Shown here: in pieces, positions 1 to 64,000 of the stretch
Layout of the letters: the number at the start of each line of letters is the position of its first letter
Numbering within the stretch: the first letter of the stretch is position 1
NCBI RefSeq assembly: GCF_037976325.1
Contig: NZ_CP150265.1
Span: forward strand, 2,847,501-2,911,500
Direction: 5' to 3'
DNA length: 64,000 nt
DNA from: Paenibacillus sp. FSL K6-3182
GTDB taxonomy: Bacteria > Bacillota > Bacilli > Paenibacillales > Paenibacillaceae
Made by a program: the position numbers and the translations under genes
Notes under the pieces: model-generated
The model's database searches: none
What the model was told of the DNA's origin: nothing
The model's input: only the letters and a program-made list of their open reading frames with translations

Positions 1-630
1 GCAGAGAGTTCTACAAAATATAAGGAAGTATCCATGCCGGTTGGTCATTATACGGATATTGAAGCCGCTCCGACCTGCGGCATTGCATCGACGGAGAAGA
101 TGATCGGGCATTATGACATGCCCGCTTATTTTATGGACCCTGAGCGTGTTCAAGCAGGGATTTTATGGTTCACTAGAGGTTTTGTTGAATACAAAATTCC
201 TAATTATTTATTTAAGGATCAGGTCGTACAGGAAATTGAAATATCATTTGAAATTGGATCAGAGGCACCCTATGTCAATGAGAATTGGCCGTCAGATATT
301 CAATTTACTCTGAATGAGCAAAAGCTTGGCATGTGGACGAGTCCTGGCGACTTTGGCCGGATGAGAGGCCGTTATTCACCAGATTGGTGGCATTCTGACG
401 TTAATCAGTATGGCCTATTAAAGGTGCTTCGAATAAATAAAAAAGGTTCCTTTATCGATGGTCAGCAAATTTCTGATATGACGATTGATGATGTATCATG
501 GAATCGTTCGCAGTGGACATTCCGCATAAGTGCGGATGATACGTCGCAGGGCCGCGGCGGTCTCACCCTTTATGGAAAAGGTTTCGGGAATTATGACCAA
601 GATATTGTTATTCGCATCTATTATGAATGA
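1..630 (+). CDS. ArsR-type transcriptional regulator, C-terminal part (5' end outside window)
   Basis: The reading frame is open from base 1, so this is the 3' part of a longer gene; about 209 residues are visible and the expected N-terminal winged helix lies upstream. From memory, the visible part resembles the C-terminal half of a Paenibacillaceae group annotated as ArsR-family regulators: a PVGHYTD segment, PTCG, a DPERVQAGILWF segment and the closing GGLTLYGKGFGNYDQDI block (around residues 185-205). It stands just before a YesN/YesM pair and a sugar transporter, which fits local control of carbohydrate genes. The family call is a recollection, with no DNA-binding domain visible to confirm it. 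Confidence 0.6.
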   Translation, partial: AESSTKYKEVSMPVGHYTDIEAAPTCGIASTEKMIGHYDMPAYFMDPERVQAGILWFTRGFVEYKIPNYLFKDQVVQEIEISFEIGSEAPYVNENWPSDIQFTLNEQKLGMWTSPGDFGRMRGRYSPDWWHSDVNQYGLLKVLRINKKGSFIDGQQISDMTIDDVSWNRSQWTFRISADDTSQGRGGLTLYGKGFGNYDQDIVIRIYYE

Positions 631-680
631 TTGCCTTCTTATTTGACAGAAAAAATGACGGGGATGGCGGAGGTTTACGA

Positions 681-2255
681 ATGGAAATTTCATGTCGTGT
701 TGTTATTGTAGATGACGAACTATTAGTCAGGCAGGGAATTAAGCATCTGTTAAATTGGGAGCAGGAGGGCTTCCAGATTGTTGGAGAGGCATCCAATGGA
801 AAAGAAGCGCTTGAGCTGATTGAGCGCGTCGAGCCTCATATTGTGATCACGGATATCGTTATGCCTGTTATGGGCGGAGAAGAGTTAACTCGTGCAATAA
901 AGGCAAGATATCCAGAGATTGAAGTCATCATATTGAGCAGTTATGGCGAGTTTGATTATGTGAGATCGACCTTTCAAAGCGGCGTAGTTGACTATATTTT
1001 AAAACCTAAGCTTGAAGCTATTCAGCTATTAGACACGGTGAAACGAACGGCGCAAAAAATTCCGTCTCTGAAGCTAATGGAATCAACTAACGAGGCTTTA
1101 TCCGTTAAACATATTGTTGAGAAGCTAATGTCCGGTTACGAAATCGATGTGGATGACCATGTCCTTGCAGAAGCATTTCCTCATAACAGCTATCGGCTGA
1201 TTGGGGCAGATTTGAAGTCTCTGAACAGCATGAGCAGAGAAAGATATGATGATTCCTATTGGGTCGACAAAATGAAAGCGGTGCTCAGCAGCGAATGTCC
1301 GCAGGCGGTTTATTTTGCACTGCCGGTAGAACCTAATATGGCTACGCTACTTGTCAATATGGATCAAAGCGAGCAGCATAGCTTGGTAAGAGCCGGCAGA
1401 GAACTTGCTGCTTGGTCGGGAGAGCGGCTGAATGAGATTGGATGGACGATCGGTGAGACATTTGATGATTTGAGACAGCTTGGCTCGAACTACAAGAACA
1501 GTTTTCTGAAATTAAACTCCTACCGTTACTTTCTTCCGTCCGCCAATCGTTTGATCGTACATGGCGAGCTTCCAAAAACCTCGGATGAAATTGATGTCTT
1601 CAACATGAATCAATTTACAGAGCTTTTGAACAGACGGCAGTTCGATGAAGCGTTTGGCGAGCTGCTCAATTATGTGAATAGCTGTTCAAGCCAATATAAA
1701 ACCGATGTTTTCGAGTTTAAGTCCTTCTTAGGCAATGTCATTTTCAATATAACGATTTTACTGGGCCGCCTGGACCCCGCGATGAAAAAACTAGATGAAA
1801 CGAAGTATGCCTATTTCAAATCCATAGGTGAATCATCTCATGTTAACGAGGCAGCTGCGATCTTACAAGCGTTTATTAACGAAGTGAATGACGTGGTTCA
1901 GGTGAGAGGAGCCGCAAGCAGCAATCCGAATATGACGCTGCTGCTGCAATTTATTCGGGAGAACTATGCTGAGCCGCTTAGTCTGACGGAGATCGCCAAG
2001 CATTTTCATTTTAATCCATCGTATTTGTCTAGTTATTTCACCGCGCATAATAAAGAAGGCTTTAGTGAATATTTGAATAAAATCAGAGTGGAGAAAGCGG
2101 CTGAGCTGCTGCAGCAAGACGCTGCGTCCATATCTGAGATTAGCGGCATGGTTGGTTATTCAGATCACAGTTATTTCACGAAAGTATTTAAGAAGCTGAC
2201 AGGTCTGTCGCCTAGTCATTATAGAAAACAATACTTGGGCAAGAAGAGGGATTAG
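681..2255 (+). CDS. YesN-like response regulator, REC plus AraC-type HTH
   Basis: Two-component response regulator that would activate the adjacent sugar transport genes. An N-terminal receiver domain (about residues 5-120) has the acidic pair D11/D12, phosphoacceptor D58 in VITDIVMP and K108 in YILKPK. A C-terminal AraC-type double helix-turn-helix covers about 425-520 (LSLTEIAKHFHFNPSYLSSYF, then GYSDHSYFTKVFKKLTGLSP). The start is set at 681: GGCGGAGG at 667-673 lies 7 bases upstream and the receiver domain begins at once, whereas the longer frame from 627 has no good ribosome site. Three bases separate it from the sensor kinase gene, so the two are co-transcribed. Confidence 0.92.
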   Translation: MEISCRVVIVDDELLVRQGIKHLLNWEQEGFQIVGEASNGKEALELIERVEPHIVITDIVMPVMGGEELTRAIKARYPEIEVIILSSYGEFDYVRSTFQSGVVDYILKPKLEAIQLLDTVKRTAQKIPSLKLMESTNEALSVKHIVEKLMSGYEIDVDDHVLAEAFPHNSYRLIGADLKSLNSMSRERYDDSYWVDKMKAVLSSECPQAVYFALPVEPNMATLLVNMDQSEQHSLVRAGRELAAWSGERLNEIGWTIGETFDDLRQLGSNYKNSFLKLNSYRYFLPSANRLIVHGELPKTSDEIDVFNMNQFTELLNRRQFDEAFGELLNYVNSCSSQYKTDVFEFKSFLGNVIFNITILLGRLDPAMKKLDETKYAYFKSIGESSHVNEAAAILQAFINEVNDVVQVRGAASSNPNMTLLLQFIRENYAEPLSLTEIAKHFHFNPSYLSSYFTAHNKEGFSEYLNKIRVEKAAELLQQDAASISEISGMVGYSDHSYFTKVFKKLTGLSPSHYRKQYLGKKRD

Positions 2256-2258
2256 GTT

Positions 2259-4034
2259 ATGAGAGTTTTTTTGGACAAATTTAAATATCACGGCCTATTT
2301 ATAAAAATGTTTACGGTTACGCTTGTAAGCATCATTGCGGTATCGCTGCTAACCTCTACCGTCATGATACAAATGTCAGAGAAGCTGTTCATGAATACCT
2401 TCAGCATTACAAATTCCAAAATCATTAGTCAAATTAAAGCGAATTTTGAATCCTTCAACTATTCGATCGTCACCGCCTCCAATAATGTGCTGCAAAATGG
2501 TTCGATAAAAGGTTTCCTCACAAAGCCGGATAAAAACGCTATTACGTCGGTTGGCAGTTATTATGAGGCCAGTATGCAAATGAAACGGATTCAGTCCAAT
2601 GTCGCTGCGTACCCCGTCACCATTACGATCACAGGGATAAATGGCAAAAGCCATTCGACAGACAGCTATTATTGGCCGAGCTCCTTGGAGAAGCTAAGAA
2701 ACAGCCGCTTAACCGAGAATACGCTAGTCGCGCCAAAACGGTTAATCTATCAGTTGGATATGGAGAACATGGCAGACTCCTCTGCAGAAGATCCGATCAT
2801 TGTTGCATCAAGGGCACTTATGGAAAAAACGAGTGCGAAAAAATACGGCATTGTTTATTTTGCAATAAAGGAAAGTGAATTTAAACGGTTCTATTCAAGC
2901 TTCACAAGCAGAGGCAATGATGTCGTTATATTAGATCGATCTGGTTTGGTCGTTTCGAGCAATCGTCATGAGCTTATAGGAAAACAAGAAGACGCTCTGC
3001 TCGGTTACGCCAAAGAAATTGACGAGCAAAAATTAGATTTTAAAGATGTAAGCGTGATGGGGAAAAGCAACTTGGTGCTCTCTCAATATCTGCCGGTTTA
3101 TGATTTTTACCTCGTTAATTTAATCGATAAGCAAGCAGTGCTCAGCGAGATGGTTGATTTTAAGACTGTCGCGCTTATTTGCATTGCCATTGTTTTCAGT
3201 GCACTTATTATCGTATTTCTTATATCAAGAAGATTGACGAAATCGTTGACGATGCTCGCTAGACAAATGTCGCGTATTACGGCCAATCACTTCGATAATT
3301 ATATTAACGTCACAGGCAGCTATGAGATTAAGCAGCTCGGAAATGCTTACAACTATATGTTGGATGAACTAAATGATTATATTAAGCAGCTGATTCAGAC
3401 GCAGAAGGACCAGCGCAATGCAGAGCTTTCAGCGCTGCAAATGCAAATTAATCCTCATTTTCTTTATAACACGTTAGCATCCGTCAAAATATTAGTACAG
3501 CAGGGCAACAAGGAAAAAGCAGCAGCCACGATCAATTCACTTATTTCACTTTTGCAAAATACAGTAAGCAACATTAGCGAGACAATCAGTGTAGCCCAAG
3601 AGCTCGTTAATTTAAAACATTATGTTTTCATTAACCATGTTCGTTATGGCGAGCAAATTGTCGTCAATTATTTTGTTTCGAATGATTGTTATGGGTATCA
3701 TTTACCGAAGCTCATCATCCAGCCATTTATTGAAAATGCTTTCTTTCACGCCTTCCAAGAGCGAAACGATGGACATATTTATGTGCTTTTCTCGCGCGAG
3801 GATAATGCATTAGTGATTGAAGTCGTCGACAATGGGGTTGGCATGAAGGATTATGACCATGAAAATCAGGACAACAGCTCGAGCAGCGGCAGCCATTTTT
3901 TCTCTGGAATTGGCATTCGAAACGTTCAAGACCGGATCGTATTGCTCTATGGAGAGGAATTTGGCGTTGAAATTGTAAGTGATATCGGTGAGGGAACACG
4001 GGTGAAAATTAGGCTTCCGCTCAAATCCGCCTAA
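2259..4034 (+). CDS. YesM-like sensor histidine kinase
   Basis: Membrane sensor kinase of 591 residues, partner of the preceding response regulator. A first membrane helix (about 17-37) is followed by an extracellular Cache-like sensor region, a second helix near 303-323, a HAMP linker, then the His_kinase domain with phosphoacceptor H400 in INPHFLYNTL and a HATPase domain (LIIQPFIENAFFHAF, DNGVGM, GIGIRNVQDRI). This arrangement is that of the LytS/YesM class. AAGAAGAGGG at 2241-2250 gives the ribosome site. The ligand is probably an oligosaccharide or the loaded binding protein encoded next; that is inferred from position only. Confidence 0.93.
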   Translation: MRVFLDKFKYHGLFIKMFTVTLVSIIAVSLLTSTVMIQMSEKLFMNTFSITNSKIISQIKANFESFNYSIVTASNNVLQNGSIKGFLTKPDKNAITSVGSYYEASMQMKRIQSNVAAYPVTITITGINGKSHSTDSYYWPSSLEKLRNSRLTENTLVAPKRLIYQLDMENMADSSAEDPIIVASRALMEKTSAKKYGIVYFAIKESEFKRFYSSFTSRGNDVVILDRSGLVVSSNRHELIGKQEDALLGYAKEIDEQKLDFKDVSVMGKSNLVLSQYLPVYDFYLVNLIDKQAVLSEMVDFKTVALICIAIVFSALIIVFLISRRLTKSLTMLARQMSRITANHFDNYINVTGSYEIKQLGNAYNYMLDELNDYIKQLIQTQKDQRNAELSALQMQINPHFLYNTLASVKILVQQGNKEKAAATINSLISLLQNTVSNISETISVAQELVNLKHYVFINHVRYGEQIVVNYFVSNDCYGYHLPKLIIQPFIENAFFHAFQERNDGHIYVLFSREDNALVIEVVDNGVGMKDYDHENQDNSSSSGSHFFSGIGIRNVQDRIVLLYGEEFGVEIVSDIGEGTRVKIRLPLKSA

Positions 4035-4168
4035 AAAAAATACCAATAAACAAAATAAGTCACAATTACATAATAACGATTGGAAAGGTAACAATAGAAT
4101 GACAAAAGCACACAAATATATTGCTAACGGGTCAATTTATCGAGTTGATATAATTAAAATCGTTAGCC

Positions 4169-4183
4169 GGCAAACGCTTTCAA
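4169..4183. promoter_or_regulatory. cre-like (CcpA) site
   Basis: On the minus strand this reads TTGAAAGCGTTTGCC, which fits the cre consensus WTGNAANCGNWNNCW except for the last base. It lies 26 bases before the start of the sugar-binding lipoprotein gene, a usual place for catabolite repression of a transporter operon. Only the sequence match supports it. Confidence 0.35.
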
Positions 4184-4208
4184 ATAAGTATCCAAGGGGT
4201 TGAATGAA

Positions 4209-5510
4209 TTGAAAAAACTACTTGCAATTATGTTGGCCAGCTTCGTACTGCTGACCGCATGTTCTAGTAAAGAAAACAATGTTCCTAACAATGGCGGTAA
4301 ACCTGCTGAGGGGACGAAGGAAATTACAGTATGGGCGTGGGATAAAGCTTTTAACATCGGTGCTATGGAACGCGCAAGCGAAGCCTACAAAGCAAAAAAT
4401 CCGGATTCCACTTTAAAAGTAAACATCGTTGAAAATGCACAAGCGGATATTATTCAAAAATTGAATGCTGGTTTGAACGCAGGTACTACAAAAAGCTTGC
4501 CAACCATCGTATTGATTGAAGATTACCGTGCACAAAGCTTCTTGCAAGCTTACCCAGAAGCATTTTTCGAATTAACAGATTTCATTAAGCCAGGCGACTT
4601 TGCCGATTACAAAATCGGGCCAACTAGCCTAGATGGCAAGCAATACGGCGTACCATTTGATACGGGCGCTGCAGGCTTGTACGTAAGAAAAGATTACTTA
4701 GAAGAAGCAGGCTATAAGCTAGCTGACCTTCAAGATATTGACTGGAAGAAGTTTATCGAGATCGGTAAAGCTGTGAAAGCCAAAACAGGCAAAGCACTTC
4801 TTACACAAGATCCGAATGACCTTGGACTCATTCGCATGATGATCCAATCTGCTGGCTCATGGTACTTGAAGGAAGACGGTACTACACCTAACTTAGCAGG
4901 CAACGAAGCGCTTAAAGAAGCTTTTGAAACATACAAAGAAATTATGAACGCTGACATCGTGAAGGTTATTTCTGACTGGAGCCAATTTGTTGGTGGATTC
5001 AACAGCGGTGATGTAGCAACGATCCCTACCGGCAACTGGATTACAGCTTCCGTTAAGGCTGAAGCATCCCAGTCCGGCAAATGGGCAGTCGTGCCATTCC
5101 CTAAACTAACGAACAATCCGAATTCCGTAAATGCTTCTAACCTTGGCGGCAGCTCATGGTATGTCATGAACGTTGACGGCAAAGAAGCAGCGGCAGAATT
5201 TTTGAAACAAACATTTGGTTCGGATGTAGATCTTTATCAGAAGCTTGTAACAGAGATTGGCGCAATCGGTACGCTTAAAGCAGCAGCTGCTGGCGATGCT
5301 TACAAGCAAGCGGATGAATTTTTCGGCGGACAAAAGGTCATTGAAGATTTCGCTAAATGGACAGAAAAAATTCCAAAAGTGAACTACGGCATGCACACGT
5401 ACGCGATTGAAGATATTCTCGTTGTAGAAATGCAAAATTTCTTAGGCGGCAAAACAATCGATAAAGTGTTAAGCGATGCTCAAGCACAAGCAGAAACGCA
5501 AGTTAAATAA
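4209..5510 (+). CDS. Extracellular sugar-binding lipoprotein (CUT1 ABC transporter)
   Basis: Family 1 extracellular solute-binding protein that captures a sugar or oligosaccharide outside the membrane and delivers it to the two permeases encoded next. The N-terminus is a lipoprotein signal peptide (MKKLLAIMLASFVLLTAC) with lipidation at C18. The mature part has the sugar-binding fold signatures ITVWAW and a GKQYGVPFDTGAAGLYVRKDYL region near 150-175. The start is TTG at 4209: AAGGGG at 4194-4199 lies 9 bases upstream, while the in-frame TTG at 4200 touches that site and would leave no spacing. The sequence does not identify the sugar. Confidence 0.92.
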   Translation: MKKLLAIMLASFVLLTACSSKENNVPNNGGKPAEGTKEITVWAWDKAFNIGAMERASEAYKAKNPDSTLKVNIVENAQADIIQKLNAGLNAGTTKSLPTIVLIEDYRAQSFLQAYPEAFFELTDFIKPGDFADYKIGPTSLDGKQYGVPFDTGAAGLYVRKDYLEEAGYKLADLQDIDWKKFIEIGKAVKAKTGKALLTQDPNDLGLIRMMIQSAGSWYLKEDGTTPNLAGNEALKEAFETYKEIMNADIVKVISDWSQFVGGFNSGDVATIPTGNWITASVKAEASQSGKWAVVPFPKLTNNPNSVNASNLGGSSWYVMNVDGKEAAAEFLKQTFGSDVDLYQKLVTEIGAIGTLKAAAAGDAYKQADEFFGGQKVIEDFAKWTEKIPKVNYGMHTYAIEDILVVEMQNFLGGKTIDKVLSDAQAQAETQVK

Positions 5511-5530
5511 ATCAGAGCATACGGCAAGTG

Positions 5531-5617
5531 AATAAAACCTGGGGCTTCTCCTACTCCTGATTCGCATGTTCGGCTTCCGGCAGCAGGAGCTGGAGGAGTC
5601 TAAAGGTTTTATTTTTT
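5531..5617 (+). terminator. Long intercistronic stem-loop with T tract
   Basis: AATAAAACCT at 5531-5540 pairs with AGGTTTTATT at 5604-5613, with further inner pairing (CTCCTACTCCTG against CAGGAGCTGGAGGAG) and a run of T from 5612 to 5617. It lies between the binding-protein gene and the first permease gene. Such a structure would stop part of the transcripts, or protect the upstream mRNA, so that binding protein exceeds permease. Confidence 0.6.
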
Positions 5618-5642
5618 CCGTAAAGAAAGGGGTTAGGCTAAC

Positions 5643-6539
5643 GTGAAAGCAGCGAGGCCTGGCGTGAGTATTCGCACGAGAGCCAACTTAACTGGATGGA
5701 TGTTCGTTATTCTAGCCGTCATTATGATTGCGGCGTTCTATTTCTATCCGATGATTCAAGCGCTCATTTTATCATTTAAGTCCGGTAAAGGTATGAATCT
5801 ATCATTTACAGGATTTGATAACTACGTTCGGCTATTCAGCGATAAAACGTTTTTGACTGCCGTTAAAAACACTTTTATTTATTTGATCATCCAAGTACCC
5901 GTTATGATTGTTTTGGCTATGTTTATTTCTGTATTACTAAATGACAGCAAGCTGAAATTTAAAGGATTTTTCCGTACGGCAATCTTTTTACCAGCCGTTA
6001 CCTCACTCGTTGCTTATTCCGTTATTTTTAAATACTTGTTTGCTACAGACGGATTGGTCAATAAAATGCTGACTAATCTCCATTTGGTCTCGACACCGAT
6101 TCAATGGATCACAGACCCTTTCTGGGCGAAAATAACAGTTATCATTGCAATCACATGGCGCTGGACTGGCTATAATATGATTTTCTACTTGTCCGCGCTT
6201 CAAAATATTGATCACTCGATTTATGAGGCAGCAAAAATTGATGGCGCCTCCTCTACGAGACAGTTTTTTGGCATTACGGTGCCATTGCTTAAACCGATCA
6301 TATTGTTTACTTCCATTACTTCAACGATCGGAACCTTGCAGCTGTTTGATGAAGTTGTCAATATTACGAAGGGTGGACCAGGCAATGCGTCGATGTCCAT
6401 TTCGCAATATATTTACAATTTGTCATTCAAGTATTCGTCCGATTTCGGCTATGCTGCAACCGTATCGTATTCCATCGTCATCATGATCATCATATTGGCA
6501 TTTGTACAGTTTAAAGCGGCAGGTGATAAAAATGGATAA
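5643..6539 (+). CDS. CUT1 sugar ABC transporter permease (MalF/UgpA type)
   Basis: Inner-membrane permease of 298 residues with about six transmembrane helices, first around 18-40. The EAA loop that contacts the ATPase is EAAKIDGASSTRQFFGITVP at about residues 198-217, and it ends in helices typical of the MalF/UgpA family. It starts with GTG at 5643 behind AAAGGGG (about 5626-5632). It works with the preceding lipoprotein and the following permease; no ATPase gene is nearby, so a shared MsmX-type ATPase encoded elsewhere is likely (known for this family, not shown here). Confidence 0.92.
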   Translation: MKAARPGVSIRTRANLTGWMFVILAVIMIAAFYFYPMIQALILSFKSGKGMNLSFTGFDNYVRLFSDKTFLTAVKNTFIYLIIQVPVMIVLAMFISVLLNDSKLKFKGFFRTAIFLPAVTSLVAYSVIFKYLFATDGLVNKMLTNLHLVSTPIQWITDPFWAKITVIIAITWRWTGYNMIFYLSALQNIDHSIYEAAKIDGASSTRQFFGITVPLLKPIILFTSITSTIGTLQLFDEVVNITKGGPGNASMSISQYIYNLSFKYSSDFGYAATVSYSIVIMIIILAFVQFKAAGDKNG

Positions 6540-7356
6540 ATTAAAACGCATCTTTGTTTATATTTTTCTAAGTGTCGCTGCGTTCGTGTCCATCTTTCCA
6601 TTTCTTTGGATGATTATCAGCGCTACGAATAAGTCGGCTGACGTAACGAAAGGAAGATTGCTTCCCGGCAGCCAGCTGTTTGAAAATTTAAGTCAGTTAT
6701 TTGAGACGGTAGATATTGTTCCAGCATTGTTGAACTCGGCAAAAATATCGGTCACAACAACCATATTGGCCATGGTTATTGCCTCACTCGCTGGTTATGG
6801 CTTTGAGATTTATAAGAGCAAAGCAAAGGATGTTGTATTTAACATCCTGCTGTTATCCATGATGATTCCTTTTGCGGCTATCATGGTGCCGTTGTATCAA
6901 ATGTTTGCAGGAATATCGCAAGCTGTACCCTTTCTCGGCATAGACACGTTGTCTGGTGTAGTCCTTCCGACCTTTACTACAGCGTTTCTTATTTTCTTCT
7001 TCCGTCAGAACACGAAGATGTTTCCGCGGGAGCTGCTGGAGGCGGGCCGAATTGATGGGCTTAACGAAATCAGTCTTTTCTTCCGTATCTTCATGCCTAC
7101 AATGAAAACGACCTATGCAGCGGCAGGAATTATTACGTTCATGTCGAGCTGGAACAACTACTTATGGCCGCTCATTGTGTTGCAATCGCCGGAGAAGAAA
7201 ACAATTCCGATGCTCATATCCAATCTAGGATCGAGCTATTCACCGGATTACGGCATTATTATGACAGCGATCGTTATATCCACGATTCCAACTGCGCTAG
7301 TGTTCTTCCTAATGCAGAAGCATTTCGTAGCAGGGATGACGGGTTCAGTAAAATAA
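6532..7356 (+). CDS. CUT1 sugar ABC transporter permease (MalG/UgpE type)
   Basis: Second permease, 274 residues, about six membrane helices starting near residue 8 and an EAA loop ELLEAGRIDGLNEISLFFRI. The start is ATG at 6532 (MDKLKRIF), which overlaps the end of the preceding gene by 8 bases and has GGCAGGTGAT just upstream; the longer frame from a TTG at 6502 is not needed. It ends with the QKHFVAGMTGSVK tail typical of MalG-like permeases. It forms the transport heterodimer with the upstream permease. Confidence 0.92.
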   Translation: MDKLKRIFVYIFLSVAAFVSIFPFLWMIISATNKSADVTKGRLLPGSQLFENLSQLFETVDIVPALLNSAKISVTTTILAMVIASLAGYGFEIYKSKAKDVVFNILLLSMMIPFAAIMVPLYQMFAGISQAVPFLGIDTLSGVVLPTFTTAFLIFFFRQNTKMFPRELLEAGRIDGLNEISLFFRIFMPTMKTTYAAAGIITFMSSWNNYLWPLIVLQSPEKKTIPMLISNLGSSYSPDYGIIMTAIVISTIPTALVFFLMQKHFVAGMTGSVK

Positions 7357-7366
7357 GCATAATCAG

Positions 7367-7409
7367 AGTCAGGCGGGCTGCTTGTTTCACCGCAGCCCGC
7401 CTGACTTTT
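7367..7409 (+). terminator. Stem-loop terminator after the permease genes
   Basis: A perfect 15-bp inverted repeat (AGTCAGGCGGGCTGC at 7367-7381, complement at 7392-7406) is followed by a short T run. It separates the transporter genes from the GH2 gene, so the GH2 gene may receive only read-through or have its own start. Confidence 0.8.
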
Positions 7410-7433
7410 AAATCCATTTAAGGGGAAAATAAA

Positions 7434-10400
7434 ATGAATGAAATGAAACCGACGATAAATTGGCTTACCGATTTAAGCGTATTTGCTGTGAACCGGCTGC
7501 CAGCACATTCTGATCATCGTTATTACGAATCAATAGAGGAAGCAGCCGCTGATGACCAAATGGCACTTCGCTATGATCTAAACGGAAGCTGGAAATTCAG
7601 CTATGCAGTGAAACCGGAGGATCGTCCAGAGCGATTCTACCAATTGGATTATGTTTGCGATAGCTGGGGAGATATAAACGTGCCGGGACATATCCAAATG
7701 CAGGGTTACGGCAAACCGCAATATGTAAACACGATGTATCCTTGGGACGGTCATCATGATATTCGTCCGCCAGCTATTCCGGAGGATCATAACCCTGTCG
7801 GCAGCTACGTTAAATATTTTAAGGTACCAGTTAATATGCAGCAAAAACCAGTCTACATTTCGTTTCAAGGTGTAGAGTCAGCGTTTTATGTATGGTTGAA
7901 CGGTAAATTTGTTGGATACAGCGAGGACAGCTTTACGCCAGCGGAGTTTGATTTATCGCCTTATTTGGTGGATGGCGAAAACAAGCTTGCGGTTGAAGTT
8001 TATCAGCGCAGTACAGGCAGCTGGCTGGAAGATCAGGACTTCTGGCGTTTCTCAGGCATTTTCCGTGATGTTTATTTGTATTCCGTTCCAAGTATCCACG
8101 TCCGTGATCTATTTGTTCATGCAGATTTAAATGATGACTATACTAATGGCAGTATTCAAGCAGATATGAAACTCGAAGGGCAGCAGCCATCGAGAATAAG
8201 GATGGAACTAAAGGATGCAGACGGTTTAACTGTTGCGACGGTTTCCTCTGATTCGGTCGAAGGTTCATCCTTAACCCTTTCATTGGATGCAGGTGCAGTG
8301 ATCCCTTGGAGTGCAGAAAAGCCTTATTTGTATATGCTTTATATTACCGCTTATGATCAAGCAGGTATTCTCATTGAAGCGATTCCTCAGAGAGTTGGCT
8401 TCCGCAAATTTGAAATGATCAATAAAATCATGCATCTAAACGGCAAGCGTATCGTATTTAAGGGCGTTAACCGCCATGAATTCAATAGCCGCAAGGGAAG
8501 AGCGATTTCGAAGGATGATATGCTTTGGGATATTGCTACGCTCAAGCGCAACAATCTGAATGCGGTGAGAACCTCTCATTATCCGAATCAATCGTTATGG
8601 TATGAGCTATGTGATATATATGGCGTATATGTCATCGATGAGATGAATTTGGAGACGCATGGCTCGTGGCAGAAAATGGGCGCAGTTGAGCCTTCGTGGA
8701 ACATCCCGGAAAACAAGCCGAAATGGCAGCCTATCGTGATGGACCGTGCGATTTCCATGGTTGAACGCGATAAGAACCATCCATCTATTCTGATTTGGTC
8801 AGTGGGCAATGAAGCTTATGCAGGCGAGGTGCTCTTGAACGTATCGAATTATTTCCGCGAGACGGACCCTAGCCGTTTAGTTCATTATGAAGGTGTATTC
8901 CATAACCGCAAATATAACGACACAAGCGACATGGAGAGCCGGATGTATGCTAAGCCCGCTGATATCGAAGCGTATTTGAACGATGACCCGCAAAAGCCAT
9001 ATATTAGCTGTGAATATATGCATGCCATGGGCAACTCAGTAGGCGGCATGCATAAATACACGGAGCTTGAACAAAAGTATCCAATGTATCAAGGCGGCTT
9101 CATTTGGGACTATATTGACCAGGTCATCGTGAAGAAGGACCGCTATGGTAAAGAGTTTCTTGCTTACGGTGGAGACTTCGATGATCGCGCGACGGATTAT
9201 AACTTCTGTACGAATGGTATTGTTTATGCAGATCGCAAGGAATCACCGAAGATGCAGGAAGTAAAATTTCTTTATCAGAACTTGAAGCTTATTCCTGATC
9301 GCCATGGCGTGACGATTAAGAATGAGAATTTGTTCGAGGGTACGGATGCATATGATTTAGTTGTTTGCCTCCATCTTGAAGGAAAAGAAATATTCCGCAG
9401 TACATTATTAGTTGATGTGGCTGCACAAAGCGAATCATATGTGAAGCTAGAGCTTCCTGAGGCAGCGGAGCAAGGGGAATACGTACTGCTTGCTGCGCTC
9501 ACATTGAAAGAAGATCATTTATGGGCACAAGCAGGCTATGAGATATCCTTCGGACAATTTGTGTTTGTAGTGGAAAATCGTGTGGAAGCCGTGCTTCCGG
9601 AAGGTTCGCTTCGAGTTGTCGAAGGTGATGTTAACATTGGCATGCATGGTCGCGACTTCAGCATCATGTTCTCGAAGCAGGCAGGCACGCTCACATCGGT
9701 CAATTATGCGGGCAGAGAGATGATTGCTATTCCACCGGCGCCATTATTCTGGCGTGCAACAACGGATAATGATAAAGGCTTCTCGCTTGGCTTCGATTCC
9801 GGCGTATGGTTTGCGGCAAGCCTGACACGAAAATGCACTCAAGTTGAACTTACCGAGCAGTCTGGAAGTGCAACCGTTACCTTCCAGTACAAGCTGATTA
9901 TTAGCTCGGAAGTGCTTGTCACCGTAGCTTACACCGTTTACGCAGACGGTAGCTTGAACGTCAAATCCCGCTACAATGGAGCGGAAGGGCTGCCGAAGCT
10001 GCCAATATTCGCATTATCATTCAAGGTTCCCGCAGATTATAGCCATTTGGATTGGTATGCCATGGGGCCGGAAGAGAACTACATTGACCGGGCATTTGGT
10101 GCTAAGCTTTGTGAGTTCAGCAACAATGCCGCAGACAATGTATCCGGCTATGTCGTGCCGCAAGAATCAGGTAATCGCACGGGCGTTCGCCGTGTAAATA
10201 TTACGAATGATTACGGTCGCGGCATTCGAATTTCGGCACCTGCAGCGCAGCCGGTAGAATGCAATATTTCGCCTTATACAGCATTTGAGCTTGAAAGTGC
10301 CAGCCATCATTACGAGCTGCCGAACGTGCATTATACGGTAGTTACCGTAGCCGGCAGACAAATGGGTGTTGGCGGTGACGACAGCTGGGGTGCGCCAGTC

Positions 10401-10466
10401 CATGACGAATATCTCATTCCAGCAAATCAAGAGCTGGCGTTTGAATTCAATATTCATCGCGTATAA
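7434..10466 (+). CDS. GH2 beta-galactosidase (LacZ type)
   Basis: Large glycoside hydrolase of 1010 residues, no signal peptide, so it acts in the cytoplasm on imported beta-galactosides. Domain order follows LacZ: sugar-binding jelly roll (about 40-215), immunoglobulin-like domain, TIM barrel (about 330-620), further beta domain, and the C-terminal Bgal_small_N domain (about 740-1008, ATTDNDKG and GPEENYIDR). The acid/base is E460 in SVGNEAYAG and the nucleophile is E527 in SCEYMHAMGNS, close in position to E461 and E537 of the E. coli enzyme. AGGGG at 7421-7425 precedes the ATG. It lies downstream of the CUT1 transporter, whose substrate it probably cleaves. Confidence 0.95.
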   Translation: MNEMKPTINWLTDLSVFAVNRLPAHSDHRYYESIEEAAADDQMALRYDLNGSWKFSYAVKPEDRPERFYQLDYVCDSWGDINVPGHIQMQGYGKPQYVNTMYPWDGHHDIRPPAIPEDHNPVGSYVKYFKVPVNMQQKPVYISFQGVESAFYVWLNGKFVGYSEDSFTPAEFDLSPYLVDGENKLAVEVYQRSTGSWLEDQDFWRFSGIFRDVYLYSVPSIHVRDLFVHADLNDDYTNGSIQADMKLEGQQPSRIRMELKDADGLTVATVSSDSVEGSSLTLSLDAGAVIPWSAEKPYLYMLYITAYDQAGILIEAIPQRVGFRKFEMINKIMHLNGKRIVFKGVNRHEFNSRKGRAISKDDMLWDIATLKRNNLNAVRTSHYPNQSLWYELCDIYGVYVIDEMNLETHGSWQKMGAVEPSWNIPENKPKWQPIVMDRAISMVERDKNHPSILIWSVGNEAYAGEVLLNVSNYFRETDPSRLVHYEGVFHNRKYNDTSDMESRMYAKPADIEAYLNDDPQKPYISCEYMHAMGNSVGGMHKYTELEQKYPMYQGGFIWDYIDQVIVKKDRYGKEFLAYGGDFDDRATDYNFCTNGIVYADRKESPKMQEVKFLYQNLKLIPDRHGVTIKNENLFEGTDAYDLVVCLHLEGKEIFRSTLLVDVAAQSESYVKLELPEAAEQGEYVLLAALTLKEDHLWAQAGYEISFGQFVFVVENRVEAVLPEGSLRVVEGDVNIGMHGRDFSIMFSKQAGTLTSVNYAGREMIAIPPAPLFWRATTDNDKGFSLGFDSGVWFAASLTRKCTQVELTEQSGSATVTFQYKLIISSEVLVTVAYTVYADGSLNVKSRYNGAEGLPKLPIFALSFKVPADYSHLDWYAMGPEENYIDRAFGAKLCEFSNNAADNVSGYVVPQESGNRTGVRRVNITNDYGRGIRISAPAAQPVECNISPYTAFELESASHHYELPNVHYTVVTVAGRQMGVGGDDSWGAPVHDEYLIPANQELAFEFNIHRV

Positions 10467-10501
10467 GTTATGTTTATGAACAAGATTGTGTAAAATGAAA
10501 T

Positions 10502-10556
10502 GAGGCTGTTCCCAATGTAGATTATTCTACTTCAGGAGCAGCCTCTCTTTATTTTT
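10502..10556. terminator. Bidirectional terminator between convergent genes
   Basis: GAGGCTGTTCC at 10502-10512 pairs with GGAGCAGCCTC at 10535-10545, with additional inner pairing around GTAGATTATTCTAC. T-rich sequence follows on the plus side. It lies between the GH2 gene and the convergent AraC gene and overlaps the end of the latter. Confidence 0.75.
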
Positions 10557-11418
10557 CCTGCCGGTACTTGGAAGGACTGCAGCCTTCACTCCCTTTGAAT
10601 GCGCGGCTGAAAGCATGAATGTTCGAATAGCCAAGCTGCTCAGCGATATCCTGCATCGGCAAATAAGTAAACTGAATCATCATTTTAGCTTTTTCGATAC
10701 GGATCTGCTGATGATATTGAATCGGTGTTTGCTGAAACAGGTTTTTGAACAAATGAATCAAATGGAATTTGCTTATATGGAATCGCTCAGACAGCTCATC
10801 CAGCTTGATGCAGCGGTGCACGTTATGCTCGATGTATGAACGAATATCCGTAAGCAGCCCCAGCTGTCCATCACTTTTCGTTTTGCTGCCCCAATACTGC
10901 TCTCTCATTATGAGGGACAGAATCGCCAGCAAACAGCCTTTAATACGGATCTCATAAAAGGGAGGTTTCGTTTCGAATTCGCGAATCAATTCGAAGAGCG
11001 ATTGTTCCAAAGGAAATGGGTCTCCAAGGCGAAAATGAGTAGGCATAAGAAATGGTGATGCGGATAGCTCATTATTACGAAACCAGCCCTTCTCCTTCGT
11101 ATTCATCTGATGGAGCTGTTTAAAGGAAACGCCAACTTCTTGGCTGTCAGGCAGAACATACAGATCAAAATGAACATGGGGCTGGCGAACTCTCGTTCCG
11201 CCAATATTGTGAATAGCGTGTTTTTGCCCGGGCTTAAAGAAGAAGCAGTCTCCAGCCCTTCCGTGATAGACAACATCCTCCACGGTTACGAGCATTTGAC
11301 CCTCCATGAGGTATAGCAGCTCATAATCCCAAATAACCCGCTCATCCATCTTCCACGTTGGCTCCAGCACACTGTCCATAGCCACCCGAATATAGGGGGA
11401 CAGTTTATCGACCTGCAT
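10549..11418 (-). CDS. AraC-family transcriptional regulator
   Basis: Cytoplasmic regulator of 289 residues: an N-terminal cupin-type AraC_binding domain (GRAGDCFFFKPGQKHAI region, about 50-70) and a C-terminal AraC helix-turn-helix pair (IKLDELSERFHISKFHLIHLF and DIAEQLGYSNIHAFSRAFKG, about 190-285). The ATG at 11418 is chosen because GAGGTG (11430-11425) lies 6 bases upstream; an in-frame GTG at 11427 lies inside that site. It is divergent from the GH172 gene, with 120 bases between, and probably controls it in response to a sugar. Confidence 0.9.
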   Translation of the reverse strand: MQVDKLSPYIRVAMDSVLEPTWKMDERVIWDYELLYLMEGQMLVTVEDVVYHGRAGDCFFFKPGQKHAIHNIGGTRVRQPHVHFDLYVLPDSQEVGVSFKQLHQMNTKEKGWFRNNELSASPFLMPTHFRLGDPFPLEQSLFELIREFETKPPFYEIRIKGCLLAILSLIMREQYWGSKTKSDGQLGLLTDIRSYIEHNVHRCIKLDELSERFHISKFHLIHLFKNLFQQTPIQYHQQIRIEKAKMMIQFTYLPMQDIAEQLGYSNIHAFSRAFKGSEGCSPSKYRQEK

Positions 11419-11538
11419 ATCGATCACCTCAGCAATTTATGATAAACAACTTAACAATAAAAGGTAAGGGATAATCATATCTATCATTATATAATAGGCT
11501 CGATAATAAACAATAATTGATACATGAGGTGATGGACT

Positions 11539-12642
11539 ATGCTGCAGCAGCACGGACTAGGATTTGGTTTATCCTCCGCTCCGCTCGTCACAAATGCGCG
11601 TACCCGATCCATTTCAGCAGAAAATGTGAATGGTGAGAAGGGGCAAGGCGGTAAAGAAGCGAGCAACTTGGGCATTGGAAGAAAAGGCAGGCCTGCCATA
11701 ACACTGGGTCAAGGTGAAGAAGTGACGCTTGCCCATATTCAAGGGACGGGAGTAATTCAGCATTTCTGGATTACTGTCGCGGACAAAACAGGCAGAGGGC
11801 ATACGGCACAATACGTGCTTCGTGATCTTATTCTGCGCATGTACTGGGATGATGAGACGAGCCCATCGGTGGACGTTCCGCTCGGTGATTTTTTCTGCAA
11901 TGGCTTCGGTGTGCGAACCAACGTTCATTCACTGCCGATTGCTGTCGTTCCGACGGGCGGCATGAACTGTTATATTCCAATGCCGTTCCGGAAATCGGCG
12001 AAAATCACGATTGTAAATCAGCATGCCGCTAACATAGATGGTTTTTTCTATACGTTTAATTATTCGCTCGTTGATGAGCTGCCAGAGAATGCAGCGTATT
12101 TTCACGCGCAGTGGCGCCGTGAGAAAGTGACGGAAATAGGCAAAGACTATACGATTCTGGATAATGTCAAAGGTGCAGGACAATATATCGGCACATACCT
12201 TGCATGGGCCGCACTCGAGCGGAACTGGTGGGGAGAAGGTGAGATCAAATTTTATATGGATGGCGATCAAGATTGGCCGACGATTTGTGGAACGGGCACG
12301 GAGGATTATGTGGGAGGCGCATGGTGTTTCAGCAATACACGGACAAATGAACCCGAATCGTATTCCACGGCGTATTTAGGCTATAAGTTTTACAAGGAAA
12401 CGACGGAGGTCGACCCTTGGTATGGTCATAATGTACCCATGCACGGCATGTACCGCTGGCATCTGCCCGATCCGATTCGATTTGAAAATGATCTGCGTGT
12501 GACGATTCAGCAAATCGGTCACGACCATACGAAGCTGTTTGAACGCTCCGACGACATCTCATCCGTAGCCTATTGGTATCAGATGGAGCCGCATGCCCCA
12601 TTTCCTCAATTGCCCCCGGCTAATGAGCGATGGCCGAGGTAA
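11539..12642 (+). CDS. GH172-family glycosidase (DUF2961)
   Basis: Protein of 367 residues of the DUF2961 family, now classed as GH172, whose characterised members act on alpha-D-fructofuranosides or D-arabinofuranosides. Family marks are RSISAENVNGEKGQGG near residue 23-38, VIQHFWITV, and the GEGEIKF and CGTGTEDYVGGAWCF blocks. E235 and E255 in those two blocks are the likely catalytic carboxylates, spaced almost as the pair known in the family. There is no signal peptide, so it is cytoplasmic. GAGGTGATGG at 11525-11534 supplies the ribosome site. The divergent AraC gene is the probable regulator. Substrate is unknown. Confidence 0.88.
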   Translation: MLQQHGLGFGLSSAPLVTNARTRSISAENVNGEKGQGGKEASNLGIGRKGRPAITLGQGEEVTLAHIQGTGVIQHFWITVADKTGRGHTAQYVLRDLILRMYWDDETSPSVDVPLGDFFCNGFGVRTNVHSLPIAVVPTGGMNCYIPMPFRKSAKITIVNQHAANIDGFFYTFNYSLVDELPENAAYFHAQWRREKVTEIGKDYTILDNVKGAGQYIGTYLAWAALERNWWGEGEIKFYMDGDQDWPTICGTGTEDYVGGAWCFSNTRTNEPESYSTAYLGYKFYKETTEVDPWYGHNVPMHGMYRWHLPDPIRFENDLRVTIQQIGHDHTKLFERSDDISSVAYWYQMEPHAPFPQLPPANERWPR

Positions 12643-12736
12643 GCATAAGGCAGGGAATACATTCGTGATAACAATAGAATAGAAGTCCATGATATGATAG
12701 GGAGAACATCGTATTTTAGAAAGGAGTTATTCGAAT

Positions 12737-13054
12737 ATGTACGAGCATCTCGTATCATTTAAGTTTAAAGAGAAGCTTTCTAGCACCAAAGAACAAGAGC
12801 TGCTGAGCGCTCTTTATTCCTTGCAAACAGAAGTTCCAGGCATCATTGAATTGACTGCAGGCTGTAATGTAACGACAGAAACGGATAATATTCAAGGTTA
12901 CACACTGGGCTTGCGAGTTACCTTTAAGGATCAGCAGTCTTTGCTCGACTACGGTCCGCATCCTGCACATCAGCATTTTGTAGGTTTGCTGGACGGGCTG
13001 CTTGATAACGTAATCGTTGTTGATTATCCTATCTTGAATAAACCGATCAACTAG
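12737..13054 (+). CDS. Dabb-family (stress-responsive A/B barrel) protein
   Basis: Small protein of 105 residues with the dimeric alpha+beta barrel Dabb fold: N-terminal YEHLVSFKFKE strand, central GYTLGLRVTFKDQQSLLDY segment and the HPAHQHFV helix near 74-81. Function in bacteria is mostly unknown; some relatives bind heme or small aromatic compounds. AAAGGAG at 12720-12726 is the ribosome site. It lies 31 bases upstream of nikR on the same strand with no terminator between, so the two may be co-transcribed. Confidence 0.85.
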   Translation: MYEHLVSFKFKEKLSSTKEQELLSALYSLQTEVPGIIELTAGCNVTTETDNIQGYTLGLRVTFKDQQSLLDYGPHPAHQHFVGLLDGLLDNVIVVDYPILNKPIN

Positions 13055-13085
13055 ATGTCGAATCTGAAGCAGGCAGGGTGAGCAA

Positions 13086-13535
13086 ATGGCTGAAAAGGAA
13101 GAGCTGGTTCGGTTTGGCGTGTCCTTTCCGGCACCGCTGATTGATCAATTTGATCGATATACAGACGAACTTGGTTATCATAATCGATCGGAAGCCATTC
13201 GTGATTTGGTTAGGCGAGCCTTGCTTGAGCCAACTCGAATGAACGGTCAGGAGCATGTTGCAGGTACGATTGTTCTCGTATATGATCACCATGTCAGTGA
13301 TTTACCCGTTGTTCTGATGGAGGTGCAGCATCGCTTTCATCATGATATTATTTCCAACATGCATGTCCACTTAAATCATGATCAATGCTTGGAGGTCATC
13401 GTCGTGAGAGGACAGCTGTCGCGCCTGCGGTCGCTGCATCAGCAGATTCAAGCACAGAAGGGCGTCATTTATGCCGAGCTCTCCGTTACTTATGCGGATA
13501 AACATGATTCTGCCAAAGAGCATACTCATACTTGA
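13086..13535 (+). CDS. nikR: Nickel-responsive regulator NikR
   Basis: Ribbon-helix-helix repressor of 149 residues that senses nickel. The N-terminal RHH domain (RFGVSFPAPLIDQFDRY and NRSEAIRDLVRRALLE, residues 9-48) is followed by the ACT-like metal domain. The four square-planar nickel ligands known in E. coli NikR (H76, H87, H89, C95) have counterparts with the same spacing: H82, H93, H95 and C101 within QHRFHHDIISNMHVHLNHDQC. It stands before a five-gene nickel-type ABC importer and probably represses it when nickel is plentiful. A stem-loop terminator follows it. Confidence 0.95.
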   Translation: MAEKEELVRFGVSFPAPLIDQFDRYTDELGYHNRSEAIRDLVRRALLEPTRMNGQEHVAGTIVLVYDHHVSDLPVVLMEVQHRFHHDIISNMHVHLNHDQCLEVIVVRGQLSRLRSLHQQIQAQKGVIYAELSVTYADKHDSAKEHTHT

Positions 13536-13582
13536 GATCGGAAACTGTTATATTTGAATCTATTAATAGGATTGTACAATTA

Positions 13583-13632
13583 AGAGGATTTCTAACATGT
13601 CGACGCTGTCGATGTTAGGTCCTCTTTTTTTT
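13583..13632 (+). terminator. Terminator of nikR
   Basis: CTAACATGTCGAC (13592-13604) pairs with GTCGATGTTAG (13608-13618), extended by AGAGGA against CCTCT and followed by a run of eight T. It separates nikR from the nickel transporter genes. Confidence 0.8.
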
Positions 13633-13685
13633 CTGGCGTTTTTTGAGCGAATTTTGAAGAAAAAGGATGAAACTCTATCAAAGTC

Positions 13686-13723
13686 GTGTTACACTATCAC
13701 ATAATCGTGTTACTTAATGTAAC
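13686..13723 (+). promoter_or_regulatory. Putative NikR operator before the nickel importer
   Basis: GTGTTAC occurs at 13686-13692 and again at 13707-13713, and its near complement GTAACGC at 13719-13725. The two direct copies are 14 bases apart. As I recall, NikR of the Geobacter type recognises GTGTTAC and GTAACAC half-sites about 13-14 bases apart; here the best-spaced pair is direct rather than inverted. A weak -10 (TACACT, 13690-13695) overlaps the first copy. The site lies 19 bases upstream of the nikA-like start. Confidence 0.55.
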
Positions 13724-13741
13724 GCCACAGGAGGGGTTGGG

Positions 13742-15331
13742 TTGAAAACTTTCGTTTCAGCTATCACTTATGCAATCATTGTTGTATTCATCATCACAGG
13801 ATGCAGCGGCGTGAAGCCGGCAGACACTACTGCCAAAACAGATGAGCTAATTGTTGCGGTAGGATCAGAGCCGGACACCGGTTTTGATCCGATTAAGGGC
13901 TGGGGACGGTACGGCTCTCCGCTGTTCCAAAGTACACTGCTTAAACGAGATGATGATTTGAATATTGTGAAGGATTTGGCTGCTGACTATCACGTAAGCG
14001 AGGATGGCAAGTCGTGGACGGTCAAGCTGCGGGAGGATGTCGTATTCTCCGACGGAAAGCCGTTAACCTCTGAGGATGTGAAGTTTACATTCGATACAGC
14101 TGCCAGCAATGGAGCTGCGATTGATCTCACTAATTTAGCAAACGTAGAAGCAGGAAATAACGAAGTTGTGTTTCATTTAAAGAAACCGCAATCGACATTT
14201 GTTTATTATCTTATAACGACCGGTATTGTACCTAAACATGCTTATTCGAGCAGTTATGCGGAAAACCCGATCGGCTCAGGTCCGTTTACATTCGTACAAT
14301 GGGATCGCGGACAGCAACTAATCGTAAAGGCAAACGCGAACTATTACGGAGACAAGCCGTATTTTCAGAAGCTGACTTTCTTATTTTTAAATGAAGACGG
14401 CGCATTCGCGGCGGCAAAGGCTGGAAGCGTTGATCTTGCTTATATACCGTCCACGTTTAGCAAACAAAAGGTTGCTGGCATGCGGATTGAAGCAGTAAAA
14501 ACAGTAGATAACCGCGGAATAGCATTCCCCTATGTCAAAGCTGGCGGCAAAACGGAAGAAGGTTATCCCATTGGTAATGATGTAACCGCAGATAAAGCAA
14601 TACGCCTGGCTATCAATACAGTAATCGATCGTCAGCAGCTGGTCGATGGCATTTTGGACGGACATGGCTCACCTGCCTATACAGCGAATGATGGTCTTCC
14701 ATGGTGGAATGATGAGACGAAGGTCAAGGATAATGATGCTGCTGCAGCCGCAAAAATATTAGCGGATGGAGGCTGGGTGGACAGCGATGGTGATGGTATC
14801 GTCGAAAAAGGGACGTTAAAAGCACAGTTTACACTTCTGTATCCTTCAAGTGACGTTACACGGCAATCGTTAGCGCTGGCTGCGGCGGAAATGGTGAAAG
14901 CTGCCGGCATTCACATTTTAGTTGAAGGTAAAAGCTGGGACGAGCTTGAGAAGCTGATGCATTCAAATGCTATGCTGCTAGGCTGGGGAAGTCATGACCC
15001 GCTCGAAATGTACAATCTATACAGCAGCTCATTTAGTGGGGTTGACTATTACAATACGGGTTATTACAGCAATCAGACCGTGGATCAGCTGTTTGAACAA
15101 GCATTGGACGCACGTACGGAGGAAGAAGCACTGGCTTATTGGAAAAAAGCGCAATGGGATGGACAAACGGGACTCAGTGCAAAAGGCGATGCTCCATGGG
15201 CATGGCTCGTAAATATTGATCATTTGTTTCTCGTGAAGGACAAGCTTAATATCGGAAAGCAGCGTATTCAGCCGCATGGTCACGGATGGCCTGTAACGGA
15301 CAATATTGAGAGCTGGCGCTGGGAAGAGTAA
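13742..15331 (+). CDS. nikA: Nickel/peptide-type substrate-binding lipoprotein (NikA-like)
   Basis: Family 5 solute-binding protein of 529 residues. It has a lipoprotein signal peptide with the lipobox IITGC (C21) and family-5 blocks: LAADYHVSEDGKSWTVKLREDVVFSDGKPLTSEDVKFTF region near 76-115, and GSGPFTFVQWDRG near 178-190. It starts with TTG at 13742 behind GGAGGGG (about 13730-13736). It would bind nickel, probably as a chelate, outside the membrane. Nickel is inferred from the adjacent NikR and operator; family-5 proteins otherwise also take up peptides and other metal chelates. Confidence 0.85.
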   Translation: MKTFVSAITYAIIVVFIITGCSGVKPADTTAKTDELIVAVGSEPDTGFDPIKGWGRYGSPLFQSTLLKRDDDLNIVKDLAADYHVSEDGKSWTVKLREDVVFSDGKPLTSEDVKFTFDTAASNGAAIDLTNLANVEAGNNEVVFHLKKPQSTFVYYLITTGIVPKHAYSSSYAENPIGSGPFTFVQWDRGQQLIVKANANYYGDKPYFQKLTFLFLNEDGAFAAAKAGSVDLAYIPSTFSKQKVAGMRIEAVKTVDNRGIAFPYVKAGGKTEEGYPIGNDVTADKAIRLAINTVIDRQQLVDGILDGHGSPAYTANDGLPWWNDETKVKDNDAAAAAKILADGGWVDSDGDGIVEKGTLKAQFTLLYPSSDVTRQSLALAAAEMVKAAGIHILVEGKSWDELEKLMHSNAMLLGWGSHDPLEMYNLYSSSFSGVDYYNTGYYSNQTVDQLFEQALDARTEEEALAYWKKAQWDGQTGLSAKGDAPWAWLVNIDHLFLVKDKLNIGKQRIQPHGHGWPVTDNIESWRWEE

Positions 15332-15352
15332 CGGGCGGGAGAGGTTGTCGGC

Positions 15353-16348
15353 ATGCTACAGGGAGTTGCAGTATTTGTAGGGAAAAAGTTTATACGATTA
15401 ATTGCGCTGCTTGCATCGGTCAGCATCATTACTTTTGCGCTCGTTGCTTTATCGCCGATTGATCCGGTGCAATCGTATATTGGAGCAGATGTCATGCGTG
15501 TCGGTGCAGAGCAAAGGGAGCAGATTGCTGCTTATTGGGGAATTGACCGACCATTCGCTGAACGATTTATAAAATGGGCGTCTGCTCTGCTTCAAGGAGA
15601 TATGGGCACCTCAATGATATACAGAGAGGCTGTAACGAAGGTGATTGCGGATCGTTTCTTGCACTCGGTACTGCTCATGGCGTTCGCATGGACGCTGTCA
15701 GGCATTATTGGATTTGCCGCTGGCGTGGCCGCAGCTATAAAGAAGGATTTATGGTTGGATCGGTTGATCAAAAGCTATTGTTATACGCTGGCTTCGACGC
15801 CTGCCTTTTGGATCGGCCTGCTGCTTATGATGGTATTTGCTGTATGGCTCGGCTGGCTGCCAGTAGGGCTCGGTGTTCCTGCTGGGGTATTGGCAGGGAG
15901 CGTAACGGCTGCCGATTATATTCGTCATATGATTTTGCCAGGTATTACTCTGAGTGTCGTGGGCATCGCACCGATTGCACTCCATACACGCCAGAAGCTG
16001 ATTGATGTGATGGAAAGCGATTATTATTTGTTTGCCAGAGCACGAGGTGAATATGGTGTGAGTTTGTTTCTTAGACATGGTCTTCGCAACATTGCATTGC
16101 CTGCTATTACGCTGCAGTTTGCTTCATTTGGCGAATTGTTCGGTGGAGCCGTTCTTGCAGAGCAGGTGTTTTCTTATCCGGGACTCGGACAAGCGACGGT
16201 AGAAGCGGGTCTTCGCGGTGATGTGCCGCTGCTTATGGGGCTTGTCTTATGCAGTACGATCTTTGTATTCACTGGCAATGCAATAGCTGAATATTTTTAC
16301 CGTATGGTTGATCCAAGGCTGAGGTACGGGAAGGAGGCGCAAGGATGA
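15353..16348 (+). CDS. nikB: Nickel-type ABC transporter permease (NikB-like)
   Basis: Inner-membrane permease of 331 residues in the DppB/NikB family, six membrane helices. It shows the N-terminal RLIALLASVSIITFALVAL helix, the periplasmic-type loop with YWGIDRPFAERFIKWASALLQGDMGTS, and the EAA-type loop around DYYLFARARGEYGVSLFLRHGLRN (about 222-245). It begins 21 bases after the nikA-like gene and overlaps nikC by 4 bases (ATGA), so it is translated in one operon with its partners. Confidence 0.9.
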   Translation: MLQGVAVFVGKKFIRLIALLASVSIITFALVALSPIDPVQSYIGADVMRVGAEQREQIAAYWGIDRPFAERFIKWASALLQGDMGTSMIYREAVTKVIADRFLHSVLLMAFAWTLSGIIGFAAGVAAAIKKDLWLDRLIKSYCYTLASTPAFWIGLLLMMVFAVWLGWLPVGLGVPAGVLAGSVTAADYIRHMILPGITLSVVGIAPIALHTRQKLIDVMESDYYLFARARGEYGVSLFLRHGLRNIALPAITLQFASFGELFGGAVLAEQVFSYPGLGQATVEAGLRGDVPLLMGLVLCSTIFVFTGNAIAEYFYRMVDPRLRYGKEAQG

Positions 16349-17205
16349 ATCAGCTTACGATTTTACAGAAACCAGCTGCTCGGAAGCGTTCAAACGAACG
16401 GCGACGAATGCTTATATCGGCAATAGGTGCAGCGCTTCTGCTTGTAAGCATCGGCATAGGCAGCTGGCTTCTTGATTCATCGGCACTTTCAGTTCAGCTG
16501 AATAATCGGAACTTGCCTCCGTCGATAACTCATTTGTTCGGAACCGATTGGCTGGGGAGGGATATGCTTTCCCGCACCGTAAAGGGACTGGCACTTAGCA
16601 TTCAAGTTGGGCTGCTCGGTTCGATTTCCAGCGTACTTATTGCAGCGATGATGGGATTGATGGCGGCAACGCTTGGGAAGACGGCTGATCGCATTGTTTC
16701 CTGGCTTATTGATGTTTTTCTAAGTGTACCTCATCTCGTATTGCTTATATTGATAGCTTTTGTTTGCGGGGGCGGCCTTAAAGGGGTGGCCATTGGCATC
16801 ATGCTGACGCATTGGCCAAGCCTTGCTCGAGTGATTCGCGCGGAGGCGATGCAGCTCATGTCAGCAGAATATGTGCTAGTTGCGAGGAAGCTCGGAAGAT
16901 CACGTTTGTCTGTTGCTGCTAGGCACTTAGCACCGCATTTATTTCCGCAATTGTTGGTTGGTTTTCTGCTGTTGTTCCCACATGCTGTGCTGCATGAAGC
17001 GGCGATAACCTTCCTAGGCCTTGGCATGTCACCGCATCAGCCCGCAATAGGTATTATACTTTCTGAATCCATGCGTTACTTATCGACGGGAATGTGGTGG
17101 CTTGCGGTATTTCCGGGACTCGGATTGTTGCTAACTGTACGCGCGTTTGATAAGCTGGGCAACCATTTGCGGCTGCTCATTGACCCGCGGAATGCTCAGC
17201 TATGA
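16345..17205 (+). CDS. nikC: Nickel-type ABC transporter permease (NikC-like)
   Basis: Second permease, 286 residues, DppC/NikC family. After a membrane helix near 23-43 it has the family block HLFGTDWLGRDMLSRTVKG (about 63-80), further helices, the EAA-type loop AEYVLVARKLGRSRLSVAARHLAPHL, and AITFLGLGMSP near the C-terminus. The ATG overlaps the nikB stop (ATGA). It completes the membrane channel for the metal-loaded binding protein. Confidence 0.9.
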   Translation: MNQLTILQKPAARKRSNERRRMLISAIGAALLLVSIGIGSWLLDSSALSVQLNNRNLPPSITHLFGTDWLGRDMLSRTVKGLALSIQVGLLGSISSVLIAAMMGLMAATLGKTADRIVSWLIDVFLSVPHLVLLILIAFVCGGGLKGVAIGIMLTHWPSLARVIRAEAMQLMSAEYVLVARKLGRSRLSVAARHLAPHLFPQLLVGFLLLFPHAVLHEAAITFLGLGMSPHQPAIGIILSESMRYLSTGMWWLAVFPGLGLLLTVRAFDKLGNHLRLLIDPRNAQL

Positions 17206-17250
17206 CGCTAATGGAAGGCGATATTGATCAATATGGAGGGAGGTTCCCCT

Positions 17251-18174
17251 ATGCCGCTGCTGGAGGTGAATAAACTATCCATTTCCTTTATGCACTATGT
17301 GAAAGGCAGCTCGCAGGAACAGGTTTCGATTATTGATGAGCTGGATTTCGCGATAAATGAAGGTGAAATCGTAGCCGTCGTTGGAGCGAGCGGATCGGGA
17401 AAAAGCTTGCTCGCTCATGCGATTATGGGCATTTTACCTAAAAATGTTGTGATGACCGGAAGCATCTCATACGGCGGAGAAGTGCTGAATGAAGCTAAGC
17501 TTAAGCGCTACCGCGGTAAGGAAATTGCCTTAGTACCGCAATCGGTAAGCTTTCTTAATCCGTTAATGCGAGTAGGCAAGCAGCTGCGCACGCGCGAAGA
17601 TGGCGCTGAGCAGCTTCAGGAACGGAGAGGGTTATTTGCGCGGCTTCAGCTTGGAGCACATGTGGAGAGGCTGTTTCCCTTTCAGCTCTCAGGAGGCATG
17701 GCTCGTAAGGTGCTTGTTTCTACGGCAGCGCTGGAGAGAACAAGGCTGATCATCGCAGATGAACCTACGCCAGGCATGCATCCGGATGATGTTACAGAGG
17801 CGCTCGGCCACTTCAAGCAGCTCGCTGAAGGCGGCTGTGCCGTGTTGTTTATTACACATGATATTGAATCGGCTCTTCAAATTGCCGATAAGGTCGCTAT
17901 ATTTTATGCGGGAACCGCTGTTGAGGTCGCTTCGGCCAAAGATTTTCACGGAAATGGTGAGCAGCTTAGGCATCCTTACAGCCGCGCCTTGTGGCGTGCG
18001 CTTCCTCAAAATGGTTTTGAACCGCTGGCAGGGACGCAGCCTGCAAGGAGTTCTGCGATTTCAGGCTGTCTCTTTGCTGAACGCTGCAGCTTGGCTACAG
18101 AACGATGTGTTGACAGCAGGCCGGCGGCACGCAGCCTTCGAAGTGGAATGGTGAGGTGTGTTCATGCGACTTGA
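17251..18174 (+). CDS. nikD: Nickel-type ABC transporter ATPase (NikD-like)
   Basis: ABC ATPase of 307 residues. Walker A is GASGSGKS (residues 45-52), signature LSGGMARK, Walker B LIIADEP, and switch histidine in LFITHD. The C-terminal tail holds the cysteines seen in oligopeptide/nickel ATPases (GCLFAERCSLATERC). The ATG at 17251 is chosen over the TTG at 17224, because GGAGGGAGG (17235-17243) sits 7 bases before it. It powers uptake with the NikE-like subunit, whose gene overlaps its end by 11 bases. Confidence 0.9.
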   Translation: MPLLEVNKLSISFMHYVKGSSQEQVSIIDELDFAINEGEIVAVVGASGSGKSLLAHAIMGILPKNVVMTGSISYGGEVLNEAKLKRYRGKEIALVPQSVSFLNPLMRVGKQLRTREDGAEQLQERRGLFARLQLGAHVERLFPFQLSGGMARKVLVSTAALERTRLIIADEPTPGMHPDDVTEALGHFKQLAEGGCAVLFITHDIESALQIADKVAIFYAGTAVEVASAKDFHGNGEQLRHPYSRALWRALPQNGFEPLAGTQPARSSAISGCLFAERCSLATERCVDSRPAARSLRSGMVRCVHAT

Positions 18175-18769
18175 AGGAAGGAATCTCGGCTGGCGTTATG
18201 CGGACGGTCCTTGGTTGTTTAAAGATTTTAGCATTTCGATACAGTCAGGAGAGGTCGTCGGCCTTATTGGACCTAGCGGCAGCGGAAAAACGTCGTTAGG
18301 CCGGTTATTGGCTGGTTATTTGAACCCTATTGCAGGAGAGGTGTCGGTTGATGGACGGAGTAAGAGTAATAAAGGCTCTGATCCTGTCCAAATGATTTTT
18401 CAGCATCCAGAGCGCGCGGTTAATCCAAGATGGCGGATGGCAAAAACAATGACAGAAGGATGGTCCCCGGATGCTGCGCTGCTTGAAGCGTTAGGCATTA
18501 AGGAGCAGTGGCTGCGTCGTTATCCAAATGAGCTGTCAGGTGGAGAGCTCCAGCGCTGCTGTATTGCGAGAGCTCTCGGACCAGATACCAAATTTCTCAT
18601 CGCAGATGAAATGACGACGATGCTTGATGCAATTACGCAGGCGCAAATATGGCATAAGATGCTTGAAATTGTCCGTGCTCGTCAAATGGGCTTGCTCATC
18701 ATTAGTCATGATCATGCGCTTGTAAACAAAATTTGCAATCGAACGATTTCATTTCCAAGCGAACGCTAA
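18164..18769 (+). CDS. nikE: Nickel-type ABC transporter ATPase (NikE-like, short)
   Basis: ABC ATPase of 201 residues with Walker A GPSGSGKT (residues 36-43), signature LSGGELQRC, Walker B FLIADE and switch histidine LLIISHD. It is shorter than usual NikE (about 260) because it ends after the nucleotide-binding core with no oligo_HPY tail. The start is ATG at 18164 behind GTGAGGTG; the GTG at 18158 is part of that site. It converges with the MmyB-like gene, overlapping it by a few bases at the stop codons, and no terminator hairpin is visible between them. Confidence 0.88.
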   Translation: MRLEGRNLGWRYADGPWLFKDFSISIQSGEVVGLIGPSGSGKTSLGRLLAGYLNPIAGEVSVDGRSKSNKGSDPVQMIFQHPERAVNPRWRMAKTMTEGWSPDAALLEALGIKEQWLRRYPNELSGGELQRCCIARALGPDTKFLIADEMTTMLDAITQAQIWHKMLEIVRARQMGLLIISHDHALVNKICNRTISFPSER

Positions 18770-19611
18770 TCTTGTCCGCCCATTAGTCTGCGAAGTTTAG
18801 CTTCGGTTGATGTTTCAGGTGCAGGCGTATAGACGCTGCATCGTAGATCGGTATTTCCCTTTACTTGAAATGAGGTCAGATGAAACAACATCTTTCCGAC
18901 TCGTGCATGTCGAAATTCCAGCAATACATCTGGAGCAGAGCTGACCTGGCTTTGCTCCCAAAGATATTGAAACTCCGGATGGCTTCGTTTCATTTCATCA
19001 ATAAACCGCTCGTACCAATCATCCTGCACATATTGACCGTAATAGGCGCGAAAGATAGCTAGAAATCCTCCTACAAAATGCTCCCAATTTCCCGCTAGCC
19101 TACGGAATTCTTTCCTTGTGAACAATAATTCAATCATATTTCGCTGTTCAGCTGGAATTTGGTCAAAGTCCATAAACACATGCGAGGCGGCCTCGTTCCA
19201 ACCGACGATTTGGCAGCGCCGATCCGATATTATGGTTGGACAGAAGCGGAGCTCCTTTAAAATTCTTTTTAAAGAGGGCGTAATTTCGGTCTGCTCCTCA
19301 TTAATAGGCAGCGCGCTATAGCCGGAACCGAGGGCGAGGGCGTACAAGTATTCCCGTTCGTCGTCATTTAACTGCAGAGCCGCCGCAACACAATCCAGAA
19401 CAGACGCCGATACTTGAATATCTCTGCCTTGTTCTAGCCAGGTATACCAAGTTGTGCTAACGCCAGCAAGCTGAGCGACCTCCTCACGTCGTAAACCAGG
19501 TGTTCTCCGCCGTGTTCCAATAGGGAAACCAACGTCCTCCGGCATGATTTTGGCACGCTTTGATTTTAGAAAGGATGATAATGCTTGTAGTCTCGTCTCT
19601 CGATTAATCAT
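18766..19611 (-). CDS. MmyB-like XRE regulator with ligand-binding domain
   Basis: Regulator of 281 residues. An N-terminal XRE helix-turn-helix (about 5-70: RRTPGLRREEVAQLAGVSTT, WYTWLEQGR) is followed by the PAS-like MmyB ligand-binding domain (about 105-270: AASHVFMDFD, RNMIELLF, ELRFCPTIISDRRCQIVGWNEA). A relative from Chloroflexus was crystallised with a fatty acid in this pocket (recalled). The ATG at 19611 is preferred, since GGAG at 19624-19621 lies 9 bases before it but touches the ATG at 19620. It is divergent from a fabF paralogue, which suggests control of fatty-acid synthesis; that link is inferred. Confidence 0.88.
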   Translation of the reverse strand: MINRETRLQALSSFLKSKRAKIMPEDVGFPIGTRRRTPGLRREEVAQLAGVSTTWYTWLEQGRDIQVSASVLDCVAAALQLNDDEREYLYALALGSGYSALPINEEQTEITPSLKRILKELRFCPTIISDRRCQIVGWNEAASHVFMDFDQIPAEQRNMIELLFTRKEFRRLAGNWEHFVGGFLAIFRAYYGQYVQDDWYERFIDEMKRSHPEFQYLWEQSQVSSAPDVLLEFRHARVGKMLFHLTSFQVKGNTDLRCSVYTPAPETSTEAKLRRLMGGQD

Positions 19612-19633
19612 GGTTTCCATCTCCGTACTCTCT

Positions 19634-19703
19634 TTATAGTAGTACTCATTATACTATAATAAACAACAACTTGTAATAGGATAAATAGTATGACAAACTA
19701 CTA
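19634..19703. promoter_or_regulatory. Divergent operator region with two TAGTA/TACTA palindromes
   Basis: A perfect inverted repeat TTATAGTA-N10-TACTATAA spans 19634-19659, and a second related one, TAGTA-N8-TACTA, spans 19686-19703. The first overlaps the -10 of the minus-strand promoter and the second lies 33 bases before the fabF start, so one regulator could control both genes. The divergent MmyB-like protein is the obvious candidate. Confidence 0.55.
19648..19676 (-). promoter_or_regulatory. SigA-type promoter of the MmyB-like regulator gene
   Basis: Reading on the minus strand, TTACAA (19676-19671), a 17-base spacer and a perfect TATAAT (19653-19648) lie 37 bases before the regulator start at 19611. 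The inverted repeat at 19634-19659 covers the -10, as expected for autorepression. Confidence 0.6.
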
Positions 19704-19735
19704 CCCATAAAGGATTTTGCGAAGGAGGAAATAAG

Positions 19736-20974
19736 ATGGAACGTGTCGTCATTACGGGGATGGGTGTCATCTCGCCGCTAGGGAACAGTGTGGAGCGTTT
19801 TTGGGATGGATTGGTGCATGGACAATCTGGTATTTCTACGATTGATACATTTGATGTAAGCAAACATAAATCGAAAATTGCAGGTGTCGTAAAAGATTTT
19901 GATGGAGAAGCTTTATTTGGGAAAAAAGAAGTTCGTCGAATGGATCGGTTTAGCCAGTTTGCGATAGCAGCTGCTGAGCAAGCGCTGGAGGATGCAGCAC
20001 TCAAGATTGAGGAGACAGATCGGGAACGTGTTGGCGTTTATGTAGGCTCTGGCATCGGCGGCATACAGACGCTGCTTGACCAAGCTGAGGTGCTGCATGA
20101 TCGAGGGCCAGATCGTGTTAGTCCAACGCTTGTTCCGATGATGATTGCGAATATGGCAGCGGCGATGATCAGTATTCGGTTCGGTACGCAGGGCCCTTCG
20201 ATGGCACCCGTTACCGCATGCTCGATCGGGAATACGGCAATTGGTGAGGCTTGGCGGCTTATTCGATCAGGCAGCGCAGATGTCGTTATTGCAGGAGGAA
20301 CGGAAGCGGCAGTGACTGATATTTCGCTCGCGAGCTTCGGCAATGCAACATCGGTATCGACGCGGAATGAAGCGCCAGCTTCGGCAAGCAGACCCTTTGA
20401 TGCAGGGCGCGACGGCTTTGTTATGGCGGAAGGAGCCGGCATTCTCATACTCGAATCACTGTCACATGCGCAGCAAAGAGGAGCCCGCATTCATGCGGAA
20501 GTTATCGGCTATGGAGCCAGCTCGGATGCGTATCATATGGTCGCGACTCATCCCGAGGGTATTGGTGCTTATCAGGCGATGAAGCATGCGCTGCGAGAAG
20601 CTGACTTGGAGCCTAATCAAATTGATTTAATAAGCGCACATGCCACCAGTACGGAAATCGGCGACCGTTCCGAAACGGCAGCCATTAAGAAGCTGTTTGG
20701 TGACCTCGCGTATCAAATTCCGGTGACAGCGAACAAATCAATGACAGGTCATATGCTTGGTGCAGCTGGCGGAGTAGAGGCTATCGCACTCGTGAAGAGC
20801 ATACAGGAGGGGATTATCCCGCCAACGATCAATCAAGAACAAACAGATCCAATTTGTGATCTTGATTATGTGCCAAACGTTGCGCGCGAAGCTGAGATTA
20901 ATATCGCGATGTCCAATTCCTTCGGCTTCGGCGGTCATAATGCCGTTATTATATTGAAGAAATTTCAGGCATGA
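19736..20974 (+). CDS. fabF: Beta-ketoacyl-ACP synthase II (FabF family)
   Basis: Condensing enzyme of 412 residues that elongates acyl-ACP with malonyl-ACP. The thiolase-fold catalytic triad is C162 (VTACSIGNTAIG), H302 (SAHATSTEIGD) and H339 (KSMTGHMLGAAGG). The nucleophile region differs from the usual VTACATGTNAIG, so it may be a paralogue rather than the main housekeeping FabF; no fabD, fabG or acpP is beside it. GAAGGAGG upstream is a strong ribosome site. A terminator follows. It is divergent from the MmyB-like regulator. Confidence 0.92.
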   Translation: MERVVITGMGVISPLGNSVERFWDGLVHGQSGISTIDTFDVSKHKSKIAGVVKDFDGEALFGKKEVRRMDRFSQFAIAAAEQALEDAALKIEETDRERVGVYVGSGIGGIQTLLDQAEVLHDRGPDRVSPTLVPMMIANMAAAMISIRFGTQGPSMAPVTACSIGNTAIGEAWRLIRSGSADVVIAGGTEAAVTDISLASFGNATSVSTRNEAPASASRPFDAGRDGFVMAEGAGILILESLSHAQQRGARIHAEVIGYGASSDAYHMVATHPEGIGAYQAMKHALREADLEPNQIDLISAHATSTEIGDRSETAAIKKLFGDLAYQIPVTANKSMTGHMLGAAGGVEAIALVKSIQEGIIPPTINQEQTDPICDLDYVPNVAREAEINIAMSNSFGFGGHNAVIILKKFQA

Positions 20975-21021
20975 GCATGATGTAATATCATAAATTTTCT
21001 TAATTCCAAAAATAAAGCAAG

Positions 21022-21066
21022 AAGCTGGGTCGGCAGATTACTGCCGTTGACCCAGCTTTTTTTATT
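21022..21066 (+). terminator. Terminator of fabF
   Basis: AAGCTGGGTC at 21022-21031 pairs with GACCCAGCTT at 21049-21058, with GGCAG/CTGCC inside, followed by a long T run. Confidence 0.9.
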
Positions 21067-21205
21067 TTGTAATAAATCCGAGCGTGATTGCGGGCAGCAG
21101 GGAGAAATGACCAGTACTCCAAGCGATTCAATTCATGAGAGGAAGGGTAAAGGTTATGTAACCTATGGATGACAAGATCAGTTAAAAAGAGAAGAAGGTG
21201 CAGGC

Positions 21206-22285
21206 ATGGCCAGACATAATCGATTCTTTAGATGGTGCTTCACGATTATTTTGGTATTAATTATTATTTATTTGGGGTCGCGCGTTTCATTTATATTTAA
21301 ACCTGTGCTTTCCTTATTCAGTATGATTATCGTTCCGCTTATGCTGGCAGGCTTTTTTTATTACTTGCTGCGCCCGCTCGTCAATGTGATGGAGCGGCAT
21401 AAGGTTAATCGTACGCTCGCAATTTTACTTATTTATTTGATTTTCGCCATTATGATGGTTGGCTTCAGCATTTTGGTCTGGCCTTCCTTGCGTACGCAGC
21501 TCAATAATTTGGTCGAAAATGCACCCGCTTTGTTTACTACTTTAAGCGAGCAAGTTGCAGAGCTTGAGCATAATGGGTTTTTATCGTCCTTTTTGCCGCA
21601 GGATTCGAATCTGTTATCTAAGCTTACGGAGTATTTGAACAAAGGCTTTACGGTATTTACAGAATATTTGACCGGGCTCTTTTCTTTTTTCTCAAATTTC
21701 GCGATTGTGCTCATAACGTTCCCGATTCTATTGTTCTATATGCTGAAGGAAGGCGGGAAGTTTGGTGAACAAATTGTAAGCTTTATACCCAAAAGGTTCC
21801 GTATCCACGGTAAAGAGGTGATGGACGATATCGATCATATGCTCAGCAGTTTTATCGTTGGCAGAGTTATCGTGAATGTAGCACTCGGCGTTCTCATGTA
21901 TGTAGGTTTTCTAATTATTGATTTGCCTTATGCGATGCTGCTGACCGTAGTGGCCGTCATCTTGAACTTTATTCCGTTTATCGGGTCCTTTTTATCTTCC
22001 ATCCCGATTGTTATCATCGGCTTCATCGAAGCGCCGTCAATCGCGATCTGGTCTATTGTCATTATTACAGTAGCGCAGCAAATACAGGATAATCTTATAT
22101 CGCCTTATGTTTTTGGGAAGCAGCTTGATATTCATCCGATGACGACGATCATCTTGGTGCTCATGGGCGGAGATATTGCAGGAATTTTAGGCATACTACT
22201 TATTATTCCGGTTTATATGATTTTGAAAATCGTTTATAGCAAAGTTTACGAGCTGTTTTTCAAGCAGAAATGGGAAAATGCTTAA
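21206..22285 (+). CDS. AI-2E family membrane transporter
   Basis: Integral membrane protein of 359 residues of the AI-2E (TqsA/YtvI-like) family, with about eight hydrophobic helices: two pairs at the N-terminus (about 11-30, 36-58, 67-90), an extracytoplasmic stretch (about 95-150), then helices from 155 on. The family block DNLISPYVFGKQLDIHP lies near 295-311, followed by GGDIAGILGILLIIPVY. Members export small molecules or ions; some Bacillus ones act as Na+/H+ antiporters or have roles in sporulation. AGAAGGTG precedes the ATG. The substrate cannot be told from sequence. Confidence 0.85.
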   Translation: MARHNRFFRWCFTIILVLIIIYLGSRVSFIFKPVLSLFSMIIVPLMLAGFFYYLLRPLVNVMERHKVNRTLAILLIYLIFAIMMVGFSILVWPSLRTQLNNLVENAPALFTTLSEQVAELEHNGFLSSFLPQDSNLLSKLTEYLNKGFTVFTEYLTGLFSFFSNFAIVLITFPILLFYMLKEGGKFGEQIVSFIPKRFRIHGKEVMDDIDHMLSSFIVGRVIVNVALGVLMYVGFLIIDLPYAMLLTVVAVILNFIPFIGSFLSSIPIVIIGFIEAPSIAIWSIVIITVAQQIQDNLISPYVFGKQLDIHPMTTIILVLMGGDIAGILGILLIIPVYMILKIVYSKVYELFFKQKWENA

Positions 22286-22325
22286 CTGAGATTGTCACAT
22301 AATGGGTGCGTATTATGGCATCATC

Positions 22326-22334
22326 TGTTATAAT
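22326..22334 (+). promoter_or_regulatory. Extended -10 promoter of the HemD-like gene
   Basis: TGTTATAAT is a perfect extended -10 element 47 bases before the HemD-like start. No good -35 is visible at the usual distance, which is common for extended -10 promoters. Confidence 0.5.
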
Positions 22335-22381
22335 GACGTCGGCTAAGGCAAATTTACCGAAAGTACGGTGGCTTGATAACG

Positions 22382-23212
22382 ATGGGGATAAACGCATTGC
22401 AAGGGAAACAAATCGTAATTGCTGGATCTCGGAAAACGGATGAGATGTGCATGGTTATTGAAAAACAGGGCGGCGTTCCAATTGTTCGTTCGCTTCAAGG
22501 CTTGACGATGTTTGATGAAGCGCTGTTGGAAGAGCCATTGCGAAACTTCGCTGAGAAGGGCGCGGATTGGGTTATTTTGACCACAGGCATGGGATCGGAT
22601 CAGATCGTCAACACAGCCGAGAGCATCGGCATTAAACAAGCGGTGCTTGGTAGGCTGGCTGAGGCGAAAATCGCGACAAGAGGCTACAAAACGTCTGCAT
22701 TTCTTAAACGTTCAGACCTGAAAGCGATCGTTAGCACGGATGATGGAACGATGGATGGACTCATAGAAAACCTCGAAGCCTTTGATTTTGAAGGGCAAAG
22801 GGTGTGGATACAGCTTCATGGTGAGCCAGCTCCGAAACTAGTGCGTTTTCTCGAAAATAAGGGTGCTTCGCATGTAGAAGCGGTGCTGCCCTATAAACAT
22901 GTTCCACCGGATGCTGCTACAGTCGAGCAGCTGCTCAGCGAGCTTTCTGCCGGCACAGTCGATACGGTCTGCTTTACGACTGCGGTGCAGGTGCACTATT
23001 TGTTCAAGCATGCAATCGAATCTGGCCGCAAGGAGCTTTTGTTGAACATCTTTAATCAGCACATCGTGGCTGCCGCAGTCGGTAAAGTAACGGCTGCAGC
23101 ATTGAAGGAGTACGGCGTGGAAAGAATCATCGTTCCCGAGCTGGAGCGAATGGGCGCATTAGTAATCGAAATTGGACGTTATTATGATCGTACTGAAGGC
23201 AAGGAAGTATAA
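22382..23212 (+). CDS. Uroporphyrinogen-III synthase-like (HemD-like) protein
   Basis: HemD-fold protein of 276 residues with two alternating domains: N-terminal LQGKQIVIAGSRKTDEMCMVIEKQGG, DWVILTTGMGSDQ, ATRGYKTSAFLKRSDLKA, then RVWIQLHGEPAPKLVRFLENKGA, DTVCFTTAVQVHYLF and AAVGKVTAAALKEYGV. HemD closes hydroxymethylbilane into uroporphyrinogen III. It stands alone, far from any visible heme genes, so it may be a paralogue serving siroheme or another tetrapyrrole, or may have lost the activity. ATG at 22382 is preferred; the TTG at 22373 is only two bases from the weak GGTGG site. Confidence 0.78.
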   Translation: MGINALQGKQIVIAGSRKTDEMCMVIEKQGGVPIVRSLQGLTMFDEALLEEPLRNFAEKGADWVILTTGMGSDQIVNTAESIGIKQAVLGRLAEAKIATRGYKTSAFLKRSDLKAIVSTDDGTMDGLIENLEAFDFEGQRVWIQLHGEPAPKLVRFLENKGASHVEAVLPYKHVPPDAATVEQLLSELSAGTVDTVCFTTAVQVHYLFKHAIESGRKELLLNIFNQHIVAAAVGKVTAAALKEYGVERIIVPELERMGALVIEIGRYYDRTEGKEV

Positions 23213-23224
23213 GTATATTGAAGA

Positions 23225-23270
23225 GGCAGTCTTAGACACGTAATCGGTGTTTTAGACTGCCTTTATTTTA
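23225..23270. terminator. Bidirectional terminator, HemD-like / AraC
   Basis: GGCAGTCTTAGACAC (23225-23239) pairs with GTGTTTTAGACTGCC (23247-23261), followed by TTTATTTTA. It lies between convergent genes. Confidence 0.85.
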
Positions 23271-24158
23271 TGAAAAGGATTTTTCTTGCGCATTTCTAAA
23301 ATGCCTTGGTGATAGGCCATAACTTTTCTTGAACGCTTTCGAGAAATGTGAGGCATTGGCGAATCCGCAATACTCCGCAATTAAATCGAGCTTAAGTCCG
23401 GTTGTGGCTAGCAGCTCGCTTGCTTTCTCCAAACGTAAATGAACGAGAAACTGATGGGGCGTTGCTCCAAAATAGTGATGAAAAATAACGTTGAAATGGG
23501 ATTCGGAATATCCCGCATGCTTCGCCATCGACTCCACCGTGATTGTTCCAGATAGGTGAAAGGAAATAAAAGCTTTCATCTTCGTTACGAACTGCTGATC
23601 CTCGAATGCCAAAGAGCCTGTCGTCTCAAAGTCGCCGATTAATAGAAGGAGCAGCTCCATTGCCAGCTTTTGAGCATGCAGCACGTTTTGTATATCGTTG
23701 TGGCTAAAATGCTCAATCATTTGGTTCAGCAGCTTTTTGAACGATTCTGGATGTCGCGGTTTCAGCTTGACGGGCAGCTGCAGGTTTGGAAATTCGTTTA
23801 ACTGCGGCTGCTTCAAATCCGAATACGGCTCCAAGTTTGTCTGGCCGGGCGTCGTTACAAAGCTTCTTTCTCGGTTCGGATTATAAAAGAAATCAAGATG
23901 AGTGTTTGGTACTACGCAGCTCCCATATCCTCTCGTTGTGAAGAGCATTCCAGGCTGAATAAGAGCAAAGTCGCCAGGCAGCAGCTCATATTCGACACCC
24001 TCAACCGTAAGCAAATAACGGCCTTCTTCCATATATAAAAACAAATAATCGAGCAGACGCCGTTCACCTTGAAAAAATGACGTTTCTTTAAAGCGATAGC
24101 AAAGTCGTATAAACGGCAGCACGGGATGGTCATTCCAGTTATGCAGCTGCGTATTCAT
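23268..24158 (-). CDS. AraC-family transcriptional regulator
   Basis: Regulator of 296 residues: cupin-like sensor domain (EYELLPGDFALIQPGMLF, about 55-75) and C-terminal double helix-turn-helix (ITVESMAKHAGYSESHFNVIF and LDLIAEYCGFANASHFSKAFKKSYGLSP, about 190-290). The start is ATG at 24158: GGAGG (24172-24168) lies 9 bases upstream and inside the reading frame of the longer ATG at 24179. It is divergent from a zinc dehydrogenase/oxidoreductase operon that it probably controls in response to the sugar degraded there. Confidence 0.9.
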   Translation of the reverse strand: MNTQLHNWNDHPVLPFIRLCYRFKETSFFQGERRLLDYLFLYMEEGRYLLTVEGVEYELLPGDFALIQPGMLFTTRGYGSCVVPNTHLDFFYNPNRERSFVTTPGQTNLEPYSDLKQPQLNEFPNLQLPVKLKPRHPESFKKLLNQMIEHFSHNDIQNVLHAQKLAMELLLLLIGDFETTGSLAFEDQQFVTKMKAFISFHLSGTITVESMAKHAGYSESHFNVIFHHYFGATPHQFLVHLRLEKASELLATTGLKLDLIAEYCGFANASHFSKAFKKSYGLSPRHFRNAQEKSFS

Positions 24159-24207
24159 TCCTAATTGCCTCCATTTCATACGATTAGCACGATCATTATC
24201 ATTGTTT

Positions 24208-24236
24208 TTGACAAGTTATTTCGATGTTTTTTACAT
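24208..24236 (+). promoter_or_regulatory. Promoter of the dehydrogenase operon
   Basis: A perfect -35 TTGACA (24208-24213) is followed by a 17-base spacer and TTACAT (24231-24236), a 4-of-6 match to the -10. It lies 85 bases before the dehydrogenase start, leaving room for an activator or leader. Confidence 0.45.
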
Positions 24237-24320
24237 GATTACCTTTATTATTAGCTTTATTATAGAAGTAAGCAATAGAAAAAATCGAGGATAATGACAT
24301 GAAAATGGAGGGGTATACGA

Positions 24321-25352
24321 ATGAGCTTAATGATACCTGATGTGATGACGATACCAAAATTTTTGGGAAATGGGAAAATTGATTATAGCGAGAAACCGGT
24401 GCCGACCACAGGGCCAGGCCAGCTGCTGCTGCAGGTCAAGGCAAACGCTTTATGCGGATCAGAGCGTGGACAGTTCTACAACGGTTCCGAAGCGACGCCT
24501 GGTCATGAGGCAGCAGGCATCGTTGTCGCAGCAGGCTCTAATACCAAAACGGATGTAGGTACACATGGCGTTGTTTTTTTAATGGATTTTTGCGGGCAAT
24601 GCCGCAGCTGCAAGCGAGGGTATACGAACCAATGCTTAAGCAAGCGTGCAGATTATGGCTTCTCTCATGATGGCGGTTACGGGCCTTATATGGTCGTGAA
24701 CGAAAATGTGTTTTTTGCTGTGGATGCTGCTATTCCGTTGGCAGAAGCAACGATATTGCTTGATATCATGGGGACAGGCGGTCATGCGATTCGCAGAGCG
24801 CAGCTTGTGCATGGCGATATCGAATCCATCCTTATTGCCGGTGCAGGTCCGATTGGTCTAGCGGTGCTGGCGATGGCGAAGCTGCTGCTGGGCAAAGAGC
24901 TGCCTGTATTCATTATGGATTTTACACATTATCGTTTAGAACTCGCACAGAAAATGGGTGCTATTCCGATCCATTTGGGGGAAACAACACTTGAAGCGGG
25001 ATTGGCAGCCGCAGGCTTTGACCGTATAGATGCAGCATTCGATACGAGCGGTAGAACAACAGCTCGCGAAGCAGCTTTGCATGCACTGAATCATCGCGGT
25101 GTACTCGTATGCATTGGTCATGGCGAGCAACTAAATTTGCAAGTATCCTCCGATTTGATAGCAACAGAGAGAGCCGTGCTTGGCAGTGAGTATTTTCCGT
25201 TTAGCGAGCTAGAGGCTAATCATCGTTTGATGGGTGAACACCTGCCATACTTAAGTCAAATCATCACGCACCGATTTGGACCACAATCGATGCAAGAAGC
25301 ATTTGAGCTGTTTTTCAAAGGGGATACGGGAAAGGTGGTCATTGAGCAATGA
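24321..25352 (+). CDS. Zinc-dependent alcohol/polyol dehydrogenase
   Basis: Medium-chain dehydrogenase of 343 residues that oxidises an alcohol, probably a sugar alcohol or cyclitol, with NAD(P). Catalytic zinc ligands are C45 and H62 (GHEAAG); the structural zinc site is C91, C94, C97 and C105 (CGQCRSCKRGYTNQC). The Rossmann motif is AGAGPIGLAV near 175-184. GGAGGGG at 24307-24313 gives the start. The stop overlaps the next gene (ATGA), which encodes a Gfo/Idh/MocA oxidoreductase, so the two likely act in one pathway under the divergent AraC regulator. Confidence 0.9.
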   Translation: MSLMIPDVMTIPKFLGNGKIDYSEKPVPTTGPGQLLLQVKANALCGSERGQFYNGSEATPGHEAAGIVVAAGSNTKTDVGTHGVVFLMDFCGQCRSCKRGYTNQCLSKRADYGFSHDGGYGPYMVVNENVFFAVDAAIPLAEATILLDIMGTGGHAIRRAQLVHGDIESILIAGAGPIGLAVLAMAKLLLGKELPVFIMDFTHYRLELAQKMGAIPIHLGETTLEAGLAAAGFDRIDAAFDTSGRTTAREAALHALNHRGVLVCIGHGEQLNLQVSSDLIATERAVLGSEYFPFSELEANHRLMGEHLPYLSQIITHRFGPQSMQEAFELFFKGDTGKVVIEQ

Positions 25353-26332
25353 GCAGTGAGGGGCGAGTGAAGGTTGCCTTAATCGGGGCTGGCGGCTGGG
25401 GATACCACCATGCTCGTATTTTTAATGCGCGTAAGGATGTTGATTTTTGTGCCGTTGTTGGACGAGATGCTGCCCGAACAAGGGCAAGAGCAGATGAGTT
25501 TGGGACAAATGCCTATACGAGCATCGCGGAGATGCTGGAGACGGAACGGCCTGACCTCGTCAGCTTATGCTTGCCGAATCAAGGACATTTTGATGCGACC
25601 TTGCAGGTTATTCAAGCAGGTGTTCCATTATTGGTGGAAAAGCCGCTCGTATTTGATCTAGAGGAAGCTGATTTATTGCTTGCGGAAGCAGCGAAGCGGG
25701 AGCTTTTTTTTGCGATTAATTTTAATCACCGCTATGCGACAGCTGTTCAGAAGGCTAAAGTAGCGATGGATACGGGACGGTTAGGAGAGCTTATATTCGT
25801 TTCTTGGCGGTTTGGCGGTGAAGGAACAAGCGATCATCCGCACGGCAACTTAATCGAAACCCAGTGCCACGGATTTGATATGCTTGAGCATTTATGCGGC
25901 CCGATTGCATCGGTGATGGCACAAATGACAGATAAAACCGGAAAAGGCTTCTCTACCATGGCATTAGCACTGCAATTTCAATCCGGCGCAGTAGGAACGC
26001 TGCTCGGATCTTACGACTCCTCGTATGCATACGCACAGACTCATGTCATGGAGCTTAATGGCTTAAAGGGCAGAGTGACCATTCAAGATACAGTGAAGAA
26101 ATTTACGTTTCAACGCTCGGGCAGCGAAACAGCGGAAGTATGGCAAGCGGGTTACTTCAATGATAAGGAGCGAGAATTCCACCTTACGTTCGACAAACAT
26201 TTTGATCATTTGCTCGGTGCATTTCGTGCGGGTGAAGCACCGCCTATTCACGCTGCGGCGGGGCGCAGAGCGCTTCAGCTAGCCCATGCAGCGATTGAAT
26301 CATTCCAGACGGGGCAACGGATTCAGACGTAG
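25349..26332 (+). CDS. Gfo/Idh/MocA family oxidoreductase
   Basis: NAD(P)-dependent sugar or inositol oxidoreductase of 327 residues. The N-terminal Rossmann domain has GAGGWGYHHARI (residues 13-24) and the family block LLVEKPLVFD (about 91-101), with the conserved lysine of EKP. The C-terminal domain carries ETQCHGFDMLEHLCGP, where H is at the usual catalytic place. It overlaps the dehydrogenase gene by 4 bases and is followed by a terminator, closing a two-gene operon. The substrate is not identifiable. Confidence 0.9.
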   Translation: MSSEGRVKVALIGAGGWGYHHARIFNARKDVDFCAVVGRDAARTRARADEFGTNAYTSIAEMLETERPDLVSLCLPNQGHFDATLQVIQAGVPLLVEKPLVFDLEEADLLLAEAAKRELFFAINFNHRYATAVQKAKVAMDTGRLGELIFVSWRFGGEGTSDHPHGNLIETQCHGFDMLEHLCGPIASVMAQMTDKTGKGFSTMALALQFQSGAVGTLLGSYDSSYAYAQTHVMELNGLKGRVTIQDTVKKFTFQRSGSETAEVWQAGYFNDKEREFHLTFDKHFDHLLGAFRAGEAPPIHAAAGRRALQLAHAAIESFQTGQRIQT

Positions 26333-26360
26333 AGCACGCTATGGAAGGATCGGTTTAACT

Positions 26361-26406
26361 AAAAAAAGTGATTAAGCGACTTACTGGTCGGCTTAATCAC
26401 TTTTTT
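26361..26406. terminator. Bidirectional terminator
   Basis: GTGATTAAGC (26368-26377) pairs with GCTTAATCAC (26391-26400), flanked by seven A and six T, so it works on both strands between the oxidoreductase and the convergent GntR gene. Confidence 0.92.
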
Positions 26407-26434
26407 GGTTATAATCAGATGTGGTACGGATCGC

Positions 26435-27100
26435 TCAAAGAATTTTGTCCAGATGCTCAAGAGGCCTATTTAAATTAAGCTTCATCAAACGTGAGGCTTC
26501 TTCACCATTACGCGCTTCAAGCGCTTGGATGATGTACTCATGATCCGCTGCAGCCGTATGGGTCTCCCAGCTCGGCCGTTTGAAGAAAATATATTTGTAT
26601 CTTCTTATATGTAATTGAAGCGAGGAGCAAAAGGTGAGTATATGCTGATTATTGGCAATTTGCAGTATGGTTTCATGAAACTCTTCATCATATTCCATCG
26701 CTTCATAGAGCTGCTCTTCACTAACTTTTTCATTAAAGCTGGCATTAATAGCACGCAGCTGTTCAATATGCTCTGGCTGTATATTGTCGGCAGCAAGCTC
26801 AGCTGCTAATGCTTGAAGGGCTGTAAGGGGCGCATACAGCTTAAGGATATCTTCCTTGGCTAGCGTCGTGACTCGCGTCTCTTTGCCAGGAAACATTTGA
26901 ATGAGTCCTTGAACCTCAAGCAATTGAAAGGCTTCCCTAATCGGTGTGCGGCTGACGCCAAGTGCCTCGGCAAGCTCTGAATCGTTAAGCTTCTCTCCGG
27001 GCTGAAGCGTGCCGTCGATAATCCATTTTTGCAGCTGGCTTAAGGTACGCTCCTTGGCGGATAGTCTAACGGGTGTTGAATAATCAGTTGGAATAGGCAG
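26435..27100 (-). CDS. GntR-family (FCD) regulator with an apparent CTG start
   Basis: FadR-subfamily repressor of 221 residues. The winged helix (about 15-80: LQPGEKLNDSELAEALGVSR, TPIREAFQLLEVQGLI) is followed by an FCD ligand domain (about 85-215) with acidic/histidine residues (D and H in YDEEFHETI, H in HTAAADHEYI) of the metal-binding type. The helix-turn-helix is in frame only upstream of the first TTG (26923); no ATG, GTG or TTG precedes it. The best start is CTG at 27100, 7 bases after a perfect AAAGGAGG (27115-27108). It is divergent from an MFS exporter that it likely represses. Confidence 0.85.
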   Translation of the reverse strand: MPIPTDYSTPVRLSAKERTLSQLQKWIIDGTLQPGEKLNDSELAEALGVSRTPIREAFQLLEVQGLIQMFPGKETRVTTLAKEDILKLYAPLTALQALAAELAADNIQPEHIEQLRAINASFNEKVSEEQLYEAMEYDEEFHETILQIANNQHILTFCSSLQLHIRRYKYIFFKRPSWETHTAAADHEYIIQALEARNGEEASRLMKLNLNRPLEHLDKIL

Positions 27101-27166
27101 AGGTGATCCTCCTTTATTTTATGGTTTCATTATGAAAGTGATAGGATAACTTATCCGACAATATAT

Positions 27167-27264
27167 AATATATCGCAGGTTCATTCATTGAAGCAAATGC
27201 CAAAAATTTTAAAAAGGAATTTATTGCTTTTATTTGCTTAAGGAAATATAATATGCGATATATT
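27167..27264. promoter_or_regulatory. Divergent regulatory region gntR / MFS exporter
   Basis: An exact 11-base inverted repeat, AATATATCGCA at 27167-27177 and TGCGATATATT at 27254-27264, brackets the promoters in the 201-bp divergent spacer. AT-rich alternating sites of this kind are typical of FCD-type GntR operators. The right copy begins two bases after the -10 of the MFS promoter, so binding would block initiation; the left copy would serve the regulator gene. Confidence 0.5.
27224..27252 (+). promoter_or_regulatory. SigA-type promoter of the MFS exporter
   Basis: TTGCTT (27224-27229), a 17-base spacer and a perfect TATAAT (27247-27252), 50 bases before the ATG. Confidence 0.6.
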
Positions 27265-27301
27265 ACATATTACATTCTATTTGGAGTAAGGAGAAAACTG
27301 T

Positions 27302-28531
27302 ATGTCTAGTACTCAAGCTTCAATCGCAACATCACCGTCCGCTTTAAAAACGATATACCCATTGTTGTTCGCTATTAGCTTCGTGCATTTGATTAATGAC
27401 ACGATTCAATCGGTCGTGCCGGCATTATTTCCTATTTTGAAGGACTCGCTTTCACTGAGCTTTGCTCAAATTGGATTGATCTCTTTGATGATTAATTTAA
27501 CTGCAGCGCTGCTTCAGCCTGTTGTCGGCATTTTATCTGATTCGCATCCGAAGCCGATGCTGCTGCCTATTGGCATGCTGTTCACAATGGGGGGCGTTGC
27601 TGCTCTTTCGTATGCTTCGCATTTCTGGATGGTTATGGTCGCTGTTATGTTAATTGGAATTGGCTCAGCCGTTTTCCATCCTGCTTCTGCGCGGGTTTCC
27701 TATTTGGCGGCTGGGACGAAAAAAGGTACAGGGCAGTCGATCTTTCAATTTGGCGGAAATATTGGACAATCGCTTGCACCAATTATGACAGCTGTTCTGT
27801 TCGTGCACACAGGTCAGCGCGGTGTGATCTGGTTTGCTTTGGTCGTTACGATAGGAATTATCATTCAATTTAATGTAGCCAAATGGTACGGCAAGCAGCT
27901 CGCACTTGAGCCAAGCAAGAGCACGAAGCAAGCGGCAAAGCCGGTTTCCAAACTTAATGTGTCCACCGGTAAAGTTGTATTTGCCATAACGATTTTAATG
28001 ATTCTTGTGTTTTCCAAAAACGTCTATATTTCTGCGATCAGCAGCTATTACTCGTTTTATGCCATCGAGCATTTTGGACTCTCCGTCAGTCATGCTCAAA
28101 TCGTATTGTTTGTCTTTCTTGCAGCGAATGTTATTGGCTTGCTTCTCGGCGGGGTGCTCGCAGATAAGTTCAGCCGTCGCAGCTTGATCTGGTTCTCGAT
28201 CCTAGGAACTGCACCATTTGCGCTGCTGCTTCCTTATGCTAATTTAACATTTTCCGTTATTTTAATCTTTTTTGCCGGTTTAATCTTGGCCTCGGCGTTT
28301 TCCGTTATTTTAGTTTATGCGAACGAATTGCTGCCTGGGCGGGTTGGCCTCGTATCAGGTGTATTTTTCGGAATGGCGTTTGGTCTCGGGGGCATTGGTT
28401 CGGCGGTGCTCGGCAATTTGGCAGATTCCATGGGTATTGAGTTTGTCATTCGCTGCACGTCCTATTTGCCTTTGCTCGGCATGCTGACGATTTTGCTGCC
28501 ATCGGATCGCAAAGCCAAAGCAGCCGTTTAA
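27302..28531 (+). CDS. MFS exporter, fosmidomycin-resistance (Fsr) type
   Basis: Major facilitator of 409 residues with about twelve membrane helices, in the Fsr group of drug exporters: HLINDTIQSVVPALFPIL near 22-39, the GILSDSHPKPMLLPIG loop, and GSAVFHPASARVSYLA near 121-136, where HP and the neighbouring residues are group marks. A charged loop near 195-215 separates the halves. AAGGAG precedes the ATG by about 8 bases. The divergent GntR/FCD protein is the likely regulator. The natural substrate may be a metabolite rather than a drug. Confidence 0.88.
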   Translation: MSSTQASIATSPSALKTIYPLLFAISFVHLINDTIQSVVPALFPILKDSLSLSFAQIGLISLMINLTAALLQPVVGILSDSHPKPMLLPIGMLFTMGGVAALSYASHFWMVMVAVMLIGIGSAVFHPASARVSYLAAGTKKGTGQSIFQFGGNIGQSLAPIMTAVLFVHTGQRGVIWFALVVTIGIIIQFNVAKWYGKQLALEPSKSTKQAAKPVSKLNVSTGKVVFAITILMILVFSKNVYISAISSYYSFYAIEHFGLSVSHAQIVLFVFLAANVIGLLLGGVLADKFSRRSLIWFSILGTAPFALLLPYANLTFSVILIFFAGLILASAFSVILVYANELLPGRVGLVSGVFFGMAFGLGGIGSAVLGNLADSMGIEFVIRCTSYLPLLGMLTILLPSDRKAKAAV

Positions 28532-28632
28532 TCCGAGTGGACGATTTTCTCATTAGGACAATTTCCGCGCATTCCCCGCCCACATACAATGTTGGTGTAT
28601 AGCCTAATTGGTGCTGGGAGGGGAGTAACGCT

Positions 28633-28719
28633 GTGAATAAGCGGACTTTAATGATCGTTTCGCTTGTCATTTATGTTATGCTAGCTATCTTATTCCTCAT
28701 TTTGTCTATTTTTCATTAA
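28633..28719 (+). CDS. 28-residue single-helix membrane peptide
   Basis: A short frame from GTG at 28633 encodes MNKRTLMIV followed by an unbroken hydrophobic helix (about residues 6-27) ending in FH. A strong purine-rich site (GGGAGGGGAG, 28617-28626) lies 6 bases before the GTG, and a perfect terminator follows 14 bases after the stop. The positive N-terminus predicts N-in orientation. It follows the MFS exporter by about 100 bases and could be its accessory subunit, or an independent small membrane protein. No homologue is recognised. Confidence 0.6.
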   Translation: MNKRTLMIVSLVIYVMLAILFLILSIFH

Positions 28720-28732
28720 ACACATAACAGAG

Positions 28733-28792
28733 CAAGGGCTGTCCTAGAAGTAGATTAATCTACTCTAGGCAGCCCTTGTTTGTTTATTTTCC
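28733..28792. terminator. Bidirectional terminator
   Basis: CAAGGGCT (28733-28740) pairs with AGCCCTTG (28771-28778), with CCTAG/CTAGG and AGTAGATTAATCTACT pairing inside, followed by a T-rich stretch. It lies between the small peptide gene and the convergent AraC gene. Confidence 0.85.
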
Positions 28793-28796
28793 TCGG

Positions 28797-29690
28797 CTAC
28801 TTGCCTGGCTGCTCCTGACTAAGCTTCATTTTACGGTAATCCTTCGGAACGACGCCCTTGGTTTCACGGAAAATACGGGAGAAGGTTTTGTATGAGCCAT
28901 AACCAACCTCCAGCGCAATTTCAGCGACGCTCATATCGGTAGAAACAAGCAGGCTGCAGGCATGCCGCAAGCGCAAATCATGCAGGAAATGTACGAATGT
29001 TTGTCCAGTCGTTTGTTTAATTACTTCACTTATGCGAGACATGCTCAGTGAAAAGCGGCTTGCAAGATCAGATAGCGCAAGCTCGTCTTGATAATGTTGA
29101 TGAATATAATGAATGATTGGCCAAACCGAGGCACTCGATTTGGAAGCAAGCCTTGAGGCTGGAGCAGACGGCGCAATATTGCGGCGATAACGATCAAAAA
29201 AAGCTAATATTTCCTTCAACCGCACTTGCAGCATCGTTCGGCGCCAAGGCTCCTGCCCCGCGTACTCACGAAACATATCTTCTATTAAATGCTTCATTCG
29301 TTCATTATCAGCACCGCTAAGTTGAACGGATGGAGGCAGAGTATTCTGATCGATGAGGTCCATAAGGCCTTCCTCTTGTCCAGGCTCCATCAGCAAGTCC
29401 ATGCTAAACATACAATTATAAAGAACAAGTGTACTCCCGGGCTCTGTAAATAGTTCATGCACCTGATAAGGAAGCACAAACGTAAAGGTGCCGGGCAGCA
29501 TTTGATGTTTTGCATCGTTGATCGATTCAGAGCCCCTTCCGTCTATAACATAAGAGAACTCCAAAAAATCATGGCGATGCGGCCTAAAGCCATGGTAAAG
29601 ACGGTTTAGGCTAATATGGAGGGGAGAAGAGGTATTCATATTTGGATACGTTTTCAAATAGTCAGGTATGTAGGTCATGAATGAATGCAT
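28797..29690 (-). CDS. AraC-family transcriptional regulator
   Basis: Regulator of 297 residues. The cupin sensor (RPHRHDFLEFSYVIDGRGSE, LPGTFTFVLPYQVHEL; about 36-80) precedes the AraC double helix-turn-helix (LALSDLASRFSLSMSRISEVI, VAEIALEVGYGSYKTFSRIF; about 195-285). CGGAGGA lies right before the ATG at 29690, which leaves only one base of spacing; the in-frame ATG at 29678 leaves 13, so the start is uncertain by four codons. It is divergent from the oxidoreductase/isomerase pair, its probable target. Confidence 0.88.
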   Translation of the reverse strand: MHSFMTYIPDYLKTYPNMNTSSPLHISLNRLYHGFRPHRHDFLEFSYVIDGRGSESINDAKHQMLPGTFTFVLPYQVHELFTEPGSTLVLYNCMFSMDLLMEPGQEEGLMDLIDQNTLPPSVQLSGADNERMKHLIEDMFREYAGQEPWRRTMLQVRLKEILAFFDRYRRNIAPSAPASRLASKSSASVWPIIHYIHQHYQDELALSDLASRFSLSMSRISEVIKQTTGQTFVHFLHDLRLRHACSLLVSTDMSVAEIALEVGYGSYKTFSRIFRETKGVVPKDYRKMKLSQEQPGK

Positions 29691-29836
29691 TCCTCCGAAA
29701 ATCTGAGACTTTTATCGAAAAACAAGCACGATTTCTCATCCCGTTTATTCTAACATAAATGAAGAGATCAAGCGTTACCAAAAACGAGTGCTTATTGCTG
29801 AGCAAGGGTTCATTCAAAATTATAGGAGGAATTTCA

Positions 29837-30916
29837 TTGACTACAGAAAATAAGATTAGAATAGGTATTATCGGTGCAGGAAATATTGGCAACGTCCATG
29901 CAGGAGAATTTTCTAAGCTTGGCGAAGAGTGTATCATTACGGCGATTACTGATCTGGATTTGAAGCGAGCAGAGAAAGCAGCCAAGCAATATGGTATTGA
30001 GCATGTTGCGGCTTCCAATGAAGAGTTGATTCAGCGAGCTGACATCGATGCGGTCATCATCGGTGTGCCTAACCAATTCCATGCTCCGCTTGCCGTACAA
30101 GCTCTTGAAGCGGGCAAGCATGTATTGATAGAGAAGCCGATGGGCATTAACAGCGATGCTGCTCGTCAAATATTGAGAGCAAGCGAAGCAGCAGACCGTG
30201 TCGTCATGGTCGCTCATCAAATGCGCTGGGAATCTGTAGCGATGCAAATTAAAGAGCAAATCGACCGTGGTGAGCTTGGCAAAATTTATACAGCCAAAAC
30301 GGGCTGGTTTCGCCGCAAGGGCATTCCGGGCTGGGGCACATGGTTTACACAAATGGATCAATCGGGCGGCGGCCCGCTTATCGATATCGGCGTTCACATG
30401 CTTGACCTTGCGCTGTATTTGATGGGCAATCCAAAGCCGGTTTCCGTATATGGATCAACCTATGCAGAGTTTGGCCCAAACCGTAAAGGGATTGGCACAT
30501 GGGGTACACCGGATTGGGACGGAACTTATGATGTTGAGGATTTGGCTACGGCGCTAATCAAAATGGAAGACGGCAGTACACTCTCGCTTGAAGTGAGCTG
30601 GGCTGTTCATATGGATACGGACAATTCACCGTTTATCCATGTAATGGGCTCAGAAGGCGGAGCAAGCTATCGCGGTGCTGAAGGCAAGCTGCTTACAGAA
30701 AAATTTGATCGCCCGATTGAAAGTGTTTTGAGCAAAGCAGACAATGATGAAGGTGAGCGCGCTCGTCTTAGCCGTCACTTCCTTGCATGTATTCGTGAAG
30801 GTAAACAGCCGATTACTTCCGTATTGACTGGTTTGACGAACAATCTTGTGCTTGATGCAATTTATGAATCATCGCGCACAGGCAATGAAGTGAAGCTCGA
30901 CTGGAATCTAAATTAA
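29837..30916 (+). CDS. Gfo/Idh/MocA family oxidoreductase
   Basis: NAD(P)-dependent oxidoreductase of 359 residues acting on a sugar or cyclitol. Rossmann motif GIIGAGNIGNVHAGEF (about 13-28), conserved HVLIEKPMG block near 95-105, and the C-terminal-domain segment GGGPLIDIGVHMLDLALYLMG, with H and D at the catalytic positions of the family. The start is TTG at 29837, 7 bases after AGGAGG (29824-29829); the ATG at 29759 would add an unlikely 26-residue tail. A sugar isomerase follows at 33 bases, so this is a two-gene operon. Confidence 0.9.
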   Translation: MTTENKIRIGIIGAGNIGNVHAGEFSKLGEECIITAITDLDLKRAEKAAKQYGIEHVAASNEELIQRADIDAVIIGVPNQFHAPLAVQALEAGKHVLIEKPMGINSDAARQILRASEAADRVVMVAHQMRWESVAMQIKEQIDRGELGKIYTAKTGWFRRKGIPGWGTWFTQMDQSGGGPLIDIGVHMLDLALYLMGNPKPVSVYGSTYAEFGPNRKGIGTWGTPDWDGTYDVEDLATALIKMEDGSTLSLEVSWAVHMDTDNSPFIHVMGSEGGASYRGAEGKLLTEKFDRPIESVLSKADNDEGERARLSRHFLACIREGKQPITSVLTGLTNNLVLDAIYESSRTGNEVKLDWNLN

Positions 30917-30949
30917 TCATAATTGTTTGTAGAATGAGGAGGAATTTGT

Positions 30950-31786
30950 ATGTTGAGGGGTTTAACTGGAGCGGGTCTTGGTCGAATCGAAAGTGATGAG
31001 CATCTAATTAAGCTCGCTGGCGCGTACGGATTTCAAGCTGTAGATTTGGATGCGGCGTCGCTAATTAATCGTTATGGCGTAGAGCAAGCGCGTGAGCTTC
31101 TTGCAAGCAATGGCGTAGTAATTGGCTCCATTGGTCTTCCAGTAGAATGGAGAACAACGGAAGAAGCTTTTCTTGAAGGATTGGAGAAGCTGGCTTCCTC
31201 AGCGGCTGCGGCTGCGGCTCTAGGCTGTACAAGCTGCTGCACCTATATTTTGCCTTCAACAGATTTGAAAGCAGCTCGCTTCATGGCACTTGCAACTCGC
31301 AGATTGCGTACTTGCGCTCAAATTCTAGGCGCTTATGGCATTCGCCTTGGCCTTGAATTTGTTGGCCCGCATCATTTGCGGACGCGTTGGGAGAATCCGT
31401 TTATTTGGACGCTCGAGGAAACATTGGAGTGGATCGACGCAATCGGTGAGAGCAATGTAGGATTGTTGTTTGATGCCTATCACTGGTATACGAACAGCCT
31501 GACTGTTGCTGATATTGAAGCGCTTCGTCCAGAGCAAATCGTCCATGTTCATATCAATGACGCGCCGGATGTTCCGGTTGAGGAAGCACTCGACAACGGC
31601 CGCGTATATCCAGGTGAAGGTGTAATTGATTTAGTCGGATTCCTGCAAGCACTTAATCGTATTGGCTATAAAGGTGCCGTTTCACAGGAAATCTTATCAT
31701 CAGAAGCGGAATCGCAATCGCCGGAAGAGCTGGCGCAGCGCTCCAAAGCAGGCTTTGATAAAGTATTTGGCGCAGCTGGTCTGTAA
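30950..31786 (+). CDS. Sugar phosphate isomerase/epimerase (xylose isomerase-like TIM barrel)
   Basis: TIM-barrel protein of 278 residues of the AP-endonuclease 2/xylose isomerase-like superfamily. Metal-site candidates are E in RLGLEFVGPHH (about 130-140), D and H in GLLFDAYHWY (about 175-184), H in IVHVHINDAP (about 200-209) and E in AVSQEIL near 245, the usual set of Glu-Asp-His-Glu ligands. It would interconvert a keto and aldo sugar or an inosose made by the preceding oxidoreductase. GAGGAGG precedes the ATG. A terminator follows. Confidence 0.88.
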   Translation: MLRGLTGAGLGRIESDEHLIKLAGAYGFQAVDLDAASLINRYGVEQARELLASNGVVIGSIGLPVEWRTTEEAFLEGLEKLASSAAAAAALGCTSCCTYILPSTDLKAARFMALATRRLRTCAQILGAYGIRLGLEFVGPHHLRTRWENPFIWTLEETLEWIDAIGESNVGLLFDAYHWYTNSLTVADIEALRPEQIVHVHINDAPDVPVEEALDNGRVYPGEGVIDLVGFLQALNRIGYKGAVSQEILSSEAESQSPEELAQRSKAGFDKVFGAAGL

Positions 31787-31823
31787 GAAATACTCCTTCA
31801 AATATAATATGGCTGTTAATTAC

Positions 31824-31868
31824 ATCGCTGCAAGCACACATCATCGTGCTTGCAGCGATTTTTTATTA
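31824..31868 (+). terminator. Terminator after the isomerase gene
   Basis: A perfect 14-bp stem (ATCGCTGCAAGCAC at 31824-31837, complement at 31846-31859) with an 8-base loop, followed by six T. Confidence 0.93.
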
Positions 31869-31897
31869 TTTAGCGAGAATTCGAAAAAACGCTAATT

Positions 31898-31926
31898 TTG
31901 ACATGATTTTTCATGAAATGTATTGG
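31898..31926 (+). promoter_or_regulatory. Possible promoter of the GH95-GH3 operon
   Basis: A perfect TTGACA (31898-31903) with a 17-base spacer to TATTGG (31921-31926), a weak -10. It lies about 90 bases before the GH95 start. Only the -35 is strong, so an activator may be needed. Confidence 0.35.
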
Positions 31927-32014
31927 GTACTGTTGAGCAGGGCTATTCCGTTATGATGAATAATAACTGTTTTTTTAAACACTGTGAACAGAGCGATAAT
32001 AGGAGACCAAAAAC

Positions 32015-34399
32015 ATGGGATATAAAGCAGAGCAGCTTCATCCGTTAAACCTTTGGTATAAGCAGGAGGCTTCACGATGGGAGGAAGCACTGCCCATTGG
32101 GAATGGCCGACTAGGCGGTATGGTATTTGGCGGCGTGGAACAAGAACGCATTCAATTAAATGAAGATACATTGTGGTCAGGCTTTCCGCGGGATACGAAC
32201 AATTACGAAGCGCTGCGCTATTTAAAGCGAGCTCGGGACTTCATAGCAGATAAAAGATTTGTTGAGGCGGAACAGTTAATCGAGGCGAAGATGCTCGGAA
32301 CAAACACAGAGTCCTATCAACCGATGGGCGACTTGTTTATAGAGCAGCATTTTGAACACGCGCATGATCAGGCTGCAGATTACATTCGCAAGCTTGATAT
32401 CGATGCAGGCATCGCTGCTGCACGGTTTCAAGTGGGTAAAACGGTTTACTCGCGCGAGATGTTCGTTAGCGCGGTGGATCAAGTGTTATGCGTTAGATAC
32501 GAGTCAGAAGGAGAAGACCTGCTAGAGCTTACTGCAGCGATGGCTTCCTCCGTACAGTTTGGAATCGAGGCAGCAGGCAGCGACGCTATCGTGCTTCACG
32601 GTCGTTGTCCGAGTCATGTAGCAGACAATTATATGGGCGATCATCCGCTGGCTGTACAGTATGAGAATGATCGCGGCATTACGTTTCAAGGAAAACTGAG
32701 AGTCAAGATAGAAGGCGGCAAACTATCGATAAACTGCGATAAGCAAATAAATATTCAAGGGGCAAGCTCGGCTACATTTCTATTAAGCGCAGTAACAAGC
32801 TTTGTGAACTTTGATGTTCAGCCAGACAAAACAGCTGCTGATCTGGCCGAGCAAAACGATCGCCTACTGGAGAAAGCATTAACATTTAGCTATGAACAGC
32901 TGCGAGAGCGCCATGTAGAGGATCATCGAAGCTTATTTCAACGCGTACAGCTAGATTTGGGGCGGACGGCACAAGCTCAATTGCCGACAGATGAGCGGCT
33001 GGAAAACTATAAGCAAGGCAAACAAGATCCAGCATTGGAAGCGCTGTATTTCCAATACGGCCGATATTTGCTTATGGCAAGTTCGCGGCCAGGCACGCAG
33101 CCGGCTAATCTGCAAGGCATATGGAATGACCGGGTTCAGCCGCCTTGGAACAGCGACTATACGACGAATATTAATACGCAAATGAATTATTGGCCGGCGG
33201 AAATAGGGAATTTGAGCGAATGCCATGAGCCGTTGTTTCGCTTGATTGAGGAACTCAGCATCACGGGAGCCCGTACTGCGGCTATTCATTACAACAGTGC
33301 AGGCTGGGTAGCGCATCATAATGTGGATTTATGGCGGACATCAACGCCGACAGCCGGTCATCCAAGCTGGGCTTTCTGGCCGCTTGGCGGCGTTTGGCTG
33401 ACGCAGCATTTATGGGAGCATTATTTATATCATCCGAGTGAAGCCTTTTTGAGAGAAAAAGCTTATCCCTTAATGAAGGGCGCAGCTTTATTTTGTTTGG
33501 ATTGGCTACAGGAGAATAACAAAGGGCAGCTGATGACTTCGCCATCCACGTCGCCAGAGAATAAATTTCTGACCGCACAAGGCGAGGTTAGCAGTGTTGC
33601 TGAGTCATCTGCTATGGACATTACTTTAATTGGCGAGCTGTTTGATCATTGCGCAGCAGCTGCGAGCTTGCTCGGAATCGATGCATCTTTCAAGCAGCAG
33701 CTAGAAGCAGCGAGGAGCAAGCTTCCTCCGCTGCAAATTGCGCCTAATGGACAAATGCAGGAATGGCATGATTATTTCGAGGAGCACGAGCCTGGGCATC
33801 GTCACGTATCCCATCTATATGGCTTATTTCCAGGTACGTCCATCAATCAAGAAACAACTTCGGAGCTTGTGGAAGCGGGCCGCCTTTCACTTGAGAGCCG
33901 CATAAACCACGGAGGCGGCCATACAGGCTGGAGCTGTGCGTGGTTAATTAACTTATTTGCGAGGCTGAAGGATTCGAAGTCTTCTTATCACTTTATCCAT
34001 ACTTTGCTTGCACGCTCTACGCATCCGAATTTGTTCGATGATCATCCACCATTTCAAATCGATGGGAACTTTGGCGGTACGGCGGGCATTGCAGAGCTTC
34101 TGCTGCAAAGCCATTTGGGTTATATCGAGCTTCTGCCAGCGCTTCCGGGTGCATGGCCGGCAGGCTGCGTGAAAGGTCTTAAAGCGCGCGGAGGGTTTGT
34201 TGTCGATATGGAATGGACAGATGGCAAGCTGGCGGCTGGCCGCATGCAATCCACACACGGATCGATTTGCAGTTTGCGATCGAAGGAATCCATTACCGTT
34301 GTTGCTTCTGACGGTACAGCTATCAATGCGTCAAAGCCATTTCCAACAAACAAAAATGAATGGTATAGCATATTAACATCCACGATAGAGGGGGAGTAA
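32015..34399 (+). CDS. GH95 alpha-L-fucosidase (or alpha-L-galactosidase)
   Basis: Glycoside hydrolase family 95 protein of 794 residues, no signal peptide, so cytoplasmic. The N-terminal beta domain opens with [20 protein letters not shown] and [10 protein letters not shown]; the (alpha/alpha)6 barrel follows, with NLQGIWND and [12 protein letters not shown]. By comparison with the Bifidobacterium enzyme, the general acid is E515 (STSPENKF), the base-activating asparagines are N385 and N387, and the aspartate is D683 (IDGNFGG). It inverts alpha-1,2-fucosyl links, as in xyloglucan side chains; alpha-L-galactosides are an alternative. A GH3 gene starts 6 bases downstream. Confidence 0.93.
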
Positions 34400-34404
34400 G
34401 CATT

Positions 34405-37233
34405 ATGACGACCAGTATACGTTTTCCATTTGAAAATATAGAGCTTCCGCTTGAAGAACGGGTAACCGATCTTGTTTCACGTTTTACGCTGGAAGAGAAA
34501 ATTGAATCGATGGTTCAATACCAGCCTGAAATTGAGCGATTAGGCGTAAAGCCGTACAAACATGGGACGGAAGCGGCGCACGGAATGGCGTGGTTAGGCG
34601 AAGCGACCACGTTCCCTCAGCCCATCGGGCTTGGCTGCACTTGGAATCCCGTGCTGCTGAAGGAAGTAGGCTCTGCAATCGGTGACGAAGCACGCGTTTA
34701 CTTTCAGCGAAACCCAGCCATCAACGGCTTGACGCTGTGGGCGCCAACGGTGGATATGGAGCGAGATCCGCGCTGGGGAAGAACAGAAGAGGCTTATGGA
34801 GAAGATCCTAAGCTGACAGGTGAGCTAACAGCCTCGCTGGTACAGGGCATTCAAGGCGATCACCCGCTTTACTTTAAAGCGGTAGCGACCTTGAAGCATT
34901 TTATCGGCAATAACAATGAAATCAATCGCGGCAGCTGCTCGGCAAGCATCGATCCGCGCAATATGAAGGAATATTATCAAGCAGCTTTCAAGCCTGCTTT
35001 CGTCAAGGGCGGCGCTCATTCGATGATGACCTCGTACAACTCGGTTAATGGCACGCCTACTATTTTGCACGAGGATGTAAACAAAGTAGTGAAAGAGGAA
35101 TGGGGCATGAACGGCTTCATCGTCAGCGATGCGGGAGATTTGCTTGGTATCGTCAACGATCATCATTATTATGATTCTTATAAGAAGGCAGTAGCTCATT
35201 CCATCAAAGCAGGCATCGACAGCATAACGGATGATAAAGAAAAATCATGCGCGGCTATTCGCGAAGCTTTGTCAGAAGGGCTGCTGTCTGAGCAGGATTT
35301 GGATAAAGCACTCATTAACACCTTTCGTGTACGTTTCCGCTTGGGAGAGTTCGATCCCGCTGAAGGGAATCCATACGCGGATATGTCGGAATCGAAACTA
35401 TGTGCGCCCGAGCATAGACAATTATCGCTGCGGGCTGCAAAAGAGTCGATTGTTTTGCTCAAAAATGAGAACAAAACGTTGCCGTTGAATAAAGAAAAGC
35501 TAAGCCGTGTAGCCGTTATCGGGCCGCTTGCCGACGTTGTATACCGAGACTGGTACTCTGGTTCACTGCCGTACAAAGTAACACCACTTGAAGGCATCAA
35601 GAGCAAGCTTGCCGGCAAAGAAGTAACATTCAGCAGCGGCAATGATCGCATTCAATTGAAATCAGCTGCGAATGGTAAAGTATTGCGCGCATCCACAGAC
35701 CATGCAAACCGCCTGCAAGCGACTGAATTGGATGAGGAAGGCGATACATTTGAGGTGACGGATTGGGGCTGGGGCAGTTATACGCTAGCGAGCATGGATT
35801 CCGGCAAGCTGCTTACAAGCGCAGATGATGTCAATATTGCAGCAGCTGCAAGCGAAGCTTTTGGCTGGTATGTGAAGGAAGTGTTCAAGCTTGATGAGCA
35901 ATCCGAAGAGAAATTTGCGATACGAACTTGGAACGGCAAGCTGGTCACTGCCCCTAATGGCGGCGCAGATACCCTTCAAGTTACGGAATCAGCGGATATT
36001 GGAGCAAGTGAGCTGTTCTCTAAAGATGTCATCACGAATGGAATTGCAGAAGCGGCAGCTGCAGCCAAAGCAGCAGAAACGGCAATTGTTTTCGTAGGCA
36101 ATAATCCGCTTATTAACGGGAAAGAAGAAATCGATCGTCCAAGCCTTGACCTTGCCGCTTCGCAAAATGAATTAATTAGCGCGGTATTCGGTGCTAATCC
36201 GAACACGGTCGTCGTAGTTATTGGAAGTTACCCATTTGCACTTAACAAAGTAAACGAGCAAGTTCCAGCGATTGTTTATTTATCACATGCGGGTCAAGAG
36301 CTGGGCAATGCCATTGCTGACGTTTTGTTCGGTGATTACTCGCCGGCTGGACGCTTGAATATGACTTGGTATAAATCAGAAGAGCAGTTAACCGATCTAA
36401 TGGATTATGATATTTTGAAAGGAAAACGAACATATCTTTATTTCGATGGCGAACCGTTGTATCCATTTGGCTATGGTCTTAGCTATGGTTCATTCCGATA
36501 CGGCCCGCTTGAGATTACGAATAACGCTGCGAGTATGAACGGCAGTGTAACGGTGGAACTGCAGGTTACGAATGAGAGCGGCATCGCAGCGGATGAGGTT
36601 GTCCAATTATATGTTCGAGTAGAGGGCTCAAGGGTACAGCGTCCGCTTAAGAAGCTGGTTGGCTTCACGCGGATTTCATTCCAGCCTGGAGAGACGAAGC
36701 AAGTAGAACTTGTAGTTCCAGCAGAAGAGCTTGCTATTTGGGATGTAACACGGGACCGTTTCTGCCTTGAATCGGCGGCTTATACGTTTGCAGCTGGTGC
36801 CTCTTCTGCTCATCTCCTTGCCGAGGGTACAATAACAATCGAAGGCGAGACCATTCCACCACGTCAGTTATCCCCGCAGACGCGGGCGGAAAACTATGAT
36901 GATTATGCGCATGTTTATTTGGATGAGAGCAAGGAAGGCGGAACGGCAGTCCGTTTATCGCAAGCAGAGGGCTGGATCAAATTTAATGATGTTGATTGGT
37001 TAAACGGCCCAAGTGTATTTGAAGCTCGCGTTTGCGGCGGCGCTCAAGGCGGAGAGTTGTCTATTCAGATGATCAGCCCGGCCGCTGTTTTTAGAGGCTC
37101 ATACTCGGTTGAATCAAGCGGTGAGCAAGAATGGCAAACGATTCGTATTGATCTGCCAAGCTGCAAGCTGAGAGGCGATCTGGTAATTGGTTTGACGGAA
37201 AGTGTGAAGCTGAGCTTCTTCCGCTTTCAATAA
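34405..37233 (+). CDS. GH3 glycosidase with beta-trefoil insertion and C-terminal CBM6-like domain
   Basis: Multidomain enzyme of 942 residues, no signal peptide. The GH3 N-terminal barrel (about 15-300) carries the nucleophile D242 (FIVSDAGD); the GH3 C-terminal domain is split, about 345-412 and 536-660, with E574/E575 (GKEEIDRPSLDL) as candidate acid/base. Inserted between is a region (about 413-535) with repeated KSAANGKVLRA, ASMDSGKLLTS and IRTWNGKLVTA units like a fascin-type beta-trefoil. A fibronectin III-like domain (about 690-800) and a CBM6-like domain (about 815-942) follow. It probably acts as beta-glucosidase, xylosidase or arabinofuranosidase after defucosylation by GH95. Confidence 0.9.
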   Translation: MTTSIRFPFENIELPLEERVTDLVSRFTLEEKIESMVQYQPEIERLGVKPYKHGTEAAHGMAWLGEATTFPQPIGLGCTWNPVLLKEVGSAIGDEARVYFQRNPAINGLTLWAPTVDMERDPRWGRTEEAYGEDPKLTGELTASLVQGIQGDHPLYFKAVATLKHFIGNNNEINRGSCSASIDPRNMKEYYQAAFKPAFVKGGAHSMMTSYNSVNGTPTILHEDVNKVVKEEWGMNGFIVSDAGDLLGIVNDHHYYDSYKKAVAHSIKAGIDSITDDKEKSCAAIREALSEGLLSEQDLDKALINTFRVRFRLGEFDPAEGNPYADMSESKLCAPEHRQLSLRAAKESIVLLKNENKTLPLNKEKLSRVAVIGPLADVVYRDWYSGSLPYKVTPLEGIKSKLAGKEVTFSSGNDRIQLKSAANGKVLRASTDHANRLQATELDEEGDTFEVTDWGWGSYTLASMDSGKLLTSADDVNIAAAASEAFGWYVKEVFKLDEQSEEKFAIRTWNGKLVTAPNGGADTLQVTESADIGASELFSKDVITNGIAEAAAAAKAAETAIVFVGNNPLINGKEEIDRPSLDLAASQNELISAVFGANPNTVVVVIGSYPFALNKVNEQVPAIVYLSHAGQELGNAIADVLFGDYSPAGRLNMTWYKSEEQLTDLMDYDILKGKRTYLYFDGEPLYPFGYGLSYGSFRYGPLEITNNAASMNGSVTVELQVTNESGIAADEVVQLYVRVEGSRVQRPLKKLVGFTRISFQPGETKQVELVVPAEELAIWDVTRDRFCLESAAYTFAAGASSAHLLAEGTITIEGETIPPRQLSPQTRAENYDDYAHVYLDESKEGGTAVRLSQAEGWIKFNDVDWLNGPSVFEARVCGGAQGGELSIQMISPAAVFRGSYSVESSGEQEWQTIRIDLPSCKLRGDLVIGLTESVKLSFFRFQ

Positions 37234-37248
37234 TAAGAGTAACTTCAT

Positions 37249-37298
37249 ACGGAGCTGTCTTCAGGTGCTGTATAGCGCTTGTTGCAGCTCCGTTTTTG
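37249..37298 (+). terminator. Terminator of the GH95-GH3 operon
   Basis: ACGGAGCTG (37249-37257) pairs with CAGCTCCGT (37285-37293), followed by TTTTTG. The loop is long (27 bases) and may fold further. Confidence 0.7.
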
Positions 37299-37375
37299 CG
37301 TTTATGGTTGCTTTTTATGTAATGCCGCTTTATTCTTTAAATGAACAATGAGCATCGACAGAGGAGCTAGTCCAT

Positions 37376-37729
37376 ATGGCAAACGACATTGAAATCAACT
37401 TGTATAAAGATTGGATAAATACGGTGAAAGAAATCTTTCGGGGGTCAGGACATCCCTTGCCTGAATCCATTAGCGATCGGGAGGCAGCATTTGCTTACTT
37501 CTCGCAGACCGCACAATCGGAAGAGGAAGCAGAGCAGCAGGCGGATGCGAATGAAGAACGCCTTGCCTCGCTGCAGCAGACGATCATCGATCATTTTGAA
37601 ACGGTTATTGTGCCGGATATTCGCAGCAGAACAAATTATGCAGGCGATCGTTTTGCTTTCAAATGGTTGTACAACAAAGGCGAGCATATCGTTGAAGAGC
37701 ACTCATCCTACCGAATTCCGCTCTCTTAA
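37376..37729 (+). CDS. Small conserved-looking hypothetical protein
   Basis: Protein of 117 residues, not recognised. It is soluble, acidic in the middle (SEEEAEQQADANEER, about 48-62) and mostly helical, with a possible short coiled coil there, and ends in FAFKWLYNKGEHIVEEHSS. GAGGAGC lies before the ATG, codon usage looks like its neighbours, and its own terminator overlaps the stop, so it seems a real single-gene unit. There is no evidence for a role in the flanking sugar pathway. Confidence 0.72.
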   Translation: MANDIEINLYKDWINTVKEIFRGSGHPLPESISDREAAFAYFSQTAQSEEEAEQQADANEERLASLQQTIIDHFETVIVPDIRSRTNYAGDRFAFKWLYNKGEHIVEEHSSYRIPLS

Positions 37730-37743
37730 GAGCGGGATTTTTG
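37715..37743 (+). terminator. Terminator overlapping the end of the hypothetical gene
   Basis: ATTCCGCTCT (37715-37724) pairs with AGAGCGGGAT (37729-37738, one G-T pair) around a four-base loop, followed by T. The stem includes the stop codon. Confidence 0.8.
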
Positions 37744-37865
37744 CATCGTATAGGCAGCGCTTCCATTTTGTCTAATTTTCATATGATAAAATATTGAATT
37801 AGTAATGTAGGCACGACAGATTACCAGCATTATAATGTAGATGCCTTAAAATTTTACGCGAAAAA

Positions 37866-37877
37866 GTAAACGCTTAC
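37866..37877. promoter_or_regulatory. GTAAACGCTTAC operator-like palindrome
   Basis: A near-perfect 12-base palindrome with the central CG typical of LacI/CcpA-type operators, 60 bases before the sensor kinase gene. Against the cre consensus it misses at both outer bases. It may be a catabolite or sugar-repressor site. Confidence 0.35.
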
Positions 37878-37936
37878 CTCAGCCGATACTAACGAATGAA
37901 GTTTGCTGCGCAAAGCTTTAAGGAGGAGCCGTTTGT

Positions 37937-39739
37937 ATGAAGAAGAGCATTCGAACAATGGGGCAAAGAATGAACAATATTCGAATCAAAAAGAAACTAA
38001 TTATTTCTTTTATTCTCGTTGTTTTTGTACCGGTGCTTATCGTAGGCATTTTTCTTACCGTCGCTTTTAGGCAAAATGTACTTGATCAAGCGACCCAGCA
38101 AATTACGAATAACGTCGAGCGAATTAAGAAGCAGACCTTGGATATTATACGCATGCCAATCGAAATTTCCGACAAGCTGCTGGTCGATAGCAGGTTAACG
38201 AACGTCGTCAACACGCAATACAGCTCCACGTTTGATGTCGTTAAGGCGTTTTGGGATTACCGTGATTTTAAAGATTACATTCAACTATACAGTGAAGTCT
38301 ACAATATACGCTTTTATACGACGAATATGACGATACTCGACAACTGGGAGTTTCTGAAAGTTACGGATCCTATTGCAGAGACAGACTGGTATAAGTCAGC
38401 AATGGAGCGCGACGGCATTCACTGGGAATACATTAAGGATGAAACCAAAAATAACCGCCGTTATTTGAGTCTTATTCGGAAGATCACGTTCCCAACGTAT
38501 CGGACAAGCGGTGTACTAGTGATAGGCGTGAATCAGGATGAGCTTAATGCGATGATTAGCCAAGAGCCGTTTGATACGATGATTATTGATGACAATGGTT
38601 ATATGATTGCAGCGAAAAATCCCGAATGGGTAGGTAAAAATATTTCTGAATTAGACTTTGCCAGTAAACTGACGAATAAAGCAGCAGGCACCTATGAATT
38701 CAAATATGATGGAAAACCTTCGAAAATTGTTATCGAGGATCTTCAGCCCGAATCAAGCTTTAATCGGTTGAAAATCGTATCGGTATTTACAATTGATAGT
38801 ATTGTAAGTGGAGCTAATCGGATAAGCTTGCTTGGGCTAGGCATTATTTTGCTAAGCTTAGTTATAGCCTTCGTTATGATTTATATTTTTTCTGCGATTA
38901 TATCGAAGCGGATGCTGGTCCTGAATAAAGATTTGAACAAAGTAGCGATGGGAGATTTGAACGTGATTTCGCATGTGACAGGCAATGACGAGATTGGCAT
39001 CCTGTCCAAGCAATTCAACAACATGGTCGTTAGTATTCGTGGCTTAATGGATGAGGTAGCGGAATCGCATAAACAGCAGGCGCAGCTGCAGCTTAGACAG
39101 AAGGAAATTAAACTGAAAATGATGGCTAGCCAAATTAATCCTCATTTTTTGTTTAACGCGCTTGAATCGATTCGAATGAAAGCTCATATCAAAGGCGAGA
39201 CAGAGATTTCTTCAATCGTTCGTATGCTTGGTAAAATGATTCGTCGAAATTTAGAGATAGGCGCGCGCAAAATTGCATTAAAGGATGAACTCGAAATGGT
39301 GCGCTGCTATTTGGAAATTCAAAAATTCAGATACGGCAACGATCGATTGACGTTTCGCCTCGATATCGATGCTAATGGTCAGGAGATCGAAATTCCGCCG
39401 CTCATAATTCAGCCTCTCATCGAGAATGCTGTTGTGCATGGTCTTGAAAATGTTGCTGAGGGCGGATTCGTATGGTTAAAGACAGAGGTCAGTGATCATA
39501 TGCTTCGGGTCGAGGTATCCGACAATGGCGTAGGAATCAGCGATGAAAAGATTCATGAAATCAATGAATCGCTGCATGATATGGAAGAAGAGGAAGAATA
39601 CCGAATCGGGCTGCGCAATGTCCATCAGCGGCTGGTCATGATCTATGGGGATGGATATGGCTTGACGCTGACGAGCGAGCTTGGAGCGGGTACACGCATT
39701 ACTTTTGAAATTCCAATAGGGGGTCATTCGCTTGCATAA
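37937..39739 (+). CDS. YesM-like sensor histidine kinase
   Basis: Second LytS/YesM-type kinase, 600 residues. A membrane helix at about 20-42, an extracellular dCache-like sensor (about 45-290), a second helix near 297-320, HAMP, then the His_kinase domain with H403 in INPHFLFNAL and the HATPase (IIQPLIENAVVHG, DNGVGI, GLRNVHQRL). AAGGAGGAG precedes the ATG. It overlaps the response regulator gene by 8 bases, so the pair is co-translated. It probably senses the sugar carried by the LplA-type protein encoded downstream. Confidence 0.94.
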   Translation: MKKSIRTMGQRMNNIRIKKKLIISFILVVFVPVLIVGIFLTVAFRQNVLDQATQQITNNVERIKKQTLDIIRMPIEISDKLLVDSRLTNVVNTQYSSTFDVVKAFWDYRDFKDYIQLYSEVYNIRFYTTNMTILDNWEFLKVTDPIAETDWYKSAMERDGIHWEYIKDETKNNRRYLSLIRKITFPTYRTSGVLVIGVNQDELNAMISQEPFDTMIIDDNGYMIAAKNPEWVGKNISELDFASKLTNKAAGTYEFKYDGKPSKIVIEDLQPESSFNRLKIVSVFTIDSIVSGANRISLLGLGIILLSLVIAFVMIYIFSAIISKRMLVLNKDLNKVAMGDLNVISHVTGNDEIGILSKQFNNMVVSIRGLMDEVAESHKQQAQLQLRQKEIKLKMMASQINPHFLFNALESIRMKAHIKGETEISSIVRMLGKMIRRNLEIGARKIALKDELEMVRCYLEIQKFRYGNDRLTFRLDIDANGQEIEIPPLIIQPLIENAVVHGLENVAEGGFVWLKTEVSDHMLRVEVSDNGVGISDEKIHEINESLHDMEEEEEYRIGLRNVHQRLVMIYGDGYGLTLTSELGAGTRITFEIPIGGHSLA

Positions 39740-41288
39740 AGTGCTCATTGTAGACGATGAACCGATGATTCGAGAAGGACTGCAAACATTAGTTGATTGG
39801 AGCAAATACGGATTTGCCGTCGCAGGGACAGCATCCAATGGACGCGAGGCAGTCGAGAAGCACGGTGTGCTGAGTCCTGATTTGATTCTGATTGATATCC
39901 GCATGCCTGGCATGGATGGACTACAAGCGATTGAGGAAATAAGGAAAACAGACAATAGCTGTCATTTTTTAATTTTGAGCGGCTATGCGGAGTTCAATTA
40001 TGCTAAGCAAGCGATCGCGCATAATGTGGATGGTTATATTTTAAAGCCGATCGATGAAGATGAGCTGGAGAGTTATGTCGAACGAGTCTCTGCTCAGCTC
40101 CAAAGTCAGTCGGAGCAGCGTCAAAACACAGAGCAATCGGCTGCTTTACTGCGTGAGGAGATGCTGTATCAGCTCACAAGCGGGAAGCTGGATGCAAATA
40201 CGGCTAACGGCCACGAGCTGAAAACATTATTGGGTGAGCCGGCGAAATATTACCAGCTGATGTTGATCGAGCTCTACAGCAGGGAGCATTCCCTTACGCT
40301 GAATGCAACGCTCAAGAAGAAGCTGACGGACATTGTTGAAGAGAAGCAAATCGGCTGGGTTTTTTCTGCCGAGCCTTATATTGGGATATTGCTTAAAGAT
40401 TATGTGCTTCAAAATGGCTCGCGCGAGCAAATGAAGCTGTGGATCGAGGAATGCTGCGGAACGAAGGTGAAATTTGCAGCTGCGGCAAGCGAACCCGTTC
40501 GTGAACCCGCGGAGCTGCAAAAATGGTCCATGCCCATTCACGACTTATTGAAGCAGCGGTTCATGCTGCAAGGACAGTTCATCCATATGGCGTCTTTAGC
40601 CGAGGAAAGACAGCAGGCGGAGGCTGAGCTTAGCAATCAATTATCAATCGAAAGCCTTGCTCAAAAGCTTTATTATATGCTGGATATCGGGAGCAAAGAG
40701 GGAATGGACAAAGCGCTGCAGGAGGCGTCAAAGCAAATTATCGCTTATGATTGTTCCGAGCCGTTCGTCAAATCGAGCTGGGCGCAGCTTCTCACGATCG
40801 TACTAAATAAAGCGGCCTTGTCTAATCCGCAGCTATCGCTCCATGAGGATCTGTCGATGATTACCGCCTTGTACCTTGCCCATCATTATGAGGAAATGAT
40901 TGCGCAGCTGCAAACCCGTCTGTCGGAGCTGGCGATGAAAACTTCGAAATCAGACAGCTTGTCGGTCATGAAACAAATGACTGACTTTATTGAACGTCAT
41001 TATAGCGAAAATATTAAGCTGGAAACGCTGGCTGATCTATTTAATTACAATAGCGGCTATTTAGGAAAAATGTTCAAAAACTATACGGGTGAGCATTTCA
41101 ACACGTATTTGGATCAAGTGCGAATCCAGCATGCCATTGAGCTGCTGCAGGAGGGGCTCAAGGTTCATCAGGTGTCGGAACGGGTCGGATATGCGAATGT
41201 TGATTACTTTCATAGTAAATTTAAAAAGTATAAAGGGGTATCGCCCTCATCCTTTAAAAGTATTTCTGGTAGAACGGCTTTGGAATAG
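39732..41288 (+). CDS. YesN-like response regulator, REC plus AraC-type HTH
   Basis: Response regulator of 518 residues. The receiver domain has D8/D9, phosphoacceptor D55 (LILIDIRMPG) and K105 (YILKPID). The C-terminal AraC double helix-turn-helix covers about 415-510 (IKLETLADLFNYNSGYLGKMF and VSERVGYANVDYFHSKFKKYKGVSP). It starts with TTG at 39732 behind AGGGGGT (about 39717-39723) and overlaps the kinase gene. Once phosphorylated it likely activates the downstream transporter and GH42 genes. A terminator follows, so those genes need their own promoter. Confidence 0.93.
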   Translation: MHKVLIVDDEPMIREGLQTLVDWSKYGFAVAGTASNGREAVEKHGVLSPDLILIDIRMPGMDGLQAIEEIRKTDNSCHFLILSGYAEFNYAKQAIAHNVDGYILKPIDEDELESYVERVSAQLQSQSEQRQNTEQSAALLREEMLYQLTSGKLDANTANGHELKTLLGEPAKYYQLMLIELYSREHSLTLNATLKKKLTDIVEEKQIGWVFSAEPYIGILLKDYVLQNGSREQMKLWIEECCGTKVKFAAAASEPVREPAELQKWSMPIHDLLKQRFMLQGQFIHMASLAEERQQAEAELSNQLSIESLAQKLYYMLDIGSKEGMDKALQEASKQIIAYDCSEPFVKSSWAQLLTIVLNKAALSNPQLSLHEDLSMITALYLAHHYEEMIAQLQTRLSELAMKTSKSDSLSVMKQMTDFIERHYSENIKLETLADLFNYNSGYLGKMFKNYTGEHFNTYLDQVRIQHAIELLQEGLKVHQVSERVGYANVDYFHSKFKKYKGVSPSSFKSISGRTALE

Positions 41289-41320
41289 GAAGCTGTTGTT
41301 CCTATAATCTTATTATTACA

Positions 41321-41380
41321 AACATCTATTTCACAGGACTGATAGAGTCGCTGGCGAGCTAGATGTTTTTTTTATTTTTT
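41321..41380 (+). terminator. Terminator of the second two-component operon
   Basis: AACATCTA (41321-41328) pairs with TAGATGTT (41360-41367), followed by a very T-rich stretch. Confidence 0.75.
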
Positions 41381-41396
41381 TATATAACCAACGGTT

Positions 41397-41411
41397 ATGA
41401 AAACGCTTGAA
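41397..41411 (+). promoter_or_regulatory. cre-like (CcpA) site
   Basis: ATGAAAACGCTTGAA matches WTGNAANCGNWNNCW except for one base (A for C near the end). It lies in the leader region of the LplB/YtcP/LplA transporter operon, where catabolite repression is expected. Confidence 0.35.
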
Positions 41412-41501
41412 AGAACGTATTTTCATATGATTTTAGGTCTAATTATATGGGTGCCGGAGGAAAGGTTCTATCGTTTATGATAAGTACAGATAAGAGAGGG
41501 T

Positions 41502-41527
41502 AAGCTACTCACCACATAAGGTAGCTT
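41502..41527 (+). other. Leader hairpin before the transporter operon
   Basis: AAGCTAC (41502-41508) pairs with GTAGCTT (41521-41527) with a 12-base loop, 46 bases before the permease start. There is no T run, so it is not a terminator; it may affect mRNA stability or initiation. The rest of the 284-base spacer shows nothing else beyond the terminator and the cre-like site. Confidence 0.4.
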
Positions 41528-41572
41528 GCGAAGACGTTTTTGCACGAAGCAGAAACAGTAGGAGGAGCAGCT

Positions 41573-42532
41573 ATGAAACCGCTAACAGATAGTCCTAAGC
41601 AGTTAAGGGCGACAAACAAATGGAATCGATTTTGGTTCAAAGCCATTCAGCAGCGTTACTTGTACATGATGTCGCTGCCGTTCGTCATCTGGATCTTCCT
41701 ATTCAGCTATGTGCCGGTATGGGGCTGGTTGACCGCATTTCAGAATTATAAGCCGAAAAACGGGATATTGAATCAAAAATGGGTAGGCCTTGAAAATTTC
41801 GTAGAGCTGTTTCAAGACGAAAGATTTTATATCGTTTTGCGAAACACGCTGGCAATGAGTACGATGGGGCTTATCGTAGGGTTTACGATTCCAGTTATTT
41901 TTGCTCTATTGCTTAATGAAATAAGAGGGCAGTTCTTTAAGCGCTCTGTACAAACCATTTCATATTTGCCGCACTTTGTATCTTGGGTAGTTGTTGCGGG
42001 GCTTGTAACGAAGATACTCTCAACAGACGGCGGTGCGATTAATCAATTATTGATGTACCTTAACATCATTGATACGCCGATTCAGTTTATGGCCAAGGGC
42101 GAATGGTTCTGGAGCGTCGTAACTTTATCGGATTTGTGGAAGGAAATGGGCTGGAATTCCATCATCTTTTTAGCTGCGATGGCGGGAATAGATCCTGAGC
42201 TTTATGAAGCATCGACTGTCGATGGGGCAGGCAGATTCCGCAAAATGTGGCATATTACATTACCGGGAATTAGAACAACCTTTATGGTGCTATTCATTTT
42301 ATCGATCGGTCATTTAATCAGCATAGGCTTCGAGAAACAGTTTTTGTTAGGAAATCCTCTTGTATCCGATTTTTCAGAAGTGCTCGATCTGTATGCGCTG
42401 AAGTACGGTATTCAAATGAGCCGATATTCGTACGGTACGGCAATCGGTATCTTTAACTCCGTAGTCAGCATCCTATTAGTGTTTATCGCGAACGGAATTT
42501 ACAAACGAGTCACCAAAGAATCAATCATATAG
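41573..42532 (+). CDS. ABC sugar transporter permease, LplB type
   Basis: CUT1 permease of 319 residues of the LplB/YtcP subgroup, six membrane helices (first at about 32-52, MMSLPFVIWIFLFSYVPVWGW). The EAA loop is ELYEASTVDGAGRFRKMWHITLPGI (about 203-227). ATG at 41573 is chosen because AGGAGG (41560-41565) lies 7 bases upstream; the longer frame from the TTG at 41540 has no site. It forms the channel with the next gene's product and receives substrate from the LplA-type lipoprotein. Confidence 0.92.
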   Translation: MKPLTDSPKQLRATNKWNRFWFKAIQQRYLYMMSLPFVIWIFLFSYVPVWGWLTAFQNYKPKNGILNQKWVGLENFVELFQDERFYIVLRNTLAMSTMGLIVGFTIPVIFALLLNEIRGQFFKRSVQTISYLPHFVSWVVVAGLVTKILSTDGGAINQLLMYLNIIDTPIQFMAKGEWFWSVVTLSDLWKEMGWNSIIFLAAMAGIDPELYEASTVDGAGRFRKMWHITLPGIRTTFMVLFILSIGHLISIGFEKQFLLGNPLVSDFSEVLDLYALKYGIQMSRYSYGTAIGIFNSVVSILLVFIANGIYKRVTKESII

Positions 42533-42544
42533 GAGGTGCGGTAC

Positions 42545-43438
42545 ATGCAAGGAGCTATGCGAAGAAGTACAGGCGATAAAGTTTTTGACACATGCATTTA
42601 TGTTTTCATGATCATCGTTGCTATCGTAACGTTGTATCCGTTCCTGAATGTACTAGCGATATCATTTAATGATTCGGTAGATACGGTAAGAGGCGGTTTA
42701 ACTATATACCCTCGCGAATTTACACTCAAAAATTACGAGACGATTTTCGGCTTTGAGGGATTGCTTGTAGGCTTCAAAAACTCGGTTATTCGTACCGTTT
42801 TGGGAACGCTCATTGGGGTGTTGTCGGCATCGATGATGGCTTACACCTTAAGCCGTCCAGACTTCCAAGCAAGAAGGTGGATGTCCATCGTATTCGCACT
42901 CACGATGTATTTCTCAGGCGGTCTCATTCCAGGGTTTCTGCTTATGAAAAACTTAGGTTTGATTGGTACGTTTTCGGTTTACATCATTCCTGCTATTTTG
43001 AGCGTTTGGAACGTGTTTATCGTCCGCTCTTATATTGACGGGCTTCCGTATGCACTTCAAGAATCAGCCAAAATTGATGGGGCAAATGATTGGACTATAT
43101 TTTGGAAGGTTATCCTTCCGCTTTGTCAGCCTGTACTCGCTACAATTGCTTTGTATATTGCTGTTGGACACTGGAACGCTTGGTTTGATACTTACTTGTT
43201 CAATAATAGGAGTCCAGAGAATACGACACTGCAGTATGAGCTGATGAAGGTGCTGCTATCCACGCAAACGGGCAGTAATTATCGTGATCCTAATGCGCAG
43301 CAAACGCTGGCGTCGGTTTCACCGGAGTCTATCAAGATGGCGATTACGATCGTCGTTACGGTACCGATTTTGCTAGTTTATCCTTTCCTTCAGAAGTATT
43401 TTGTCAAAGGCATGACGCTTGGCGCAGTAAAAAGTTAA
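42545..43438 (+). CDS. ABC sugar transporter permease, YtcP type
   Basis: Partner permease of 297 residues, six membrane helices (first about 16-38), with the YtcP-group features LYPFLNVLAISFND and the EAA loop ALQESAKIDGANDWTIFWKVILP. It ends in QKYFVKGMTLGAVKS, the typical tail. AGGAGGTG (42531-42538) lies just before ATG 42545; the in-frame GTG at 42536 is inside that site. It follows the LplB-type gene by 12 bases. Confidence 0.92.
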   Translation: MQGAMRRSTGDKVFDTCIYVFMIIVAIVTLYPFLNVLAISFNDSVDTVRGGLTIYPREFTLKNYETIFGFEGLLVGFKNSVIRTVLGTLIGVLSASMMAYTLSRPDFQARRWMSIVFALTMYFSGGLIPGFLLMKNLGLIGTFSVYIIPAILSVWNVFIVRSYIDGLPYALQESAKIDGANDWTIFWKVILPLCQPVLATIALYIAVGHWNAWFDTYLFNNRSPENTTLQYELMKVLLSTQTGSNYRDPNAQQTLASVSPESIKMAITIVVTVPILLVYPFLQKYFVKGMTLGAVKS

Positions 43439-43508
43439 TATTGGTAATAGCAGGTTTCCTGTTATATACACGAGCATGATGAACGAGAAAAAGGGAGGCT
43501 TTCAAGCA

Positions 43509-45233
43509 ATGAAAAGAAAAATGCAAATGGCTTTAAGCTTGGTATTGGCACTAGTATTCGTATTTGTCACGGCATGCGGCAATTCGAATAATGAAGGCGG
43601 CAAAAATAAAGAAACGAACGCGCCAGGCAATTCCACGAATTCACCTACAAATGCAGCAGAGCCTGAGAAGGGTGATCCGATTACGATTCGTATCGCTTCT
43701 GGCGACGCGAACCCGAGCTGGGATGATATGAAGTCAGATGTAGGGCAATTTATTGTAGATAAAACAGGCATTACGATTAAACAAGAATTCCCTGTCGGCG
43801 GCAGCGACACAGATATGTTTGCCCTTATGGTAGCAAGCGACGAGTTTCCAGATATGGTTATGCCAAAAGGCAGCGCAGGCAAATTGGTTGATGCTGGCGC
43901 ACTGATCGATCTTCGACCTTTGATTGAGGAGCACGCACCGAACTTGAAAAAGATTTACGGTGAATACTTTAATCGTCTTCGTTGGAGCAAAGATGACGAC
44001 GCGATTTATGTGCTTCCCCAAGACGGCGTAGGACAAACCTACTTCGAAGCTGGCGGCGGTTTCCAATTGCAGCATCAAGTGCTTGAAGCGGCAGGTTATC
44101 CAGAAATCAAAACGGTACAAGACTATGAAGCTGCAATCAAAGCTTATATTGAGAAGAACCCTAAAACAGCTGATGGCCAGCCGACAATCGGCATGTCGCT
44201 TAACGGCGGTGAATGGCAAATTCTAATTTCAGTTACAAACCCGGCTTTCTATGCAACAGGTGCTCCAGATGATGGCGAGTTTTTCGTTAATCAAGACACA
44301 CATGAAGCGATCATGCATTACCAGCGTCCTGAGGAAAGAGAGTATTTCCGTTGGTTGAACCATATGAACGATATCGGTTTGCTTGATAAAGAAAGCTTCG
44401 TACAAAAATACGATCAATATAAATCAAAAATTGCTTCCGGCCGTGTGCTTGGACTGATTGACCAAAACTGGGATTATGGCGAAGCAGAAAACGCTTTGAA
44501 AGCAGCTGGCAATTTTAAATCAACTTACGCTCGTTTTCCTGTAACGCTGAATGATACATTCCAAGATCACTCCTTCCAAGGCACAGGTTATCTATCTGGA
44601 TATGGAATTGGGATTACAAAGGATGCCAAAGATCCAGTACGCTTAATCAAATTCCTTGATTACCTTGCATCTGATGAAGGTCAAGTATTAGTGAACTGGG
44701 GTATTGAAGGCAAGCATTACAATGTAGAAGGCGGAAAACGAGTTATTCCTGCAGATGTTCAAGCTCAAAAATCAAATGACGGCAATACATTCAAGAAAAC
44801 GACAGGTATTGGCAACTACTTGATTTCTGCTCGCTACGGCGATGGCGTGAAGGATCCTTCTGGAAACTACTATACGACGACATTCCCTGAGCAAATTCAA
44901 ACCGCTTATTCCGAAGAAGACAAGAAGACGCTTGCGAAATACAATGCAAAAACGTACAGAGACCTATGGCCTGCTGACGATGCATTTCCTGTTCGCAAAT
45001 ATGGGGCAGCTTGGACACTTCCGTTCGAGACGGGCTCGCAAGCAAACGTTATTTTCCAAAAAACACAAGATATTATGAAAAAACGTATCCCTGAAGCGAT
45101 TCTTGCTAAACCAGCAGACTTCGATAAAATCTATGATGCATTTCTGAAAGATCTTGATGATGCGGGTGTAGCAAAATTGAATGCTGAATTTACAAAAATG
45201 GTGCAGGATCGTGTGGAACTTTGGTCGAAATAA
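43509..45233 (+). CDS. Extracellular sugar-binding lipoprotein, LplA type
   Basis: Large solute-binding lipoprotein of 574 residues of the kind paired with LplB/YtcP permeases. The signal peptide has the lipobox VTAC with lipidation at C23, followed by a Ser/Asn/Pro/Gly-rich linker (about 24-50) that tethers the domain to the membrane. The binding domain begins at ITIRIASGDANPSWDD. ATG at 43509 is preferred: AGGGAGG (43492-43498) lies 10 bases upstream and the signal peptide then starts normally. A stem-loop follows before the GH42 gene. Confidence 0.92.
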   Translation: MKRKMQMALSLVLALVFVFVTACGNSNNEGGKNKETNAPGNSTNSPTNAAEPEKGDPITIRIASGDANPSWDDMKSDVGQFIVDKTGITIKQEFPVGGSDTDMFALMVASDEFPDMVMPKGSAGKLVDAGALIDLRPLIEEHAPNLKKIYGEYFNRLRWSKDDDAIYVLPQDGVGQTYFEAGGGFQLQHQVLEAAGYPEIKTVQDYEAAIKAYIEKNPKTADGQPTIGMSLNGGEWQILISVTNPAFYATGAPDDGEFFVNQDTHEAIMHYQRPEEREYFRWLNHMNDIGLLDKESFVQKYDQYKSKIASGRVLGLIDQNWDYGEAENALKAAGNFKSTYARFPVTLNDTFQDHSFQGTGYLSGYGIGITKDAKDPVRLIKFLDYLASDEGQVLVNWGIEGKHYNVEGGKRVIPADVQAQKSNDGNTFKKTTGIGNYLISARYGDGVKDPSGNYYTTTFPEQIQTAYSEEDKKTLAKYNAKTYRDLWPADDAFPVRKYGAAWTLPFETGSQANVIFQKTQDIMKKRIPEAILAKPADFDKIYDAFLKDLDDAGVAKLNAEFTKMVQDRVELWSK

Positions 45234-45252
45234 GACTCAAAGTGAACTGGTA

Positions 45253-45296
45253 GGGAGAGGGCTCATCTAATGAGCTCTCTCCCTTGCTGTTAATTA
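45253..45296 (+). terminator. Strong stem-loop between the lipoprotein and GH42 genes
   Basis: GGGAGAGGGCTCAT (45253-45266) pairs with ATGAGCTCTCTCCC (45270-45283) with a three-base loop and one mismatch. The following T run is poor (TTGCTGTTAATT), so it more likely stabilises the upstream mRNA or terminates only part of the transcripts. Confidence 0.65.
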
Positions 45297-45325
45297 ACAT
45301 AAACTGAAGGGAGATTGAAATAAAA

Positions 45326-47350
45326 TTGATTAACGAAAAACTTCCGAAAATATGGTACGGCGGAGACTACAACCCTGAGCAGTGGGATGATGAGACGATG
45401 ACGGAAGATCTTCGCATGTTCAAGCTTGCGAACATTGATGTTGCTACGGTTAACGTTTTTTCTTGGGCGCGCATTCAACCAAGTGAAGAAACCTATGATT
45501 TCACTGAGCTGGATAACATAATTGACAGACTTCATGGCGACCAAATCGCTGTTTGCCTTGCTACAAGTACGGGGGCTCATCCGGCATGGATGGCGAAGAG
45601 ATATCCGGATGTCACTCGTGTCGATTATGAGGGCCGCAAACGTAAATTTGGAGGACGCCACAATTCCTGTCCGAGCAGCCAAACCTACCGGCAGCATTCG
45701 GGACGCATCGCTGGGAAGCTGGCTGAGCGTTATAAGGATCACCCTGCAATTGTCGCATGGCATATTTCAAATGAATATGGCGGCTACTGTTATTGCGATA
45801 ACTGCGCCGACGCTTTCCGAATATGGCTGCAAAAGCGTTATCACACGATTGAACAATTGAATAAGGTTTGGTACACAAATTTCTGGGGCCATACCTTTTA
45901 TGACTGGGAAGAAATTGAACCGCCTAATGCGCTTAGCGAGGAATGGGGCGGCAATCGATCCAACTTCCAAAGCATATCGCTTGATTATCGCAGATTTCAA
46001 TCGGATGCTCTGCTTGATTGTTATTTAATCGAACACGAAGAAATTCGCAAGAACTCGCCCAACATTCAAATTACGACAAATATGATGGGTACTTACCCTG
46101 AGCTTGATTATTTCAAGTGGGCAAAACATTTGGATGTCATCTCGTGGGACAATTACCCGTCGATCGACACACCTGTAAGCCATACAGCAATGACGCACTC
46201 GCTTATGCGCGGTTTGAAAAGTGGACAGCCCTTTATGCTGATGGAGCAAACGCCGAGCCAGCAGAACTGGCAAGCCTACAACGCTTTGAAGCGCCCTGGC
46301 GTCATGCGGCTTTGGAGCTATCAGGCAGTAGCGCATGGCGCGGATACCGTCATGTTCTTCCAGCTGCGCCGCTCGATCGGAGCATGCGAGAAATATCATG
46401 GCGCTGTCATTGAGCATGTGGGCCATGAGCATACGCGCGTGTTTCGTGAGTGCGCGGAGCTTGGTCATGAACTGACGAAGCTTTCAGATAAGCTGCTTGA
46501 TTCGCGAATTGATGCAAAGGCAGCCATCGTATTTGACTGGGAAAACCGCTGGGCAGTCGAGCTGTCCAGCGGACCGAGCGTTGCTTTAAAATACGTGGAC
46601 GAGGTTCATAAGTATTACGATGCTTTGTTTGAATTGAATGTTCAAACCGATATGATCAGTATTGAAGAAAACTTCGAGCAATATGATCTCGTTATTGCAC
46701 CGGTCATGTATATGATTAAACCGGGTTTTGCGGAGAAGGTTGAAGCGTTCGTGGAACGCGGCGGCACCTTCATTACGACTTTTTTCAGCGGTATCGTTAA
46801 TGAGAATGATCTCGTAACTACGGGCGGCTATCCAGGCAAGCTGCGCAAGGTTCTCGGCATTTGGGCGGAGGAGATCGACGCGCTGCTGCCAGGACAACAC
46901 AACCAAATGGTGATGAAAAAAGTTGATGGGGCTCTCAGCGGCACTTATACATGCAGTCTGCTATGTGATTTGATCCATTCTGAAGGCGCTGAGGTTGTTG
47001 CTGAGTACGGCTCGGATTTCTACAAAGGCATGCCAGCGGTTACCGTCAATAAATTTGGCAGCGGGGAAGCTTGGTATATAGCTTCCAGTCCTGATAAAGA
47101 GTTCCTGCAGGCGCTGCTCACGAACTTATGCAAGGACAAAAGGATTGAGCCAATCTTGTCCGTGCCTACAGGGGTCGAAGTAACACGCAGAAATAAAGAT
47201 GGGAAATCCTTTACTTTTATTTTGAACCATAACTCCGAGCCTTCCGAGCTTCAGCTTGGCGCTCAGCAGCGAACAGAGCTTCTCACGGGTGAGATTGTCA
47301 GCGGCGCTTATAGCTTATCTGCTAAAGGCGTTATGATTATTGAACAATAA
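45326..47350 (+). CDS. GH42 beta-galactosidase
   Basis: Cytoplasmic GH42 beta-galactosidase of 674 residues. The TIM barrel (about 10-385) opens with KIWYGGDYNPEQWDDETMTE and has acid/base E150 (WHISNEYGGYC) and nucleophile E307 (MLMEQTPSQ). Cysteines at CPSSQ and CYCDNCADAF match the zinc cluster seen in Thermus A4 beta-galactosidase. A trimerisation domain (about 395-600) and a small beta domain follow. It starts with TTG at 45326 after GAAGGGAG (about 45306-45313). GH42 enzymes favour galacto-oligosaccharides from plant polysaccharides, in keeping with the upstream transporter. Confidence 0.94.
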   Translation: MINEKLPKIWYGGDYNPEQWDDETMTEDLRMFKLANIDVATVNVFSWARIQPSEETYDFTELDNIIDRLHGDQIAVCLATSTGAHPAWMAKRYPDVTRVDYEGRKRKFGGRHNSCPSSQTYRQHSGRIAGKLAERYKDHPAIVAWHISNEYGGYCYCDNCADAFRIWLQKRYHTIEQLNKVWYTNFWGHTFYDWEEIEPPNALSEEWGGNRSNFQSISLDYRRFQSDALLDCYLIEHEEIRKNSPNIQITTNMMGTYPELDYFKWAKHLDVISWDNYPSIDTPVSHTAMTHSLMRGLKSGQPFMLMEQTPSQQNWQAYNALKRPGVMRLWSYQAVAHGADTVMFFQLRRSIGACEKYHGAVIEHVGHEHTRVFRECAELGHELTKLSDKLLDSRIDAKAAIVFDWENRWAVELSSGPSVALKYVDEVHKYYDALFELNVQTDMISIEENFEQYDLVIAPVMYMIKPGFAEKVEAFVERGGTFITTFFSGIVNENDLVTTGGYPGKLRKVLGIWAEEIDALLPGQHNQMVMKKVDGALSGTYTCSLLCDLIHSEGAEVVAEYGSDFYKGMPAVTVNKFGSGEAWYIASSPDKEFLQALLTNLCKDKRIEPILSVPTGVEVTRRNKDGKSFTFILNHNSEPSELQLGAQQRTELLTGEIVSGAYSLSAKGVMIIEQ

Positions 47351-47810
47351 AACATCTGCCTATTGAAATCGTTTTTGAAATCGCCCTGGATAAGCTCCGC
47401 AGTTGGGTGTTTGGCATATGCTGTTGATAAAAGCCCGGTGTGAGGGGAGCTGCACTTTTGTCTACGAAGCGGCAACGTCATTTATTGAGCTTGCTCGTGC
47501 TCATAATGTATGTTTTACTCGTTCTTTTGTTATTAGCCATATTTATTTAAATAAAGGGTTGCCTGCGACTAAATCATTAGTCGGGGGCAATCCTTTTTTT
47601 AATGTAATAAAGAATATTATTTGCTCCAGATTATCTTGTATATCTCCGTCAAAGCTGATGCAGCATCCAGAGGACATTGATGGCGTTTTTGTTTTTGTTG
47701 GAATATTGCAACCTGCTATTACAAATAATGAACCAGAAGAAAGCAAAGCGGTTACGGAACTTTAGCTTCAGGCATAGAGAAAAACCGTAGCGGAAAAGGA
47801 GGATGGTTTT
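47351..47810. other. 460-base spacer between GH42 and spoVA genes
   Basis: It holds a clear terminator (47554-47600) and the ribosome site of spoVAC. A 120-codon frame crosses it (47403-47765) but runs through the terminator hairpin, has no ribosome site and resembles nothing. I could not assign a SigG promoter with confidence, although one is expected before spoVAC. Confidence 0.6.
47554..47601 (+). terminator. Terminator in the GH42-spoVAC spacer
   Basis: AAGGGTTGCC (47554-47563) pairs with GGCAATCCTT (47586-47595), with CGACTAA/TTAGTCG inside, followed by seven T. Confidence 0.9.
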
Positions 47811-48296
47811 GTGGCGACCAAAAGCAAAAGTCATTACAAAAAAATGTCCATGTCACCAAAAGAATATCAATCGTTCGCAAAAACGATGGAGCCGCCTCGA
47901 TCTGTACTTGGAAATTGTTTGAAAGCATTCGTTTTTGGCGGGGCAGTATGTGTATTTGGACAGGTTATACAGGAGCTTTATGTCCATTTGATGGGAATGA
48001 GCGAAGAAGCGGCAAGCAATCCTACAGTTGCAACGCTTATTTTGATATCGGTTATTCTAACGAGCCTAGGCGTGTACGATAAAATTGCGCAATGGGCTGG
48101 TGCTGGCTCAGCAGTGCCTGTAACCGGATTTGCCAATTCCATGTGTTCAGCTGCTTTGGAGCATCGGAGTGAAGGTCTAGTTCTTGGTGTTGGCGGCAAT
48201 ATGTTTAAGCTGGCTGGTTCAGTTATTGTTTTCGGTACAGTCGCAGCTTTCTTCGTCGGTATCGCTCATCTTATTCTCGGAACTGGGGGTCAGTAA
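47811..48296 (+). CDS. spoVAC: Stage V sporulation protein AC
   Basis: Integral membrane protein of 161 residues, with hydrophobic helices at about 37-57, 72-92 and 128-155. SpoVAC is part of the channel that carries dipicolinic acid into the forespore and out during germination, and has been described as mechanosensitive. Marks include RSVLGNCLKAFVFGGAVCVFGQ and VPVTGFANSMCSAALEHRSEG. It starts with GTG at 47811, 8 bases after AAGGAGG. It heads a three-gene spoVA cassette. Confidence 0.95.
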   Translation: MATKSKSHYKKMSMSPKEYQSFAKTMEPPRSVLGNCLKAFVFGGAVCVFGQVIQELYVHLMGMSEEAASNPTVATLILISVILTSLGVYDKIAQWAGAGSAVPVTGFANSMCSAALEHRSEGLVLGVGGNMFKLAGSVIVFGTVAAFFVGIAHLILGTGGQ

Positions 48297-48297
48297 T

Positions 48298-49320
48298 ATG
48301 CTGCGAGGGAAACAATCATGGTGGTTTGAGAAACGCCCGGTAATAATCGGCGAAGCGACCGTGGTCGGTCCTGATGAGGGAGATGGTCCGCTTGCAGCCG
48401 ATTTTGATCTCGTCCATCCTGAGCTGGACATGCAGCAAAAAAGCTGGGAGAAGGCAGAGCGGTTGCTGCTGGAGCAAGCCTCGGAGTTTGCGATTCAAAA
48501 TGCCGGCATCGAACGCGACCAGCTTCAGTTTTTTGTCGGCGGAGATCTCATGAATCAAATTATTAGCAATAGCTTTGCTGCTCGATCACTTGGAGTACCA
48601 TACATTGGAGTATTTGGTGCATGCTCCACCTCAATGGAGTCATTGGCGCTTGCATCGCTTTTTGTGAACTCTGGCTCAGCCACTCATGTGCTGGCGGGCA
48701 CTTGCAGTCATAATTGTACGGCTGAGAAGCAATTTCGTTACCCAACAGAATATGGCTCACAGAAGCCGCCAACCGCTCAATATACCGTTACGGGTTCTGG
48801 CGCAGCTGTTGTCGCTGCAGAAGGTGATGGCCCAGTCGTGGAATGTGCAACTATCGGCAAGGTCATTGATCTTGGCATAACAGATCCATTTAATATGGGA
48901 GCTGCAATGGCACCCGCAGCTGTAGATACGATACAAGCCCATTTTAATGATACAGGCCGATCTCCTCGTGATTATGATTTAATTGTAACGGGTGATTTGG
49001 CTGGAGTAGGGCATCCCATTGCAAAGGAATTGCTTATGAAAAACGGCGTTCCGATGAACGAAACAGTGTTTGGCGATTGCGGCCTTATGGTATATGACGT
49101 TCAGAAGCAGAAGGTACAGGCAGGGGGCAGCGGATGTGGTTGTTCAGCCGTGGTTACTTACGGACATCTGCTCAAACGAATCAAGAAAGGCGAATTAAAC
49201 CGAATTTTAGTCGTGGCGACGGGCGCTTTATTATCGCCGCTCTCGTTCCAGCAAGGCGAGAGTATTCCATGTATAGCACATGCTGTTGCCATTAGCGCAG
49301 GAGGGAGCAAGCATATATGA
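48298..49320 (+). CDS. spoVAD: Stage V sporulation protein AD
   Basis: Soluble, membrane-associated thiolase-fold protein of 340 residues that binds dipicolinic acid in the spore. Marks: FDLVHPELDMQQKSWEKAE, FGACSTSMESLALAS (thiolase-like cysteine region), LAGTCSHNCTAEKQFRYPTEYG and GDCGLMVYD. ATG at 48298 follows the spoVAC stop by one base, with GGGGGT upstream; the longer frame from 48184 only overlaps spoVAC. It overlaps spoVAEb by 4 bases (ATGA). Confidence 0.95.
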   Translation: MLRGKQSWWFEKRPVIIGEATVVGPDEGDGPLAADFDLVHPELDMQQKSWEKAERLLLEQASEFAIQNAGIERDQLQFFVGGDLMNQIISNSFAARSLGVPYIGVFGACSTSMESLALASLFVNSGSATHVLAGTCSHNCTAEKQFRYPTEYGSQKPPTAQYTVTGSGAAVVAAEGDGPVVECATIGKVIDLGITDPFNMGAAMAPAAVDTIQAHFNDTGRSPRDYDLIVTGDLAGVGHPIAKELLMKNGVPMNETVFGDCGLMVYDVQKQKVQAGGSGCGCSAVVTYGHLLKRIKKGELNRILVVATGALLSPLSFQQGESIPCIAHAVAISAGGSKHI

Positions 49321-49667
49321 TCTTTTTGTGGGCTTTTTTAGTTGGTGGAGGAATTTGTGTCATCGGTCAGCTGATGTTTGATGTTCTCAAGCTGACTCCT
49401 GCTCATACGATGTCGACCTTAGTGGTCATTGGCGCTATCGTTGATGGTTTTGACTTATATGAACCGCTTGTCAAGTTTGCTGGAGCGGGAGCTACGGTTC
49501 CGATAACAAGCTTTGGTAATGCCCTCGTACATGGTGCATTAACCGAATTGCATACGCAAGGCTGGATTGGCGTTATATCGGGTATCTTTAAAGTAACTAG
49601 TGCCGGCATTTCGGCAGCGATTATATTTTCCTTCTTGGCAGCACTTGTCGTCAGGCCGAAAGGATAA
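49317..49667 (+). CDS. spoVAEB: Stage V sporulation protein AEb
   Basis: Membrane protein of 116 residues with about four helices, homologous to SpoVAC. Marks: FLVGGGICVIGQLMFDVLKLTP, GDFLYEP-like region VDGFDLYEPLVKFAGAGATVPITSFGNALVHG. It forms the dipicolinic acid channel with SpoVAC. The start overlaps the spoVAD stop and a terminator follows, so the cassette is spoVAC-AD-AEb without AA, AB, AEa or AF. Confidence 0.94.
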   Translation: MIFLWAFLVGGGICVIGQLMFDVLKLTPAHTMSTLVVIGAIVDGFDLYEPLVKFAGAGATVPITSFGNALVHGALTELHTQGWIGVISGIFKVTSAGISAAIIFSFLAALVVRPKG

Positions 49668-49684
49668 CCATTTATGCACTTAAG

Positions 49685-49718
49685 TTGGAGGGTCCTGTGG
49701 GATCTTCCAATTTTTTTT
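49685..49718 (+). terminator. Terminator of the spoVA cassette
   Basis: TTGGAGGGTCC (49685-49695) pairs with GGATCTTCCAA (49700-49710) using G-T pairs, followed by eight T. Confidence 0.88.
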
Positions 49719-49807
49719 GTAGCGAAAAAATTTGTGCACTGTAAAGGAAGTACTGTAAAATAGTAGTATTGAATACTAACTCATGCGTTATTTCGGGAGG
49801 TTATGAA

Positions 49808-50764
49808 ATGGATATTCGTCCTGCAGACATGCAATTATGTTCTACTATTCTCCGAAACTTAGAATCTTGTATCCTCGGCAAACAGGAAGAGATCCAAAGA
49901 TTGTTAATTGCCGTCGTTGCAGGTGGACATGTTCTGCTTGAAGACGTGCCAGGCACGGGCAAAACACAATTAGTGAAAGCGTTGGCAAAGTCAATAGGCG
50001 GCCAGTTCCGCCGGATACAATGCAATCCCGACTTGCTGCCAACTGACATAACAGGCGTTTCCATTTATCATCCCAAACAAGAAACCTTTTTATTTCGTCC
50101 GGGTCCAATTATGGCTAATATATTGCTAGCTGATGAAATCAATCGCGCGACAACGAAGACACAATCTGCTTTGCTTGAGGCGATGGAAGAAGGACATGTA
50201 ACGGTTGATGGCGATACATATGAGCTGCCTCGTCCATTCGTTTTGCTCGCTACCCAAAATCCAATAGAATTTGAAGGCACCTATACGCTTCCAGAGGCGC
50301 AGCTGGACCGGTTCATGATGAAGCTGTCGCTCGGTTATCCAAGTGAAACAGATGAGCAGCAAATGGTGCTCTCTAATGAAGGAATACATCCATCTGATCG
50401 CATTCAGCAAATGATTAATATATCCGATATGATCCAAATTCAAGACCAAGCTCTTAAGGTGCATATTGATGACGCCGTAGGCAAATATTTAGTTTCATTA
50501 ATAAGAGGAACGAGGGAAAACGTGAATGTAATGCTCGGAGCAAGTCCTCGTGCAGCGCTAGCGCTGGCAAGAGCGGCTAAAGCGAGCGCTTATATTCAGC
50601 AGAGACAGTTTGTAACGCCTGATGATGTGAAGGAACTTGCTCCATATGTGCTTTCGCACAGGCTTCTTCTGAGAATGGAAGCTAGAATGAACGGTCTTAA
50701 AGCGGAGGATATCATCGAGCAGGTGATTCAGTCCACGAAAGTACCGGTTCGGCTAGAGCGTTAG
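49808..50764 (+). CDS. MoxR-family AAA+ ATPase (YeaC-like)
   Basis: Cytoplasmic AAA+ ATPase of 318 residues with Walker A EDVPGTGKTQ (about 45-54), Walker B NILLADEINRA, sensor 1 LLATQNP and the AAA lid domain at the C-terminus. MoxR proteins act as chaperones for partners with von Willebrand or DUF58 domains. The ATG at 49808 lies 7 bases after CGGGAGG (49794-49800). It is followed by DUF58 and transglutaminase genes, the order of Bacillus yeaC-yeaD-yebA. Confidence 0.92.
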   Translation: MDIRPADMQLCSTILRNLESCILGKQEEIQRLLIAVVAGGHVLLEDVPGTGKTQLVKALAKSIGGQFRRIQCNPDLLPTDITGVSIYHPKQETFLFRPGPIMANILLADEINRATTKTQSALLEAMEEGHVTVDGDTYELPRPFVLLATQNPIEFEGTYTLPEAQLDRFMMKLSLGYPSETDEQQMVLSNEGIHPSDRIQQMINISDMIQIQDQALKVHIDDAVGKYLVSLIRGTRENVNVMLGASPRAALALARAAKASAYIQQRQFVTPDDVKELAPYVLSHRLLLRMEARMNGLKAEDIIEQVIQSTKVPVRLER

Positions 50765-50768
50765 TCGT

Positions 50769-52016
50769 ATGACAGCGGCCAAATCTTCGAAGCTGCGGAT
50801 GCAGCTTGTCGCAGTCATTTATTTGACCAGTCTGTTCTACTTTTTATTTCAAGGCGGCAAAACCGCGATGATGCTCTTCATGATTTTGAATTTATTAATT
50901 ATTTATTTAGTGCTTGGCAGGTGGAGCGGAATTAACAAGGTGACGGGCAGCAGAGTGTATGCGATGCCTGGAGCAACAACAATCGATCAATCTTTATCAG
51001 CAGGCAGCACGCTTGAAGTAAGCCTTTCCATGAAAATTCCTGGCTATTATCCGCTTCCATACGTCATTGTTAGAGATCAGCTGCATCGTCATAATGGGCA
51101 AAGGCTGGCTTTCGAGACTTCCTTCGTGCCGAATTGGAAGCGTGCGGGCCATGTCGTGTATCAAACGCCTCCACTGCAGCGCGGCGAGTACCGATTTACT
51201 CATACAGAGTGCTTATCTTATGATGTATTCGGTTTGTTCGAGCATTCAGGGAAATTCGGATCAGAGACAGTGCTTAATGTGCTGCCTCAGACAGTTCCGC
51301 TTAGACAGTGGAATGGCATTCAGCGCGGAATTCGCGGTCCTTACTCTCATGCCATCGCGTCGCGCTCAGCGAAGGAAACGACACAAATTAACGGCGTTCG
51401 TGAATATTTATACGGAGACCGTTTGTCACGTGTCCATTGGAATGCGACGGCGAAGACGGGCGAGTGGAAATCGAAAGCTTTCGAGCGTGAGTCATTGCCG
51501 CGTACGCTTGTCATCCTTGATCGACATTCAAGCAGCTACAAAGGTGAACTCGCGACTCGCTTCGAATTAGCCGTATCCGTTGCTGCATCATTGCTCGAGA
51601 ACGGTCTCAAAAGTGATACGGCAATGGGGCTGCTCTCCATTGGCGATTCCATGACATTCGTTACACCCAAATCAGGCATTGATCAACGAAATATGGTGAT
51701 GAGGCATTTAACCTTTGTAGATGCAAATGCAGCGCGGCCTTTGTATCCGTCGCTTCAGCAAGCTGATTCTACGATTGAAGCCGGAAGTTTTGCAGTCCTA
51801 ATTACTCCTGAGACTGGCGCGGATGTCATTCGAAGCATGGAGTGGCTCTCACGCAAAGGAATTACCCCTTGCTTGATCCATATCTCCTCGTCGGTTGATT
51901 TATTAAGCCATAATACTTCTTGGAAACGTGTCTTGCGCGAACGCGGCTGGCCGGTATTTGAAGTTCGTCAGCTGCAAGAGCTCCCAACAGTTTTAGAAGG
52001 GAGTGGAATTGCATGA
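50769..52016 (+). CDS. DUF58 membrane protein (YeaD-like)
   Basis: Protein of 415 residues with two N-terminal membrane helices (about 10-28 and 33-48) and a cytoplasmic part containing the DUF58 core REYLYGDRLSRVHWNATAKTGEW (about 213-236), followed by a von Willebrand A-like fold (LVILDRHSSSY). It starts 4 bases after the MoxR gene and overlaps the transglutaminase gene by 4 bases. It is thought to be a client of the MoxR ATPase at the membrane; the process it serves is not known. Confidence 0.9.
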   Translation: MTAAKSSKLRMQLVAVIYLTSLFYFLFQGGKTAMMLFMILNLLIIYLVLGRWSGINKVTGSRVYAMPGATTIDQSLSAGSTLEVSLSMKIPGYYPLPYVIVRDQLHRHNGQRLAFETSFVPNWKRAGHVVYQTPPLQRGEYRFTHTECLSYDVFGLFEHSGKFGSETVLNVLPQTVPLRQWNGIQRGIRGPYSHAIASRSAKETTQINGVREYLYGDRLSRVHWNATAKTGEWKSKAFERESLPRTLVILDRHSSSYKGELATRFELAVSVAASLLENGLKSDTAMGLLSIGDSMTFVTPKSGIDQRNMVMRHLTFVDANAARPLYPSLQQADSTIEAGSFAVLITPETGADVIRSMEWLSRKGITPCLIHISSSVDLLSHNTSWKRVLRERGWPVFEVRQLQELPTVLEGSGIA

Positions 52017-54268
52017 AACAGCTGATGCGATCAATTGGTGTCTATTTAACAATGGACTGGTTTGAGAAGCTTAGATTCATATTTATTGCAATTATTCTAG
52101 CCAATGTAATTACTATATTTGAAGGTTATTGGTGGGACGAAACGTACGCCATTGCCTATTACACTTTATTTGCGGCGGCGGCAATTGATCTATTGCTTCC
52201 TATGCGCAGGAAATATCTGAAGCTTGTTCTTCAAGTAATAGCAGCTATTTTCATTACATCGCAATGGGCCAGAATGGAATGGATCGTTGCAAGTCCGCAG
52301 CGCTGGCAAGAGTGGCTCTGGTGGCTGCAAGTACATCTTGTTCAGCTCAATCCATTTATATGGATAAGTGGAGCGATGCTCATGCTCTACGTGCTTTTTG
52401 GAATATGGACGATTACAAGAGTTCGAATGTTCGGATTTGTAGGCGTAAGCATTTTGGTTTTAACCATCGCAGATTCCTTTACGCCCATCTGGCTGTGGGA
52501 TGAAGTGGGGATGGTCGTCTTTATTGGGCTGCTCTGGCTCGTCGCTGGCCATTTGTCGAGGCTGAAGCGAGAGCATCCGAACAGTTGGAAAGAGCTAATC
52601 GAGTATCCGCTGCGATTAATGGTGCCGATTGCACTCGTATTATCGATTCTCATGATTGTAGGATTGAATATGCCTTCAATTGCTCCTATTCTTCAGGATC
52701 CTTATACGATCTGGAAGGAAGCTAAAGGGGAGAGGGTTCAGGTGTTTTTAGGCGATAAGGGCACAGATGTCATATCGCCGAACCGATCAGGCAATGCGAG
52801 CTCCGGATATAGTCGAAGCGACGATAAGCTTGGCGGTGGATTTGAATTTGATTATTCACCGATGATGACCGTCACGACCTCGCATCGCAGCTACTGGCGC
52901 GGGGAGTCCAAAGCTTTTTACACGGGTGACGGATGGATTGATGTAAGTCCCAGGCTTGCTGGCGAAGAAAATATTCTAGTTGTGAAGGGTGAAGCATTCC
53001 CTTCATTAGATGATCCGCCAAAAGCTGGGGTTAAGCAAGTCAATCAGATTGTTACGATGATTCGAAAGGATGTTTATCCGGTTCTTTTTGCTGCTGCACC
53101 ACTTTCGAAGATCAACTGGATTGAAAATGAAGAGGCAGCTATTCCAACCAGCTTGAGATGGGAGCCTAGCTCAGGCGAGCTGCGGCTGCTGAACTGGTCC
53201 ATGCAAAACCGCAAATACCCGCAAACGTATTCGGTTACGTCGTCTGTACCTGTTATAGATGAAGCGCTGCTGAGGACATCCAAAGCTGGCTGGTCAGATA
53301 AGGAAGAGGCTTCACGCCATTCATTTTACTTGCAATTGCCTGAATCATTGCCTGATCGAGTCAAACAGCTTGCAGAGCAGGTCACCGCTGGAGCAGCTAA
53401 TGATTATGATAAAGCTAGATTGTTGGAGTCGTATTTAAGGCTAAATTACAACTATAATAATTTGCCCGATGAATCAAAGCTCACAGGATCTACCAGCGAT
53501 TTCGTTGATCAATTTCTGTTTGAGCTGAAAGAAGGCTATTGCGATTATTTTTCCACTTCAATGGCCGTTATGGCGCGTAGTTTAGGCTTTCCGACGAGAT
53601 GGGTTAAAGGATTTGCTCCTGGTGCGCTTCCAGCTAGTGACTTCGGCCCTCCAGGCGGTTATAGGGAGGAAGAAGTAAATCCAAGCGGTGCAGGCACCTA
53701 TACGGTTCGAAATTCAGATGCTCATTCTTGGGTAGAAATTTATTTTGAAGGTACAGGCTGGATACCATTCGAAGCAACAGCGGGATTCTCATTCCCGTAT
53801 ACGCTGCCTGAAGAAGAGGTTGCTGCTTTGCCAGATCTAGATATAGGCGATAACGATGCTGCAGCAGCTGGAGATACAGAAGGTTCATCAAGCTCGCAGG
53901 TTTGGTTATGGAGCTCCATATCACTACTCATCGTTGCTGCAATTGCATGGCTCATTATTCGTCGTGACAAGCTTATCTTTTCTTGGAGAAAGCTCCGCCA
54001 TGGATCATACACAACCAATGATCGAATCGTACTTGAGACGCAAAAGCTGCTGCGCATTTGCAAAAAGCGTGGAATGGAGCGCGAAGACCATGAGACGCTG
54101 CGCGAGGCCGTATTGCGCTGGTCGCAAAATCAGAAGCGGCTGCGTGAAGATTTTAAAATTGTGCTGAATGGGTTTGAGCAAGCAAAATACAGCCCCGTTA
54201 TGGCGTCATCCGAAGAAGCGGATCGTTTCGTCGTTAAAGTACGCTCACTCATTGATCAATTAAGATAA
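52013..54268 (+). CDS. Transglutaminase-like membrane protein (YebA-like)
   Basis: Protein of 751 residues with about six N-terminal membrane helices (to about 220), a large extracellular transglutaminase-like region and a C-terminal helix near 625-645 with a cytoplasmic tail (DUF4129-like). The catalytic triad is C510 (GYCDYFSTSMAVMAR), H571 (DAHSWVEIYF) and E587 in WIPFEAT, where many relatives have Asp. The fold suggests a cell-envelope protease or cross-linker. It is the last gene of the MoxR-DUF58-TG operon, with a terminator after it. Confidence 0.9.
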   Translation: MKQLMRSIGVYLTMDWFEKLRFIFIAIILANVITIFEGYWWDETYAIAYYTLFAAAAIDLLLPMRRKYLKLVLQVIAAIFITSQWARMEWIVASPQRWQEWLWWLQVHLVQLNPFIWISGAMLMLYVLFGIWTITRVRMFGFVGVSILVLTIADSFTPIWLWDEVGMVVFIGLLWLVAGHLSRLKREHPNSWKELIEYPLRLMVPIALVLSILMIVGLNMPSIAPILQDPYTIWKEAKGERVQVFLGDKGTDVISPNRSGNASSGYSRSDDKLGGGFEFDYSPMMTVTTSHRSYWRGESKAFYTGDGWIDVSPRLAGEENILVVKGEAFPSLDDPPKAGVKQVNQIVTMIRKDVYPVLFAAAPLSKINWIENEEAAIPTSLRWEPSSGELRLLNWSMQNRKYPQTYSVTSSVPVIDEALLRTSKAGWSDKEEASRHSFYLQLPESLPDRVKQLAEQVTAGAANDYDKARLLESYLRLNYNYNNLPDESKLTGSTSDFVDQFLFELKEGYCDYFSTSMAVMARSLGFPTRWVKGFAPGALPASDFGPPGGYREEEVNPSGAGTYTVRNSDAHSWVEIYFEGTGWIPFEATAGFSFPYTLPEEEVAALPDLDIGDNDAAAAGDTEGSSSSQVWLWSSISLLIVAAIAWLIIRRDKLIFSWRKLRHGSYTTNDRIVLETQKLLRICKKRGMEREDHETLREAVLRWSQNQKRLREDFKIVLNGFEQAKYSPVMASSEEADRFVVKVRSLIDQLR

Positions 54269-54277
54269 CATACGAAC

Positions 54278-54318
54278 AAATACCGCTCGCCAGAGAAATT
54301 GGTAGCGGTATTTTTTTG
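54278..54318 (+). terminator. Terminator of the MoxR-DUF58-TG operon
   Basis: AAATACCGCT (54278-54287) pairs with AGCGGTATTT (54304-54313), followed by a T run. Confidence 0.88.
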
Positions 54319-54384
54319 CAACAAATTTAGTTTGTATGGTATAGTTTCGTAAGATAGCAAGCAGAAAGCAGAGGGATATCCATT

Positions 54385-54909
54385 ATGTTTGAACGGCTGT
54401 TGCCGCATATGCGCGTCAATACAGTATATGAAATTAACTTAGATGAGCTGCATGCAAGAGGCGTTCGCGGCATCATTACGGATTTGGATAATACGCTTGT
54501 CGGTGCCAAGGAGGCGTTAGCTACGCCTGAGCTTGTGCAGTGGCTTGATTACGTACGTTCTCGGGGCTTTCAGGTTGTTATCGTATCCAATAACAACGAG
54601 ACACGCGTCGGGAAGTTTGCTGCGCCGCTGAATATTCCATATATTCATGCTGCTCGCAAGCCAGCTGGCAAATCGTTCAAGAGAGCGCTTAGTGTACTCC
54701 GCCTTGCACCTGAGGAAACCGTCGTAATCGGAGATCAGATGCTGACGGATGTGCTTGGGGGTAACCGTATGGGGTTATACACCATCCTTGTCACGCCAAT
54801 CGCTCCTGCTGATGAAGGTATAATGACACGAGTGAATCGTCGTATTGAACGAATAGCGTTAGTGCGTTTAAGGAAAAAAGGGTTATGGTATGAGGGGGAA
54901 ACAAAGTGA
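54385..54909 (+). CDS. yqeG: YqeG-type HAD phosphatase
   Basis: HAD-superfamily IIIA phosphatase of 174 residues. Motif I is ITDLDNTLVG with D33 and D35, motif II VIVSNNNE, motif III K in ARKPAGKSFKRAL and motif IV GDQMLTDVLGGNRMG. Plant and yeast relatives dephosphorylate phosphatidylglycerophosphate; the bacterial role may be similar. It opens the conserved cluster yqeG-yqeH-aroE-yhbY-nadD-yqeK-rsfS, and its stop overlaps the yqeH start (TGATG). Confidence 0.93.
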   Translation: MFERLLPHMRVNTVYEINLDELHARGVRGIITDLDNTLVGAKEALATPELVQWLDYVRSRGFQVVIVSNNNETRVGKFAAPLNIPYIHAARKPAGKSFKRALSVLRLAPEETVVIGDQMLTDVLGGNRMGLYTILVTPIAPADEGIMTRVNRRIERIALVRLRKKGLWYEGETK

Positions 54910-56033
54910 TGGAACAACAACTTAGTCAGGCATATGGATCATGTGCGGGCTGTGGAGTGGCGCTTCAGATTAAAAGTTCTGATTTGCCAGGTTATTTGCC
55001 GGAAGCGGCTGTCGGTCGCGAACCGGTTATTTGCCAGCGATGCTTCCGAATTCGCAATTATAATGAAGCTTCATCCGTAGCGGTTGATCAGGATGACTTC
55101 TTAAAGCTGCTTGGCAGCATCGGAAATACGGATAGCCTCGTTGTGCATATTGTCGATCTGTACGATTTTGAAGGAAGTTTGATTTCGGGCTTGCAGCGTT
55201 TTGTCGGAAACAATCCAGTGCTGCTTGTCGTGAACAAAATCGATTTGCTGCCAAAAGCGATGAATGTCAATCGACTTCGGAATTGGGTTCAGAAGCAAGC
55301 AAAGGAAGAGGGACTGCGCACAGTCGATGTGGTCCTATGCAGCGCGAAGCGGAATATGGGCTTCGAGCGGGTTATTGAAGCGCTTGAGCAGTACCGGAAT
55401 GGCCGAGATGTCTATGTGGTTGGCGCGACGAATGTCGGCAAGTCGACCTTGATTAATCGTCTAATTAGAGATTACAGCGATATGGAACGTGAGCTGACTA
55501 CTTCTCGTTATCCGGGAACAACGCTTGATGCCGTTCATATTCCGCTTGAGGATGGGAAAGCGATTATAGATACCCCAGGTATCGTCTATACGACACGTAT
55601 GACAGAGGTTGTACCGCGGAGCTTCCTAGGCTCACTATTGCCGGACAAGCCAATTAAACCGCTCGTCTATCAATTGAACTCGGGTCAATCGCTGTTTATT
55701 GGCAGCCTTGTTCGATTCGATTTTGTAGAGGGTGATCGCCAATCCTTTACGTTCTATGTTTCAAATGCGCTCAACATGCATCGTACGAAGCTGGAGCGGG
55801 CGGATGAGTTGTATGCAGATCACCGTGGGCAATTGCTCGGAGGACCATCGCTTGAAGAACTAGAAACGATACCGGCTTGGACAAGGCATTCACTGCGCGT
55901 TAAGCGCGGCTTGAATAAGGACGTATTTATATCCGGTCTTGGCTGGATTCAAGTGAACGGTACTGGTGGAGCTGTGATTGACATTTATGCGCCGAAGGGC
56001 GTTAAGGTCATGCTTCGCGACTCGATGATCTAA
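54909..56033 (+). CDS. yqeH: Ribosome biogenesis GTPase YqeH
   Basis: Circularly permuted GTPase of 374 residues needed for assembly of the 30S subunit. An N-terminal treble-clef zinc finger (C12, C15, C42, C45) precedes the permuted G motifs in the order G4 NKID, G5 CSAK, G1 GATNVGKST, G2 TTSRYPGTT and G3 DTPG. The C-terminal domain is an RNA-binding region. ATG at 54909 overlaps the yqeG stop; a GTG one codon earlier is possible. GAGGGGG (54892-54898) is the ribosome site. Confidence 0.95.
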   Translation: MEQQLSQAYGSCAGCGVALQIKSSDLPGYLPEAAVGREPVICQRCFRIRNYNEASSVAVDQDDFLKLLGSIGNTDSLVVHIVDLYDFEGSLISGLQRFVGNNPVLLVVNKIDLLPKAMNVNRLRNWVQKQAKEEGLRTVDVVLCSAKRNMGFERVIEALEQYRNGRDVYVVGATNVGKSTLINRLIRDYSDMERELTTSRYPGTTLDAVHIPLEDGKAIIDTPGIVYTTRMTEVVPRSFLGSLLPDKPIKPLVYQLNSGQSLFIGSLVRFDFVEGDRQSFTFYVSNALNMHRTKLERADELYADHRGQLLGGPSLEELETIPAWTRHSLRVKRGLNKDVFISGLGWIQVNGTGGAVIDIYAPKGVKVMLRDSMI

Positions 56034-56062
56034 ACACATGTCACTTGGAAGGGGAATTCACT

Positions 56063-56932
56063 GTGACGAATATGGGCGCAGGAAACCAGATTGACAGCAA
56101 TACGCTTTTGTTCGGCGTCATCGGTGATCCGATAAGGCATTCGAAATCACCTATTATGATGAACCGTGCCTTTCGGGAAACGGGAATTAACGGTGTATAC
56201 ACTGCTTTTCATGTTACGAGTGATCGTATCGGAGATTTTGCCGCTGGTGTTCGTGCAATGGGCATTCGCGGTGTCAATGTTACGATCCCCCATAAGCTGG
56301 ACATTATGTCCGTGCTTGATGAGATCGATGCAAGCGCGCAGGCGATTGGCGCGGTTAACACGATTGTCAACGACGCTGGCCGTCTAATCGGATATAACAC
56401 CGATGGCATTGGTTATGTGCGTTCGTTGAAGGAAGAAGCGGAGCGTGAGCTTGCCGGCAAACGAATCGTCGTTATCGGCGCGGGCGGCGCAGCCCGCGGC
56501 ATCATTTATGCTCTAGCAAACGAGAATCCTGCGCGAATTACGGTGGCCAACCGTTCCGTAGACCGGGCAAAAGAGCTTGCAGATTCATTGCAAAATAAAG
56601 TAGATATTGAAGCGATTTCGAATGATGAGCTGCAAACCGCATGCGAGCAAGCCGATATCGTGATTAACACGACATCAGTAGGCATGTTCCCTCATACGGA
56701 GGAGACGCCAATTGATGCAAGCTGGCTGAAGCTGGGCGCGGTTGCAAGTGATTTAATATACAATCCTTTAAAAACGAAATTTTTGCAGCAAGCAGAGCTG
56801 CGCGGCTGCCGCGTTCATGGCGGGCTTGGCATGTTTATTTATCAGGGCGCATATGCCTTTGAATATTGGACAGGCCAGCCAGCACCCGTCACAGCGATGC
56901 GCGAAACGGTACTTGCTTCATTGCAAGGCTAA
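56063..56932 (+). CDS. aroE: Shikimate dehydrogenase AroE
   Basis: Enzyme of 289 residues that reduces 3-dehydroshikimate to shikimate with NADPH. Substrate motifs SKSPIMMN, GVNVTIPHK (catalytic Lys) and GYNTDGIGY, cofactor loop GAGGAARGI and NRS for NADPH preference. It starts with GTG at 56063, 8 bases after AAGGGG (56049-56054); the frame from TTG 56045 includes that site. An ATG at 56072 is an alternative. It lies between yqeH and yhbY as in Bacillus. Confidence 0.95.
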   Translation: MTNMGAGNQIDSNTLLFGVIGDPIRHSKSPIMMNRAFRETGINGVYTAFHVTSDRIGDFAAGVRAMGIRGVNVTIPHKLDIMSVLDEIDASAQAIGAVNTIVNDAGRLIGYNTDGIGYVRSLKEEAERELAGKRIVVIGAGGAARGIIYALANENPARITVANRSVDRAKELADSLQNKVDIEAISNDELQTACEQADIVINTTSVGMFPHTEETPIDASWLKLGAVASDLIYNPLKTKFLQQAELRGCRVHGGLGMFIYQGAYAFEYWTGQPAPVTAMRETVLASLQG

Positions 56933-56991
56933 ACTTATTTATTGAATCAATCAAACAGACGAATTATTGAGATGAAAGAAGGAACACTATT

Positions 56992-57297
56992 ATGCTTACA
57001 GGCAAACAAAAACGATATTTAAGAGCGCTAGCTCATCATTTGACACCGATTTTCCAAGTCGGAAAGGGCGGCACTAACGATCACCTCGTTCGTCATATCG
57101 AGGAGGCGATTGAGTCGCGCGAGCTTATCAAAGTATCTGTTCTTAACAATTGTCTGGACGATCCTAAGGAAATCGGCGTTGAAGTTGCTAAATCAGCAGG
57201 CGCAGAGCTTGTACAAGTGATCGGCAAAACGATCGTTCTATACAAAGAATCCAAGGACAACAAACAAATCGAGCTTCCTACAGCTGCTCGCAAATAA
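56992..57297 (+). CDS. yhbY: YhbY/YqeI CRM-domain RNA-binding protein
   Basis: Small RNA-binding protein of 101 residues, CRM fold: LTGKQKRYLRALAHHLTPIFQVGKGG (residues 2-27, with the GKGG loop), ELIKVSVLNN, and the C-terminal VQVIGKTIVLYKE strand. It associates with pre-50S ribosomal particles. The lysine-rich N-terminus fits RNA contact. Weak GAAGGAA precedes the ATG. It is part of the ribosome-assembly cluster. Confidence 0.95.
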   Translation: MLTGKQKRYLRALAHHLTPIFQVGKGGTNDHLVRHIEEAIESRELIKVSVLNNCLDDPKEIGVEVAKSAGAELVQVIGKTIVLYKESKDNKQIELPTAARK

Positions 57298-57407
57298 TAT
57301 GGACCGAGACTTGCGCGGCGAATGCAGCTTTTTGTCATAAAGGGCATACTAGAAGAGACGATAGCTGTTAACGCTTCGACTTTGCTTGATAGGGAGGCGT
57401 TCAACAA

Positions 57408-57998
57408 GTGAGTAAGATAGGAATTATGGGCGGCACCTTCGATCCCATCCATATCGGTCATTTGATTGCTGCAGAATCCGCACGAGAGCAGAGCGGCTTG
57501 GACGAGGTGTGGTTTATTCCGTCATACGGACCACCGCTCAAGGCGAATGAGCCAGGCGTTAGCGGTGAGCGGCGCTACGAAATGGTATGCGATGCTATCG
57601 AGAGCAACAAGGCCTTTCGAGCGCTTGATATTGAATTGCAGCGTGGCGGTGTGAGCTATTCCTACGATACGATCGTAGAGCTGCAGGGACGCTATCCGAA
57701 CCATTCTTTTTCCTATATTATCGGTTCAGATCGCATCAATGACCTGCCGAAGTGGCATGAAATCGAGCAGCTAGCTGCTCGAATATCATTTATTGGATTA
57801 GAGCGTCCAGGCAATCCGGTCGATATTTCCGCACTGCCGTTTTTTTTGCAGGAGCGGGTCTGCTTGGTTCACATGCCTGCCATTGCGATTTCTTCAACAG
57901 CGATTAGGAGCAAGGTAAAAGCTGGGCAGTCTGTTCAATACTTAGTGCCTGATTCGGTGAATAGCTACATGAGGAGGTACAACCTGTATGAATCGTGA
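57408..57998 (+). CDS. nadD: Nicotinate-nucleotide adenylyltransferase
   Basis: Enzyme of 196 residues that adenylates nicotinate mononucleotide in NAD synthesis. The nucleotidyltransferase motif is GGTFDPIHIGHL (residues 7-18) and the second motif is ISSTAIRSKV (about 163-172); SDRIN and the WH segment lie between. It starts with GTG at 57408 behind AGGGAGG and overlaps yqeK by 11 bases, a conserved pairing. Confidence 0.96.
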   Translation: MSKIGIMGGTFDPIHIGHLIAAESAREQSGLDEVWFIPSYGPPLKANEPGVSGERRYEMVCDAIESNKAFRALDIELQRGGVSYSYDTIVELQGRYPNHSFSYIIGSDRINDLPKWHEIEQLAARISFIGLERPGNPVDISALPFFLQERVCLVHMPAIAISSTAIRSKVKAGQSVQYLVPDSVNSYMRRYNLYES

Positions 57999-58542
57999 GC
58001 AAATGATCGAAAAAGTAAGAGCGGAAATGCCTGAGCGAAGATGGCTGCATACACAGGGAGTTATGGAAACCGCGGTCATATTAGCTAATAGGTTTGGCCA
58101 AGATGCTGTACGAGCTGAGCTTGCTGCCATTTTGCATGATGTTTCTAAGTACTGGAATGTCGATCGTATGCAGAAGGTCATACGCGATCAAGCATTGCCA
58201 GCAGAGCTTTTGCTTTATGATAAAGAATTATGGCATGCTCCTGTTGGGGCGTGGGTAGCCGAACATAAATTTGGTGTGGCGGACACCGAAGTGCTTGACG
58301 CTATTCGCTACCATACATCAGGTCGCCGCGGCATGTCGCAACTTGAGAAAATTGTTTGCCTTGCCGATTATATGGAACCAGGGCGAGAGTTTCCAGGAGT
58401 AGACAAAATTCGAGAGCTTAGCGAGCATTCATTGGATCAAGCATTGCTTGCTGGCTTTAACTCTACAATTTCCTTCTTATTAGAAAAAGGAAAACGAATA
58501 TTTCCGCTAACAATAGAAGCAAGAAATAGTTTATTAGAATAA
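57988..58542 (+). CDS. yqeK: YqeK HD-domain diadenosine tetraphosphatase
   Basis: HD-domain hydrolase of 184 residues; relatives split Ap4A into two ADP. Metal ligands are H in RWLHTQGVMETA (about 20), HD in AILHDVSKYW (about 49-50), H in LWHAPVGAW, H in IRYHTSGR and D in CLADYMEPGR. Ap4A control here fits its place beside nadD. It starts inside the end of nadD and is followed by rsfS at 21 bases. Confidence 0.94.
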   Translation: MNREQMIEKVRAEMPERRWLHTQGVMETAVILANRFGQDAVRAELAAILHDVSKYWNVDRMQKVIRDQALPAELLLYDKELWHAPVGAWVAEHKFGVADTEVLDAIRYHTSGRRGMSQLEKIVCLADYMEPGREFPGVDKIRELSEHSLDQALLAGFNSTISFLLEKGKRIFPLTIEARNSLLE

Positions 58543-58563
58543 TATTTAACAGGAGGCTGAGCT

Positions 58564-58911
58564 ATGGCGTTACATTCGGATCAATTGCTTCAAATCACAG
58601 TCGCAGCAGCAGAAGACAAAAAAGCGGTGCGCGTTGTTGCTTTGAACTTAAAAGAAATTTCCTTGGTGGCGGATTACTTCGTCATTTGCAGCGGTAACTC
58701 GGATACTCAAGTACAAGCTATCGCAACAGAAATTCGTAAACAAGCTGAGAAAAATGGCAATCGCGTGCGTGGAATCGAAGGTATGGATTCGGCAAGATGG
58801 GTGCTGATTGACCTCGGCGACGTTATCGTTCACGTATTCCATCGCGATGAGCGTGAATATTACAACATTGAGCGGCTATGGTCCGATGCGAAGGTTGTGG
58901 AGTTTGCATGA
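58564..58911 (+). CDS. rsfS: Ribosomal silencing factor RsfS
   Basis: Protein of 115 residues that binds ribosomal protein uL14 and blocks subunit joining when nutrients are short. Marks: DYFVICSGNSDTQVQAIATEI (about 36-56), GMDSARWVLIDLGDVIVHVFH (about 71-92) and the ending REYYNIERLWSDA. AGGAGG before the ATG is strong. Its stop overlaps the next start (ATGA). Confidence 0.96.
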   Translation: MALHSDQLLQITVAAAEDKKAVRVVALNLKEISLVADYFVICSGNSDTQVQAIATEIRKQAEKNGNRVRGIEGMDSARWVLIDLGDVIVHVFHRDEREYYNIERLWSDAKVVEFA

Positions 58912-59864
58912 GTTTTGTAGCCGGAACAACTTTGACTTTAAGGGTGGCACGCGAGGTGTCGCCCTACGGCTATTTTTTGAGCGATGAAGAATCGGATGTG
59001 CTCATGCATTATACCGAGCTTGTAGGCTCTAAGCCAAAAATCGGCGATGCAGTGGAAGTATTCATTTTTTACGATTCCGAGGATCGATTGGCTGCTACGA
59101 TGAAGAAGCCGCTTCTCCAACTAGGTGAGCTTGCTCGCCTGAAAGTAGCGGACGTTCATCCAAGGCTTGGCTGCTTCCTAGAAATGGGGCTTGGCAGACA
59201 ATTGCTGCTTCCGCTATCGGAGCTGCCGGAGAGTATTGAATACAGACCTCTTCCTGGCGATGAAGTATTTGTTGTGATGAAGCATGACAAAATAGGAAGA
59301 CTTGTAGCGAAAATTGCTTTTGAAGAGGAACTCTCGGAGCTTGTCTTCCATGCACCTGAGAGCTGGAATAATCAATGGGTCGAAGGCTGGGTAACTAAAA
59401 CGCTGCAGCTCGGCTCATTCGTTATGATTGATGGCGGCGTTGTAGGGTTTGGCGTTTATGGGCTTATTCCAAGCGCAGAACGAATCCGTCCGCTTAGACT
59501 TGGTGAGCGTGTAAGCGCTCGTGTTACTTTCATTCGTGAGGATGGCAGAGCAAACCTCTCCATGGCGCAGCGTAAGGAAGTAGGACGTTTGGAGGATGCT
59601 GATCGACTGCTTGCCTTCATTAAAGAACGACCAGGCGGCGGAATGCCTTACTCTGATCAGACAGATGCCGACATTATTAAACAAAAATTCGGGATTAGCA
59701 AAGGCGCCTTCAAACGCGCTTTAGGCAAGCTGATGAGAGAAAGGCTTGTCACTCAGAAAGGCAGCTGGACATATTTGGCTGAACCGTCTGATGCGACGAC
59801 GGAGCAAGCAGGAGAGCAAGCGAACGCTTCAGGCTCCTCAGCTGAAGGAGCTGACGGGCAATGA
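58908..59864 (+). CDS. CvfB/YitL-like S1 RNA-binding protein
   Basis: Protein of 318 residues with S1-type beta barrels (about 5-60, 68-130 and 150-225; FVMIDGGVVGFGVYGLIPSAER, RVSARVTFIREDGRANLSMAQRK) and a C-terminal winged helix (about 245-295: IIKQKFGISKGAFKRALGKL), the layout of CvfB/YitL. CvfB of Staphylococcus binds RNA and affects virulence gene expression. The end is a low-complexity acidic tail. ATG at 58908 overlaps the rsfS stop; the frame from 58878 only extends into rsfS. In Bacillus, yitL is elsewhere. Confidence 0.9.
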   Translation: MSFVAGTTLTLRVAREVSPYGYFLSDEESDVLMHYTELVGSKPKIGDAVEVFIFYDSEDRLAATMKKPLLQLGELARLKVADVHPRLGCFLEMGLGRQLLLPLSELPESIEYRPLPGDEVFVVMKHDKIGRLVAKIAFEEELSELVFHAPESWNNQWVEGWVTKTLQLGSFVMIDGGVVGFGVYGLIPSAERIRPLRLGERVSARVTFIREDGRANLSMAQRKEVGRLEDADRLLAFIKERPGGGMPYSDQTDADIIKQKFGISKGAFKRALGKLMRERLVTQKGSWTYLAEPSDATTEQAGEQANASGSSAEGADGQ

Positions 59865-60628
59865 CACGCTCTTATGGACAGTTCGCTACTGTCTATGATC
59901 AGCTGATGGAGGATATGCCCTATGCAGAATGGCTGGGCTTCGCAAGGGCCGGCTGGTCGCGCTATGGCATGCCTGCTACTGTCGTAGATCTTGGTTGCGG
60001 TACAGGGAGCATCTCGATTCCGTTAGCACGCTCGGGTTTCCATGTGTATGGAATCGATTTGTCATCGGACATGCTTACCGTCGCGCGCAGCAAGTGGGAT
60101 GAGACGCCTCAGGCTGTTACGAGACCGCGCTCCGGTTCGATTCGGTGGCTGCAACAGGACATGCGTGAATGGGAGCTGCAAGAGCCCGTTGATGCGGTCA
60201 TTTCGTTTTGTGATTGTTTGAACTACTTGACGGAGGAAGAGGATATTGAGGCGGCTTTCCGCGCTACCTATGCTGGCCTTCGCAGCGGCGGTTCCTTTTT
60301 ATTCGATATGCATCCGCCAAAGCAGCTCATTCGTTATGCGGAAGAACAGCCCTTTGTGCTTGATGAGCGTGATGTAGCCTATATATGGACATGCGACTTT
60401 GAAGAGGAGCGCTGCGAGATTGAGCATAACCTAACGATATTCTCGCGTGACCGCGATTCAAAGTTTTATCGATTTGAAGAATCACATGTGCAGCGCGCTT
60501 ACGATCCAGACTGGATCGAGTCAGCTCTGTACCGTGCGGGCTTTAAAACGGTTGACCGTTACGCAGATTTTGAGCTGAAGCCAGCTGACAGCGAGTCAGA
60601 GCGTTTGTTCTTCGCAGCAATCAAATAA
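59861..60628 (+). CDS. yqeM: Class I SAM-dependent methyltransferase (YqeM-like)
   Basis: Methyltransferase of 255 residues. Motif I is VVDLGCGTGSISIPLA (about 43-58), motif II YGIDLSSDML, and motif post-I DAVISFCDCLNYL. It carries the YqeM start SYGQFATVYDQLMEDMPYAEW and the WTCDFEEERCEIEHNLTIFSRD segment. The substrate is unknown. It overlaps the preceding gene (ATGA) and ends the ribosome-assembly cluster, as yqeM does in Bacillus. Confidence 0.92.
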   Translation: MTRSYGQFATVYDQLMEDMPYAEWLGFARAGWSRYGMPATVVDLGCGTGSISIPLARSGFHVYGIDLSSDMLTVARSKWDETPQAVTRPRSGSIRWLQQDMREWELQEPVDAVISFCDCLNYLTEEEDIEAAFRATYAGLRSGGSFLFDMHPPKQLIRYAEEQPFVLDERDVAYIWTCDFEEERCEIEHNLTIFSRDRDSKFYRFEESHVQRAYDPDWIESALYRAGFKTVDRYADFELKPADSESERLFFAAIK

Positions 60629-60645
60629 TATGATCCACTAGAGAT

Positions 60646-60691
60646 GGGTGTCTCATAGAGTCTAACTAGACTTTATGGGAAACCCTTTTTT
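60646..60691 (+). terminator. Terminator of the yqe cluster
   Basis: An imperfect stem (GGGT/ACCC, CATA/TATG, AGTCT/AGACT) between 60646 and 60685 is followed by six T. Confidence 0.75.
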
Positions 60692-60739
60692 GATCTGTCC
60701 GGCCATTCGCAGAAAACGCCGCTTTAAAAGAGACGACAA

Positions 60740-61695
60740 TAGGAGACTATGGTGCGTTAGTACCTATACGTGCTTACAGAGTGGAATCGTCATGAGAGTA
60801 CGCTCGAAAGTGCGCTGTAAGAACACATATGCGCTTATAGAGGAAAAGCAACCATGGTTTGTGGTGGTTAAGCACACATATGTGCTTAATGAGTGGAATC
60901 GTCATGAGAGTAAGCTCGAAAGTGCGCTGTAAGAACACATATGCGCTTATAGAGTAAAAGCAACCATGGTTTGTGGTGGTTAAGCACACATATGTGCTTA
61001 ATGAGTGGAATCGTCGTGAGATCACGCTCGAAAGTTCGCTGTAAGAACAAATATGCGCTTATAAGGGAAAAGTAACTCTGATTCGTGATCTGTAAGAACA
61101 CATACGTGCTTACAGAGTGGGATCGTGGTGAGAGTATGCTCGAAAGTTCGCTGTAAGAACACATATGCGCTTATAGAGGAAAAGCAACCCTGGTTTGTGG
61201 TGGTTAAGCACACATATGTGCTTAATGAGTGGAATCGTGGTGAGAGTATGCTCGAAAGTTCACTGTAAGAACAAATATGCGCTTATAGAGGAAAAGCAAC
61301 CCTGGTTTGTGGTGGTTAAGCACACATATGTGCTTAATGAGTGGAATCGTCGTGAGAGTACGCTCGAAAGTTCGCTGTAAGAACACATATGCGCTTATAG
61401 GGGAAAAGTAACTCTGGTTTGTGGTCTGTAAGCACACATATGTGCTTAATGAGTGGAATCGTCGTGAGAGTACGCTCGAAAGTTCGCTGTAAGAACACAT
61501 ATGCGCTTATAGAGGAAAAGCAACCCTGGTTTGTGGTGGTTAAGCACACATATGTGCTTAATGAGTGGAATCGCCGTGAGATCACGCTCGAAAGTTCGCT
61601 GTAAGAACAAATATGCGCTTGTAGAGGAAAAGCAACCCTGGTTTGTGGTGGTTGTGCACACATATGTGCTTAAAGAGTAGGATCGAAGTATGAGT
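60740..61695. repeat. Tandem array of an exact 112-bp unit, about 8.5 copies
   Basis: The marker GTGGAATCG (with small changes) begins at 60781, 60893, 61005, 61117, 61229, 61341, 61453, 61565 and 61677, always 112 bases apart. A partial unit precedes the first (about 60740-60780) and one trails the last. Each unit holds two palindromic elements: TAAGAACACATATGCGCTTA (for example 60818-60837) and TAAGCACACATATGTGCTTA (60869-60888), the second with a perfect 8-bp stem and CATA loop. They alternate at 51 and 61 bases, so the unit is itself an old dimer. Units differ by few substitutions and no indels. As 112 is not a multiple of 3, the array is not coding. Confidence 0.95.
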
Positions 61696-61702
61696 TGGTC
61701 TG

Positions 61703-61754
61703 TATAGATGTCGATTGCAATGTCGAAGTAGAAACATTGCAATCGACATCTATA
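61703..61754. other. Perfect 21-bp-stem hairpin with 10-base loop
   Basis: Bases 61703-61723 (TATAGATGTCGATTGC then AATGT) are the exact complement of 61734-61754, with loop CGAAGTAGAA. No T run follows on either side, so it is not an ordinary terminator. It directly borders the 112-bp array. It may be a structured RNA, a recombination or protein-binding site, or a remnant of a small mobile element. Confidence 0.85.
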
Positions 61755-61894
61755 TCTAGTGTGAGTGTCGAATTTTGACGAAAAATATTCTGATTGTAAA
61801 ATTTTATCAACAGCGTTTTGGTGAACGAGAAGTGCTATCGATTTCTTGAATTATTCGCTTGTATATATCTAGATCTTGTGACTCGTATATCATG

Positions 61895-62128
61895 TTATTC
61901 CCGAAGCGCATCTTTTAATCGGCTGTTCATGCCTGCGGAAGCAGACGCTTTTCGTATCGATTCAAGCTTCATTTTCTTGATTGTTTCGGCCATTAGATCT
62001 TGATCTTTTTCAAGTTTTTCGATGTATTCAAGCAGCTCCGGCACTGTATATCCGGCATCTTTGAACAGTTTTTCTAGCAATGCTCTTGTTTGTTCTGCAG
62101 TTGTGTTTACGATTTTCAGGACCCCCAA
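61895..62128 (-). CDS. Small helical hypothetical protein (uncertain, possible fragment)
   Basis: A frame of up to 77 residues, not recognised. It is highly charged and predicted helical with a likely coiled coil (VPELLEYIEKLEKDQDLMAETIKKMKLESIRKA, about 29-61) and ends in SAGMNSRLKDALRE. The composition is protein-like and the codons look normal, but the start is poor: TTG at 62128 has no ribosome site, and the GGGGG motif lies just inside the frame. It may be a decayed or truncated gene, or start internally. The 130 bases between the 21-bp hairpin and its stop show nothing else. Confidence 0.4.
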   Translation of the reverse strand: MGVLKIVNTTAEQTRALLEKLFKDAGYTVPELLEYIEKLEKDQDLMAETIKKMKLESIRKASASAGMNSRLKDALRE

Positions 62129-62224
62129 AATAGCAATAAAATGTCACTATCACATCATATCCTCATCTGTTAAAATAGTCGAGTGCGCCAAAAAAATAGA
62201 TTAATATTTTCTCCATAATTTTCA

Positions 62225-62253
62225 TTGACTACTCCTATATATTGATGTAGAAT
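62225..62253 (+). promoter_or_regulatory. nrdI: SigA-type promoter of nrdI-nrdE
   Basis: TTGACT (62225-62230), a 17-base spacer and TAGAAT (62248-62253) make a good SigA promoter 140 bases before nrdI. Confidence 0.65.
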
Positions 62254-62279
62254 CAAAAACATCAACTACATATTGATGT
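62235..62279 (+). promoter_or_regulatory. Pair of NrdR boxes
   Basis: CTATATATTGATGT (62235-62248) and CTACATATTGATGT (62266-62279) are near-identical and start 31 bases apart, three helical turns, as is usual for paired NrdR boxes. The first sits between the -35 and -10 and the second just past the start site, so NrdR-dATP would block transcription of nrdI-nrdE. Confidence 0.75.
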
Positions 62280-62393
62280 GGATTGGTGCCTTCAACGATT
62301 ACCAGCGGTATATCTTGAACAAGCGCAGCTGACGGAATTGCTAGTCAGAAGCGCTTTTTAATTGCTTGATTACAGTAAGGGAGCGAACGTGTT

Positions 62394-62753
62394 ATGCTAG
62401 TCGTCTATGATTCCAAAACAGGCAACGTCAAGCGTTTCATCAAAAAATTGAATATGCGGGCGGTGCCGATTGATGAGAGGGAAGAAGTTGACGAGCCGTT
62501 CGTGCTAGTAACATACACAACAGGGTTCGGCCAAGTTCCAGAGAAGGTAACTTCGTTTCTAGAAAGCAACTCTGGCATGCTCCGCGGCGTTTCTGCGAGC
62601 GGCAACCGCAACTGGGGAACCGGGTTCGCAAAAAGCGCGGATACGATCTCACAAATGTACGATGTTCCAGTGATTTTGAAGTTTGAATTGTCAGGTACGA
62701 ATCAAGATACGCAACATTTTGTCGAAAGGGTGCGAACCATTGAAGCATATTGA
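62394..62753 (+). CDS. nrdI: Ribonucleotide reductase flavodoxin NrdI
   Basis: Flavodoxin-like protein of 119 residues that supplies oxidant to assemble the dimanganese-tyrosyl cofactor of NrdF. FMN loops are YDSKTGNVKRF (residues 5-15), TYTTGFGQVP (about 42-51) and ASGNRNWGTGFAKSA (about 71-85). It starts with ATG at 62394 after AAGGGAGCG. It overlaps nrdE by 14 bases. The class Ib arrangement and NrdR boxes show it serves aerobic deoxyribonucleotide synthesis. Confidence 0.95.
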   Translation: MLVVYDSKTGNVKRFIKKLNMRAVPIDEREEVDEPFVLVTYTTGFGQVPEKVTSFLESNSGMLRGVSASGNRNWGTGFAKSADTISQMYDVPVILKFELSGTNQDTQHFVERVRTIEAY

Positions 62754-64000
62754 ATTGAATAACGAATTGATGCAGCGCGGTGCAGACGGATTTTACCAGC
62801 TTGATAAAGATAAAGAGGCTGTCGCTGCATTTATGGAAGAAGTGGCTGAGAAGAGCGTGAAGTTCGACTCCCTCAAACATAAGCTAGAATACTTAATCGA
62901 AAACGATTATTACGATAATGTATACGAAAAGTATACATATGAGCAGGTTGAAGCTGTATTTACACTAACGGCAAACAGCGGCTTTGAATTCCAATCCTAC
63001 ATGGCAGCATCGAAGTTCTATAAGGACTACGCGATGAAGACCAACAACAAATCGCAATACTTGGAGCAATATTCCGATCGTGTAGCCATCGTTGCCTTGC
63101 ATTTGGGCGAAGGCGATGCAGCTAGAGCACTTCGAATTGCGGAAGCGATGATTGACCAACGTTTGCAGCCAGCTACCCCTACCTTCCTCAACGCAGGCAA
63201 GAGCCGCCGCGGAGAAATGGTTTCCTGCTTCCTGCTAGAAATGGACGACTCTCTTAACTCCATCAACTATGTACTCGGCACATGTATGCAGCTCTCCAAA
63301 ATCGGTGGTGGCGTAGCCGTCAACCTATCGAAGCTTCGTGGACGCGGTGAGCCTATTAAAGGCGTAGAAGGCGCAGCAAAAGGCATTATGCCGGTGCTGA
63401 AGCTTATGGAGGATGCTTTCTCCTACGCAGACCAAATGGGACAACGCAAAGGTTCTGGTGCAGGCTACTACAATATTTTCGGCTGGGATATTATCGAATT
63501 CCTTGATTGCAAAAAAATTAACGCAGACGAAAAAGCACGTATTAAAACTCTTTCGATCGGCCTAATTATTCCGAATAAATTTTATGAGCTAGCTGCTCAA
63601 AACAAACCGCTATTCGTGTTTGGTCCACATTCCGTTCAGAAGGCATACGGCAAGCATCTCGACGATATGGATATGGACGAGATGTACGAAGAGCTGCTGG
63701 CTAATGAGCTGGTAACGAAGAAAAAAGTAATGAACGCACGCGACATGTTGACAAAAATCGCTTCGATTCAACTAGAATCTGGCTACCCATATATTATGAA
63801 CAAATCGAATGCTAACAGCGTTCACGCTTTGAAGGATATCGGCTCTATCAAAATGTCCAACCTGTGCACAGAAATATTCCAGCTTCAGGAGACATCGGAA
63901 ATTAAGGATTACGGCTACGAGGATGTCATTAACCGTGATATTAGCTGCAACCTTGCTTCCCTTAATATTGTTAACGTAATGGAGCACAAAAAGGTGAAGG
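62740..64000 (+). CDS. nrdE: Class Ib ribonucleotide reductase large subunit NrdE (3' end outside window)
   Basis: The first 420 codons of NrdE, which reduces ribonucleoside diphosphates; about 700 are expected, so the gene leaves the window. It starts with TTG at 62740 inside nrdI, about 8 bases after GAAAGGG (62724-62730), giving MKHIELNNELMQRGADGF. Marks: QPATPTFLNAGKSRRGEMVSCFLLE and GGGVAVNLSKLRGRGEPI. Active-site cysteines are C163 (VSCF), C376 (SNLCTEIF, radical) and C403 (ISCNLASLN), each 12-15 positions from C178, C388 and C415 of the Salmonella enzyme. There is no N-terminal ATP-cone, as usual in class Ib. Confidence 0.96.
   Translation, partial: MKHIELNNELMQRGADGFYQLDKDKEAVAAFMEEVAEKSVKFDSLKHKLEYLIENDYYDNVYEKYTYEQVEAVFTLTANSGFEFQSYMAASKFYKDYAMKTNNKSQYLEQYSDRVAIVALHLGEGDAARALRIAEAMIDQRLQPATPTFLNAGKSRRGEMVSCFLLEMDDSLNSINYVLGTCMQLSKIGGGVAVNLSKLRGRGEPIKGVEGAAKGIMPVLKLMEDAFSYADQMGQRKGSGAGYYNIFGWDIIEFLDCKKINADEKARIKTLSIGLIIPNKFYELAAQNKPLFVFGPHSVQKAYGKHLDDMDMDEMYEELLANELVTKKKVMNARDMLTKIASIQLESGYPYIMNKSNANSVHALKDIGSIKMSNLCTEIFQLQETSEIKDYGYEDVINRDISCNLASLNIVNVMEHKKVK

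Follow-up and report, generated by a model that had tools for sequence, protein, structure and literature searches.

A tandem array of phased palindromes upstream of nrdI in Paenibacillus and its probable membership in a nuclease-linked family of repeats

The array and its setting

The window, a 64-kb stretch of the genome of a soil Paenibacillus (G000), contains one tandem array as found by TRF (60766-61685, period 112 bp, 8.2 copies, 90% match, 0% indel), located between a methyltransferase gene and nrdI. When delimited by its palindromes, the array consists of 17 sites whose spacings are exactly 61 and 51 bp, eight times over and with no slip. The features of the locus are as follows.

59861..60628, + strand: upstream gene, class I methyltransferase (PF13649)
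60646..60691, + strand: terminator-like hairpin and T run 3' of the methyltransferase gene, bounding the array region on the left (sequence, fold)
60757..61672, no strand: tandem array of 17 palindromes TAAG-N12-CTTA (the end two decayed), alternating 61/51-bp spacing, unit 112 bp
60757..60776, + strand: left-end palindrome, decayed, TTAGTACCTATACGTGCTTA, identical at the left end of L048 (same species)
60818..60837, + strand: type A palindrome TAAGAACACATATGCGCTTA, first intact copy; register repeats at 60930, 61042, 61154, 61266, 61378, 61490 and 61602, some with 1-2 changes
60838..60868, + strand: first copy of the 31-bp spacer; contains motif GGAAAAGCAAC, whose form in other arrays is AAAAGTAAC-like (sequence comparison)
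60869..60888, + strand: type B palindrome TAAGCACACATATGTGCTTA, first intact copy; register repeats at 60981, 61093, 61205, 61317, 61429, 61541 and 61653, some changed
60889..60929, + strand: 41-bp spacer with motifs GTGGAATC and CTCGAAAGT (sequence comparison)
61653..61672, + strand: right-end palindrome, decayed, TGTGCACACATATGTGCTTA
62394..62753, + strand: downstream gene nrdI (PF07972)

The indel-free 112-bp register described in an earlier note on this DNA is confirmed by both measures. The alternation of two related palindromes at 51 and 61 bp also holds, but both end palindromes have decayed and the symmetry of the second type is imperfect; exact copies number six for TAAGCACACATATGTGCTTA and five for TAAGAACACATATGCGCTTA. 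Consistently with the claim that the palindrome cores are the best kept part, the seven full units vary in 23 of 72 spacer columns but in 3 of 40 palindrome columns (Fisher p 0.004), and the 16 TAAG/CTTA columns are invariant. CRISPR had been ruled out on account of repeated spacers, and the spacers do recur every 112 bp.

Dispersal of the arrays

The window array is one of many. The initial 161 bases of its region have 64 matches in the 7.56-Mb G000 chromosome. The strict palindrome TAAGMRCNNATNNGYKCTTA occurs at 193 sites in the genome and the reversed control pattern at none, so that these sites are not due to chance. They form at least 14 arrays, mostly intergenic and at gene 3' ends, which are fairly homogeneous within but differ from one another in core and spacer. 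The search of this and other Paenibacillus genomes that the earlier note had proposed thus reveals further arrays in G000 as well as orthologous and other arrays in relatives. A pair of TAAG-N12-CTTA palindromes 51 bp apart is found in 24 of 147 genomes (G000 included), with 0 of 147 for the reversed control, and is most frequent in G011 (144), G000 (92), G044 (75), G115 (65), G108 (50), G047 (46) and G022 (39). In a named pattern scan, the matches listed (at least 120) come chiefly from Paenibacillus and its relatives. Those listed from outside Paenibacillaceae are treated as chance, because they occur one per place (three in Alkalibacterium kapii) and are mostly asymmetric.

The spacings were counted over 97 arrays with 744 palindromes under 32 labels, a sample in which a few genomes stand under two labels and some loci known by handle may still repeat a named genome. 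Loci that duplicate another locus of the sample (L001-L008, L021, L022, L024, L028, L034-L036 and L038) were left out, and a Cohnella repeat (L100) was counted whose core is asymmetric and which may not belong to the family. The spacings are 51 bp (349), 61-62 bp (209), 50 or 52 bp (23) and 72 bp (one), together with 44 of 111-113 bp at which the middle palindrome was missed and a handful of other values, among them 39, 48, 49, 53, 59 and 60 bp. Because the search pattern imposes the 51-bp spacing, only those of 61-62 and 72 bp are free evidence, and these step by about one helical turn. In P. pasadenensis the spacing is essentially 51 bp only (73 of 80), the remainder being 50, 52, 153 and 164 bp. 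Among 70 arrays of at least three palindromes with both flanking ORFs seen, 28 lie between convergent, 36 between tandem and 6 between divergent ORFs; 16 further arrays are cut off on one side, and five loci lie inside a longer ORF of the simple caller.

Of 51 genomes in the genus, 50 have a match to the gene upstream of the window array, and 30 such loci were examined over 1.5 kb past this gene. The array is present at four of them, with 8.2 copies in G000, 5.2 in G147 of the same species, 6.3 in G044 and several in G047. The array is therefore also a VNTR, one of the readings of the earlier note, which had proposed to compare copy number between strains. Flank comparison shows the site to be orthologous in G000, FSL A5-0031, FJAT-28004 and P. 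paridis. There is a single palindrome with array-like flanks in G026, a spacer remnant lacking the palindrome in G042 and a palindrome of another type in G024. G020 (L274) carries a different 123-bp array of another palindrome family (AATAGAGCTAGAAACTAGCTCTATT), as if the site were permissive for arrays in general. A TAAG palindrome array was not seen at the remaining 22 loci, including G019, which has a 37-bp tandem repeat. The array site next to ftsZ is common to seven genomes, with flank pieces of about 66-97% identity. Its core halves are CGC and AAC in G000, GTAC in NEAU-GSW1 and GCT-like in P. lupini, indicating that the array persists across species while its palindrome changes and stays near-symmetric.

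A nuclease-like gene family

Apart from the AraC-type regulators and solute-binding proteins named below, unlike genes flank the G000 arrays (Pfam, 22 of 26 flanking ORFs of 13 arrays). When ORFs near arrays were clustered by similarity, one small family proved to adjoin arrays at two loci unrelated to each other (L012/L061 and L052). Two larger clusters, of 18 and 16 ORFs, are AraC-type regulators and ABC ATPases by Pfam on their members, at varied distances from arrays, and were set aside. AraC-type regulators adjoin three arrays (L010, L015 and L019) and solute-binding proteins lie beside two (L011 and L017); these regulators and the ABC genes are large families, again at varied distances.

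The G000 copy of the small family that lies next to ftsZ (G000:C1:3101335-3102024) abuts an array, 190 kb from the window array. Its product, P0001, is a protein of 230 residues predicted to consist of a Vsr/EDxHD-type nuclease domain and a C-terminal winged helix. The Pfam match of P0001 to MTES_1575 is weak, at 25.1 bits against a curated cut-off of 38.2, and that to DUF559 reaches 16.5 against 20.6 bits; each of the two profiles matches 36 of 45 family members. E58, D72, E85 and H92 are invariant in the 45 members and are putative equivalents of the I-Bth0305I active site. Searches of NCBIfam and, with the single sequence, of the PDB gave no useful match for the nuclease-like protein, and a PDB profile search returned mainly winged-helix proteins. 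Because the winged helix filled the structure search made with the whole model, the N-terminal part was modelled alone; its best Foldseek match has an E-value of 0.1, and Vsr itself is not among the 50 rows listed; the nuclease fold is a prediction.

A protein search found the family in 122 of 147 Paenibacillales genomes, often in several copies, seven of them in G000. A sample of 398 genomes from the phylum includes 13 with a match, five of them in the same taxonomic family (G000 included), and of the other eight only G272 has a full-length match. The gene family is rare outside Paenibacillales. The G272 homologue (L298), which comes from a 1.6-Mb genome in a different family of this phylum, has only a weak 69-bp repeat nearby and may reflect transfer or contamination. 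At L303, L305-L309 and L313, also from other families, the nuclease-like domain lies within open frames of 754-858 residues, and the stretches fetched contain no tandem repeats of period 30 or more. No phage record holds a family member, and the only plasmid record that does is a 2.7-Mb one from Paenibacillus. None of six members matches a known anti-phage defence model in PADLOC.

Association of the genes with arrays

A tandem array of period 40-130 bp is present at 36 of 77 gene loci and in 5 of 100 control windows (Fisher 3e-11). The 77 loci were picked by protein similarity (the 30 best, the 14 next, six more G000 copies and 27 from five array-rich genomes) and are partly orthologous, L261 and L266 being halves of one copy. 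They were scanned 1.5 kb to each side where the contig permitted, L238 and L239 having been dropped as repeats of L163 and L175; the control windows, each of 3.64 kb, come from 20 stretches of nine genomes. Arrays are found at 16 of 30, 7 of 20 and 13 of 27 loci of the successive sets, on the 3' side of the gene in 28 cases and on the 5' side in 8. An array with a perfect palindrome arm of at least 7 bp occurs at 19 of the 77 gene loci and in one of the 100 controls, where it is a TAAG array. A tandem array thus accompanies about half of the gene copies examined, most often 3' of the gene; its palindrome varies between gene copies, and some arrays recur at other intergenic sites. Against the association, 41 of the 77 loci have no array, and 17 of the 36 arrays have no clear palindrome by the arm test.

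The palindromes at different gene copies include CTGTAGCGTG..CACGCTACAG and TAGTCGGAG..CTCCGACTA (both at 51 bp), GCAACGATG..CATCGTTGC (113 bp), AATAACGCT..AGCGTTATT (112 bp) and TAAGCGCG..CGCGCTTA (51/101 bp). The gene-side periods are mostly similar, at 51, 61-62, 73-74, 112-113 and 123-125 bp, and further ones are 41-43, 70, 87, 92, 101-106 and 114-115 bp. Lone palindromes TAGAGGAAGT..ACTTCCTCTA lie near the nuclease gene in three genomes (L186, L188 and L190) and are possibly array remnants.

By half-site similarity, the gene-side array of the same genome is the one closest to the dispersed arrays of P. sinopodophylli (1 array), NEAU (6) and P. lupini (2), and narrowly to those of P. glycanilyticus (2; 0.47 versus 0.45 for the next). 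The six from NEAU match gene B (0.54-0.71) rather than gene A (0.23-0.33). Within the clade of the window (G000, FSL A5-0031, FJAT-28004 and P. paridis), the gene-side array of the same genome and those of the other members score alike (0.56-0.69); the own array is not top-scoring for the dispersed arrays of G000, and the genomes of the clade are indistinguishable. The best explanation is that the TAAG arrays of G000 belong to the ftsZ-side gene copy. TAAGMRC is presumed to be the half-site cognate to P0001, and the TAAGGTAC and GCAACGATG palindromes are taken as non-cognate. G000 also contains a second array family, of 123-bp period, beside another copy of the gene (1.298 Mb, L199:3319-3957); dispersed members of this family lie at 2.400 and 6.370 Mb, and there are short matches at 6.098, 3.868 and 7.206 Mb. 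The array of one other G000 copy is not dispersed.

Alternative explanations

Every palindrome of the arrays could fold as a hairpin, and a repeated hairpin RNA, processed or stabilising and transcribed from the array, was among the readings of the earlier note. In the clade of G000, however, the half-sites AAC, CAC and CGC combine freely, with equal halves in 53 of 185 distinct palindromes where 58.6 are expected, and position 5 pairs in 77 of the 185 compared with 94 expected. A hairpin would show the opposite, and the stem covariation that the note had proposed to look for is absent from this clade. Position 5 pairs in excess in P. pasadenensis (20 versus 11.7 expected), and cores differ among genomes yet stay symmetric; symmetric cores are also expected for the site of a dimer. 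The RNA fold of the array unit is ordinary (z -1.4). No Rfam match lies in the array in a cmscan of 58000-64000 at E<=1, the two rows obtained both belonging to one miRNA family outside the array and scoring far below the gathering score. The hairpin reading is very improbable, with P. pasadenensis as a possible exception. A phased protein-binding array, also offered in the note, fits best among its readings, judging from the helical-step spacings and the independence of half-sites in the clade of G000.

Such binding need not involve cutting. The palindromes could be sites useful to the host in chromosome organisation, supercoiling or insulation at gene 3' ends, bound by the nuclease-like or another protein. 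The helical spacing, the scarcity of divergent settings and the retention of orthologous arrays across species despite a changing core are in keeping with this, but most relatives have no array at the window locus, the 51-bp TAAG pair is patchily distributed over the 147 genomes, and invariant acidic and histidine residues of a nuclease domain would be needless for a pure binder. We regard this explanation as unlikely. Still less probable, and already disfavoured, is a passive VNTR, in which duplicated sequence changes by slippage and unequal crossing-over with no partner protein. The differing copy numbers at the window site and the single palindrome and remnant spacer in G026 and G042 would suit it. 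Against it, palindrome class and spacing are alike at 14 or more loci, the core class follows the genome while the spacers follow the locus, the palindromes are better kept than the spacers, and the arrays are linked to one gene family. A classical REP/BIME family mobilised by a RAYT transposase likewise has paired palindromes, two alternating spacers and intergenic dispersal, traits similar to those listed in part of PMC2817692. The Y1 transposase profile (PF01797), however, has no match in G000 and rings in 5 of 14 genomes as a control, leaving this possibility almost negligible.

A nuclease-plus-palindrome system

The window array is probably a dispersed member of a nuclease-plus-palindrome system, in which cutting and repair would expand, homogenise and spread arrays. 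The earlier reading is partly supported, but it missed that the array is one of many tied to a nuclease gene family. The winged helix may read the half-sites (TAAGMRC in G000), and molecules on neighbouring palindromes may cooperate over about five or six helical turns. The predicted nuclease would then nick or cut at the palindromes, and recombinational repair would expand and homogenise the arrays, occasionally seeding new ones elsewhere. A step of 51-62 bp is plausible because a review describes I-Bth0305I as forming dimers on a target that spans nearly 60 bp (PMC3943268). In a more tentative form, the arrays could be the product of a bacterial satellite-DNA drive: each Vsr/EDxHD-type winged-helix nuclease would cut its own phased array, repair would amplify, homogenise and reseed it, and specificity and core would co-evolve.

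The best reading, partly inferred, is an enzyme-plus-palindrome system that would resemble REP/RAYT and be built on an unrelated nuclease. RAYT and REP co-evolve, and REPs at orthologous rayt genes change yet remain palindromic, according to PMC2817692. The likeness to REPtrons described there lies in palindromes dispersed intergenically with alternating spacers (here 193 sites and a 51/61 alternation), in an enzyme gene with cognate palindromes alongside, and in palindromes that change at orthologous positions but stay palindromic. In contrast to the HUH tyrosine transposase of REPtrons, the enzyme here is a predicted Vsr/EDxHD-type nuclease with a winged helix, and the arrays are long, tandem, of 51/62-bp step and mostly on one side of the gene. 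The palindrome ends are TAAG/CTTA and carry neither the GTAG nor the CGTC tag of REPs, as these are given in part of PMC3733652.

The predicted catalytic fold and a separate DNA-binding part are shared with EDxHD (Vsr-like) homing endonucleases such as I-Bth0305I, but the present family is not in phages, and where those enzymes would interrupt a single site, it stands next to arrays of its presumed sites. A Vsr REase fold is described for MTES_1575 in part of PMC3710099. The likeness of the family to MTES_1575/DUF559 domains consists in the profile matches; it differs in being a stand-alone protein with an array, and that part of the paper links those domains to no repeat. In a limited search of open-access texts, no publication connected DUF559/MTES_1575-type nucleases with arrays of palindromes. 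For P. vortex, 231 tandem repeats were counted by the authors, and such arrays are not described in the available part of that text (PMC3012674). The suggested partnership between a nuclease and satellite DNA in bacteria would therefore be undescribed.

RAYT and REP are a known bacterial enzyme-palindrome pair, and a second, unrelated enzyme class with this role would show convergence. If a satellite-DNA drive operates, the REP/RAYT strategy was invented independently, and both homing and centromeric satellites would have a counterpart in prokaryotes. Eukaryotic alpha satellite likewise forms homogenised tandem arrays with a protein-binding box, that of CENP-B, in alternating monomers; the comparison is an analogy only, the arrays here being bacterial, short and intergenic. 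The system would also be a tractable bacterial model for concerted evolution of satellite arrays and would suggest a function for an unnamed nuclease-like family that is widespread in the Paenibacillales genomes searched. The reading predicts DNA sites and is therefore directly testable.

Other elements between the array and nrdI

Directly 3' of the window array lies a near-perfect long inverted repeat, ATAGATGTCGATTGCAATGT...ACATTGCAATCGACATCTAT (61704-61753), with a decayed counterpart in G044 (L108). An ORF of 77 residues (61895-62128, - strand) has no Pfam match and may be a real small gene, since the surrounding DNA is 82-86% kept in G042, G026 and G012. Two TATTGATGT elements 5' of nrdI (62236-62281) are also present in the relatives compared and resemble paired regulator boxes, possibly those of NrdR.
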